DNA of 46,634 nt, from contig PCXA01000015.1 of the NCBI GenBank assembly GCA_002796325.1, positions 77,530 through 124,163 on the forward strand, in the 5' to 3' direction. The position numbers were made by a program, and so were the translations under genes. Position 1 is the first letter of the stretch; each line of letters begins with the position of its first letter. Shown piece after piece: positions 1-46,634 of the stretch. Below the pieces are notes generated by a model. The model searched no databases, was not told where the DNA came from, and was given only the letters and a program-made list of their open reading frames with translations. Origin of the DNA: Deltaproteobacteria bacterium CG11_big_fil_rev_8_21_14_0_20_47_16 (GTDB taxonomy: Bacteria; UBA10199; GCA-002796325; 1-14-0-20-47-16).

Positions 1-143
1 TCAGCAATCTCACCTGTGCCGTCAGGCGAACCATCATCAATAACGAGTATATCCAAGTTTAAATTTTGAGATAAAATGGATTTACAGAGACGTTCAATGT
101 TTTCACTTTCGTTGTAGGTGCACAGCAGCACTAAAGTTTTCAT
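1..143 (-). CDS. Family 2 glycosyltransferase, N-terminal fragment
   Basis: Only the first 47 residues are in the window; the gene continues beyond base 1. The translated start reads [16 protein letters not shown], then a stretch ending in [10 protein letters not shown]. The TYNE..NI and DDGSPDGTG motifs are the nucleotide-sugar binding elements of GT2 enzymes and most resemble polyprenol-phosphate mannosyltransferases (DPM1-like), which charge a lipid carrier with a sugar at the inner membrane. It is divergent from the GmhB-type phosphatase gene, fitting a surface-polysaccharide or LPS neighbourhood (inference). The exact sugar cannot be told from this fragment. Confidence 0.85.
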
Positions 144-163
144 AATCATCTTGTATTGAATTG

Positions 164-191
164 TTTACAGATCTGACAAGATATTTATATG
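164..191 (+). promoter_or_regulatory. Candidate sigma70 promoter of the GmhB-type gene
   Basis: A TTTACA -35 box and a TATATG -10 box are separated by 16 bases. The -10 box ends 8 bases before the ATG at 200, so the predicted transcript would have essentially no leader. No Shine-Dalgarno is visible in front of that ATG, which agrees. By eye only. Confidence 0.45.
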
Positions 192-199
192 GTGTTAGC

Positions 200-739
200 A
201 TGAAAAATTTACCACAAAAACAGCGAGCAATCTTTCTAGATCGCGATGGCGTCATTAACAAATCAATTATGCGCGGTCCAAATTGGGTAGGTTCCCCGCG
301 TGAATTGCATGAGTGGCAATGGACAGATCACATCCATGAAGCTATTCGCAAACTTCATGCTGCTGGCTACCTTCTCATAGTTGTAACAAATCAACCAGAA
401 GTGCCTCGTAAGCAACTGACCATTGGGCAGCTTACAGCATTACATGAACTAATGTGCAGGGAGCTTCCTGAAATTGATGACGTTTATGCCTGCACACACG
501 ACAACGAGGATAATTGTAATTGTCGCAAGCCCAGACCTGGCATGCTTTTAGAAGCAGCAAAAAAGTGGGATATTGATTTAAAAAACTCTTGGATGATTGG
601 TGACCGAGCAAAAGATATCGAAGCAGGTAAAGCTGCGGGGTGTAAAACATGTCTCATTGAATATGGCTATACCTATCCGTGTGACCCAGATTTGACATGT
701 AAGAGCTTACTTGAATTTGTTGCTGTATTTGAAAAGTAG
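200..739 (+). CDS. gmhB: GmhB-type HAD phosphatase (heptose-bisphosphate / histidinol-phosphate phosphatase family)
   Basis: 179 aa from the ATG at 200; a TTG-initiated extension from 161 is possible but has no better ribosome site. HAD motif I is LDRDGV (D14, D16), motif II is VVTNQ, and the C-terminal motif is MIGDRAKDIEAGKAAG. A zinc-binding insert, ACTH followed by CNC, has the C-x-H...C-x-C arrangement diagnostic of GmhB-type C2 HADs. The family removes the 7-phosphate from D-glycero-D-manno-heptose 1,7-bisphosphate for LPS core or capsule heptose. The divergent glycosyltransferase supports a polysaccharide role. A histidinol-phosphatase role cannot be excluded. It ends 8 bases from the convergent tyrS stop. 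Confidence 0.88.
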   Translation: MKNLPQKQRAIFLDRDGVINKSIMRGPNWVGSPRELHEWQWTDHIHEAIRKLHAAGYLLIVVTNQPEVPRKQLTIGQLTALHELMCRELPEIDDVYACTHDNEDNCNCRKPRPGMLLEAAKKWDIDLKNSWMIGDRAKDIEAGKAAGCKTCLIEYGYTYPCDPDLTCKSLLEFVAVFEK

Positions 740-747
740 CCTTCCAT

Positions 748-1932
748 CTACTGCAACGAGAGCTTCAAAAATCGCCGCTTGCCAACTTGCAACAAATAGT
801 CCCCTTTATTGACGATACTGTGTTTTGCGTCCTTGATCACAACATCATCCACCCTTACCCCTCCCTGAGAGATGAGGCGGCGGGCTTCGCTATTGCTCTT
901 GGCAAGACCAAGCTCGGCCATCAGAATTGCCAACTCTTTAGGTGAACCATCGGATTTGATTTGCTTCTCTTCAATTTCATCTGGCTTACCCTTCTGCGCA
1001 AAAACTTGTTCAAAGTTCTTTTCTGCCTCATCGGCTGCCTGCTCTGAGTGAAAACGGGCCACCACTTCTTTGGCTAGAGCGACTTTTGCAAGCTTGGGGT
1101 GCCCTGCTTTTAGAGATTTAATTTCATCCAGCGTTTTGGTGCTGAGCAATTCATAGTAGCGCCACATTAAGTCATCTGTGATTGATAAAAGTTTACCAAA
1201 CATTTCTTGTGGGGGCTCTGTGATGCCAATGTAGTTGCCGTACGACTTGCTCATCTTCTGCACACCATCGGTGCCTTCAAGGAGTGGCATGGTGAGCAAG
1301 GCTTCGGCGGATTGGCCATACGCACGCTGAATTTCGCGAGCGACAACCAAATTAAACTTTTGATCTTGGCCACCCAATTCCACATCGGCCTTCAATGCGA
1401 CAGAGTCATAGCCTTGCAGCAATGGGTAGATGAGTTCATGCAATGACAATGGTTGCTGTTCTTTAAGACGCTTTCCAAAATCATCGCGCTCAAGAAGGCG
1501 GGCCACCGTGTATTGTGAGGTTAACTTAATAAAATCCGTTGGGGTAAACTTTGCCAGCCACTCAGTGTTAAATCGAATTTCTGTTTTGTTGCGATCCAAA
1601 ACTTTGAAGGCCTGATCAGTATATGTCTTGGCATTGGCCTTGATTTCGTCAGGTGTTAACGCAGGGCGTGTTTTGGAACGACCAGAAGGATCTCCCACGC
1701 TAGCCGTAAAATCCCCGATCAAAAAAATGACCTGGTGACCCAAGTCCTGAAACTGGCGCAACTTATGAATCAACACCATGTGACCCAAATGCAAGTCAGG
1801 TGCTGTCGGATCAAAGCCCGCCTTCACACGCAGCGGTTTCCCTGCTTTCAGCTTTTCTTTCAACTCAGCTTCACCGATCAATTCGACAGAGCCACGTTTG
1901 ATTTCATCTAATTGTTTTTCCGGTGCCATCAT
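748..1932 (-). CDS. tyrS: Tyrosyl-tRNA synthetase
   Basis: 394 aa class I aminoacyl-tRNA synthetase that charges tRNA-Tyr in the cytoplasm. The HIGH-type signature is HLGH (48-51), followed by a GDP/GRS region and the KMSKS loop at 226-230, all intact. The C-terminal ~70 residues form an S4 RNA-binding domain (SEARRLISQGGVRVD). Length and motif spacing fit the shorter bacterial TyrRS type of about 400 aa. Start: ATGATG is preceded by AGGAG with 5 bases spacing, lying across the end of the upstream phosphoesterase gene; only 2 bases separate that stop from this start. It is the last gene of the zapA-rny block and converges on gmhB. Confidence 0.97.
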   Translation of the reverse strand: MMAPEKQLDEIKRGSVELIGEAELKEKLKAGKPLRVKAGFDPTAPDLHLGHMVLIHKLRQFQDLGHQVIFLIGDFTASVGDPSGRSKTRPALTPDEIKANAKTYTDQAFKVLDRNKTEIRFNTEWLAKFTPTDFIKLTSQYTVARLLERDDFGKRLKEQQPLSLHELIYPLLQGYDSVALKADVELGGQDQKFNLVVAREIQRAYGQSAEALLTMPLLEGTDGVQKMSKSYGNYIGITEPPQEMFGKLLSITDDLMWRYYELLSTKTLDEIKSLKAGHPKLAKVALAKEVVARFHSEQAADEAEKNFEQVFAQKGKPDEIEEKQIKSDGSPKELAILMAELGLAKSNSEARRLISQGGVRVDDVVIKDAKHSIVNKGDYLLQVGKRRFLKLSLQ

Positions 1933-1934
1933 AA

Positions 1935-2726
1935 TTACTCCTGAATTTGCAGACGGCGAATGGATAACGCATGACCCGTCTTTTCATCAACTTCTAAAAT
2001 AAGACCATTAATTGCCACACCCTTATCCGCCACTTCCCAATTCTTTTCTTTGCCATCGCTCAAGAACCGCTTGATACCATCTTGGGGACGCACACCAATC
2101 ACAGAGTCATGCGGGCCCGTCATACCAATATCAGTAAGATAAGCAGTCCCTTTAGGCAGCACTTGTTCATCAGCCGTCTGCACATGGGTATGCGTGCCAT
2201 ACACACAACTCACGCGGCCATCCAAATACCAGCCCATCGATTTTTTTTCGGATGTTGTTTCGGCATGGATATCCACCACAATTATTGGTGTGGAGACATG
2301 CATGTCCGTGACCAATTGATCCACGACCGTAAATGGATTGGCATGAACGTCCCCTTCGTGCATGTGCGCACGGCCCTGCACATTTATGACGCCTACCAAC
2401 GCACCATTTTTGGCAGGGAAAACGCCAAAGCCTTTTCCAGGGCGATCACTTGGTGCATTGTGCGGACGGAGTAGATTCTTCTTTTCGGATAAGTAATTGT
2501 TAATATCGCGCTGTTCCCAAATGTGATTGCCCGATGTCATGACATCAATTGGTAGCTGTGAAAATTCGTCATAAAGCTTGGGCGAAATACCGCGCCCACC
2601 CGCCGCATTTTCAATATTAACGATGACAAAGTCAGCGTCGAGCTCTTCACGCAGTCCGGCCAATTTGGATTTCAAAATAGCCCGACCGGGACGACCAAAA
2701 ATGTCACCGATGCAGAGAATTCTCAT
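1935..2726 (-). CDS. YmdB/TIGR00282-family metallophosphoesterase
   Basis: 263 aa. It begins MRILCIGDIFGRPGR (GDIFGRPG is the family's metal motif), then NIENAAGGRGISP, MTSGNHIWE (GNH motif), VVDIHAETTSEK and YGTHTHVQTADE (final metal-binding GTHTHxxTAD), so all metal ligands look intact. The family (Bacillus YmdB; 2',3'-cAMP phosphodiesterase activity reported) is encoded next to rny in many bacteria, as here. The chosen ATG is 1 base beyond the rny stop; a longer in-frame start at 2765 would overlap rny and begins with residues unlike the family. Translation is probably coupled to rny. Confidence 0.93.
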   Translation of the reverse strand: MRILCIGDIFGRPGRAILKSKLAGLREELDADFVIVNIENAAGGRGISPKLYDEFSQLPIDVMTSGNHIWEQRDINNYLSEKKNLLRPHNAPSDRPGKGFGVFPAKNGALVGVINVQGRAHMHEGDVHANPFTVVDQLVTDMHVSTPIIVVDIHAETTSEKKSMGWYLDGRVSCVYGTHTHVQTADEQVLPKGTAYLTDIGMTGPHDSVIGVRPQDGIKRFLSDGKEKNWEVADKGVAINGLILEVDEKTGHALSIRRLQIQE

Positions 2727-2727
2727 C

Positions 2728-4296
2728 TTATTTTGCGTATTCCACTGCGCGTGTTTCGCGCACAACGGTTACTTTGATTTGACCCGGATAGGTCATTTCA
2801 TTTTGAATCTTCTTGGCAATGTCGCGTGACAATACCACCGCTTGCGCATCTGTGATTTTCTGATGATTCACAATCACACGAATTTCGCGACCCGCTTGAA
2901 TGGCGTATGCTTTGTCCACGCCTTTGAAAGAAGTACTGATATTTTCCAAATCTTCAAGGCGCTTCATGTAGGCTTCCAAGACTTCGCGGCGGGCACCCGG
3001 ACGTGCGCCGGACAACGCGTCGGCCGCGTCTACAAGTGCATCCAATGCGGATTCTTGTGGAATGTCTTCGTGGTGGGCACCGATTGCATGGCAAACTTCG
3101 GGATCTTCTTTGCACTTGCGTGCCATTTCCATGCCGATCAATGCATGCGATCCTTCCACTTCATGACTCACTGATTTACCCACGTCATGCAAGAGTCCAG
3201 CGCGGCGGGCCTTCTTCACATCCATACCCAATTCGCCGGCCATCAAGCCGCACAAAAAGCCAACGTCGATAGAGTGGCGCAGCACGTTTTGAGCATAGCT
3301 AAAGCGGTACTTGAGCATTCCCACATGTTTCACCAAATCTGGATGCATGGTGCCAAGACCTAGCTCCATAATGGCCTGTTCGCCTGCTTCTTTAATGGTG
3401 CCTTCCACTTCCTTTTCCATTTTGGCGACGATTTCTTCGATGCGTGCAGGGTGAATACGGCCATCTTGAATCAAATGTTCCAATGTACGACGTGCCACTT
3501 CACGACGAATCGGATTGAACCCTGAAAGCACAACGGCTTCTGGCGTTTCATCCACGACAATATCAATGCCAGTTGCTGCTTCGAGCGCGCGAATATTGCG
3601 CCCTTCGCGACCAATGATACGCCCCTTCATTTCTTCATTGGGCAAATGCACAGATGAAATGGAGCGCTCTGCAACATGGTCACTTGCCATACGCTCAACA
3701 GAGATACTGATGATTTTGCGCGCTTCCGCTTCTGCCTTTTCCTTGGCTTCATCGACAATAATCTTCACCTGATTGGCGGAATCCATTTTGGCGTCATCAA
3801 TCAGCGAATCAATCAACTTTTTCTTGGCTTCTTCTTGGGTGAGACCCGCTGCTTGCTCCAATGTCTTGCGGGCTTCTTGCAAGGCCTGTTGATGCTGGGC
3901 CTCAATTTGTTCGAGTTGTTTCTTACGCGCTTCTAATGCCTGCACTTCACGATGCTGCTCGGATTCACGCTTTTCAATCTGATCAAACTTCTTTTCCAAC
4001 GCCTCTTCACGCGTCATGAGGCGATTTTCAGTTTCTTGAAATTCGCGCATCTTCGTTTGAATGGTCTTTTCAAGCTCTGCACGTGCCTTGAGTTCTTTAT
4101 CGCGCACTTCCAACTCTGCTTCCTTACGCAATGACCGCGCATTGGATTCGGCTTCTTTCAAAAGCGATTCTGCTTGCACGCGGGCCGCTTGTAACCGCTG
4201 TGAGCCACCCTTTCTAAAAATCATGACGGCAAAGAAAAACCCACCAACAATACCCACAACTGCTGCACCAATTGAAACAATTACTGACATGTCCAT
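2728..4296 (-). CDS. rny: Ribonuclease Y
   Basis: 522 aa endoribonuclease that initiates mRNA decay at the inner membrane. Layout: an N-terminal transmembrane helix (about residues 3-24); a long Lys/Glu/Ala-rich coiled coil (about 30-190); a KH domain with GRIIGREGRNIRALE; then an HD domain with RRAGLLHDVGKSV and HALIGM / AIGAHHEDI. Length matches the usual ~520 aa. Start: ATG at 4296 lies 6 bases after a perfect AGGAGG (4303-4308); a GTG one codon upstream is too close to that site. RNase Y is typical of Firmicutes and delta-type proteobacteria and absent from most gammaproteobacteria, which informs the taxonomic guess. Confidence 0.97.
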   Translation of the reverse strand: MDMSVIVSIGAAVVGIVGGFFFAVMIFRKGGSQRLQAARVQAESLLKEAESNARSLRKEAELEVRDKELKARAELEKTIQTKMREFQETENRLMTREEALEKKFDQIEKRESEQHREVQALEARKKQLEQIEAQHQQALQEARKTLEQAAGLTQEEAKKKLIDSLIDDAKMDSANQVKIIVDEAKEKAEAEARKIISISVERMASDHVAERSISSVHLPNEEMKGRIIGREGRNIRALEAATGIDIVVDETPEAVVLSGFNPIRREVARRTLEHLIQDGRIHPARIEEIVAKMEKEVEGTIKEAGEQAIMELGLGTMHPDLVKHVGMLKYRFSYAQNVLRHSIDVGFLCGLMAGELGMDVKKARRAGLLHDVGKSVSHEVEGSHALIGMEMARKCKEDPEVCHAIGAHHEDIPQESALDALVDAADALSGARPGARREVLEAYMKRLEDLENISTSFKGVDKAYAIQAGREIRVIVNHQKITDAQAVVLSRDIAKKIQNEMTYPGQIKVTVVRETRAVEYAK

Positions 4297-4306
4297 CACA
4301 AACCTC

Positions 4307-4864
4307 CTAAATACGTATGACGCCGGACTCAGTTACAACCATGTGCATCCGTACATCATGCGGTTCACAGGGGACTTGGTCGATCAAACATTCATCGACA
4401 CACACCCCTACTCGGCAGCCGCTCACTTGAGGCAGATACCGGTCATAAAACCCCTTACCCAGTCCCAGCCGGCCACCTTGACGATCAAAGGCAACGCCCG
4501 GGACGATTATCAGATCGCAGCGACCAGGGTTAAGTCGCGGCGCCTTTACAGACGGTTCTAAAATACCAAATGCCCCCCGGGTCAATTCGGCGGGCTGCAG
4601 GACTTGGTAAAACGCCATGTCCTGCCCAGTCACATGCGGGAAAAAACACTGCTTCCCATCACTGCGGCAGCACTCCCAAAATGGAGAGAGATCAATTTCA
4701 TCTGGCGTTGCAGAAAACAACGCGATGTTGTGACCTGTCTGATATTCGGGCAGCTGCGTTAAACAATCTGCAACTGCCTGACTTGCCAATTGCCGTTGCT
4801 CAGGTAAAACGCCACGACGTCGATCGGCATAGCGCTTACGCAGCGATACTTTGTCTGCACTCAT
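4307..4864 (-). CDS. fau: 5-formyltetrahydrofolate cyclo-ligase
   Basis: 185 aa. It converts 5-formyl-THF to 5,10-methenyl-THF with ATP in cytoplasmic one-carbon metabolism. The N-terminal KVSLRKRYADRR supplies the conserved basic K..LR..... motif, and the C-terminal signature RLGLGKGFYDRYL is the glycine-rich phosphate/substrate loop. The position directly after 6S RNA and zapA reproduces the enteric zapA-ssrS-ygfA order. The stop is 10 bases before the rny start, so it is likely cotranscribed with rny. There is no clear Shine-Dalgarno before the ATG. Confidence 0.94.
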   Translation of the reverse strand: MSADKVSLRKRYADRRRGVLPEQRQLASQAVADCLTQLPEYQTGHNIALFSATPDEIDLSPFWECCRSDGKQCFFPHVTGQDMAFYQVLQPAELTRGAFGILEPSVKAPRLNPGRCDLIIVPGVAFDRQGGRLGLGKGFYDRYLPQVSGCRVGVCVDECLIDQVPCEPHDVRMHMVVTESGVIRI

Positions 4865-5073
4865 AATTGTGTATGGTGGAAATATTACGAAAAACGATGG
4901 ATGAAAGGCTTATGAAGTCGCGTGAATACGCATGTCGTCACCCGGATGTCCATGATGAAGGAAATCCGATAAGCTACTATTATTAAAAGTTTTTTTAACA
5001 AGTAAGTGAATGGACATGGTCACACTTTCAAAATCCTTCAAAGTTCCAATTGTTTTTCTTTAACCACCAACAA
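4865..5073 (-). other. Non-coding leader between 6S RNA and fau
   Basis: About 210 bases with no credible gene on either strand. On the minus strand there is an AT-rich stretch around 4975-5005 with a TAATAAT-like -10 candidate, which could be an independent promoter for fau-rny-ymdB-tyrS, but no good -35 pairs with it. Short copies of ATGTCCAT/ATGGACAT occur here and also inside the 6S RNA gene. In enteric bacteria the 6S RNA and ygfA are cotranscribed and processed; the same is possible here (inference). Confidence 0.3.
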
Positions 5074-5102
5074 TTTCGTTCCGTGTGCGGTACGGAACGA
5101 AA
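5074..5102. repeat. Perfect 11-bp stem-loop downstream of 6S RNA
   Basis: TTTCGTTCCGT (5074-5084), a 7-base loop, then ACGGAACGAAA (5092-5102): an exact inverted repeat. It lies about 30 bases beyond the 6S 3' end on the transcribed strand. It has no T-tract on either side, so it is not a classical intrinsic terminator. It could be an RNA-processing or protection structure for the 6S-fau transcript, or a DNA operator. Confidence 0.6.
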
Positions 5103-5131
5103 CCGTTCAAGATTAAAGCTATCAAAATTAT

Positions 5132-5318
5132 ATCCCCACCATGGCCGTGTGAACCCATTTTTTGAACCCCGTTGAACGAGGTGGGCACCCCACCCACCGC
5201 TTTAGGCTTCTCCCTTTACAGCTATGGGAGCTTGCACACCGCGATGCTTAGGCCGGGTTCCCTAAAAATGGACATCGGTCCAAAAAATAGAGCGTCCATC
5301 ACGTACCCGGCAGGGATT
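5132..5318 (-). ncRNA. ssrS: 6S RNA
   Basis: About 187 nt, placed by synteny (zapA / 6S / 5-formyl-THF cyclo-ligase) and by structure. Read on the minus strand, the 5' end ATCCCTGCC pairs with 3' GGTGGGGAT over 9 bp. An internal loop follows, then CGTG pairs with CACG. The 3' half carries GGAGAAGCCTAAAG (compare the enteric GAGAAGCCTTAAAAC), followed by a GTTCAA/GGGTTCAA hairpin region, as in the known family. 6S RNA mimics an open promoter, binds sigma70-RNA polymerase and lowers transcription in stationary phase. Ends are estimated from the terminal stem, good to about 5 bases. Confidence 0.9.
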
Positions 5319-5360
5319 TCCAATTTAAAAAAGAGCAACAACTCCGACCATTCTACAGGC

Positions 5361-5642
5361 TTACATCTGCAAATCAATAAATTCGATCATTTGCGCAATC
5401 TTTCTTTCAACCTGCTGAAATGATTGATCTTTTTTACCTTTGTATTTTAGGAATTCGTCGGCAATATTCATGGCGGCCAACAACACCACGTTCAAAGATG
5501 GCGCCGATTTGGTCTTGGAAATAATTTCGTTGATTTTTTTGTTCACCAAATTGGCGACTTCGACGACGTAATTGTCATCGGAATCGCTGCGGACCATAAA
5601 TTTTTGGCCCATGATGCTGACTTCTACGGATTTAGCTGCCAT
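5361..5642 (-). CDS. zapA: Cell division protein ZapA
   Basis: 93 aa. ZapA binds and bundles FtsZ filaments at the division site in the cytoplasm. Features: the N-terminal EVSIMGQKFMVRSD strand segment; a central VANLVNKKINEI...LNVVLLAAMNIADEFL helix; and a C-terminal coiled coil. Length and order match ZapA exactly. Start: ATG with a GGGGGAT purine tract a few bases before it. It heads the minus-strand block whose next elements are 6S RNA and fau, the same order as in E. coli. Confidence 0.93.
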   Translation of the reverse strand: MAAKSVEVSIMGQKFMVRSDSDDNYVVEVANLVNKKINEIISKTKSAPSLNVVLLAAMNIADEFLKYKGKKDQSFQQVERKIAQMIEFIDLQM

Positions 5643-5719
5643 ATCCCCCGCCTAATACTTCACTTGAAACCTGTCAAGCGAAGTCTCTATGTGACAATGG
5701 TTTTGGGGATATTTATATT

Positions 5720-6019
5720 TTATTTAGCACGTTCCACAATGCTTGGTAATGGCGGAACCGCATGAAAGAATAGCGCCATTTTGAGGACGCCTCGCATCAG
5801 ATCAAATCGTGGTAGTTGTGCAACACGACTGGCTTGGCAACTAGAGGATCTACTATAATACTCCTCAGAGGGAGGGGTATAATCTGGGCTTGAATGCCAA
5901 GCGGTATTATTATCGTACGAAGAAGGAGGGTAATTCCATTGCCCACCTTCACCTCCAGCCAGCGCAACAGCCTTGGACCATTCACTCTCAGTCAAACCAC
6001 CTTTGATATTATTGCTCAT
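5720..6019 (-). CDS. Unrecognised small protein, 99 aa
   Basis: Begins MSNNIKGGLTESEWSKAVAL. The ATG has a good AGGAG 6-7 bases upstream, so translation is credible. Residues about 30-60 are rich in Ser, Tyr, Pro, Asn and Asp (PPSSYDNN, SPDYTPPSEEYYSRSSS) and look disordered. The C-terminal third (FDLMRGVLKMALFFHAVPPLPSI) is hydrophobic and could form one amphipathic or membrane-associated helix. No signal peptide and no family recognised. It sits alone between zapA and rnr on the same strand, 77 bases before zapA. A shorter reading frame inside it in another phase is a shadow. Function unknown. Confidence 0.6.
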   Translation of the reverse strand: MSNNIKGGLTESEWSKAVALAGGEGGQWNYPPSSYDNNTAWHSSPDYTPPSEEYYSRSSSCQASRVAQLPRFDLMRGVLKMALFFHAVPPLPSIVERAK

Positions 6020-6085
6020 AACATTCTCCTATCAATTTAGTTGATAGCCCAATGATCGGCCCATCGCCAAAAAGGTTGCTTATTT

Positions 6086-8029
6086 TTACACCAACTCAAA
6101 CTCGGTTTGGCGGCGGAGCATGTCGACGGCGACGACACGAACTTTGACGACTTCGCCAATGTGGTACTCCTTTTTGGTTTTGCGGCCGACTATGGCGTGG
6201 CGGCTGGGATCGAATGTAAAACGGTCCCCGGCCATTTTTTGGAGTGGCACGGTGCCTTCGACAAAATATTCGTTTAATTCCACATAGAAACCATACTTGC
6301 TGCAGTGGGAAATGATACCAGTGAAGACCTCGCCCACGTGCTGCTGCATAAACGACGCTATATATAATGATACCATTTCGCGTTCGGCTTCCATCGCCAC
6401 ACGCTCACGGCGGGAACAATGCTTGGCCGCCACAGCCAAATCAATCCCCTTATGAAGCACTGGTTGGGGCTTTTCGCCCTTTTTGCGATCAATCACGTTG
6501 CCAAGTAAGCGGTGAATGATCAAATCGGGATAACGGCGAATCGGTGACGTGAAGTGGCAATAGCATTTGGAAGCCAAACCAAAGTGACCAATGTTACCCG
6601 GGTCGTACACGGCTTGGGCCATGGCGCGCAGGAGCATGTGATTGACGAATCGCTCTTCGGGTTTACCGTGCACTAATTTGGTGAGTCCCGAAATGTGTGT
6701 GGGTTGCATGGGGCGTGGCACTTTGGGTTTGTAACCCAGGCTGTGCATGAGATCGATTAGCATTTCAATGCGTTCTTCGCTGGGCTTGTCGTGAATACGG
6801 TAAACGCAGCCGGCTTTGGAATTAGTAAGAAAGCGTGCAACGGCTTCATTCGCCATAATCATGAGCTCTTCAATTAAGAAGTGCGCAAAGAAGCGATTGG
6901 CCTTTGCAATTTGTTCCACGTCACCTGTTGCAATATCCAATTCAATGGCAGGCTCCGGCAAGTCAAAGTCCACCGTGCCGCGATCACGGCGCATTTGGCG
7001 TAGTAACTTAGCAGCCCTTTCCAATTGGCGAATGGAATCCAACACATTGTCCGGCAAGTGCGGCATGTGACTGGTATTGCCTGTCAGAAATTCTTGAACC
7101 TGGTTGTACGTGAGGCGTGCATGACTGCGAATAATGCCGCGATAAAACTTTGTTTCTTTGATCTCGCACTTAGGCGACAGCAAAACCTCACAGACCATAG
7201 AATAGCGGTCAACATCGGGACGCAAACTACAGACATCTTCAGATAAGGCCTGGGGCAACATGGGAATACAGAAGCCAGGGAAGTACACCGACGTACCACG
7301 GCCATAGGCTTCTTCATCAAGTGGCGTGCCTGGACGAACATAGTGACTCACGTCGGCAATCGCAACCCAGATGCGAATGTCTTGACCTTCGACTTGCGCA
7401 GCAACTGCATCGTCAAAGTCCTTGGCAGTTTCACCGTCAATCGTCACCAGTGGCACACGACGCAAATCAGTACGACCATGCCCACCATGAATTTCTTCAC
7501 GCGCTTCACGTTCCGCTTCGGTAACAACATTTTCAGGGAACTCTTCTTGTAACTGATGCTCAGCAATAACAATGGCCGTTTCAGTTGCAAGGCTACCACG
7601 TTCATCCAAATGTTGAATGACTTCACCGGCAGGACCTTCACGATCATCGGCGTAATGTGTTAAGCGTAAAACAACAACATCGCCCTCTTTCAGTTTTTGA
7701 ATTGGATCAGAGGTAATGCGTACTTGCAGGCGAATGCGATCATCGTTCGGCACGAGCCACCACTTCTTTTGCTCGCGTACGACGTGACCCACAATCTGCG
7801 TAAGACCATGACCCAAGACTTCGGCCACACGCCCTTCGCGCCGACCACGAGAATCAGCGGGAGAAACCCGAACTACAACCTTATCTTTATGCCATGCACC
7901 GTTCAAAAAACGCTCTGGAATAAATACGTCAGGTAAATTTGTATCGTCGGGAATCACAAACCCATAACCATCCCGGTGTAGGGTTAAGTCCCCTTTCCAT
8001 AAGGTAGAATCAGCTTTTGCGGACACCAT
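6086..8029 (-). CDS. rnr: Ribonuclease R (RNB-family 3'-5' exoribonuclease)
   Basis: 647 aa. Processive 3'-5' exoribonuclease that degrades structured RNA and helps mRNA, rRNA and tmRNA turnover. Domain order: cold-shock domains (GDLTLHRDGYGFVIPDD...DVFIPERF and following), the RNB catalytic core with IDGETAKDFDDAV (metal-binding Asp cluster) and HFTSPIRRYPDLIIHR, and a C-terminal S1 domain (HVGEVFTGIISHCSKYGFYVEL). It is shorter than E. coli RNase R (about 813 aa): it lacks the N-terminal helix-turn-helix and the basic C-terminal tail. Start: ATG preceded by GGAGG with 4 bases spacing. It is divergent from the zinc-ribbon gene at 8124. Confidence 0.95.
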   Translation of the reverse strand: MVSAKADSTLWKGDLTLHRDGYGFVIPDDTNLPDVFIPERFLNGAWHKDKVVVRVSPADSRGRREGRVAEVLGHGLTQIVGHVVREQKKWWLVPNDDRIRLQVRITSDPIQKLKEGDVVVLRLTHYADDREGPAGEVIQHLDERGSLATETAIVIAEHQLQEEFPENVVTEAEREAREEIHGGHGRTDLRRVPLVTIDGETAKDFDDAVAAQVEGQDIRIWVAIADVSHYVRPGTPLDEEAYGRGTSVYFPGFCIPMLPQALSEDVCSLRPDVDRYSMVCEVLLSPKCEIKETKFYRGIIRSHARLTYNQVQEFLTGNTSHMPHLPDNVLDSIRQLERAAKLLRQMRRDRGTVDFDLPEPAIELDIATGDVEQIAKANRFFAHFLIEELMIMANEAVARFLTNSKAGCVYRIHDKPSEERIEMLIDLMHSLGYKPKVPRPMQPTHISGLTKLVHGKPEERFVNHMLLRAMAQAVYDPGNIGHFGLASKCYCHFTSPIRRYPDLIIHRLLGNVIDRKKGEKPQPVLHKGIDLAVAAKHCSRRERVAMEAEREMVSLYIASFMQQHVGEVFTGIISHCSKYGFYVELNEYFVEGTVPLQKMAGDRFTFDPSRHAIVGRKTKKEYHIGEVVKVRVVAVDMLRRQTEFELV

Positions 8030-8123
8030 GAAGCCTCCAAAGAAATGTTTGCCAAACTAAAAGAACTACGCTAGGCGCGTACCACATTTTTAATCCGTGA
8101 TGTTAGATTTTTCGGAGGGGAAT

Positions 8124-8303
8124 ATGGGATTGAGAGATCGAGAAGAAGAAGAAGATGCATGCCCAAACTGTGGTCAGCTAACCGAAGGTGAATCGGTTTG
8201 CCCCAATTGTGGTGCCATTTTGGGTGATGGTGAAGATGATGACGAGCTCAATGGCTTCGATGACGACGATGATGACGACGACTTCGAAGACGACGACGCT
8301 TAA
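8124..8303 (+). CDS. Small acidic zinc-ribbon protein, 59 aa
   Basis: Begins MGLRDREEEEDACPNCG. Two CPNCG knuckles (CPNC...CPNC, 13 residues apart) make a zinc-ribbon fold. The remainder is an extreme Asp/Glu tail (runs of 8 Asp). Start: the ATG at 8124 follows GGAGGGG; upstream in-frame starts lack a ribosome site. Function unknown; acidic tails of this kind suggest interaction with basic proteins, RNA polymerase or metal ions (inference). It lies 8 bases before a tRNA-Leu gene, so the two are probably on one transcript. Confidence 0.75.
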   Translation: MGLRDREEEEDACPNCGQLTEGESVCPNCGAILGDGEDDDELNGFDDDDDDDDFEDDDA

Positions 8304-8311
8304 GTAAATCA

Positions 8312-8395
8312 GCCGCCGTGGTGGAATTGGCAGACACGTATGGTTCAGGTCCATATGGGAGCAATCCCGTGGGGGTTCAAGTCCCTCCGGCGGCA
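8312..8395 (+). tRNA. tRNA-Leu (anticodon CAG)
   Basis: Acceptor GCCGCCG (8312-8318) pairs with CGGCGGC (8388-8394), discriminator A at 8395. The D-arm contains GTGGAATTGGCAGAC. The anticodon arm is TATGG / TTCAGGT / CCATA, with CAG at the anticodon position. A long class II variable arm (GGGAGCAATCCC region) is typical of leucine tRNA. The T-arm is GGGGG TTCAAGT CCCTC. The 3' CCA is not encoded (ACA TTT follows), so it needs CCA-adding enzyme. Confidence 0.97.
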
Positions 8396-8403
8396 CATTT
8401 CTT

Positions 8404-8433
8404 TTGGGTATTCGCAACGCTTCATGGTATAAA
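8404..8433 (+). promoter_or_regulatory. Possible promoter of the small membrane-protein gene
   Basis: TTGGGT and TATAAA separated by 18 bases, about 48 bases before the ATG at 8482. The -10 is good, the -35 only fair. Readthrough from the tRNA-Leu transcript is the alternative. Confidence 0.4.
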
Positions 8434-8481
8434 CCTGCCTTAGTTTTTCAACCAACGATACACACAACAAGGGGGAAGCAT

Positions 8482-8811
8482 ATGATGTTATGCGGAATGG
8501 GCTGGAAGATGGGTTGCATGAGCTGTGGTATTGATCATTCATCACTCGCGCTATTACTTATCGCACTGGGTGTCGGTGCCATTGTTAAGTATAAGGCCAT
8601 CAAGGCAACTGAATGCAAAATGGGTGGCAAAATCATCGGATACTTTATTATGATTGCTGCTGCCTTAGGCCTAGTCTGTACAGGCGTTTGCGCTTATAAA
8701 GCAAAACAATGCCACGAGGGTAAAGGCTGCACAAGATGCCATGACAAAGACGATGGCAAGATGATGAAAGATGGTAAAATGATGAACGACGACAAGACTG
8801 ATAGTGACTAA
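8482..8811 (+). CDS. Small Cys/Met-rich two-helix membrane protein, 109 aa
   Basis: Begins MMLCGMGWKMGCMSCGIDH. Two hydrophobic helices (about residues 20-40 and 48-70) are followed by a hydrophilic tail containing CHEGKGCTRCHDK and then DDGKMMKDGKMMNDD, i.e. clustered Cys, His and Met followed by acidic residues. Start: ATG at 8482 after AAGGGGGAAG. No family recognised. The N-terminal and C-terminal Cys/Met/His clusters on either side of a membrane hairpin suggest metal contact (inference only). It ends at a strong bidirectional terminator shared with the convergent lipoprotein gene. Confidence 0.65.
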   Translation: MMLCGMGWKMGCMSCGIDHSSLALLLIALGVGAIVKYKAIKATECKMGGKIIGYFIMIAAALGLVCTGVCAYKAKQCHEGKGCTRCHDKDDGKMMKDGKMMNDDKTDSD

Positions 8812-8830
8812 ATTCTAAAACTTTATGAGT

Positions 8831-8869
8831 AAAAAAAGCCCGTGTCTCTTACGAGACACGGGCTTTTTT
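8831..8869. terminator. Bidirectional intrinsic terminator
   Basis: AGCCCGTGTCTC (8837-8848), TTAC loop, GAGACACGGGCT (8853-8864): a perfect 12-bp stem flanked by A7 on the left and T6 on the right. It therefore works as a rho-independent terminator for both the plus-strand gene ending at 8811 and the minus-strand lipoprotein gene ending at 8888. Confidence 0.95.
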
Positions 8870-8887
8870 CATACTATTGTTTACTAA

Positions 8888-9103
8888 TTAGTGTGTTGCT
8901 GCAGCATCACCTGCTGGTGCGGCATCTGCTGGTGCAGCAGGAGCAGCTTCTGCAGGAGCGGCTGGTGCTTCGGCTGGTGCTGGAGCTGGAGCAGCGGCTG
9001 GAGCCTCAGGAGTGGCTGGCGCATCAACGGCTTTATCAGCCTTGGTGCAGGCCACAAATCCCATCGCAGCAACGATCGCAACGGCTGTAAGCATCTTCTT
9101 CAT
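8888..9103 (-). CDS. Ala/Pro-rich small lipoprotein, 71 aa
   Basis: Starts MKKMLTAVAIVAAMGFVACT: a positively charged n-region, a hydrophobic core, and a VAC lipobox ending at Cys19. This predicts lipoprotein signal-peptide processing and membrane anchoring. The mature part is almost entirely low-complexity Ala/Pro (APAPAPAEAPAAP and similar), a flexible extended linker with no domain. Start: ATG at 9103 follows AGGAAGAG; a longer in-frame start at 9130 would spoil the signal peptide. Function unknown. Confidence 0.7.
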   Translation of the reverse strand: MKKMLTAVAIVAAMGFVACTKADKAVDAPATPEAPAAAPAPAPAEAPAAPAEAAPAAPADAAPAGDAAATH

Positions 9104-9187
9104 AATCTCTTCCTCTTTCTCCCAAGTCAATGGGCGGTTAATTGCTTAAATAAAAAGTGCAGCGGACCATATTCATCTGAAAAAAAA

Positions 9188-9216
9188 TTGCAAGCGGAAT
9201 TCATTACCGGTATAAG
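9188..9216 (+). promoter_or_regulatory. Promoter of mrcA, predicted leaderless
   Basis: TTGCAA (-35), exactly 17 bases, TATAAG (-10). The -10 ends at 9216 and the ATG is at 9223, so initiation 7 bases after the -10 falls on the start codon. There is no Shine-Dalgarno before the ATG. Confidence 0.6.
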
Positions 9217-9222
9217 CCGCCC

Positions 9223-11787
9223 ATGACACCTCCACTTCCATTTTCAGAGCGGCACTCTGTGCTCGCTTTTTTTATCCGAATCACCAAGATACTCACCGGA
9301 TTTACGCTTGTAACAATGGTTCTAGGGACATTTGGCGTGCTGGGCGGCTACTTTTATTTCGCCTATGACCTGCCAAACCTGCGTAACCTCCAGGACTATC
9401 GACCTCCGGTTGTCAGTGAGGTCTTTGGCGATAACAATGAAAAATTGGGCGAATTTTGGATTGAATGTCGGTATTTGGTGCCCATCAAGCAAATACCCGC
9501 CAACGTCAAAAACGCCTTCATTGCAGCAGAAGACACCCGTTTTTTTGAACACCACGGCATCGATATCTGGGGTATTTTTAGAGCAATCTGGGAGGACATC
9601 AAAACAGGCCACATGGCACAGGGTGGTAGTACAATCACACAACAGATCACTCGCTCCATTCTACTCTCTCGTGAAAAGAAGTTAGCGCGCAAAGTTCGTG
9701 AAATAATTTTGGCAACACGCATTGAACGCAATTTGAATAAAGAACAAATTCTGGAATTGTACCTCAACCAAATTTATCTCGGTAATCGATCTTATGGTAT
9801 CAAAGCTGCAGCCCGTAACTACTTTCACAAGTCTCTCGACGAATTGAATGTTGCAGAGTCAGCAATGATTGGTGGCTTGGCTCAAGCGCCTGGCACTGAT
9901 TCGCCTGTTGCAAATCCAACAAAGTCAAAGGCACGCCAACGCTATGTTTTGGAGCGCATGTACGACCAGGGGTTCATTTCAAAAGCTGATTATGAAACCG
10001 CTCTTACACAACCACTCACCATTTACACCGCCTCAATTGATAAGGATTTCAACAATAAGTATGCACCCTACTATACTGAGCAAATCAGGCGCATGTTACT
10101 CGAAAAATATGGCGACAAGGTGGTATATGAAGGTGGATTAAAGATTGAAACCACTGGCAACCTTCACATGAATCAAGTTGCACAGCTGGCTGTTCGTCAT
10201 GGCATTGAAAAGTTAGATCACCGCCAAGGCTACCGTGGCCCTACCGCTCACCTGACTGAAGCAGAAATTCGGCCCTTCTTGGAAAAGGAACATGCAGAAA
10301 TTATGCAAGCCTATGCTGAAACAACAGCTGTTCATATTCCACCAACCCCCACTGAGAAGGCGTGGAAAACTGGCCCCAGCAATTTAGAGGAAGATAAGTT
10401 GTACCAAGCCGTTGTTCTGGGAAGAGCCGGCAGCTCATTTGAAGTTCAGGTGGGTCATAACAAAGGACCTCTTAAATTGTCCGGTGGCGAAGGCTATGTG
10501 TATAGCTATGGCGTTTCAGGTGCCATCCAGCCCAACGATGTTATCTATGTATTCAAGGGGAAGGACAACGATTTCATCCTAGCTCAAGTGCCACTGGTGC
10601 AGGCCGCGCTTGTCTCTGCAGATCCAACAACAGGCTATGTCAAGACAATGATCGGTGGTTATGATTTCATGCGCAGTGAATTTAATCGCGCGACCCAATC
10701 ACTGCGTCAGCCAGGTTCTTCTTTCAAACCGTTTGTGTATGCCGCGGCACTAGATAAAGGATATACATTCAGTACAGTAGTTTCTGATTCTCCTGTACAA
10801 TACCGTGTGGGTTTGAATGAATTTTGGACACCTAAAAACTATGGAGGCAAGCACGCAGGGAATGCTAGTTTCCTTGAAAATCTGACGTATTCACGCAACG
10901 TACCCACAGTAAAGGTGGCCCATTCGATTGGCCTGCATTACTTGACAGCATTTGTTCGTAAAATGGGCATCACTGCCCCAATGGGAAAATATTTGTCAAT
11001 GGCATTGGGCGCTAACGGCATGTACTTAAATGAACTTATTCATGCGTATTCTGCGTTCCCCAATCACGGTATTCTATTACCACAAACCTTTATCCTAAAA
11101 GTTACTGATTCCAGTGGAAAGGTTTTGGAGGAATTTGCACCACCTGAAACAGCTGTTTCATTAGAAGAAGCCATGACGGCAATCAAAGAACATCCTGAAT
11201 CCTTGAATGAACCACTATACGATAGAAATAAACCATGGATTGAAGCGGATAAACTCTCACTCGACCCAGAAGAACTTCAAGTGCTGTATGGTGCTGCAAT
11301 TGCAAAGGGATATACCATCACACCACAGACAGCCTATTTAATGGTGCGTATGATGCGCAATGTCGTGGAACATGGTACTGGCCAGCGTTTACTGGCGTTG
11401 AAACGCCCCATTGCTGGTAAGACAGGAACGACCAATGATGAAATTGATACTTGGTTTGTGGGATATACGCCCAATCACATTGCAGCTGTTTGGGTGGGAT
11501 ACGATATCTTGAAGCGATTGGGCCCAGGTGAACAAGGTGGACGGACAGCAGCACCAGTTGTTCTTGAGTACATGCAAGATGTTCTCAAGGACGAGCCCGT
11601 TGTCGACTTTGAACCGCCTCCCGGTTTCCCAATAGCAAAATTGACAACAACTCCAGGTGGCTCATCCGTATATTGGAAAGGCGGAACCAAGGCCGATGGC
11701 TCTGAAATGGATGGCGGCGATTGGGGTGCCCCAACTCGGCGTGTACGCGATCGCGGTGTTAACTTTTTTGAAGATGATTTAAACTAG
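9223..11787 (+). CDS. mrcA: Penicillin-binding protein 1A (bifunctional transglycosylase/transpeptidase)
   Basis: 854 aa class A PBP that polymerises glycan strands and cross-links peptides in the periplasm. It has one N-terminal membrane anchor (about residues 17-50). The GT51 transglycosylase domain carries AAEDTRFFEHHGID (catalytic Glu) and GGSTITQQ. An inserted OB-like region lies before the transpeptidase domain. That domain has SxxK in PGSSFKPF (about 498-505), SxN in TYSRNVPT, and KTG in AGKTGTTND (about 730). All catalytic motifs are intact. Its 3' end overlaps the convergent bcp gene by 29 bases. It lacks an obvious ribosome site; see the promoter entry. Confidence 0.97.
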   Translation: MTPPLPFSERHSVLAFFIRITKILTGFTLVTMVLGTFGVLGGYFYFAYDLPNLRNLQDYRPPVVSEVFGDNNEKLGEFWIECRYLVPIKQIPANVKNAFIAAEDTRFFEHHGIDIWGIFRAIWEDIKTGHMAQGGSTITQQITRSILLSREKKLARKVREIILATRIERNLNKEQILELYLNQIYLGNRSYGIKAAARNYFHKSLDELNVAESAMIGGLAQAPGTDSPVANPTKSKARQRYVLERMYDQGFISKADYETALTQPLTIYTASIDKDFNNKYAPYYTEQIRRMLLEKYGDKVVYEGGLKIETTGNLHMNQVAQLAVRHGIEKLDHRQGYRGPTAHLTEAEIRPFLEKEHAEIMQAYAETTAVHIPPTPTEKAWKTGPSNLEEDKLYQAVVLGRAGSSFEVQVGHNKGPLKLSGGEGYVYSYGVSGAIQPNDVIYVFKGKDNDFILAQVPLVQAALVSADPTTGYVKTMIGGYDFMRSEFNRATQSLRQPGSSFKPFVYAAALDKGYTFSTVVSDSPVQYRVGLNEFWTPKNYGGKHAGNASFLENLTYSRNVPTVKVAHSIGLHYLTAFVRKMGITAPMGKYLSMALGANGMYLNELIHAYSAFPNHGILLPQTFILKVTDSSGKVLEEFAPPETAVSLEEAMTAIKEHPESLNEPLYDRNKPWIEADKLSLDPEELQVLYGAAIAKGYTITPQTAYLMVRMMRNVVEHGTGQRLLALKRPIAGKTGTTNDEIDTWFVGYTPNHIAAVWVGYDILKRLGPGEQGGRTAAPVVLEYMQDVLKDEPVVDFEPPPGFPIAKLTTTPGGSSVYWKGGTKADGSEMDGGDWGAPTRRVRDRGVNFFEDDLN

Positions 11788-12232
11788 TTAAAACCTCTTC
11801 CCAGTGACCATCCACTTTAACTTGCGGAAAGATGGCGGCGATTTTGCCGTTTGGATCGATAATGAACGTGGTTCGTTCAATCCCCATATATGTTTTACCT
11901 GCCATTTTCTTTCGCTTCCAAACCATATATGCTTTGGCTACTGTCTTCTCAGTGTCAGACAGTAGCTCAATTGCGAGAGCCTCATTCATGATAAACTTCT
12001 GATGCGACTTTACGGAATCTGGACTTATGCCAACAATTGTTGCACCGGCATTCTTAAATGTTGAGAAATTTGCGGTAAAATCGCAGGCCTCGCGCGTACA
12101 ACCTGGAGTAGAGTCCTTAGGATAAAAGTATAAAATCAAATATTTGCCACGATAGTCACGTGCCGACTTCGTCTGATTTTCTTGGTTGTATAATTCAAAA
12201 TCTGGCGCTACATCTCCGATATGCAATGGCAT
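11759..12232 (-). CDS. bcp: Bcp/PrxQ-type peroxiredoxin
   Basis: 157 aa thiol peroxidase reducing hydroperoxides in the cytoplasm. Peroxidatic Cys45 is in the motif PKDSTPGCT, with resolving Cys50 five residues later (TREAC), the atypical 2-Cys PrxQ/Bcp pattern. The thioredoxin-like fold is visible (GDVAPDFEL start, YLILYFYP strand, RTTFIIDPNGKI strand). Start: ATG at 12232 follows GGGGAGG; the longer in-frame extension upstream has no family similarity. Both ends overlap neighbours: 29 bases with mrcA (convergent) and 12 bases with the divergent TPM gene. Confidence 0.93.
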   Translation of the reverse strand: MPLHIGDVAPDFELYNQENQTKSARDYRGKYLILYFYPKDSTPGCTREACDFTANFSTFKNAGATIVGISPDSVKSHQKFIMNEALAIELLSDTEKTVAKAYMVWKRKKMAGKTYMGIERTTFIIDPNGKIAAIFPQVKVDGHWEEVLTSLNHLQKS

Positions 12233-12973
12233 CGACGCCTCCCCTTCATAATTATTGCTTTTACGTTCATCACGAGTGCTGCACACGCAACGACGTACCC
12301 CGAACCGCGCGGGCACGTCAATGATTTCGCATCTATACTGAGCGAGCAGACACAACACCAACTGGAATCACTGCTCACATCGCTACGTGCCACGACTGGC
12401 GTGGAAATGGCTGTTGTCACCCTCCCCACTTTACACGATGAACCCATCGAGAATGCGGCCAATGACCTCTTCCAAGAATGGGGTATCGGTCAAAAAAATA
12501 AGGACAATGGATTGCTATTCCTAATCGCCCCGAATGACCGCAAAGTCAGGTTTGAAGTGGGTTATGGGCTAGAGTCATTTTTAACAGATGGTCTCACAGG
12601 CCGCATTCTAGACGACTACGTCATGCCTGATTTTCGTAATGGCAATATGGATGCTGGCATCCTTAAGGGCACACAGGCTGCTGCACAGGTCGTTGCCACT
12701 CACTACAAAGCAAATTTGGACATTGGGGACCTACCACTCTTGGCAACACCACAGGTGGAATCCAAAGAGAGCTCGCTTAAGGATTCTGCTCTGCAATTGC
12801 TTTTAATCATCGCACTTGTCATTTTATTTATCCGCTATCCGCGTCTTTTCTTTTTTCTATGGATGTTTAGCGGTCGCGGTGGCCGTGGTGGTGGATTTGG
12901 TGGTGGTAGTGGCGGATTTGGAGGATTTGGAGGCGGCAGCTCAGGTGGTGGTGGCAGTAGTCGTAGTTGGTAG
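12221..12973 (+). CDS. TPM-domain (YgcG/DUF477-type) membrane protein
   Basis: 250 aa. A signal peptide (about 1-23, ending SAAHA) precedes a TPM/DUF477 domain: RGHVNDFASILSEQTQHQLE opening, then TGVEMAVVTLPTL, then a D..LLFLIAPNDRKVRFEVGYGLE core and a GILKGTQAAAQ helix. A transmembrane helix (about 188-212) and a Gly/Ser-rich tail ending SSRSW follow, the classic YgcG layout. These proteins are commonly encoded next to LemA, as here. The ATG overlaps the divergent bcp start region and has only a weak ribosome site; a TATAAT lies about 27 bases upstream inside bcp. Confidence 0.88.
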   Translation: MQWHRRLPFIIIAFTFITSAAHATTYPEPRGHVNDFASILSEQTQHQLESLLTSLRATTGVEMAVVTLPTLHDEPIENAANDLFQEWGIGQKNKDNGLLFLIAPNDRKVRFEVGYGLESFLTDGLTGRILDDYVMPDFRNGNMDAGILKGTQAAAQVVATHYKANLDIGDLPLLATPQVESKESSLKDSALQLLLIIALVILFIRYPRLFFFLWMFSGRGGRGGGFGGGSGGFGGFGGGSSGGGGSSRSW

Positions 12974-13053
12974 TGAAGCATCAATCCCACTTGACACTAT
13001 CCTCGTCCGACATTAATTGCATACCTATGAAAAAACGCAAACAGGGGGAATCC

Positions 13054-13695
13054 ATGAAAAAGACGTTAGTGACAGTACTCATTGTGGTTGGTGTTCTTGC
13101 ACTTTTGGGTATGGGACTGGTGAGCTTCGGTGCGGGAAAATACAACACATTCATCGCGATGAATCAAACCGTGGATAAATCCTGGGCCCAAGTAGAAAAT
13201 GTGCTCCAACGCCGTAACGATTTGATTCCCAATCTGGTCACAACTGTTCAAGGCTATGCCATTCATGAACAGGAAGTGTTTATCAAGGTTGCTGAAGCCC
13301 GCAATCAAGCGATGGCGGCCACAACAATTGATGGCAAGATCAAGGCCAACCAGGCTGTATCCGGAGCCCTCATGACATTGATGGCCACAGTGGAACGCTA
13401 TCCGGACGTGAAGGCCAACCAAAACTTTATGGCGCTACAAGATGAACTGGCAGGCACTGAAAACCGCATTGCGGTTGAACGCAAACGTTACAACGAATCC
13501 GTTCAGGAATATAATACCTTTGCCAAATCATTCCCCAATAATATTCTAGCAACGTTCTTCCATCAGCCAGGCGATCGCGAATTTTTCAAAGCTGCTGAAG
13601 GGGCAACTGAAGCACCTAAAGTGCAATTCAATTACCCCAACCAGCAGCCCGAAGCAGCGCCAGCCGAAGCAGCACCTGCGCCTATTTCTCAGTAA
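13054..13695 (+). CDS. lemA: LemA family protein
   Basis: 213 aa. An N-terminal membrane helix (about 4-24) precedes the LemA fold: YNTFIAMNQTVDKSWAQVEN, then QRRNDLIPNLVTTVQGYA (family signature) and ENRIAVERKRYNESVQEYN. A Pro/Ala-rich tail follows. The family is a helical bundle of unknown function, usually paired with TPM/YgcG proteins; the upstream gene is exactly that. Start: ATG at 13054 after GGGGGAA; an upstream ATG at 13027 is less well placed. A TTGACA box at 12991 suggests its own promoter, though its -10 is poor. The stop codon abuts the palindromic element at 13696. Confidence 0.92.
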   Translation: MKKTLVTVLIVVGVLALLGMGLVSFGAGKYNTFIAMNQTVDKSWAQVENVLQRRNDLIPNLVTTVQGYAIHEQEVFIKVAEARNQAMAATTIDGKIKANQAVSGALMTLMATVERYPDVKANQNFMALQDELAGTENRIAVERKRYNESVQEYNTFAKSFPNNILATFFHQPGDREFFKAAEGATEAPKVQFNYPNQQPEAAPAEAAPAPISQ

Positions 13696-14254
13696 ACATA
13701 AAATCGATTATACGTCTTAGTTTCGTTCAGAATCCAGATGACTTTTCCGACCTGCTCACTCGCCATTTCATCCTCCGACCCTACGTTGTACTGAGTGGCG
13801 TAATCGCTCCGTCATGACTCGACAAAAATGCCTTGGCCACAAAACGAGCTTGAATGTCCTCCTGCTTGTCGGCCTTCAAGCTCGGTGGCCAATGGTATTT
13901 TTGCCATCGTCATACGACTACGCTCATAAGCACGCCTTAATACTCAGTACAACGTAGGTCTCCGAATGAAATGGCGAGCTCACTTGAGTGAAGTATCATT
14001 ACGCGCCAGCGGTAGGCGCCAAACCTCAGCAGGCGTTCACCCAGGCGCGCTTAGGAGCGCGGCGAATGAGGAAAGCAAAACGGCCAGCGGCTAACGCCGC
14101 TATCAGCCGACAGGGGAAGGATCGATAACGGCGATTAGTCCGCGACCGTTTTGCCGACGAATCGCCAGAGCGACTGCGCCATACGCCTGCTGGGGTTTGG
14201 TCGCCAGACGATGGCGTGTGCTAATGGACGAACTTCGGATAATCGATTTTATGT
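13696..14254. repeat. 559-bp nested-palindrome element with inverted termini
   Basis: No gene. The ends are an inverted repeat: ACATAAAATCGATTATACG (13696-13714) against CGGATAATCGATTTTATGT (14236-14254), one mismatch. Palindrome 1 spans about 13759-13978. Its outer arms CTCGCCATTTCAT...TACTGAGT (13759-13796) and ACTCAGTA...GGCGAG (13942-13978) pair, and inner arms around CAAAAATGCCTTGGCCAC (13823-13840) and its near-complement at 13884-13903 continue the stem. Palindrome 2 spans about 13990-14235, with arms GGCGCCAAACCTCAGCAGGCGT (14015-14036, given here only as landmarks) and 14183-14205, plus CAAAACGG/CCGTTTTG inside. The element fills the gap between the convergent lemA and dNK stops. Likely a non-autonomous foldback/MITE-like element or a large structured RNA; no match to a named family is claimed. 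Confidence 0.75.
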
Positions 14255-14258
14255 AATG

Positions 14259-14873
14259 CTAGAGATATTCCCGGAGTTGACTGACAATACGTTCTTGTTC
14301 GATAAAGTCTTCGAGATAGTCGATCTTTTCAGTTTCGACTGTCACAACAGATGACATGGTGTACGTGCCGATCCACTTCTTATACAATTTATCGAGTTGC
14401 TTGATGTAGTCCGCAGGTACATTCATTTCACTGGCGCGACCACGTCGTGCGATGCGTTGCATCAGTGTACGCGCGGAACAGTGCAAATAGATGAGCACCT
14501 TGGGGCGCGGGATGGCGTTTAGAATTGTTTGATACATGGCCATATAGGTTTCGTAATCCCGTTTGGCCATTTTTTTACTACGATATAAATTGGTACAAAA
14601 AATTTCAGCATCTTCAAAAATGGTGCGGTCTTGAACAAGCACTGCCCCGCCTGTGTCTGCAGCCATTTCCTGGTGAATTTTAAACTTTTGAATCAAAAAA
14701 AACATCTGGGACTGAAAGGCATAACCGTCCATATTTTTATAAAAGTCATCCAGATATGGATTTAAGTCATTGGGTTCAAAAAAAGGGGTGTGGCCAAACT
14801 TTTTACACAAGAAATCTACCAGACTAGACTTCCCTGCTCCCATGTTACCTGCAATGGCAATATAATCGGGCAT
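14259..14873 (-). CDS. Deoxynucleoside kinase family protein
   Basis: 204 aa. The P-loop GNMGAGKSS is at residues 9-17, the substrate-binding and DRx..ED motif (QDRTIFED, Arg83 with Asp82 and Glu87) is intact, and the arginine-rich lid is QRIARRGRASE. This is the dNK/dGK fold, phosphorylating deoxynucleosides for nucleotide salvage in the cytoplasm; specificity (dA, dG or dC) cannot be called. Start: ATG at 14873 with GGAG upstream; an in-frame GTG at 14891 is less likely. It is the last gene of the etfB-etfA-acyl-CoA dehydrogenase run, separated from the dehydrogenase by a GC-rich hairpin repeat. Confidence 0.85.
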   Translation of the reverse strand: MPDYIAIAGNMGAGKSSLVDFLCKKFGHTPFFEPNDLNPYLDDFYKNMDGYAFQSQMFFLIQKFKIHQEMAADTGGAVLVQDRTIFEDAEIFCTNLYRSKKMAKRDYETYMAMYQTILNAIPRPKVLIYLHCSARTLMQRIARRGRASEMNVPADYIKQLDKLYKKWIGTYTMSSVVTVETEKIDYLEDFIEQERIVSQLREYL

Positions 14874-14882
14874 GTGTGGTAT

Positions 14883-14918
14883 CTCCCTCACCCCAACCCT
14901 CTCCCAGGGGAGAGGGAG
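14883..14918. repeat. CCCTCTCCC/GGGAGAGGG hairpin repeat
   Basis: CCCTCTCCC (14897-14905), a 2-base loop, GGGAGAGGG (14908-14916), preceded by CTCCCTCACCCCAA. Sequences of this form are widespread as intergenic repeats in proteobacterial genomes (established knowledge, family name not asserted). It occupies the short gap between the acyl-CoA dehydrogenase stop and the deoxynucleoside kinase start, and could attenuate expression of the kinase. Confidence 0.75.
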
Positions 14919-14921
14919 TTT

Positions 14922-16694
14922 TTACCAGGCGTAGGAATGTTTGGTAATGATGGCTTCCGCAATGCGACCCTTGGCCGCCTGACAATCCCACGACATCTGT
15001 GGGCACAAGCGACGCATGGCCTTCAAGTACGGCAGGTATTCCTCTTTGTTGCCATCTGCAATGGATATAAGCGATTGCTCCACCATCGCTTGCAATTGTG
15101 GCAGACGCTCTGCCAAGTAAGTACAAACAATATCTGCAGGGATTTTACACTTGGGGTCACCTGCATTGGTACGCAGCTTAAGTAAGCGACGCATTGAACT
15201 ATCTGCGACATAGGCTGCTGTAATACAATCCGCGAGCACTGCCAACACGCCTTCGTGCTCTTGAATGGCTGGCCCATATTTATTCACTGCCACACCGCCA
15301 AAATAGATCGCTAGACGCTTGTAACGTTCCACTTGGTCTTGGAATGCAGCCCACGGCTTCTTGGAATCCGTTGTGGGGAATCCTGTTTTGAGCTGGTCCA
15401 AGACAGTTTGCAAACTAGTCATGAAATCAATCTTACCCGCCACCATGCGCTTCAAAAGTGTTCCTGAAATCAACATGCGGTTAATTTCGTTAGTACCCTC
15501 AAAGATACGATTGACACGGTTATCCCGGTAGAAGCGCGCGACAGAATAATCTTCGATAAAACCGTACCCACCCAACATTTGTACGGCGTCATCGGACACC
15601 AAGCTGAGCGCTTCAGAGCCGTAGACTTTGGCAATGGAAGCCTCAATGGCAAATTCTTCAATCACCTTCAGCATTTTGGAGTAAAAGTCATCGGCATTGT
15701 GATCTAATGATGCTGAAATTTGATCGAGCATGCCTGCATAGCGATATACGATTGACTCAATCATAAAGGTCTTGATGGCACTGTTGGCCACCATATTGCG
15801 AATTAGTTCAAAACTGGAAAGTGGCTTGCCGAACTGCATACGCTCCGTGATATATTTGGTTGTAATCTCAAATAGGCGTTTACATGACCCCACACAAGCC
15901 GCACCCAATTTCCAACGGCCAACATTCAAAATATTGAAGGCAATCTTGTGACCACGCCCTACTTCACCCAACACATTTTCTACTGGGACTTTGCAGTCTT
16001 GTAAAATAAGTGGCACAGTACTGGAACCGTGAATCCCCATCTTGTGTTCTTCGGGTCCCGTTGAAACACCGGGCATCGTGCGCTCCACCAAAAATGCGGT
16101 GAACTTTTCGCCATCCACTTTTGCAAAGACTGTATACAGATCAGCAAAGCCACCATTGGTGATGAATGTTTTTTCACCGTTTAAGATGTAATGCTTACCA
16201 TCAGGGCTTAAAACCGCTTTGGTTTTAGCAGCTAACGCATCGGAGCCCGAACCAGGTTCGGTCAATGCATAGGCACCTAGAAATTCACCGCTCGCGAGCT
16301 TTGGTAGATATTTTTGCTTTTGGTCTTCGGTGCCATAATAAAGAATTGGCAGAGTTGCGATACCCGTGTGGCACATAAAGGCAACCGCAAACGACCCATC
16401 GTGGGTCACGTTTTCAGAAATGGCTGTGGCGGTTACTTTCCCCATTCCCATCCCGCTGTATTTTTCAGGAACTTCAACCATCAAAAGACCCAACTCACCG
16501 GTCTTTTTGAGCAGGTTGGACATGACGCCCGGTTTTTTATCTTCAATGTCCTTGAGAAGCGGCATCACTTCTTTGGTCATGAATTGAACCGTCACATCCG
16601 CCAATTCTCTAACGGTGGAGTCCAGCTCATCTGGGATAAAAATGTAATCATCGTTCAACGGCGTTAGTAAAAAGTCTCCACCCTGTGCGGCCAT
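14922..16694 (-). CDS. Acyl-CoA dehydrogenase
   Basis: 590 aa FAD flavoenzyme for the first step of fatty-acid beta-oxidation, passing electrons to ETF. Visible motifs: an ALTEPGSGSD FAD/substrate signature; NGEKTFITNG; ERMQFGKPLSSFE; QMLGGYGFIEDY; and the FEGTNEI catalytic Glu region (about residue 400). The extra C-terminal ~170 residues give the VLCAD/ACAD9-like long form rather than the 380-aa form. Start: ATG after AGGAG with 6 bases spacing. It follows etfA by 8 bases, so donor enzyme and electron acceptor are produced together. Confidence 0.95.
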   Translation of the reverse strand: MAAQGGDFLLTPLNDDYIFIPDELDSTVRELADVTVQFMTKEVMPLLKDIEDKKPGVMSNLLKKTGELGLLMVEVPEKYSGMGMGKVTATAISENVTHDGSFAVAFMCHTGIATLPILYYGTEDQKQKYLPKLASGEFLGAYALTEPGSGSDALAAKTKAVLSPDGKHYILNGEKTFITNGGFADLYTVFAKVDGEKFTAFLVERTMPGVSTGPEEHKMGIHGSSTVPLILQDCKVPVENVLGEVGRGHKIAFNILNVGRWKLGAACVGSCKRLFEITTKYITERMQFGKPLSSFELIRNMVANSAIKTFMIESIVYRYAGMLDQISASLDHNADDFYSKMLKVIEEFAIEASIAKVYGSEALSLVSDDAVQMLGGYGFIEDYSVARFYRDNRVNRIFEGTNEINRMLISGTLLKRMVAGKIDFMTSLQTVLDQLKTGFPTTDSKKPWAAFQDQVERYKRLAIYFGGVAVNKYGPAIQEHEGVLAVLADCITAAYVADSSMRRLLKLRTNAGDPKCKIPADIVCTYLAERLPQLQAMVEQSLISIADGNKEEYLPYLKAMRRLCPQMSWDCQAAKGRIAEAIITKHSYAW

Positions 16695-16702
16695 GTTGTC
16701 TC

Positions 16703-17662
16703 CTATTCGCTCTTTTTAATTTCTTGAATTTTTTTGGTTAGCAACGGAACAATTTCAAACAAATCACCCACAAGCCCCAAGTCCGCCTTGCTAAAAATGG
16801 GCGCTTCGGGATCTTTGTTGATTGCGACAATATATTTTGAAGTACGCATTCCGGCAATGTGCTGGATGGCGCCTGAGATACCACATGCGATGTACAAGGT
16901 GGGGTTAACCGTTTTACCTGTTTGCCCCACTTGATGATCATGCGAAATATAACCCGCATCCACTGCAGCACGTGATGCACCCACTGCACCGCCAAACGCT
17001 TTGGCACAGTCGCGAATGATTTTAAAGTTATCTGCACTCGCTAGGGATCTACCACCCGAAACAACAACATTCGCTTCCGTTAATTCCACATCACCTTGTT
17101 CAGCTTGTTTCACTTCTTTGACGACGCAGCGTTCTGTTCCAGGATCTGCTGCAACCACCATAATTTCAGCATCACTATCCCCTACTTTTTCAGTAGAAAA
17201 CGCATTGGGGCGTGCCAGCGCCATTGCCAATGGGCCTTCAACGACTTCGTCGACCAGCGCTTTACCCGCATAAATGGGATGACGCCCGACCAACTTGCCG
17301 TCTTTCATGTCCAAGGCAACAGAATCCGCAATGAGGCCTGTTTTGTTACGCATGGCAACCCTTGGCATAATTTCTTTGCCCAAAGGTGATGCTGTTGCCA
17401 AGACCATCGCAGGCTTGGCAGATGTAATTAAATCGCAAAGCACTTTGGTATAGCCGTCGGCTTCGAACTTTTCGAGTGCAGCGTTATCCAATACATGGAC
17501 TTTGCTCACCCCATAGTTACCCAACTTTTTAGCGGCATCGGCGCCTTTGGCACCGAAGACAACTGCTTCGACACTGTCGCCCAGTTTTTTGGCAACAGTT
17601 GCAAGTTCAGCACTATAGGATTTGAGAGTTGTTGCTTGGTATTCCGCGACGATAAGTATCAT
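16703..17662 (-). CDS. etfA: Electron transfer flavoprotein alpha subunit
   Basis: 319 aa. It carries the FAD that collects electrons from acyl-CoA dehydrogenases and passes them to ETF-quinone oxidoreductase. The N-terminal domain shows the ETF fold, and the C-terminal FAD domain has [31 protein letters not shown] (listed in parts: [13 protein letters not shown]) and [12 protein letters not shown], all diagnostic. The start codon overlaps the etfB stop by 4 bases (ATGA), indicating translational coupling. It is followed by the acyl-CoA dehydrogenase gene. Confidence 0.97.
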
Positions 17663-18432
17663 ATGATTTTTACATCCTCCTTCAGGAATTTCACAAGTCC
17701 GTCCACCAACTCTTGGGGTGACCCAGTGAGTTTGCGACCCGGCTGACGCTCGGGGGGAAGGCTGTATCCCATTTTCTTAATCTTGATTGTTTCGCCACCC
17801 AGGAGTTCAGCACCCTTCTTTTCAACCACTGGTTTGGCTTTTGCCTTCATGATGCCAGGAAGCGATGCATAGCGCGGGGTGTTGAGACCCTTGTCGCAAC
17901 CAAACACTGCTGGCAATGTCACTTGAATGATTTCTTTGGTACCGCCAGAAACAGGGCGAGTCACAGTTGCGGATTTGCCATCTTCAGATAGTTCGAAGGT
18001 TTCGATGATACCCAAACTCGCTGCCCCCATTCGCTCGGCAACCAACTGCACCATTTGAGAGGCATCGTCATCGATGGCTTGCTTACCAGCGAATACCAGT
18101 TCCACGCCTTCAGCCTTCAATGCTTCGGCCAATGCGACGGCGGTGGTGTAACTATCCCATTCCCCGTCCGCCGTATCCACGCGCACAGCACGATCCGCAC
18201 CCATGGCCAACGCGGTACGCATGGCGTCCACACAACGGGCTGGGCCCATTGAAAACACAATGACTTCGCCACCTTTTTTTTCTTTTAACTGGATAGCTGC
18301 TTCAATTGCATTTTCATCATATGGATTCACGATCCATTTGACAGCGCTGGTATCAACGCTGGTTTTGTCAGCGGTAAGCTGAATTTTGGTCTCTGTATCT
18401 GGGACCTGTTTGAGAAGAATACCGATTTTCAT
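17659..18432 (-). CDS. etfB: Electron transfer flavoprotein beta subunit
   Basis: 257 aa partner of EtfA, binding AMP structurally. Motifs: KQVPDTETKI near the N-terminus; VNPYDENAIEAA; and the ETF-beta signature around LVFAGKQAIDDDASQM. Start: ATG after GGGGAG. It is the first gene of the etfB-etfA-acyl-CoA dehydrogenase-kinase unit. A CTAAC/GTTAG inverted repeat lies 43-59 bases upstream and an AT-rich TATATATA tract lies immediately before the ribosome site, the region where the operon promoter should be. Confidence 0.97.
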   Translation of the reverse strand: MKIGILLKQVPDTETKIQLTADKTSVDTSAVKWIVNPYDENAIEAAIQLKEKKGGEVIVFSMGPARCVDAMRTALAMGADRAVRVDTADGEWDSYTTAVALAEALKAEGVELVFAGKQAIDDDASQMVQLVAERMGAASLGIIETFELSEDGKSATVTRPVSGGTKEIIQVTLPAVFGCDKGLNTPRYASLPGIMKAKAKPVVEKKGAELLGGETIKIKKMGYSLPPERQPGRKLTGSPQELVDGLVKFLKEDVKII

Positions 18433-18474
18433 GAAAAGCTCCCCTATATATATAGATAAACGACTGGCAGGCGG

Positions 18475-18491
18475 CTAACACAGCGCGTTAG
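18475..18491. promoter_or_regulatory. Inverted repeat upstream of etfB, candidate operator
   Basis: CTAAC (18475-18479), 7 bases, GTTAG (18487-18491), located just upstream of the AT-rich putative promoter of the beta-oxidation/ETF operon. Size and position fit a TetR- or GntR-type operator, but no regulator gene is in the window and 5-bp arms can arise by chance. Confidence 0.3.
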
Positions 18492-18520
18492 GGATGGCAA
18501 TACTTGGGAAAAAAATGGAT

Positions 18521-19927
18521 TTAAACCCTGGAAACACCATCAATATCCAGCGGAATATCCTGCCCCATCAGTGCAAGCGTTGTGGGAAACACATCGACGC
18601 TGCGAATAACATCACCCGTCAATTTTGCACTGCATCCTATGGGAATCAACATATGATCCCGATGCAATGCACCATGCGATCCATGGTGCTCGGGCACTTC
18701 ATAATCACGCCGTAAGTCGTATCCTGGCGCTGCCGAGATCACAATATCACCCGTACGATCTGACTGAAAAAGCTGACCTAATTGATACGGCGCATCAGGA
18801 TAATCCGTACCATAGGTCCGACTCAGCGATTCCTGAGAACTCATGATACTTGGTAGTTTACCATATCCAAATGGATCCTGAGTCTGTACATCATAGCTAA
18901 TAAGATCTCCATTACGTCGTACTGTGGCATGACCACGCTTACTCAACACTTCAATGGCACCTTCCTCACCTCGCACTGCACAAATATCCACCGCGGGTTC
19001 GCGCACCAAATCATCTACCATCGTACCGTACAGATCGACTAGCCGCTTGAGTGTCACAGATTTATTCCACCCCGATGGATCCTTAAAATATAGATGAGCC
19101 ATGGCATTACCACTCATCATATTGGCAGCTATGCAATTCTTCTTAAAGATGAGCGGATAAAAGAACGTACGAATCCCGCGTTCCTCTAAAAATTCATTCG
19201 CACAAAAATGGGTATGTGTGGCTGAAAATCCATGGTCACTGATCAACCAAATCAATGTGTCTTGCAACTGGCCCTTCTTGGCCAAGGCATCACGAATCTG
19301 CCCCATATAGTCATCTAATTTAAAATAGGCATCGTCGGTTGCTCTTGAAAGTGGACCCGATAGGTGTGAATACTCGTCAATTGCCGGAAAGACCGCAAAA
19401 CAAAAATCAAACGGCTTTTTGATCACGTCTAAGACTTTCTCACAAGCGGCTTGCTCAACCAACGACCAACGATCTGTTAAATGAGCATAATACCAATACC
19501 AAAGCCGCATGAGCCAAGTTTTATTATGGCTAAATGTTACACCCTTATTAACCGAATTGAAGATATTGTAGGAACGAGGAAAAATATCAAATGCCGTTTC
19601 GATACTACGATCCATATCATGATTGATCCAAAAGGTTTCGAGCCCCACATAACTACGACGACGTTTTGGAAAAAACCATGGCTTGGCAAATTGCCTTTTA
19701 TCCAGCCATCGAATACCGGTCACATTCACAGTTCCCGGATAACATCCCGTCAAGAATGGAAAATAGGCTGGCCCAGTCGTTGAAGGAAAAACAGTTGTGC
19801 CTTCATGATAGCTACCAGTTTTCAGAAATATTTCTTGAATATTAGGCAAACGACCAGCTGCAAGATGCGCTGATACGCGATCAGCACGTGCTCCATCTGC
19901 CAAAATCATGATACATCGCTTATACAT
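18521..19927 (-). CDS. Alkaline phosphatase superfamily (nucleotide pyrophosphatase/phosphodiesterase-like) protein
   Basis: 468 aa. Metal and nucleophile motifs of the NPP branch: ILADGAR (Asp11), VFPSTTGPAY (nucleophile Thr, about residue 51), FPAIDEYSHLSGP (Asp and His), WLISDHGFS (Asp-His) and the C-terminal HHGSHG (His). No signal peptide is visible, so it may be cytoplasmic or exported with a partner. Substrate unknown: a phosphodiester, phosphonate or lipid head group is possible. It starts 3 bases after the mlaC-like stop, so it is the third gene of tolC-mlaC-phosphatase and could act on envelope lipids (inference). Confidence 0.85.
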   Translation of the reverse strand: MYKRCIMILADGARADRVSAHLAAGRLPNIQEIFLKTGSYHEGTTVFPSTTGPAYFPFLTGCYPGTVNVTGIRWLDKRQFAKPWFFPKRRRSYVGLETFWINHDMDRSIETAFDIFPRSYNIFNSVNKGVTFSHNKTWLMRLWYWYYAHLTDRWSLVEQAACEKVLDVIKKPFDFCFAVFPAIDEYSHLSGPLSRATDDAYFKLDDYMGQIRDALAKKGQLQDTLIWLISDHGFSATHTHFCANEFLEERGIRTFFYPLIFKKNCIAANMMSGNAMAHLYFKDPSGWNKSVTLKRLVDLYGTMVDDLVREPAVDICAVRGEEGAIEVLSKRGHATVRRNGDLISYDVQTQDPFGYGKLPSIMSSQESLSRTYGTDYPDAPYQLGQLFQSDRTGDIVISAAPGYDLRRDYEVPEHHGSHGALHRDHMLIPIGCSAKLTGDVIRSVDVFPTTLALMGQDIPLDIDGVSRV

Positions 19928-19930
19928 GGA

Positions 19931-20653
19931 TTAAGTACCGCTTGTCTTATCTGACTTAAAACTATTCAACTTACGCTGCATGCGCCCCACCAAATCGGGG
20001 TAACCATTTTTTGAAATGATGGCATCAAACTGATAGCGATAATTTTCCATGAGACTTGCACCTTCAACAATCACATCATAAATTTTCCAATTACCACTTT
20101 CCAACGACAGTTTATAGTCCAACTCAACTGGCGACCCCTGTCCCTTTACAACCACCAACGTGCGTGACAAAGACCGTGTTTTATTGGGATCGAGGTATTT
20201 ATCCCCTTTATACTGCACATTATAAACACTGTCTGACTTTGCGTCCTTCTTTCCCTGCTCCTTTGACAAAATTCCCTTTTCCATCAGGAGATCAATCATC
20301 AAATTTACAAAGTCATTTTGTTCTTTAGGTGTTAGATTGTTCCAATGCTTAGAAAGCGCAATACGCGACAGTTCCCGCACATCAAAAATAGTGTGCAAAA
20401 TGTCTTCCTTGATCTTTCGGTTATGTTCCTTTTCTGCCAAAGTTAGATTATCACCTGTACGATAATCATCTAACTTCTTGTCCAAATCTTTCACTGCTTC
20501 GGTTGGTGTTTGCAGTGCAGCTGATCCTGGAGTTGTGTCACCTGCCTTAAATTTGAACCATGGTGCGGCATAGTCATTCCAAATACCCGCATTAGCCTGC
20601 GCTGTAACAAAGATTCCGACAATCATACCCATCAAGATTACTTGCTTTTTCAT
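19931..20653 (-). CDS. mlaC: MlaC/Ttg2D-type phospholipid-binding ABC auxiliary protein
   Basis: 240 aa with a signal peptide (about 1-22, ending QANA). The MlaC core is visible: FDVRELSRIALSKHWNNLTP followed by EQNDFVNLMIDLL, then SGNWKIYDVIVEGASLMENY and the closing RYQFDAIISKNGYPDLVGRM. MlaC shuttles phospholipids across the periplasm between the inner-membrane MlaFEDB complex and the outer membrane. None of those partners is present in this window. The start overlaps the upstream TolC-family stop by 4 bases, with GGAG inside the end of that gene. Confidence 0.88.
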   Translation of the reverse strand: MKKQVILMGMIVGIFVTAQANAGIWNDYAAPWFKFKAGDTTPGSAALQTPTEAVKDLDKKLDDYRTGDNLTLAEKEHNRKIKEDILHTIFDVRELSRIALSKHWNNLTPKEQNDFVNLMIDLLMEKGILSKEQGKKDAKSDSVYNVQYKGDKYLDPNKTRSLSRTLVVVKGQGSPVELDYKLSLESGNWKIYDVIVEGASLMENYRYQFDAIISKNGYPDLVGRMQRKLNSFKSDKTSGT

Positions 20654-22155
20654 TCAGACTCCTTGACGCTCGCCGGCGCCTTCTTTGGCAATTGAAGCGG
20701 TACACGCTCACGATCGTCCAAACCATACGGCACGTATCCCACCTTTTCATCAAGCTGTGCTACTGCACTATTGTAGTTGAAAACCGACTCCAAATACTGG
20801 CTACGTGACAGCAACATCACTTGTAGCGCATCTACGTACTCTGATTTTTCACCAATCCCTAAATCCAGATTGCTCTTTGACAGGAATACCATCTGTCGCG
20901 CAAGTTTTTTGGTTTCTTCTGTGCGCTTAAGTTGCTCTTCACTTTGTTTAACACGCAAATACGCTTCTTTCACTTCGAGTTCTAACCCTTCCTTTGCCAT
21001 ATCTCGTTCCAGACTTACCTTATAGAATTCGCTTTCGGTCCTATTTATTCGAGCTATCGCTGAATTGATATCCAAGCGACCAGACAATTTAAAGCCCACT
21101 CCTGCACGGGTAAAATTAAACGGATTAATAAACTGGTCATTTGTGCCCTGATTCTGCACTGATGGTAACGTACGACCAGCTTCAAGGAATGCACCAAACC
21201 CAACATCAGGTCGCAATTGCCTTTTGCTCAATTGGTGTTCCAAACGCTTGGCCTCGACGCCCAAATCTACAAGATGCGACTCGGGCCGATCTGCGCGTAG
21301 ACGACTAATATAAGCATCATATGTATCCATTTTAACGCTAACAGGTGCCAATGCGCCCGTCGGTGCAAAATTTGCTGTCATAGGCAATCCCATTTGAATC
21401 TTGAGTGCATTGAGAGCCACTTCTTCCTTTACTTGCACATCTGTTAGCCGCTTTTCCAAATCAGCCCGAAAAACTTGCATACGCAGTTTATCAATCGGAG
21501 AATACTTTTCGCTGGTTTTACCATCAATATCCGTATCCTGACTCTCAGCAGTTTTGATTTCATCTGATAGACGATCTATTGCATTCAAAAGCAAACTACG
21601 CACTTCTTCTGCCATTTGAATACCATAATACAATTGACGGATCTTTGAGACTACTTGTACCTGCTCAGATGCACGACGCTCTCGCGATGCTGCAATACCA
21701 CTTTGAGCAAGCTCAGAAGCAGTTGTCAGTTTTCCAAAAGTCGTTAATGGAATTCCCATACCCAACTTCACTCGGTTTGCCCAAACCCAGTCCCCTGTAA
21801 AAAATGTCTGTATCGCACGTGTCGCATCACGGGGCGCTGGTGCAGTCCCATATTCATAATCAACTACTGGCTTACCCAAAGCATGAGATTCACGCTCTTG
21901 AGCCTCTGCGGCAGCAATCGCATAGTCAGTAGACATGATTTTGCGATTACTTCTTAGCGCATAGTGAATACAATCATCCACAGTCATACGGATAACTGTC
22001 CCCTCTGGCACCCGAGTTTGGCGTGACAACGGGGATTGATGAAGGTGCGAACGGTAAATAGTGAGCTGTTCCTCACGAAGTGATTCCTCAGCATGCGCAA
22101 ACGCACCTGTCACAACGAGGCATAGCATCATGGCAATTGTGAACAGAAACTGCAT
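20650..22155 (-). CDS. TolC-family outer-membrane channel protein
   Basis: 501 aa from the ATG at 22155. Signal peptide MQFLFTIAMMLCLVVTGAFA, then the two-fold repeated helical architecture of OEP/TolC proteins: long amphipathic helices with a mature start at DCIHYALRSNRKI, and a second repeat with VKEAYLRVKQSEEQLKRTEE and FNYNSAVAQLDEKVG near the C-terminus. Such proteins form the outer-membrane exit duct for efflux pumps or type I secretion. Start chosen because AAGGA lies 9 bases upstream; a TTG one codon earlier is the alternative. It is first in the operon with mlaC and the phosphatase gene, an unusual partner set. Confidence 0.88.
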   Translation of the reverse strand: MQFLFTIAMMLCLVVTGAFAHAEESLREEQLTIYRSHLHQSPLSRQTRVPEGTVIRMTVDDCIHYALRSNRKIMSTDYAIAAAEAQERESHALGKPVVDYEYGTAPAPRDATRAIQTFFTGDWVWANRVKLGMGIPLTTFGKLTTASELAQSGIAASRERRASEQVQVVSKIRQLYYGIQMAEEVRSLLLNAIDRLSDEIKTAESQDTDIDGKTSEKYSPIDKLRMQVFRADLEKRLTDVQVKEEVALNALKIQMGLPMTANFAPTGALAPVSVKMDTYDAYISRLRADRPESHLVDLGVEAKRLEHQLSKRQLRPDVGFGAFLEAGRTLPSVQNQGTNDQFINPFNFTRAGVGFKLSGRLDINSAIARINRTESEFYKVSLERDMAKEGLELEVKEAYLRVKQSEEQLKRTEETKKLARQMVFLSKSNLDLGIGEKSEYVDALQVMLLSRSQYLESVFNYNSAVAQLDEKVGYVPYGLDDRERVPLQLPKKAPASVKESE

Positions 22156-22226
22156 CAAAATTAGTCCTTTAGCGGCTAGTTTATAAAGCGGAGCTTGCTA
22201 ACAAAGGAGGGGGTGGAAAGCAACAC

Positions 22227-23633
22227 TTAATGGTTGACGCAAGGGCGCAATTCTCGAGCCTGTACCCGGGTGGGTTTTAAGGGTAGTGTCACGTAGAAAT
22301 GACTCCCTTTTCCGGGGGTACTATCAACTGCTACACGTCCCCCATGAAGCTCAACGATTTTTCGCGTAATTGCCAAACCTAAACCACTACCTTCAAATGT
22401 GCGGCCAACACCCTCTGAAGCCTGTACAAACCCTTCAAAAATGTCTGGCAGACGTTCCTTAGGAATTCCAACACCAGTATCATGAACACCCACTTTGAGC
22501 ATTTCACCACTACGCTTCACATCCAGCACAATTTCACCTTGAGTCGTGAATTTGGTGGCATTGGAAATCAGTTGCCCAATTGCCACTTCAATCCACTGCG
22601 CATCTCCGTACACATAGCCCAATTCCTCAGGCAAACGCACGTCCAACTTCACACGGGGGTCTGGATGGGCTTCCATTGCCAACTTACGAATGACATTGTT
22701 CAAATTAACGCGGCGCACATCTAGTGTAATGTTATTGGTTTCAAGCTTGGCCAGGTCAATCATTGTTGAGAGCGTCCCCATCAAACGACGACCAGCGTCT
22801 CCTACCATATTGGCATATTGTTCAACAGTCGCACCCTCTGGTAGCTGCCCTTCTTTTAAAACATCCGACAAACCAATGATACTATGCACCGGTGTTCGCA
22901 ACTCATGAGACAAATTAGAAAGCAGCTGTGATTTAAGTTTATGCTGATTATCTAACTGTTCCTGCTGAGTCTCCATACGCTCTTGAAGCTGAGCATCATG
23001 GATGCACAGTGCAATAAAAGGGCGTAGACGATCTATGATCGAAGCAGCTTCTGGTGGAACAAGATCACCCTCTTCAGTATGCCCCAAGTTAATAACAGCA
23101 ATCAGCTTTTGCCCCATCATCAATGGCACGATCCAATTCGCGTGGAACTGCACGCAATATTGCAAACCGGGCCCTTTGACACCTGCACAACGACCGTCCT
23201 CAACCAACAGACGCCGACTAATCATACGCGGATTTTTTTGAAGCCATTCTAGAAATTGCTCAGAAAGCTCCATCTGACACGACATCGGGCGACCGCCAAC
23301 ACAGTGCTGCAATTCCCAACGACCGCTTGCTGCATCGCGCGAGATAAGTGATGCATCGGCGGTATGAGACATTGAAGATAATCGCTCTAAAATAGACACC
23401 ACACGGCGACGCGCACTGGGTTCATCCATTAACTGGGCAATGCAGCGGTTAACTACGGGTGTGATTGAATTCTTTTTAGTATGCGAAAAAAGCTTTAGAC
23501 CAAATTCACGAAGTCGCTTCCAACGTACGATCACCGCACTACTCACCAGCAACAAACCCACCACCACCATGCTTGCACCGTATGTCGCCGTTGCGAGTGA
23601 TGATGCTTGTGCTGATAACCCCAAAATATTCAC
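22227..23633 (-). CDS. Sensor histidine kinase (GAF-like, HisKA, HATPase_c)
   Basis: 468 aa from a GTG at 23633 that follows GGGGG by 4 bases. A TTG 13 codons upstream is possible but has no ribosome site. One membrane helix (about 14-37), then a GAF-like sensory region (about 60-215), a short coiled coil, a HisKA domain with the phospho-acceptor in NLSHELRTP (His about 243), and an HATPase_c domain with N box QLISNATKFT, G1 DTGVGIP and G2 GSGLGLAI. All kinase motifs are intact. There is no response-regulator gene next to it, so it is an orphan kinase. It is divergent from the VWA lipoprotein gene. Confidence 0.93.
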   Translation of the reverse strand: MNILGLSAQASSLATATYGASMVVVGLLLVSSAVIVRWKRLREFGLKLFSHTKKNSITPVVNRCIAQLMDEPSARRRVVSILERLSSMSHTADASLISRDAASGRWELQHCVGGRPMSCQMELSEQFLEWLQKNPRMISRRLLVEDGRCAGVKGPGLQYCVQFHANWIVPLMMGQKLIAVINLGHTEEGDLVPPEAASIIDRLRPFIALCIHDAQLQERMETQQEQLDNQHKLKSQLLSNLSHELRTPVHSIIGLSDVLKEGQLPEGATVEQYANMVGDAGRRLMGTLSTMIDLAKLETNNITLDVRRVNLNNVIRKLAMEAHPDPRVKLDVRLPEELGYVYGDAQWIEVAIGQLISNATKFTTQGEIVLDVKRSGEMLKVGVHDTGVGIPKERLPDIFEGFVQASEGVGRTFEGSGLGLAITRKIVELHGGRVAVDSTPGKGSHFYVTLPLKPTRVQARELRPCVNH

Positions 23634-23853
23634 TGAACCCCCAAAAAAAATGTCAAGCAGAAATGTTGCCAAAATGATTTCCGAATCTTTTTCAAATTAT
23701 AGTTATGAATTCGGATGTTGGCAACTTTTTTTGATGCGAACTCTACTTTTTTTGTGTGACTGACTGAATCATATGCTGGTTTCACACTTTTGGCTTTATG
23801 TAGATACCAACTTCTGATACTCAGACGCCATTAAGATACGAGGTGGGGGAACC

Positions 23854-26250
23854 TTGAAACGATTTGTGGGTTGTATAATTTTATGTACGATGATTGCCGC
23901 ATGCGGTGGAAAGAAAACCGCTGCAGTGCCCAATACAAAACCGTCTGCGCCCGCTGAAAAGATTACAACTCCTCCCATTCAAGTGGCACAAACCACAGAT
24001 GTTACACAATCGCAACCGTCTACTCATCTGGCCCCAATGCAGCAGCAGACCCCATCAGATTCATATGGCAATACATCTTCCCAAGTAGCAAGCACCACTT
24101 CCGTTAAAGCCAAAACCAACGTTGAGCTCGTAGTTGATGGCTCAGGCAGTATGAATGCTGGAATGGGAGCTCTCAGTAAGATTGAACTCTTACGCAAGAT
24201 CCTGAAGGACCTGGCAACACAACCCTTCCCCACCGATACCCAACGCCTGATCGGCTTGCGCGTATTTGGTAACACATCCTCACCTGAAGAGAAGAACTGC
24301 CAAGATAGTCAGCTCTTGGTGCCGCTGAGCGCGATTAATGCCACCACATGGGCAAGTGCTGCCGACAAACTGTCTGCTAAAGGAAGTGCCCCACTTGCTT
24401 ATGCCATGCAGCAAGCGGCAAATGATTTCCCTGTAGCAGATAATGATACAGATAACCTGATGATTGTGATTTCGGATGGAGACGACACCTGTGGTCAAGA
24501 CCCCTGTAATACCGCTCTGCAGCTTCATCAGTCTCCTCAAAAGGTAATTATTCATGTCATTGGATTTGACGTCGATAACCGAGCGCAAGAAAGACTGACA
24601 TGCATTGCAAAATCATCAGATGGTCAGTTTTACTTGGCACGTAACGAATTTGAACTTCGCAACGACTTGGAACAGGCAATTTACGCCAATTACCCTTATA
24701 ACTTGCGCCTTAAAGTTGTTGCGGGGGCCACACCTATTCCCGCCACTCTTACGGTCTATCAAGGTGGTACTGACAGAATTGTCCAGAGAGACAAGGTAAC
24801 AGGCATCAAGTTCTATAAGCTCCCAGCAGGCACCTATGACATTGGTGTGGAATATACTGATTCTCCAGAGACCGTGAAGCCATCTAAAAAAGTCACGGGT
24901 GTGGACTTGCAAAACACTACACGTGCCGAACAGATTGTACAGTTGCAACTGGGAAATCTGACCATTGGTGCCATGGATCAATCGGGTTCACCCACCAAGG
25001 CCGTTTTCCAGATTAACAAGGCTGGAGGTGAACCAGTTGTTCCCAGTTTCATGACAGGACCTGAACCACAGACCATTGCCCTCACGCCGGGCGTGTATGA
25101 TGTTAGTGCTGAAATGACTGATGTTAATGGGCTACATCTCACTGCAGTTTCAACCAATCTTGAAGTCAAAGAAGGCACAACAACGGAAAGCATCTTTAAA
25201 TTCCAGACAGGGCAATTTTTAATTCGCCTACAACATCCTGAGAAGGGTTTTTTAGCAGGTACCTACAAAGTAACCCCAGTCGGCAAGCCAGATGAAGTTC
25301 TTGCCTCAGGTGATCTTGCTCCAGATGGTACACCTATTGAGTTGCCACCCGGAAACTATGATTTTTATATGGATGTAACGGATGAAGATCTCCAAGGCCT
25401 GACCGGAATTAAGTTGGAGAACACCCCGGTTACAGGTGGTGAAATGAGTCAACAACTTGTGACGCTCACCTCTGGTGGTCTCAAGCTCTTTGGAAAAGAC
25501 ACTCAAGGTAAGGGTGTTCATACCGACTTCTCGATTCGAAAGGCAGGCGAAACAGCCGAACTTGCAAAGGCTACCAGTGAAGATAAGGAAAAACTCGTTT
25601 ATCTGCCCCCAGGTAAATATGACATTGTCGCTACCAATACAGGTGCCAATATCAGCCCCGCCCCTACCGTTGTATGGAATAATATTGAAGTCAAAGAAGG
25701 TGAAACAGTTTCACAGGAAGCCAACTTCCAGCTTGGTGAAATCAAATTGCGTGGCCGCAATGTCAAGGAACAACCTGTTGTCACGCAATTTACAGTGTAT
25801 CGCTCTGGAACAGATGAACCGTTGGGTGCAGCCATGTCTGAAAATGACTGGGCCTCATTCTATCTGACACCAGGCCTCTACGACTTTATGGGTGAAGATG
25901 TAAACGCCACCACCACGCCAAAACCCACTGTGTGGTTTCATGATGTGGATATCAAGGTTGGCACACCACTCACCAAAGAAGCCGTGTTTTCATCCGGAAA
26001 GCTCAAAGTGATTTGCCGCGGAGAAAACAACGTGGTGCTGCAGTGTGAATTTTCGGTCTTTACCTATCGTTCGGACCGTCCACTATATTCAGGTACCACC
26101 ACTGACAATTGGAAGGATTACGACATCCCCCCAGGTCACTATTATATGGAAGCCGCATATTTTGATCTAGATGCCGCAGTCTTGCTCAAAAAATGGATTA
26201 ACTTTACCGTGGATGAAAACCAGATCGTTGAACAGGTCCTTCGCTTCTAA
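23854..26250 (+). CDS. VWA-domain lipoprotein with six C-terminal repeats
   Basis: 798 aa from a TTG start after GAGGTGGGGG. Lipoprotein signal peptide with lipobox IAAC (Cys17), then a Pro/Thr/Gln-rich linker (about 20-85). A von Willebrand factor A domain (about 90-275) has MIDAS VVDGSGSM and VISDGDD. After that come six related ~85-residue beta-sandwich-like repeats (about 287-798), each built around LPPGxYD or TPGxYD (LPAGTYDI, LTPGVYDV, LPPGNYDF, LPPGKYDI, LTPGLYDF, IPPGHYYM). Surface-exposed or periplasmic, anchored by lipid; likely a ligand-binding or scaffold protein. Ligand unknown. It ends 72 bases from the convergent hflX stop. Confidence 0.88.
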   Translation: MKRFVGCIILCTMIAACGGKKTAAVPNTKPSAPAEKITTPPIQVAQTTDVTQSQPSTHLAPMQQQTPSDSYGNTSSQVASTTSVKAKTNVELVVDGSGSMNAGMGALSKIELLRKILKDLATQPFPTDTQRLIGLRVFGNTSSPEEKNCQDSQLLVPLSAINATTWASAADKLSAKGSAPLAYAMQQAANDFPVADNDTDNLMIVISDGDDTCGQDPCNTALQLHQSPQKVIIHVIGFDVDNRAQERLTCIAKSSDGQFYLARNEFELRNDLEQAIYANYPYNLRLKVVAGATPIPATLTVYQGGTDRIVQRDKVTGIKFYKLPAGTYDIGVEYTDSPETVKPSKKVTGVDLQNTTRAEQIVQLQLGNLTIGAMDQSGSPTKAVFQINKAGGEPVVPSFMTGPEPQTIALTPGVYDVSAEMTDVNGLHLTAVSTNLEVKEGTTTESIFKFQTGQFLIRLQHPEKGFLAGTYKVTPVGKPDEVLASGDLAPDGTPIELPPGNYDFYMDVTDEDLQGLTGIKLENTPVTGGEMSQQLVTLTSGGLKLFGKDTQGKGVHTDFSIRKAGETAELAKATSEDKEKLVYLPPGKYDIVATNTGANISPAPTVVWNNIEVKEGETVSQEANFQLGEIKLRGRNVKEQPVVTQFTVYRSGTDEPLGAAMSENDWASFYLTPGLYDFMGEDVNATTTPKPTVWFHDVDIKVGTPLTKEAVFSSGKLKVICRGENNVVLQCEFSVFTYRSDRPLYSGTTTDNWKDYDIPPGHYYMEAAYFDLDAAVLLKKWINFTVDENQIVEQVLRF

Positions 26251-26322
26251 TCCCAGCTGGTATTTTTGTGTATTTTGTGCACCCCGTACATTTCGCCTAG
26301 GGTTTATTCCTTTTGTAATCAG

Positions 26323-27570
26323 CTAGTTATGTAAAAATGGTTTAAATTGGGCGATCAGAGAGTCAGGGACGTCCACTTCGACTGTCACCCATTTTTGACG
26401 GTAGGCCACTTTGCGGACGCGCGCATGTTCGTACAATATAGGAATTGATTTAGACGCCACGTAAGGAATCCGCAATTTCATGGGCGTCATGTCACCTACC
26501 AAGGCGTCATCTATAGCACGCAATAATCGGTGAAGCCCCTCACCTGTCACAGCGGATACTGGGATTGCCTTCTCACCCCACAATTTGAAGCGCTTTCGGG
26601 CCGCATCCATTTTATTAGCCACAACCAATTGTGGGGTTTCATCCATCTTCAGCTGCCAAAGCACTTCTTTAACGGTTACAAATTGCTGGCCGGCATCCGG
26701 GCTAGATGCATCTACGACATGCAGCAACAAATCTGCGCGCGCAACCTCTTCAAACGTAGAGTTAAAGGCTTCAATAAGTTCATGTGGCAAATTTCGAATA
26801 AATCCCACAGTATCGGTAATCAAAACATGACGGCCACTGGGAAGTTTTAATCGACGCATCAGGGGATCCAGCGTGGCAAACAATTGATCTGCTACCAGTG
26901 CCTTTGACTTAGTTAAGCGATTTAATAGCGTGGACTTCCCTGCATTGGTGTAACCCACAAGTGCAATCACGGGAATCTGTGTGGCTTCGCGTTTGGCGCG
27001 AATCGCATTACGCTCGGTTTCAAGTTCAGCCAAGTCACGGCGAAGCCGTGTCATGCGTTCGCGAATACGACGGCGATCGACTTCGAGTTTTGTTTCACCA
27101 GGCCCACGCATCCCAATATAACCACCGACTTGTTGGCCGAGCTCTTTGCCCTTCCCTGTCAACCGTGGAAGCTGCCAGGCCAGTTGCGCGGCTTCTACTT
27201 GCAACTTTCCGGCACGGCTACGCGCATGGAGCGCGAAAATGTCTAAAATAACGCCCGTGCGATCCACAACACGCACACCACATTCCTTTTCCAGATTTCG
27301 AAATTGAACGGGCGTCAGTGGGCAATCGACCGCCACCATATCGACATCCATGTGGCTTAATTGTTCGACAATATCTTCTAGCTTACCAGGACCGACAAGT
27401 GTTGCAGGGTCAAAACGGCGCATGGCCTGTGTCACCTGGCCAACCACTTCGCCACCAGCGGTGTGAATGAGACGGGCCATTTCTTCGAGAGAAATCCGCA
27501 TCTGTTTGGGTGTTTGATTGGGGCCAGAAACACCAATGACAAATACCCGCTCAGATCGTTTATTTACCAT
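26323..27570 (-). CDS. hflX: GTPase HflX
   Basis: 415 aa ribosome-associated GTPase that splits or rescues stalled 70S ribosomes, often under heat stress. The N-terminal HflX domain contains ATLVGPGKLEDI; a linker carries GYIGMRGPGETKLE; the G domain has G1 GYTNAGKST, G3 DTVGFI and G4 NKMD. The C-terminal ~60 residues are the usual small domain. Start: ATG after CAGGAG, with the dnaE stop overlapping it by one base (TAATG). It is therefore the second gene of a dnaE-hflX unit. Confidence 0.96.
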   Translation of the reverse strand: MVNKRSERVFVIGVSGPNQTPKQMRISLEEMARLIHTAGGEVVGQVTQAMRRFDPATLVGPGKLEDIVEQLSHMDVDMVAVDCPLTPVQFRNLEKECGVRVVDRTGVILDIFALHARSRAGKLQVEAAQLAWQLPRLTGKGKELGQQVGGYIGMRGPGETKLEVDRRRIRERMTRLRRDLAELETERNAIRAKREATQIPVIALVGYTNAGKSTLLNRLTKSKALVADQLFATLDPLMRRLKLPSGRHVLITDTVGFIRNLPHELIEAFNSTFEEVARADLLLHVVDASSPDAGQQFVTVKEVLWQLKMDETPQLVVANKMDAARKRFKLWGEKAIPVSAVTGEGLHRLLRAIDDALVGDMTPMKLRIPYVASKSIPILYEHARVRKVAYRQKWVTVEVDVPDSLIAQFKPFLHN

Positions 27571-30500
27571 TAATTGGCTCCTGATTTACGAGGGTACTGA
27601 GGTTTTTGTTGAACAGGCTTTACGGGCATCGTTTGAAACTCGGTGACATTACCGCCAAACAACTGGTTGACCGAAAGCATCAACTCACGGGATGGTGTCA
27701 CTGCCAATTCCTTCGGAAGTGCCATCACCGTTTCACTCTGGTCGGGAATTACCAAGTGCAAAAATGCCGGGCATAGACCTTTGAATTGCGTCAGAATTTT
27801 TTTGAGTGATTCCAAGTGCTGAGCGTCACTGAGTGAGGCTTTGACTTTAAAGTGAATACTCTTGGTCATGTGCTCTGGCACTTCATCAATATATAACACT
27901 TCGCTCGCAAGAATTTTGACTGACTCTTCACCAGGTTCTGCCACGCCAATAATCATGAGTGGGCGACCGTCTTTGATTTTTTCAAGACTTGCAGCATAGA
28001 CATCTGAGAACACGACCACCTCAACAATGCCACCCAGATCTTCTAAGCCCAAAAATGCCATGCGATCACCGCGCTTGGTGGTGATTTCCTTAAGCGTCGC
28101 GACAACACCGCCCACGCGGACTTCGCGTTTGGATTCCAAATCGCCAAGCGTTGACGTGCTATGGGTCGCATAGGTTTTTAGGAGTGGCAGATATTCCGTC
28201 ATGGGGTGACCCGACAGATAAAAACCCAAGGCTTCTTTTTCATAAATGAGCAGCGTCTTTTCAGGCCATGGGGGAGAATCCGTATCCACTGGATCTTGCG
28301 GCTTTCCTGTATCTAGGCCCAACATGTCAAAAATGGATTCTTGCCCACTCGCCTTTTCTTTTTGATGGCTGGCTGCACGCAACAACACGGTTTCCAATGC
28401 GGACCACAACAGATGACGTTCTTTTCGGATGCTATCGAACGCACCACACTTGATCAGACTTTCCATGACACGGCGATTCACGCGGCGCATGTCTACACGC
28501 TGACAAAAATCGGTGAGAGATTCAAATGCGCCACCTTCGGCGCGTGCTTCAATGATAGCTTCGATTGCACCCTCACCCACATTTTTAACAGCTGTTAGAC
28601 CAAATCGAATCTTGCGATCACCCACCACCGAAAATGCAGCGACACTTTCATTCACATCTGGCGGCAAGACATCAATGCCCATGTCCTTGCAATCGTTCAT
28701 ATACACAAGGATTTTGTCGGTGTTGAGCATTTCGTTCGTCATTACCGCAGCCATATATTCCGTTGGGTAATGCGTTTTCAAATAGGCGGTGTGATACGAT
28801 ACCAGCGCGTAAGCTGCCGAGTGCGATTTGTTGAACCCGTATTCAGCAAACATTTCCATGAGTTCAAACATGGCTTCCGACTTTTTGGGGTCAATATCAT
28901 TAATTTTACATCCGTCGAGGAAGCGCAATTTCTGCTGCGCCATTTCTGCGGGATTTTTTTTACCCATCGCACGACGCAAAATATCGGACTCACCCATGGT
29001 GTAGTTGGCCAGGCGACTGGCGATTTGCATCACCTGTTCCTGATAAACAATAACACCATAGGTATCCTTCAAAATATCTTCGAGCTGTGGAAGCTCGTAC
29101 ACAATCTCCGTGCGGCCATGTTTGCGGTTAATGAAGTCATCCACCATGCCAGAGCCCAAGGGACCTGGTCGGAAAAGCGCGACGAGCGCGACAATGTCAC
29201 CGAAGCATGTGGGTTTTAACTTCATGACCAAGTCGGTCATGCCGCTACTTTCCAGCTGGAAAACGCCACGGGTGTTACCGGCGGAGAGCTGGTCATAAAC
29301 CGCTTGATCGGACAGCGAAATCTCCGCCATGTTGATGGTCTTGTTATGCGTTTTTTTAATGAGCTGAATCGCATCATCAATCACAGTGAGCGTTTTAAGA
29401 CCCAAAAAGTCAAACTTGATCAGGCCAACTTTTTCAACACCCTTCATGTCGTATTGGGTGACGACTTCACCATGTTGACCGCGCAGCAGAGGCACAAAAT
29501 TTTCAAGTGGCTGATCGCTGATCACGACACCGGCAGCATGTGTTGAGGCATGACGTGGAAAACCTTCGAGGACATGCGCCATGTCGAGCAACTTACCCAC
29601 CTCTGGATCTTTCTTACCCAACTCTTTCAAGCGAGGCTCAACATCTAATGCTTCTTCCAAAGTAATATTCAATGTGTTGGGAACCAACTTGGCAATGCGA
29701 TCCACATCGCCGTATGGCATGCCCATCACGCGGCCCACGTCACGAATCACAGCCTTGGCTTTCATTTTTCCGAAGGTCACGATCTGCCCGACGTTGCCGT
29801 ACTTGCGGCTCACGTATTGAATCACTTCGTCGCGGCGACGCATGCAGAAGTCGATATCCATATCAGGCATGCTCACGCGTTCAGGATTTAAGAAGCGTTC
29901 GAAGAGCAAGTTGTGGGGAATGGGATTGATGTCGGTAATCTTGAGCGCATATGCCACCAATGAGCCCGCCGCAGACCCACGACCTGGGCCAACAGGAATA
30001 TCCTGGCTCTTGGCGTAGTTGATAAAGTCGGCCACGATCAAGAAATACCCTGCAAAGCCCATGGATTTGACAATTTGCAACTCCGATTCCAGGCGCGCCC
30101 AGTATTGTGATTCCAATTCAGGCGACATCTTGGGATGATCCATCATAATAAGCGGCCAGCGGTCTTTAAGACCTTGGCGCGCTTGCTCCATCATCACCGT
30201 GTCTAAATCCTTTTCCTTCGGAACTTCAAATTTTGGGAAGTGGTATTTTCCAAACTGCATTTCAAAATTACAACGATTGGCAATTTCAACGGTGTTGGAA
30301 ACGGCTTCAGGGCAATCAGCAAAGAGCTCGGCCATTTCTTCGGGGGAACGCAGATAGAACGTATCCACATTCATCTTCATGCGTTTTTCGTCGCTGATGG
30401 CCTTGCCGGTGGAAATGCACATGAGCGCATCTTGCGCGCCGGCTTGGTCTGCCTTTAGATAGTGGCAGTCGTTCGTGGCCACAACGGGCAGCCCCAACTC

Positions 30501-31097
30501 TTGCGCAATGCGCATGAGCCCTGGCCCCACTTTTTGTAATTCGGGCAGGTCGTGGCGCATGAGCTCGATATAGTAGCGATCTTTGAAAAGTTTGGCGTAC
30601 CACTCCGCTGCCTTTTTGGCGTCTTCATAGCGGTCATTGAGAAGATGATTGGAAACTTCGCCCTTCAAACACCCCGATAGACAAATAAGACCTTCTGAAA
30701 ATGCAGCGAGCATTTCTTTGTCCACACGCGGTTTATAATAGAAGCCATCCAGATAACTGCGCGAAACGAGTTTGCACAAATTGCGATACCCCACTTCGCT
30801 TTCGGCAAGCAGTGTGAGGTGCGAGAGAATCCCCTCTTTACCCAAGGTCTTTTCCAGATGGTTGCCATGGGTCATCAGATAAATTTCGCAACCGATGATG
30901 GGCTTAACACCCGCGTCCTTCATTTTGGTGTAGAATTCAACGGCCGCAAAGAGGTTGCCGTGGTCAGTCATGGCCACCGCATTCATGTTGAGTTCTTTAA
31001 CCCGCTTGGACAACGCACCAACAGCATTGGCCCCGTCCAGGAGGCTATAATAGGTGTGCAGATGCAAATGCGCAAATTGGGGCTGAGCGGTTGTCAT
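27570..31097 (-). CDS. dnaE: DNA polymerase III alpha subunit
   Basis: 1175 aa from the ATG at 31097. Replicative C-family polymerase. The PHP domain is at the N-terminus (AHLHLHTYYSLLDG, His ligands at 10, 12 and 14). The polymerase core has GPGRGSAAGSL and the catalytic MPDMDIDF (Asp pair, about residue 400). Helix-hairpin-helix and OB domains occupy the C-terminal third (VRVGGVVATLKEITTKRGDRMAFLGLED in the OB region, cited by its ends). Length is typical. The alternative TTG at 31136 would add 13 residues with no conservation. No Shine-Dalgarno before the ATG. Confidence 0.97.
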   Translation of the reverse strand: MTTAQPQFAHLHLHTYYSLLDGANAVGALSKRVKELNMNAVAMTDHGNLFAAVEFYTKMKDAGVKPIIGCEIYLMTHGNHLEKTLGKEGILSHLTLLAESEVGYRNLCKLVSRSYLDGFYYKPRVDKEMLAAFSEGLICLSGCLKGEVSNHLLNDRYEDAKKAAEWYAKLFKDRYYIELMRHDLPELQKVGPGLMRIAQELGLPVVATNDCHYLKADQAGAQDALMCISTGKAISDEKRMKMNVDTFYLRSPEEMAELFADCPEAVSNTVEIANRCNFEMQFGKYHFPKFEVPKEKDLDTVMMEQARQGLKDRWPLIMMDHPKMSPELESQYWARLESELQIVKSMGFAGYFLIVADFINYAKSQDIPVGPGRGSAAGSLVAYALKITDINPIPHNLLFERFLNPERVSMPDMDIDFCMRRRDEVIQYVSRKYGNVGQIVTFGKMKAKAVIRDVGRVMGMPYGDVDRIAKLVPNTLNITLEEALDVEPRLKELGKKDPEVGKLLDMAHVLEGFPRHASTHAAGVVISDQPLENFVPLLRGQHGEVVTQYDMKGVEKVGLIKFDFLGLKTLTVIDDAIQLIKKTHNKTINMAEISLSDQAVYDQLSAGNTRGVFQLESSGMTDLVMKLKPTCFGDIVALVALFRPGPLGSGMVDDFINRKHGRTEIVYELPQLEDILKDTYGVIVYQEQVMQIASRLANYTMGESDILRRAMGKKNPAEMAQQKLRFLDGCKINDIDPKKSEAMFELMEMFAEYGFNKSHSAAYALVSYHTAYLKTHYPTEYMAAVMTNEMLNTDKILVYMNDCKDMGIDVLPPDVNESVAAFSVVGDRKIRFGLTAVKNVGEGAIEAIIEARAEGGAFESLTDFCQRVDMRRVNRRVMESLIKCGAFDSIRKERHLLWSALETVLLRAASHQKEKASGQESIFDMLGLDTGKPQDPVDTDSPPWPEKTLLIYEKEALGFYLSGHPMTEYLPLLKTYATHSTSTLGDLESKREVRVGGVVATLKEITTKRGDRMAFLGLEDLGGIVEVVVFSDVYAASLEKIKDGRPLMIIGVAEPGEESVKILASEVLYIDEVPEHMTKSIHFKVKASLSDAQHLESLKKILTQFKGLCPAFLHLVIPDQSETVMALPKELAVTPSRELMLSVNQLFGGNVTEFQTMPVKPVQQKPQYPRKSGAN

Positions 31098-31107
31098 GGA
31101 TGGACTG

Positions 31108-31136
31108 GGGATACAAAACTGCCAGGGGCTTGGCAA
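31108..31136 (-). promoter_or_regulatory. Candidate promoter of dnaE with very short leader
   Basis: TTGCCA, 17 bases, TATCCC on the minus strand; the -10 ends 10 bases before the ATG. The -10 matches consensus only in its first three bases. Readthrough from bufABC (56 bases upstream) is the alternative source of transcription. Confidence 0.35.
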
Positions 31137-31153
31137 GGGTGCAATTCGGCAAG

Positions 31154-31873
31154 TTATTGCACTAAAAGCCCCTGGGAAATCCAGCCGGAAAGCCAGGTCA
31201 TTACTTGGTGAGCGTCATCCACCTGCGCGCAGACATCGGCAAAGCACGCACCAGATTGAATTGCTTTAAGTGCAGCAAACTCATCAGCCGAAATGGCCGC
31301 ATGATAGACATTCAAATTTTGACGCCAGATGCGCAAATACGTTTCTTGCGTTTGAATGTTTGGACAAATCTCATGCACGTTATAGTGGACGTGCAGCAAC
31401 TGACACGATGGGTGTAGCTGCAATTTCATTTCAGGCCAATCGTCTGCAGGAATTTTTTGAAGATCTTCGTGTGTAAGTACTTGTGCATCGGCCGCATCAA
31501 AAGCCTCAATCTGCGCCCATTCAAATTGGGCAAGATCTGCCAACTCACCCCGCCCCTTTAAAAATTCTGATAAATGCTGCCCCACATACCGCAGTGAAAA
31601 ATGCGTCGGTGGATAGACCTGCAAGTATTGCACAATTAAATTGTGAAATTCACGATCACCCAAAATTTTAACCAAGCTCGGGAAATCTTCTTTCAGACAA
31701 TCTAAAATCCGGAAGAAATACATGTTGGCATAAATATTCACGCGCTCCACAGCTGGAAGCTCAGGATCCCCTTCGACGAACACGGGCGCATCCGTCACAT
31801 TTTCAGGTGCTGTGATGAGCTGCCACAGTGTGGCCTGCATCTCGGTCAGCGTTGGATTGGGTTTGGTCAACAT
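31154..31873 (-). CDS. bufC: BufC-type DUF2063 partner of the bufferin synthase
   Basis: 239 aa from the ATG at 31873. DUF2063 signature features: N-terminal LTEMQATLWQLI; ERVNIYANMYFFRILDCLKEDFPSL; YPPTHFSLRYVGQHLSEFL; and ADLAQFEWAQIEAFDA. In bufferin systems BufC pairs with the MNIO enzyme BufB and helps recognise the precursor. The reading frame overlaps the end of bufB by 71 bases with this start, or 38 bases if the ATG at 31840 is used. Third gene of bufABC. Confidence 0.9.
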   Translation of the reverse strand: MLTKPNPTLTEMQATLWQLITAPENVTDAPVFVEGDPELPAVERVNIYANMYFFRILDCLKEDFPSLVKILGDREFHNLIVQYLQVYPPTHFSLRYVGQHLSEFLKGRGELADLAQFEWAQIEAFDAADAQVLTHEDLQKIPADDWPEMKLQLHPSCQLLHVHYNVHEICPNIQTQETYLRIWRQNLNVYHAAISADEFAALKAIQSGACFADVCAQVDDAHQVMTWLSGWISQGLLVQ

Positions 31874-32690
31874 AGTGTTGGTATTGTGTTTTGGCACGCG
31901 CCACTTCTTTCATCAAATCTTCAAACTCTGGGATATGATCATCCCATTCAATTAACGTGGAAATCGGCCCAAAGCGTTTTAGGGCTTCAACATACAATTC
32001 CCACACCTTGTCTTTCACATGATGGTCATGTGTATCCAACAAATAGGTACCGTGATCACTGTGGCCCGCCAAATGAAACTGGCCCACACGATTTTTTGGC
32101 ACCCAGTTGATGTACGTCATGGGATCAAACTTGTGATTAAAACTGCTGACATAAATATTATTCACATCGAGCAAGATCATGCAGTCCGCGCGTTCCGCAA
32201 TTTCAGTCAGAAATTCCCACTCCGGCATTTCAGAATGTTTGAACGCCATGTAACTCGACACATTTTCAAGCAGAATGCGACGCCCTAAAAATTCCTGCAC
32301 ACGTTTCACGCGATCCACGACATGACTGATAGTTTCACGTGTGTACGGCAGTGGTAACAAGTCATGCACACTATGTTTTCCAGTGGAACTCCAACAGAGA
32401 TGATCTGAAACCCAGGCCGGCTGAACGTGTTCGGCCAACTGTTTCAACCGCGCAAGATAACCCATGTCAAGCGGGTCCGTGGAACCGATTGACATGGATA
32501 CCCCATGCATCACCATGGGGTATCGCGATCTGATCCGATCTAGAAAATGCAGAGGTTTTCCGCCATCCACCATATAGTTTTCTGAAATGATTTCGAACCA
32601 GTCCACCTGGTCCGGCCAATTCTCAACAATATGCGGATAATGACACGGCCGAAGCCCCACACCAAATCCTAGAAACGGAAATTCATTCAT
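31803..32690 (-). CDS. bufB: MNIO (DUF692) bufferin-modifying oxygenase
   Basis: 295 aa multinuclear non-heme iron oxidase (TIM barrel). Conserved blocks: GFGVGLRPCHYP; WFEIISENYM; YPMVMHGVSMSIG; WVSDHLCWS; RILLENVSSYM; ILLDVNNIYVSSFNH; FHLAGHSDH; LIEWDDHIPEF. Together they contain the His, Asp, Asn and Glu residues that coordinate iron. MNIOs of the bufferin type convert Cys residues of BufA to 5-thiooxazoles. Start: the ATG at 32690 is 2 bases after the bufA stop, so translation is probably coupled; the in-frame extension upstream overlaps bufA. Confidence 0.95.
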   Translation of the reverse strand: MNEFPFLGFGVGLRPCHYPHIVENWPDQVDWFEIISENYMVDGGKPLHFLDRIRSRYPMVMHGVSMSIGSTDPLDMGYLARLKQLAEHVQPAWVSDHLCWSSTGKHSVHDLLPLPYTRETISHVVDRVKRVQEFLGRRILLENVSSYMAFKHSEMPEWEFLTEIAERADCMILLDVNNIYVSSFNHKFDPMTYINWVPKNRVGQFHLAGHSDHGTYLLDTHDHHVKDKVWELYVEALKRFGPISTLIEWDDHIPEFEDLMKEVARAKTQYQHYVDQTQSNADRDAGHTVAAHHST

Positions 32691-32692
32691 GA

Positions 32693-33010
32693 TTATTTTG
32701 CGACAGTGCCGCCCTTTGTTTTGCATTCGTCTTCTGTCATCATCATCATGCCCTTACCCTTGCAGCTGTTTTTTCCCTTACACCCGTCTTTACCGCCACA
32801 GCCATCTTTACCACCGCACCCATTGCCCTTAGACTTGCATTCGCTCTTGCCTTTGCATCCGTTAACACCTGAGCACATTACTTTTTTGGCTTCACTTGGC
32901 GTTGGTGCCGCATCGCCATTTGCAGGTGCCCCCGCAGCCATGGCTTTACCTGCGATAAATAATCCGGCAACTGCTGCTGCTACTGCTGCTCCTTTGAACG
33001 ACTTTTTCAT
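32693..33010 (-). CDS. bufA: BufA2-like bufferin precursor (copper-binding RiPP)
   Basis: 105 aa. Sec signal peptide MKKSFKGAAVAAAVAGLFIAGKAMA (25 residues, quoted here only as MKKSFKGAAV...GKAMA), then a mature part with 8 Cys in regular CxGxxxC / CKGK spacing: MCSGVNGCKGKSEC, CGGKDGCGGKDGCKGK, NSCKGKG, ending MTEDECKTKGGTV. This is the BufA2-type bufferin pattern. Bufferins are exported, Cys-modified by BufB and bind copper in the periplasm. Start: ATG with CTGGAGGGGG upstream. First gene of bufABC, behind a near-consensus promoter. The repeated GCGGKD unit lengthens the core relative to shorter family members. Confidence 0.93.
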   Translation of the reverse strand: MKKSFKGAAVAAAVAGLFIAGKAMAAGAPANGDAAPTPSEAKKVMCSGVNGCKGKSECKSKGNGCGGKDGCGGKDGCKGKNSCKGKGMMMMTEDECKTKGGTVAK

Positions 33011-33047
33011 ACTGTTCCCCCTCCAGGGTTATTGGTTATGAGGCGCG

Positions 33048-33076
33048 CTTATACATTGTTTTTATTTTTCAGTCAA
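33048..33076 (-). promoter_or_regulatory. Sigma70-type promoter of bufABC
   Basis: TTGACT (33076-33071), exactly 17 bases, TATAAG (33053-33048), on the minus strand 37 bases before the bufA ATG. This is the strongest promoter seen in the window. No inverted repeat of a CueR or CsoR operator is obvious over the spacer, so regulation by copper is not shown by sequence. Confidence 0.75.
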
Positions 33077-33126
33077 CTGGGATTTCATTGCTCGCGGGAT
33101 ACATGAAGTGTTATACGGCGCAGGAA

Positions 33127-33936
33127 ATGACCAAGCGCACCCTCATTTTAGTTCTAACATTCATTATAGTGAGTATGAGTGGAATACCCACCGCTTCCGC
33201 ATTTGCATGGCACCACCGTGTTAAGGAACCCCATCCCACTCATGACTTTGGTATTTCGTTTACGTTTAGCCCCGAAACTATTTGCGAAGCCTGCCTGGAA
33301 ACAGAATTAGGATATGGTAACGCGAGCGGTAACAGTCAAACACCCGCAGTGCTTACCTTTGCACCTAATGGATTTCACAACACCGACATTTCACTCTTCT
33401 TTAACGCAGTCAATTTGAGTCCTGATGGTGTTTCAAATGATACAATTTTACTCGGTAATAATATTAACGTTATTATTCGTCAGCGATTTCTAAATTTTGA
33501 AAATTTGCAAATCACTATTGCACCAACAATCACAGGATATCTACGTGGCTATAGCGGTGCACGATTAGGTGCAACGCTCGATGTCGCACTCATTCGCAAC
33601 TGGTTTCGTTTTGTCATAAACATTGCACCAACTGGTGCTACAAATCCTGCACCCGGCAATCCGTCTTGGCAGATCATCAATGCGTTCAATGTATTTGCAA
33701 ACCTCGCCAAATCACCCATTTCCATGTTTATTGGCGCTCACCAGATGAGCAATCAAACACTATCAAATAGTGTGGGTACAGAAGTAGGAATGATTGTGGC
33801 ACCATGGGATTATGCTCAACTACAAGCTGGCGTTCAGTTCTTGAGTATGAATCAAAATCCATACCAACAAGGTCAAATCCGATTAGTTGTTAATTGGGGA
33901 CGCCTGTATGGCAAACCCGAAGGCACAGACGATTAA
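33127..33936 (+). CDS. Exported protein of unknown function, 269 aa
   Basis: Begins MTKRTLILVLTFIIVSMSG with a clear signal peptide ending about TASA. The mature part is rich in Asn, Ile, Phe and Thr with alternating hydrophobic residues (LTFAPNGFHNTDISLFFNAVN, by its ends; ISMFIGAHQMSNQTLS; GQIRLVVNWGRLYG), suggesting a beta-strand-rich, possibly outer-membrane barrel. ICEACLETELG supplies one Cys pair. Start chosen by the signal peptide; ATGs at 33103 and earlier are in frame. No family recognised. It is divergent from bufABC and 63 bases before the holin-like gene. Confidence 0.65.
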   Translation: MTKRTLILVLTFIIVSMSGIPTASAFAWHHRVKEPHPTHDFGISFTFSPETICEACLETELGYGNASGNSQTPAVLTFAPNGFHNTDISLFFNAVNLSPDGVSNDTILLGNNINVIIRQRFLNFENLQITIAPTITGYLRGYSGARLGATLDVALIRNWFRFVINIAPTGATNPAPGNPSWQIINAFNVFANLAKSPISMFIGAHQMSNQTLSNSVGTEVGMIVAPWDYAQLQAGVQFLSMNQNPYQQGQIRLVVNWGRLYGKPEGTDD

Positions 33937-33999
33937 GTTGCATTTGCAATTTACGGTCTCATTCGATAAGACATTCTTACACCAACCAAGGGAGGCATT

Positions 34000-34242
34000 A
34001 TGAAACTCAATGTTCGCGCATTGGCACTTGCACTGGGAATGGTCTGGGGAATCGGCGTTTTCTCACTGGGCATTATGGCCATGTTTAACTGGGGTGCTGA
34101 TGCCGTTGGTGCATTAAGCTCTGTTTATATTGGCTACTCCCCCACCATTGTTGGTAGTTTGATTGGATTGGTCTGGGCGTTTATCGATGGTAGCGTATGT
34201 GGACTCCTTATTGCCTGGTTTTATAATAAATTTTCTTCATGA
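34000..34242 (+). CDS. Small two-helix membrane protein (bacteriophage-holin-like conserved family)
   Basis: 80 aa: MKLNVRALALALGMVWGIG, then a second helix region with YIGYSPTIVGSLIGLVWAFIDG and LIAWFYNKF. Two transmembrane helices with a short loop. Similar small proteins are widespread in bacterial chromosomes and are often labelled holin-like from topology alone; no phage genes are nearby, so a lysis role is not supported. Start: ATG after GGGAGG. The stop overlaps the start of the phosphatase gene (ATGA), indicating coupled translation. Confidence 0.75.
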   Translation: MKLNVRALALALGMVWGIGVFSLGIMAMFNWGADAVGALSSVYIGYSPTIVGSLIGLVWAFIDGSVCGLLIAWFYNKFSS

Positions 34243-35108
34243 AACACGTTATCCCCGCTGTAATCATTGTCATTCTCCTCGGATCGATTGCAGCGTCAGC
34301 AGCTAGAGCACCCGTCACGTTCATTACATTTGGCGATTGGGGCACAGGTACAAACAGTCAAAAGGAAGTCGCCCAATCTGCAACACGTTATTGCCGTAAC
34401 AATAGCTGCGAGTTTGTTGTGGCACTCGGCGACAACTTTTATGAAAATGGCGTTAAATCCGTCCACGATCCCAAGTGGAAAAACTATTATAAAGATATTT
34501 ATGCCGCACTTAACTTGCCTTTCTATGCAGTGATTGGAAATCATGATGAACGCAATAATGTCGACGCACAAATTGACTATTCAAAAATTGATCCAAGCTG
34601 GCATATGCCCGGGCGATTTTACAGTGCTCGCTTTCCAAATGATACGGCAACTCCAACCATTGAAATTTTTGTGATCAATAATGGTGATCATCAATTGGAA
34701 TCTGCCGAACAGAAATGGCTCTCTCAAGCGCTCGCCAAAAGCCGCGCACGCTGGAAAATCTTGGCCATGCACATTCCAATTATTAGCAATGGCCCGCATG
34801 GAGATGACAGCGCAGATATTAATGATAATCTTATCCCAGTAATTTGTGGCAAAGTGGATGTTGTCCTGGCTGGCCATGATCATGCCTTTGCCCATCTGCG
34901 CGGACCATGGAAAAATTGTGCTATTGATCAGTTGGTTGTGGGTACGGGGGGGAAACATCTATACTCTGTGAATGAAAAGGACCCGCGTGTCTTATCAACC
35001 GGTTCATTTTTTGGGTTTGGATGGTTTGAAGCAACCGATAAAAAATTAGTTTTTCGAATGATTAAAGAGGATGGGTCCGTTTATTACACAACAGAATGGA
35101 AGAAATAG
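34239..35108 (+). CDS. Purple-acid-phosphatase-like metallophosphoesterase
   Basis: 289 aa with a signal peptide (about 1-20). Dinuclear metal motifs in order: FGDWG, LGDNFYENG, IGNHDE, MHIP and LAGHDHAFAHL. This is the TRAP/purple acid phosphatase arrangement (GDWG / GDNFY / GNHD / GHDH), so it is predicted to be a periplasmic or secreted phosphomonoesterase. It starts inside the stop of the holin-like gene (4-base overlap). Its stop codon (35106-35108) is immediately followed, with no gap, by the guaA stop on the other strand. Confidence 0.9.
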   Translation: MKHVIPAVIIVILLGSIAASAARAPVTFITFGDWGTGTNSQKEVAQSATRYCRNNSCEFVVALGDNFYENGVKSVHDPKWKNYYKDIYAALNLPFYAVIGNHDERNNVDAQIDYSKIDPSWHMPGRFYSARFPNDTATPTIEIFVINNGDHQLESAEQKWLSQALAKSRARWKILAMHIPIISNGPHGDDSADINDNLIPVICGKVDVVLAGHDHAFAHLRGPWKNCAIDQLVVGTGGKHLYSVNEKDPRVLSTGSFFGFGWFEATDKKLVFRMIKEDGSVYYTTEWKK

Positions 35109-36647
35109 CTATTCCCATTCAATGGTGGCCGGTGGCTTGGATGAAATGTCGTACACCACACGATTCACACCCTTAACCTCATTGATAATGCGACTGGAAA
35201 TTTTCCCCAGCAGATCGTAGGGCAACGGCACCCAATCTGCCGTCATGCCGTCTTGACTGCTTACTGCACGCACCGCGACCACATTTTCATAGGTACGTGA
35301 ATCCCCCATCACACCCACTGTTTTTACGGGAAGTAATACGCAGAAACTTTGCCAGACATTGCCATACCAGCCTGACGATTTAATTTCCTGCATCATGACG
35401 TCATCTGCATTTCGTAATATCTCCAAGCGATCAGTCGTCACGTCTCCCAAAATGCGAACGGCCAAACCAGGGCCTGGAAATGGCTGCCGCCCAATGAGTT
35501 CTTCGGGCATACCCATTTCACGACCCAAAACCCGAACTTCATCTTTAAACAATTCTCGCAGGGGTTCTACCAATTTAAATCCCATCTTTTCAGGCAAACC
35601 ACCCACATTGTGATGGCTCTTGATTACCGCCGATGGCCCCTTGAATGATACACTTTCAATCACATCCGGATACAATGTACCTTGTGCCAAAAAGGATGCA
35701 TTAGTGAATTTTCGTGCGACCTTTTCAAAAATATCGACAAAGATCGTACCAATAATTTTGCGTTTTGCTTCAGGATCAATCACACCCTTTAATCCCGTTA
35801 AAAAGGTTTCGCTTGCATCCACCATCTCAACTGGAATCTGCAAATGATCACGGAATAACTGAGGTACCTTTTTGCCTTCATCTTTGCGCAACAACCCATT
35901 GTCCACAAAGATACAATGAAGCTGCTTGCCGATCGCTTTATGAATGAGTGTTGCTGCAACAGATGAATCTACACCACCCGATACACCACAAACCACATGG
36001 GCATCACCCACCTGTTCACGAATTTTTTGAATCTGAGTGTCAATAAATGAACTCATGGTCCAATCAGTCTTGCATTCGCAAATTTTAAACAGGAAGTTAT
36101 TAAGAATAGCAGCACCATCGGGCGTATGGCGCACTTCAGGATGAAATTGAATACCATAAACACATCGTGCTTCATCGGCAAATGCTGCAATGGGTGCCCC
36201 ATTACTCTTACCAATCACTTCAAACCCTTTTGGCATTTCCGTGACGTGATCACCGTGACTCATCCACACCGATGTAACAGGACCTGAAATCTTATCGAAG
36301 AGTGGTGACACCCCATCAAAGGTCATTTCGGCGCGGCCATATTCCCGGCTCTCGCCCTTTTCAACCTTGCCGCCCAACGTATGCGCCAACAGTTGCATAC
36401 CATAGCAGATTCCCAAAATTGGAATTTTCAAATCCAAAATTTCAGGTGTTGTCACAGGACTTTCAGCATCGGTAACACTGGCGGGTCCACCTGATAGAAT
36501 GATACCGGTGGGTTCAAAATTGCGAATTTCCGTCATGGTCCATGTGCAGGGATGAATTTCGCAGTACACATGAGACTCACGCACACGTCGCGCAATCAGT
36601 TGCGTGTACTGGGAACCATAGTCCAAAATCAAAATTTTACTGGTCAT
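35109..36647 (-). CDS. guaA: GMP synthase (glutamine-hydrolysing)
   Basis: 512 aa. Converts XMP to GMP with ATP and glutamine. N-terminal class I glutamine amidotransferase (nucleophile Cys81 in [17 protein letters not shown] His/Glu), then an ATP pyrophosphatase domain with GVSGGVDSS and the C-terminal dimerisation domain ending [16 protein letters not shown]. All motifs intact. GTGGAG lies upstream of the ATG. Directly follows guaB (3 bases apart), so the last two steps of GMP synthesis are cotranscribed. Confidence 0.98.
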
Positions 36648-36650
36648 TAT

Positions 36651-38152
<1,502 letters not shown>

Positions 38153-38169
38153 GCAAACATAGAGACGAA

Positions 38170-41064
38170 TTATTCGCCCCAGCGATGGGTGGTTGTCACA
38201 CCTTGTTGGGTTAAGGTCTGCAGAATAATCGGCGTTGCAGCAATAGAAATACTATGGCCGAAAGGATCAGCTGCCAATTTCAAATGGCCATCACCCAATT
38301 CAATTTCTGAAAGACCAAAGCGCGCTAAAAGTGATGTGCTGCTTCCTGTGAGTGCGCCATTGGGTAGTGCAAAAGATTTGGGAATTGTAATCGCAGGCAA
38401 ACTACTTCCCTCTTTTCCAAATTCACTCAACCCCCATGAAATCAGCGTCCGCAACTTACCCACCAACACGTGGTCCGGCACCAACGTGGTGTTACTCCCA
38501 TCCACAGGCATAATGGTGACATGACTTTCTGGCATCCGCAAATGCGTGACAATCGAAAGCTGGGAGGGGTCTTTTGGATTGGTTTGCACAGCATCCACTG
38601 TCAGGCTCAAAAGCACAGTGAATCGCGCCGTAATAATAGATGTTGGCTCATCCGTTGGGTTTTCGGGAAGTGCCAAAAATTGGATTTCAAGATTGGGTAG
38701 ATCGAAATCCACAATACTCGTACCGGCTTCATCCCGGCGCACACTAAGACGTGGTGCCAAAGTACGATTGGCACGAATGCGGAGACGTAATGGTTGATCG
38801 CCTGCATACATCGGCAGATCAGTTCCAAAAAACTTTTGAACAATGGGTCGCAGATTGCAAAGCGTCGGTGTGGGTATCTTTGCACATTCAGTTGTAAAAT
38901 CAAATCCCAGTAACGCAAAGGTGCTTTCATCCAAATCGATATCCAGCAACCCCTCACCTGGCTGGCCCATTGTTGTTAAGGCCGCCAATGCTTGGTTAAT
39001 CAGGTCTTCACGAATGTTCATGCCAAAGGATTGCTGTTTTGGTGCCAACAAGTTTGCCCCTGCCTGTGCTGCTGAATAATAAAAACCACCACCATCCACT
39101 TGGCTGCTCAGTGATACTTGAATTCCATCTGGAGAGATCCGCAACGAGTCTGCATTCACCTGATTCTTCATGGACCATGTATAGGGATGACCCAGAAAAT
39201 TGAAGTCCTTGGTCATCGGCATGAATGATCGAAACAGCTGAGTGGTTAATAATGCAGACCCATCACAATAAAGTGCTTCATTTAAGGCATCTAAAATTTT
39301 TGAACTAATGATGCCATATTTGGCATCCACATTATTAACGCTCTTGCAAAGGTCTTTGATTTTTTCCGAAAGTAAATTTGAACTACCATCACACATCACA
39401 AACGCGCCCGCGCCATCGATATTGCCCCGAAAATCTTTGGGTTGAAAAATGGCTGGTTGATGCTTGCAATAGCTCTCGTCCTTAAATTGGCAATCATCTT
39501 CGGGTGCTGTCAGTAACGCCAATGACTTCTCACCTTTATTCACAACAACAAATTGTGGTTGAATGCGAAGCGACTTAAATCCAATCTTCAGAGGAATAAA
39601 GTTGTCGGCATCTTTGTAATAATTCGCCTTAATGGTCACACCTTCCAATGTCACATCCATGGACAAGCGGTTATCCTCTAGCTTCACATCATTGACATAG
39701 GCATTTGCAATTTCTGGATTTTCCGTCACCGACAATGTCGTCTGAGATTTTTGACCTACCGTACAACCCGGGATGTCGCCACGCACCTGACGCTGCAATG
39801 TCACCATGTCGGATTCAGAAGAGTCAGGCGTTGCAGGCTTGGGTGGACCCAACAGTGATGACACAAACGCTGCAAAATTATCTGATGTAAGAAATGCGTT
39901 CACCATGTTTGGCAATTCACGATTCAAAACATCCCCATCCACACGCATGGCAATCGCAGATGGAATCCAGTCTTTGGCCCAAACAGCGCGGCCCCACCCA
40001 AAGGTGTAGCGAAATTCGCGGCCCGTTTTATCGCCGGGCAGTCGAATTCCCATTTCATTAATACCCACAGCAGGAGATTTATCGACACTGTACTCCCCAT
40101 TTTTGGGGCAAATTTTTTGAACACGCGTTTTCTCGCCTGTCTCAGGATTCACTACAACTTCGCGGTTCCATTCCAACTCCACCTCACCGTCGCAGGTTGG
40201 CGATACAGTGTTGGGTTTCCAATTGGCAATTTTGAACCGCAACTTGCCAGGTGTCGTATCAATCCATTCAACAGTTGGATCCAATTTGTTGTATGCCACT
40301 GTTTGCGTATGCAAAACTTGTGAAGGTTCCACAGCAGCGCTCGACACCTTGACTGTTAATACGTTACTCCCATTACCCAACGGCATACACAGTGAATACA
40401 CACCCTCTGCACCCACATTGCTGCGACGCACAACAGTTGCACCCGATGACACTTTATTTTCAACTTCAATGGTTGTGGCGCCGGTTTCAGATCCAATCAA
40501 ATCACAATTTTGTACTGCACCTGATTTGGCTTGGTCGCGACAGGATTTTTCAAGATCAACGGTAACTTCTACATGATCCGCATCGGGACTGGCCTGAGAT
40601 ATATTCACAGCAGATGCCGTCATATCGTGAGGCTTTTGGATACGTGCCACACGCGCTGAAATCATTTGGGGTCCACCCACCAATCGCATGGCCTGAATCA
40701 CCACGGTGTAGCTGCCCAATTGTGGCAAGGGCACCGCAATTTCAAATGTGCCATCTGCCAACAATGATTTCTGAGTATTAATATGTGTCACTGATTTGCT
40801 GCGGTCATTTTGCACATAGGCCAAGATACCTGCAGCTGCACCCCCCTTAATTGTTCCTGTGATCACGGTGTGTCCTGCCACAACACCTGAGGGGGACTCA
40901 TCCAAACACAGATCCAGCTCGCAGCGCTTAATGTGAAGTAATGGTTTGGCCTGACAGGTTTCAACAGGCGCCTTGTCTGGGACCGCAACGGAGTCCGTGG
41001 CAGCCCAAACAGGGCTGCCCAGCAAAATCCCAACAATCCCAATTATGGAAATAGGTAATTTCAT
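38170..41064 (-). CDS. Large exported protein of unknown function, 964 aa
   Basis: From the ATG at 41064 (GGGG five bases upstream): signal peptide MKLPISIIGIVGILLGSPVWA. A run of Ig-like beta-sandwich segments with regular Cys-containing loops (VDLEKSCRDQAKSG, SPTCDGEVELEWNR) occupies the first ~400 residues. The C-terminal half (about 450-964) has alternating hydrophobic strands and motifs such as GFKSLRIQPQFVVVNKG, DLPNLEIQFLALPE and LSEIELGDGHLKLAAD that resemble the BPI/TULIP lipid-binding fold; this is a pattern impression, not a homology result. Probably periplasmic. It is divergent from the 1225-aa lipoprotein. Confidence 0.75.
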   Translation of the reverse strand: MKLPISIIGIVGILLGSPVWAATDSVAVPDKAPVETCQAKPLLHIKRCELDLCLDESPSGVVAGHTVITGTIKGGAAAGILAYVQNDRSKSVTHINTQKSLLADGTFEIAVPLPQLGSYTVVIQAMRLVGGPQMISARVARIQKPHDMTASAVNISQASPDADHVEVTVDLEKSCRDQAKSGAVQNCDLIGSETGATTIEVENKVSSGATVVRRSNVGAEGVYSLCMPLGNGSNVLTVKVSSAAVEPSQVLHTQTVAYNKLDPTVEWIDTTPGKLRFKIANWKPNTVSPTCDGEVELEWNREVVVNPETGEKTRVQKICPKNGEYSVDKSPAVGINEMGIRLPGDKTGREFRYTFGWGRAVWAKDWIPSAIAMRVDGDVLNRELPNMVNAFLTSDNFAAFVSSLLGPPKPATPDSSESDMVTLQRQVRGDIPGCTVGQKSQTTLSVTENPEIANAYVNDVKLEDNRLSMDVTLEGVTIKANYYKDADNFIPLKIGFKSLRIQPQFVVVNKGEKSLALLTAPEDDCQFKDESYCKHQPAIFQPKDFRGNIDGAGAFVMCDGSSNLLSEKIKDLCKSVNNVDAKYGIISSKILDALNEALYCDGSALLTTQLFRSFMPMTKDFNFLGHPYTWSMKNQVNADSLRISPDGIQVSLSSQVDGGGFYYSAAQAGANLLAPKQQSFGMNIREDLINQALAALTTMGQPGEGLLDIDLDESTFALLGFDFTTECAKIPTPTLCNLRPIVQKFFGTDLPMYAGDQPLRLRIRANRTLAPRLSVRRDEAGTSIVDFDLPNLEIQFLALPENPTDEPTSIITARFTVLLSLTVDAVQTNPKDPSQLSIVTHLRMPESHVTIMPVDGSNTTLVPDHVLVGKLRTLISWGLSEFGKEGSSLPAITIPKSFALPNGALTGSSTSLLARFGLSEIELGDGHLKLAADPFGHSISIAATPIILQTLTQQGVTTTHRWGE

Positions 41065-41150
41065 GGTTACCCCATTGTCGGCAGGCCGCCAAAAAAGTTG
41101 CGCGCCCCTTTTGGGGCAATTCACGCACCGCGCCATAACCCACACAACTT

Positions 41151-41179
41151 TTGACCCGAGCTGCCGAGAATAGCCTAGA
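41151..41179 (+). promoter_or_regulatory. Candidate promoter of the 1225-aa lipoprotein, short leader
   Basis: TTGACC (-35), 17 bases, CCTAGA (weak -10); the -10 ends 5 bases before the ATG at 41185 and no Shine-Dalgarno is present. A GCCCC/GGGGC hairpin (41104-41117) lies between the two divergent genes. Confidence 0.35.
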
Positions 41180-41184
41180 CCCTT

Positions 41185-44100
41185 ATGAGATATATACGCC
41201 CCATCTATTATATATGCGTTGTGACGCTCCTGGCGGCCCTATTACCTGCCTGTGGCGGCAAGGATTTCATACCCCGCTACTTTCCGGGCAGCGAAACCGA
41301 GACCAACGGATCAATCGATGCCCCCGCAACCCCTTTGCCGGGTGGCAATTGCACCATTAAATTTAATGCCAGCCTGTGTGTGGTATTAAAGCGCGGCACC
41401 ATGAGTTATGGTGCCGAAGGTCAGGAGAAACTCTGCGTCGACGACCTGCCCCCTATTGCCATTCAAGTGCAAGGTATCAAGGCCACACTGCGTGGCGACG
41501 AATTCCCTGACATTGTTGTTTCAGGCCATGGTCTGCCAGTACCCATCACCATCAACGGTAAGGGCACAACCGATGGTAAAGACAATATTGGTTCAGGAGC
41601 CGTAGACAGTAGCGGTAATATCACTTTGGAAAATTTTTCATTCTTTGTTGCCGCTTTGGGCAAGACCGGAAAAATTCCCAATCTGACACTGACCACTGGC
41701 GTTGCAGAAGGCACAGATGATCTGCCCGACATTCATGGATCACCTGCCACCGGCAACAGCATGACCCTTGTGGGCAGTACAGTATTGGGATCCATTATCC
41801 CAGCAGCTGACAAATACTTTTTGGACTCTACACTCCAAATCACATTCGCGGGTAAGATTGATCCCAAATTATCCGAATGCGGTGGCGTGGGCAGCGGACT
41901 TCCCACAACGGTACAAGTCACCAAGATCACCACGGATACCGATCGTCGCCAACACGAACAACTCATTCCCAATGGCACCCAGATGGAAGTGGCCACCAAT
42001 GTGTTGATTCCAGACACCGATGCCGATGTGGGCCCGCAATTCGAAGGCAGCAGCAAATTCCGTATTCGCAACATTAGCAAGCAAGCCATTCCACTACAAA
42101 TTCCACCCATTGTGGGCTCATTCCACATCCGCCCCATTAACGGTGAGATGACGGGTTCTCTACCATCACAACAATCGATTGTGGTGCAAGTCACGTTTAG
42201 ACCCGTTATCAAAACCGCACCCGGCACTGTGACGGAATCACTCAGCTTGGGCAGTGACTATTTCTCACTGGTGGGTGTGGCACGCCTGCAAGGTGGTGTT
42301 CCCAGCATTCATGCCATGGATAGCAGTGGTAAAATTTCTGACAACACCACGAACACACTCATATTTGCAGATGTCCCAGTAACGCCTGCCACACAACAGG
42401 CCTACTTTCAGTGCACAACTGTGAGTTGCGATGGCAACGCCACGCCCACACACTGTCAGCCCTGCCTGGATGTCGCGACACAATCCTGCCAGCTCCTGAC
42501 AATTGATCAAAACCAATTGCCCATTGGGGAAGTAGATAAATCATGTCTGTTGTTACGCCCCGGCGCCAAACCATTCCAAGGGATTAACATGATGGGCGGC
42601 ACCATGGGTAATAGCACCAAAACCATTGTGATTCGCAACACGGGAACAAAAGAGTTAACCATTACATCTGTGGCCATCAAGGACATTGCCAAGAGCCATT
42701 CCACTGCGCAATTCAAAGTCAGCCCCAGTGCCATTTATGTGGGCAAAGATCCTTCAGTTGTGGGCCATACAGCACCACAAAAGCTGCCCATAAAACTGGC
42801 CCCTCATTCTGATATCGCTGCTTATATTGTGGTGAGCTACACACCCACAGACTTGTTGAGTACGGCAGATGATGTCGTTGGTAATACGGCACTCGATCAG
42901 GCATTATTGTTGGTGCGTGTTGAATCATCGCCATCCCAGCAAAGCACAACCCGCATTCAACTGCGTGGCACAACAACTGTTCATGAAGTTCCCCCATTGG
43001 AAGTTCACTTTGTAACAACGACTGGCGACAAGATTCGTGGCAATGACTCTGACTTCCCCATCAAGGGTATTATCTCGACAACTGAAAATGCGTCGGTTGC
43101 CGTTTACACGAAGCTTTCAAATCTGGCTGAAAAATCCATGCGCATCACCAATGTTGATCTATCGGGTGATGATATGGGTAACTTTGACTGGCTTGATAGC
43201 AGTGAAAAGATCAATGCCATTCAAGAATCTGAACGCTGCTTCACATCCAAAACCCCTGTCGCCATTCACCCCAACGGTATTGATTTGCATCCTCATGGCA
43301 ACACAACAGACAACATGCCACTTTTAGGTTGTGTTAATTTCCATCGGGATCCCAAAAAAGGTGATGCCAAGCAGCAATTTGAAACAGTTCTATCGGTAAC
43401 CGCAGTTGACTTGGATGCCAAACAACAACCAGCAAAGCGCGCAGATGGCTCACTGGCCGAATCCAAAATCAAAATTTTGGTTACAGCAACCATCAACCCA
43501 CGCAAAGGTAAAATGGTATTCCGCTTGACACAAACCATGTCCATCCTGGCCACAGACCCACCATCAATGGCGTCTGTTGCATCATCTGATGAAATTGATG
43601 CCCTGATTAAGGCTGGTCGCGCCAAAGAATCCGATCGCTTCGTCTTTTTGGGTGCTATGATTTTGGATCCATTTGATGAAATGACCGTTGAAAACGAAGA
43701 TGGCTCAGTTTTGACTGGACAGAATGATGACATTACAGGTGTCTTCCGTGCCATTGACACACGCCCATCTACATTCACAGGCAATGACACCCTTTTTCCA
43801 TACACCAGCCTGCTATATGATGGCATGGCACCCGAAGGAAAACGTGGCATCTTCTTTGACTATCCCCAGGACAAAATGCCCGACAATTTCCAAAGCAGCG
43901 GATTGCGCATCTATACATCTGCGCTGTCATGGCCAGGTCCACTAGAAGCAGATCCTGAAAACATTCCATATCAGATTTCAGAATGCCAACAGGTAGACCC
44001 GTGCGAACGTGGCTATATGTTAGGCACGGGGCCTGATGATATTAATAAACATCGTGGTGTCTGCGCATTCTTCTACGCATCAGCTGGCAGTTGGGATAGC

Positions 44101-44862
44101 CCCGGTATGCACAATCAGTCTGCCGACTATCCTGATGGCTCACGTGACAACATGTGCAAAAATAGAAGTGAGCGTCAGCAGCTCAATTCACTCAAGGGTA
44201 AATATTCAACCAACGGACAATTGATATTTGCAAATAATGGGCTACGCTTCTGGGGCCCCACATATGTGCATAATATTGCCAATACATTGGATCGCAAGCC
44301 ACCCGCGCTGGATGAAGTGTTTCATATTACCTTCACCACTGATCCGCTGGTCCCCAAAGCAGAAGGTGCCCAATATGATTATTTGCCAGAGGAACGTCTG
44401 GATTTATCAAAACTGGATCACATGGTAAATTTGACTGACACCAGTAATGGGGGCCACCCTGTCTGTGCCAAGAATACTCAGAATAAAGTCATAGGTGATA
44501 CCCGTTATAGTTCCTGGAAATATTTTGCGCCACTTTTGGTCCAAGACAAAGAAGGAAAGATACCCGCGGGCTGCCCTGACGTTGGAAATTCCTTTGCGAA
44601 AGAAGGCGCACGCGCCTATCTGCGCGGCCGACCTGTGGACCCCGTCACGGGCGTGTTCTCTGTTGTGGCGGTTACCAAATTTGGCAAGGATGAAGACTTA
44701 ACCTCTGTATTCAAAGATGTCTCACTGTTCGTTGTTCTGAATGGTTGGCTCTGTGACCCAGAAGGCAGTGAGGCTGAAGGCGAAGGCGCAAAATGCTTTG
44801 ATCCCAAATTCAACGAACGCGATGCCATGTCCCAAATTAGCTTAATGAAGGAGGGGCAATGA
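41185..44862 (+). CDS. Large lipoprotein of unknown function with ASH/Ig-like repeats, 1225 aa
   Basis: Signal peptide with lipobox LPAC (Cys23). Around residues 285-370 and 470-560 are segments of the abnormal-spindle-like / choice-of-anchor D type: SSKFRIRNISKQAIPLQIPP... and KTIVIRNTGTKELTITSVAI..., followed by QQSIVVQVTFRP-type strands. Further Cys pairs (VSCDGNATPTHCQPCLD) suggest disulfides, consistent with export. The C-terminal third (about 760-1225) has no recognised fold. Lipid-anchored at the envelope surface (inference). The stop overlaps the next gene by 4 bases. Confidence 0.75.
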   Translation: MRYIRPIYYICVVTLLAALLPACGGKDFIPRYFPGSETETNGSIDAPATPLPGGNCTIKFNASLCVVLKRGTMSYGAEGQEKLCVDDLPPIAIQVQGIKATLRGDEFPDIVVSGHGLPVPITINGKGTTDGKDNIGSGAVDSSGNITLENFSFFVAALGKTGKIPNLTLTTGVAEGTDDLPDIHGSPATGNSMTLVGSTVLGSIIPAADKYFLDSTLQITFAGKIDPKLSECGGVGSGLPTTVQVTKITTDTDRRQHEQLIPNGTQMEVATNVLIPDTDADVGPQFEGSSKFRIRNISKQAIPLQIPPIVGSFHIRPINGEMTGSLPSQQSIVVQVTFRPVIKTAPGTVTESLSLGSDYFSLVGVARLQGGVPSIHAMDSSGKISDNTTNTLIFADVPVTPATQQAYFQCTTVSCDGNATPTHCQPCLDVATQSCQLLTIDQNQLPIGEVDKSCLLLRPGAKPFQGINMMGGTMGNSTKTIVIRNTGTKELTITSVAIKDIAKSHSTAQFKVSPSAIYVGKDPSVVGHTAPQKLPIKLAPHSDIAAYIVVSYTPTDLLSTADDVVGNTALDQALLLVRVESSPSQQSTTRIQLRGTTTVHEVPPLEVHFVTTTGDKIRGNDSDFPIKGIISTTENASVAVYTKLSNLAEKSMRITNVDLSGDDMGNFDWLDSSEKINAIQESERCFTSKTPVAIHPNGIDLHPHGNTTDNMPLLGCVNFHRDPKKGDAKQQFETVLSVTAVDLDAKQQPAKRADGSLAESKIKILVTATINPRKGKMVFRLTQTMSILATDPPSMASVASSDEIDALIKAGRAKESDRFVFLGAMILDPFDEMTVENEDGSVLTGQNDDITGVFRAIDTRPSTFTGNDTLFPYTSLLYDGMAPEGKRGIFFDYPQDKMPDNFQSSGLRIYTSALSWPGPLEADPENIPYQISECQQVDPCERGYMLGTGPDDINKHRGVCAFFYASAGSWDSPGMHNQSADYPDGSRDNMCKNRSERQQLNSLKGKYSTNGQLIFANNGLRFWGPTYVHNIANTLDRKPPALDEVFHITFTTDPLVPKAEGAQYDYLPEERLDLSKLDHMVNLTDTSNGGHPVCAKNTQNKVIGDTRYSSWKYFAPLLVQDKEGKIPAGCPDVGNSFAKEGARAYLRGRPVDPVTGVFSVVAVTKFGKDEDLTSVFKDVSLFVVLNGWLCDPEGSEAEGEGAKCFDPKFNERDAMSQISLMKEGQ

Positions 44863-46484
44863 GTAATCCATGGTCTTTTGCCTGTACCGCTGGTGGGCAA
44901 TATTACATCAATACCGTTGCATCCTTAGAGGGGTACGGTGGTTACACCAGTTGTCGCGTGGGTGAAGTGCGTATTGGCGGTGCTGTCACTCCTGCATTTG
45001 GATTGGGTGCATCAACTTCCGCATTTGATGCTCATTTGCTTTCTGGTGGAAACAGTAGCACACCTGGCACATCCACTCCCATTACAAGCACCAGTTTTCT
45101 TGCAGGTCTTGCACGGCAAGAAGACCGATATACTAAAGATGAAAATGGCGTTTATCTGAGACGGATTATCGACCGCAATACTGCTTTGTTCGGAGGCGGT
45201 TGGTCTTCCTCATCCGATGCCAACGTGAGTTGGAATATTTTTGAAACACGCAACGAGACTGCCAAGGGATTTGACATACTGAAGCTGAAAAATACAGATG
45301 GCCAATATACCATCACTGCTGGCGCAAGCTTCATCAAGGAATCTGTCATTAATTTCAACAAGCCCAGCGATACACTCCGGGATGATGCGCTTCGCCTGTC
45401 GGCCATGTTGTGGCTAGAAGTGGGTTGGCAAAAAATTCTTCCTGAAAAAGCACAGAATTATGAACTTGAAAGCAAGGCTCTCTCGCTGTCTCACATCTAT
45501 TACATGTACGCAGATGCCATGAATGGCATTAGCACCATCCTAGACTATTTTTCGATCAATCGAGATGTCGCCAATGTAACCGGCTTTTTCGGTGCCTCAT
45601 CAGATGATCCATTTATCAAAACAGATCTCAGCCAAAAAAATCACCTATTGGCCATCAGCTCAATTTTCAACGCGCCAAGTCTGGCTGCACAACGTCGACA
45701 GTTTTTTCATTTGGCCAATGTGCAAACCAGTTTGCTTGTTTATCATGGTGTGCGTTCACTAGCGATGAGCATCGCTGCATATAATTTGAAAGATAATACA
45801 GATCATCACCAGTTGGCCACACCTGCCATTTCATCGCTGCGAACAATGGCCGATATGATTGTATTAAAAAATACTGACACACCGAAAGAAACGCTCGCAT
45901 GGCAACTCGGTATTTCGGCCGCCCTACTTTTAGGTGCATTAACGGGTCGCGACAATGAAATTGCGCAGGCGACGGCCCAAGCTGGCATGGAAGGCCTCCT
46001 CACCACCACACTCGACCCCAATGCAAGACAAGATAAAAACTTTACTGTGAGCGAAGAATATTTCTCTCGATTCTCATCTCATTCGCGTTCACTCAATAAC
46101 CACCACGAGTCCGACAAACGCGTAACACTGGGCAAACGCACAACACTCAGTGGTGAACGCATTTATACGGAAACATCCACGAGCAGCCCCTATCCCACGG
46201 GCGATGGGGGCGCACCCGCCACCACAGATGCAGCCATTGGACTTCAAGCGATCTCTGGCAAAGCAAGCAGCGTTGTACGGGTGCGTGCATCAGTAGATAT
46301 TGGTGCGCGATCGGAATTTAGCGGTGCCGGCATTGAAATTGGGGCACGTGCCAAAGCGGGTGTTGATCTTGTTTTCAAACCTTCTGAATCCATTCGATTC
46401 AATCTTGGCGCCACCTGCTCTGGTACCATCTATGCCACTGGCCACGACACAGAATGTGGCATTGGCGCAGGCATTTCATTCTAA
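44859..46484 (+). CDS. Unrecognised 541-aa protein, translationally coupled to the lipoprotein
   Basis: Start ATG follows AGGAGGGGCA inside the upstream gene and overlaps its stop (ATGA). No conventional signal peptide: it begins MSNPWSFACTAGGQYYINTV. The middle (about 180-400) is helical. The last ~80 residues alternate Ala/Gly/Val with charged residues (VRVRASVDIGARSEFSGAG, IEIGARAKAGVDLVF, IRFNLGATCSGTIYATG) and end in Phe (GAGISF), the pattern of an outer-membrane beta-strand terminus. Probable partner of the lipoprotein; function unknown. Confidence 0.7.
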   Translation: MSNPWSFACTAGGQYYINTVASLEGYGGYTSCRVGEVRIGGAVTPAFGLGASTSAFDAHLLSGGNSSTPGTSTPITSTSFLAGLARQEDRYTKDENGVYLRRIIDRNTALFGGGWSSSSDANVSWNIFETRNETAKGFDILKLKNTDGQYTITAGASFIKESVINFNKPSDTLRDDALRLSAMLWLEVGWQKILPEKAQNYELESKALSLSHIYYMYADAMNGISTILDYFSINRDVANVTGFFGASSDDPFIKTDLSQKNHLLAISSIFNAPSLAAQRRQFFHLANVQTSLLVYHGVRSLAMSIAAYNLKDNTDHHQLATPAISSLRTMADMIVLKNTDTPKETLAWQLGISAALLLGALTGRDNEIAQATAQAGMEGLLTTTLDPNARQDKNFTVSEEYFSRFSSHSRSLNNHHESDKRVTLGKRTTLSGERIYTETSTSSPYPTGDGGAPATTDAAIGLQAISGKASSVVRVRASVDIGARSEFSGAGIEIGARAKAGVDLVFKPSESIRFNLGATCSGTIYATGHDTECGIGAGISF

Positions 46485-46503
46485 ATAATCTGTGTCACCA
46501 ATA

Positions 46504-46634
46504 CCATAATGTCGCTTATGCGAATTTTCCTCATTAGCCGACTGACTTCGCCGATGTGGTCCCTTCGGGCGCCGGTGGTCGTTTTTTCTCATACGCCGAA
46601 AAAACGCCACGCTGCTCTCTCAGAGCGTGCAGCT
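46504..46634. repeat. Palindrome-rich intergenic tail, possible left end of a second element
   Basis: Starts 20 bases after the 541-aa gene's stop. CCATAATGTCGCTTATGCG (46504-46522) matches the 13696 terminus at 14 of 19 positions. Further in, CGTTTTTTC (46580-46588) pairs with GAAAAAACG (46598-46606), and GCTGC (46611-46615) pairs with GCAGC (46629-46633). No gene. The window ends before any opposite terminus could be seen. Confidence 0.4.

Follow-up and report, generated by a model that had tools for sequence, protein, structure and literature searches.

Integron attC sites are single-stranded hairpins that are recognized by their shape and combine conserved unpaired bases with variable stems. 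Bacterial MITEs are short, non-coding, multi-copy sequences with inverted ends. REP, BIME and REPIN sequences, which are associated with RAYT (Y1) transposases, are 20–40 bp long and carry a terminal GTAG/CGTC tag; they are non-coding, multi-copy intergenic palindromes near gene 3' ends, with inverted doublets at fixed spacing, compensatory stems and a conserved part that adjoins a variable, paired one (PMC3116915, PMC3733652). In the organelle DNA of Volvox, palindromes are inserted in palindromes, giving elements of up to 633 nt that are regarded as selfish (PMC2670323).

We analysed a stretch of 46,634 nucleotides (the window) in which the gap between lemA and a deoxynucleoside kinase gene (dNK) is filled by a palindromic element. 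With a probability of about 0.6, we read this element as a copy belonging to a family of non-autonomous, hairpin-shaped mobile DNA in the phylum. The family has the REP, BIME and REPIN characters listed above, but its conserved unit is an imperfect hairpin of ~140 nt (core length 125–143 nt, whole hairpins 200–300 nt), its conserved motif lies in the apex and internal loops rather than in a terminal tag, and no RAYT gene adjoined the element copies among the Y1 genes examined. Palindromes nest within palindromes as in Volvox (PMC2670323), where, however, the units are ~50 nt long with TAAA/TTTA loops, whereas the 140-nt core of the present family has complex internal loops and is shared by genomes across a bacterial phylum. 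The element is also short, non-coding and multi-copy with inverted ends, as MITEs are, but no consistent target duplication and no matching autonomous element were found, and its ends vary between copies while staying complementary; it is the structure, not the sequence, that is conserved. With attC sites it shares a shape-type hairpin, conserved unpaired bases and variable stems; unlike them, its copies are dispersed instead of forming cassette arrays, form back-to-back doublets and have long nested stems.

Anatomy of the element and its copies in the same genome

As the preliminary description had claimed, the self-complementary element occupies the full gap between the convergent stops of lemA (13695) and dNK (reverse strand, 14259). 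The gap is exceptional, because other convergent gene pairs of the window are separated by only ~0–72 bp. The folding check proposed there gave −261.8 kcal/mol for the element (z = −14.2, that is, 14 standard deviations below shuffled sequence), and none of 100 shuffles folded equally well. The 19-nt inverted ends, with their one mismatch (95% complementary), were confirmed, and no further match to them was found in the window at up to three mismatches (0.02 expected by chance). Palindrome A has the claimed 220 bp, whereas palindrome B is nearer 215 than the 245 bp given for it. The two are diverged copies of one 140-nt core that sit in opposite orientation, 107 nt apart, within different outer stems (Table 1); palindrome A recurs with 90–95% identity at three other loci (L026, L027 and L028).

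Table 1. Positions of the element, its parts and two RNA genes in the window
Feature	Position	Strand	Remarks
Whole element	13696–14254	.	two core hairpins within inverted ends, spanning the entire lemA–dNK gap
Left inverted end, 19 nt, ACATAAAATCGATTATACG	13696–13714	+	related ends elsewhere changed on both arms
Right inverted end, 19 nt	14236–14254	-	
Palindrome A	13759–13978	.	outer stem 13759–13796 with 13942–13978, enclosing core
Core hairpin A, 140 nt	13797–13936	-	model R1 164 bits, E 8e-39; in training set
Palindrome B	14003–14220	.	other outer stem 14019–14036 with 14183–14200, enclosing diverged core
Core hairpin B, 137 nt	14044–14180	+	model R1 102 bits, E 3e-23; in training set
6S RNA	5129–5319	-	
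tRNA gene	8312–8395	+	

Pieces of the element were found at ~23 places in its own genome (1.95 Mb, 20 contigs), indicating that it is multi-copy and no local oddity. Most of them share 70–97% identity and are often mosaic, with one module found in different outer stems. At least eight contigs end inside element-type sequence; the assembly is thus interrupted at such sites, and the copies of this genome are undercounted. According to ORF calling, convergent genes flank at least 10 of the ~15 readable copies (the window, L026, L030–L035, L117 and L118), and in L026 and L035 a stop codon falls within the outer arm. The outer arms vary between copies yet are largely complementary within each (ACATAAAATCGATTATACG, ACATATAAACGGTTATACG, CATAAAATTGCTTATACG). 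Inspection of these copies for target duplications, another suggested check, gave none that was consistent between them. An origin of the outer stems by inverted duplication of flanking gene ends was also considered; the overlap was suggestive in a few loci and the idea was not established.

A second palindromic module family (AAATTTACCTCGCCGTCTCGCTCGTCGGGCACGACG...) was observed in the same genome (L030:1132-1367, L031:1582-1760, L037:1608-1770, L038:1106-1284 and the ends of L036 and L039). Many of its copies are 95–100% identical, it is inserted in or beside the first family, and several contig ends fall within it.

A core hairpin with conserved loops across the phylum

Outside the own genome, DNA similarity yielded only one short match of 28 bp (in G014), which a covariance model placed inside a real copy. 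This model of the core found full-length matches in 11 further genomes of the phylum, which we take to be GTDB UBA10199, with E values down to 1e-17, and a second model trained on those matches found the core in 16 of 46 phylum genomes and not in the other 30. The search of related genomes that the preliminary description had called for thus gave more than 150 core copies, with a patchy distribution of 1–55 per positive genome (55 in G009, 25 in G014, 17 in G015 and 14 in G037). Carriers among the named records are Deltaproteobacteria bacterium RIFCSPHIGHO2_01_FULL_43_49, bacterium SKS1.bin41 and the NC_groundwater_1218 and NC_groundwater_355 MAGs. Presence varies even within two genera, with no copy in G007 against five in G019 and none in G028 against five in G029. 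The model search detected no core in single MAGs labelled Bdellovibrio, Myxococcales and Thermotogaceae; a loop-pattern search of viral contigs gave no matches, a weak test given that the pattern fits only some subfamilies. At permissive thresholds Rfam returned chance-level matches only, and no described family fits the core. We also found no description of the element family in the literature, of which our coverage was partial; the family is real and apparently undescribed. Sequence-based repeat searches miss it beyond one genome, and DNA elements defined by shape may therefore be widely overlooked.

The cores of these genomes have in common a closing stem of the GGCGC/GCGCC type and an A-tract stem. 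A purine-rich internal loop (GTATGAGGA / ACGAGTAG) is kept across cores, and the apex consists of a three-pair helix with a bulged A and the loop GACAGnGGA (YGACAGnGGA). The loops are conserved while the stems change on both arms, to the point that the apical stem is wholly different between copies around a constant loop (GAGCTTGAA/TTCAAGCTC, GCCGTTAGC/GCTAACGGC and GCGGTAGC/GCTACCGC). When the eight inner hairpins of the own genome were aligned (143 columns), RNAalifold gave 44 pairs, 16 of which had changed on both sides, and many more compensatory changes were present within and between genomes beyond these eight copies. Of 93 copies, 92 had the apical motif YGAC..GGA on the modelled strand and none had it on the opposite one (3.5% expected by chance); this figure is not fully independent, as the model itself favours part of the motif. 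A fixed orientation of cores with respect to the adjacent gene looked strong in the first loci and was dropped because it proved weak over the 93 copies (55 versus 35, a count that rests on crude ORF calls).

The layout seen in the window is a recurrent design, because all close core pairs share it: among the 93 copies, 10 pairs of cores from five genomes lie less than 200 nt apart, and all 10 are in (-,+) arrangement with 86–137 nt between them, which gives the family extragenic inverted doublets at fixed spacing like those of REPs and REPINs. G009 alone has five such pairs, compared with 0.2 expected. The spacer between the paired cores of G009 is itself palindromic (CTCTGCAAATATTTGCAGA type; L280–L284, for example L280 ~1790-1815). 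In G011, two cores of the same orientation, 1.2 kb apart, flank a 223-aa ORF (L169:4719-6198).

Wobble pairs and the RNA alternative

Compensatory changes around conserved asymmetric loops, together with the preference for gene 3' ends, are what would be expected of a structured RNA of gene ends (an mRNA stabilizer, terminator or regulatory RNA) that has spread or been recruited repeatedly, and both strands may be transcribed, because the element often lies between convergent genes. We therefore scored isolated mismatches within helices, using a fold that makes no distinction between G-U and A-C, with 6S RNA from 30 phylum genomes as the control and sole RNA family of the comparison (6S RNA was found in 40 of the 46 phylum genomes). 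The control contained 59 G-U and 14 A-C mismatches per 1564 Watson-Crick pairs, whereas 36 non-redundant copies of the element contained 12 G-U and 11 A-C per 1509, thus no excess of G-U over A-C in the helices (P = 0.012 for the G-U/A-C ratio and 3e-8 for the G-U frequency, with counts taken as independent). Pairing has therefore persisted without the tolerance of wobble pairs that an RNA would show, and the data lean towards a hairpin of DNA and away from an RNA of one strand, which falls short of proof. Close copies in G011 and G026 looked RNA-like (14 G-U versus 2 A-C), and a role of RNA from both strands would give the same G-U/A-C picture as a DNA hairpin. In addition to the rarity of G-U, the lack of an Rfam match and of any terminator-like site speaks against an RNA, and mosaicism and absence within genera fit mobile DNA better; overall we regard the RNA explanation as unlikely.

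Three readings had been offered in the preliminary description, of which the foldback/MITE-like one is best supported, by copies that are multiple, patchy, nested, mosaic and intergenic. The proposed bidirectional terminator gained no support from a pattern scan of 13600–14350, which gave no GC-rich stem followed by a T run, and the position at gene 3' ends is still compatible with it. For an undescribed structured RNA, the phylum-wide conservation of the fold by compensatory changes and the absence of an Rfam match agreed with the proposal, whereas the missing G-U excess was against a one-strand RNA. It had also been proposed that a single conserved copy would argue for RNA and the absence of other copies for a local oddity; neither outcome was obtained, as many copies and compensatory changes occur together.

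Probable mobility, stem upkeep and a possible mechanism

The family is most likely mobile and non-autonomous, following a REPIN-like logic and falling outside the REP family on the features tested. For mobility we count the more than 150 patchy copies, the within-genus differences, the mosaic and nested copies, the 10 of 10 (-,+) pairs, the one-strand apex motif, the wobble contrast with 6S RNA, an interior swap between G028 and G029 and the preference for convergent genes in the own genome. Against it we count that no transposition event was observed, that there is no consistent target duplication and no linked enzyme, that G011 and G026 show a G-U excess, that single changes outnumber double ones in G011 and that only one clear orthologous pair was found. 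In that pair, the orthologous gene ends of G028 and G029 have a common outer stem (CTTCCGGG...CCCGGAAG type) and different interiors, a core in G029 and a different two-hairpin interior in G028, indicating that interiors have been exchanged inside a gene-end hairpin; as the only clear orthologous pair, it gives swapped interiors with no clean empty site and no direction of change. The comparison of G007 with G019 matched one flank only and gave no usable empty site. The search for empty sites in relatives returned differing interiors at one orthologous gene end instead of a clean empty site. The best reading is that the family settles in gene-end hairpins and nests there, like a giant REPIN or BIME.

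Could RAYT (Y1) transposases have moved the element as a very large repeat of the REP/BIME type? PF01797 occurs in 38 of the 46 phylum genomes, REPINs form head-to-head doublets with a fixed spacing and show compensatory changes in their hairpins (PMC3116915), and REPs likewise adjoin convergent gene ends (PMC3733652). However, no core lay beside the Y1 genes examined, model matches being present in only two of the fetched stretches, at more than 2 kb from the gene; the single Y1 gene of the own genome has no such hairpin nearby, and G023 carries copies with no Y1 found (this genome is 83% complete). The size (140–300 nt against 20–40 bp), the missing terminal tag and the presence of an ordinary GTAG-type hairpin instead at one or more Y1 loci (L333) also argue against RAYT transposition, which we consider even less probable than the RNA explanation. 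The TAG-containing motif ACGAGTAG lies in the internal loop, not at the hairpin end, in the alignments inspected. The family makes a case for asking whether Y1/RAYT-like enzymes, or others, can mobilize hairpins that greatly exceed REPs in size.

Within single genomes, close copies often showed as many double Watson-Crick changes as single ones, or more, both counted as distinct minority states per paired column (25 versus 24 in G009, 30 versus 6 in G015, 12 versus 10 in the A-type copies of the own genome, 23 versus 25 in G025 and 11 versus 19 in G014; the exception was G011, with 4 versus 28). A two-base change in the left arm is common to L283 and L284, and only L284 has the matching change in its right arm; between L141 and L157 an entire block is different on each arm. 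Template switching in replication creates and maintains hairpins (PMC8794818), and by inverted copying of flanking DNA it might by itself explain how these hairpins arise and persist, with no transposition: each copy has its own unique long outer stems, and multi-base blocks are altered on both arms. Alone, however, it cannot bring shared loops and a shared paired layout to many sites and genomes, and its correction would erase the conserved asymmetric bulges unless these were selected. Template switching as the sole cause is thus highly improbable; it may well contribute to stem upkeep. The close copies within G009 and within G015 preserve the history of how long palindromes form and are maintained, which makes template switching versus selection testable by counting.

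For the mobile-DNA reading, the following mechanism may be envisaged. The unit would fold in single-stranded DNA, on the lagging strand or during repair. Since the loops are conserved on one strand, we infer that they would be recognized as single-stranded DNA: the apical loop YGACAGnGGA and the purine-rich internal loop could be bound by a putative single-strand-specific enzyme acting in trans. Insertion of copies would take place in the loops of pre-existing hairpins behind genes, nesting the stems, which could have produced the two palindromes inside the 19-bp ends of the window. As their sequence changes, the stems would stay paired because of template switching between arms, because the fold is selected, or for both reasons. 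More tentatively, and with somewhat less than even confidence, we suggest a class of mobile DNA, extending across the phylum and defined by its single-stranded shape, in which a large hairpin with a specific apex inserts into gene-end hairpins by means of a putative single-strand enzyme and its stems are continually rewritten by template switching.

Other repeats were also observed. In G029, and also in G027, a different multi-copy palindromic repeat adjoins the G029 core hairpin (L146:1732-1892) and has more copies in G029 than the core itself. A ~40-nt repeat of REP-like size (L144:1865-1903) has ~30 matches in G019. The GTAG-type hairpin in the stretch around a Y1 gene of G015 (L333:2512-2586; GTAGCAAGGGGCTTTAGTCCC ... 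GGGGCTAAAGCCCCTTGCTAC) is apparently an ordinary REP that coexists with the large hairpins in this genome. Around another Y1 gene, in G025, near-perfect inverted repeats of 29–36 nt (AAGGGGTCAAGTCTTGACAATGGACAGCTT) are present at L179:322-493 and 2382-2541.
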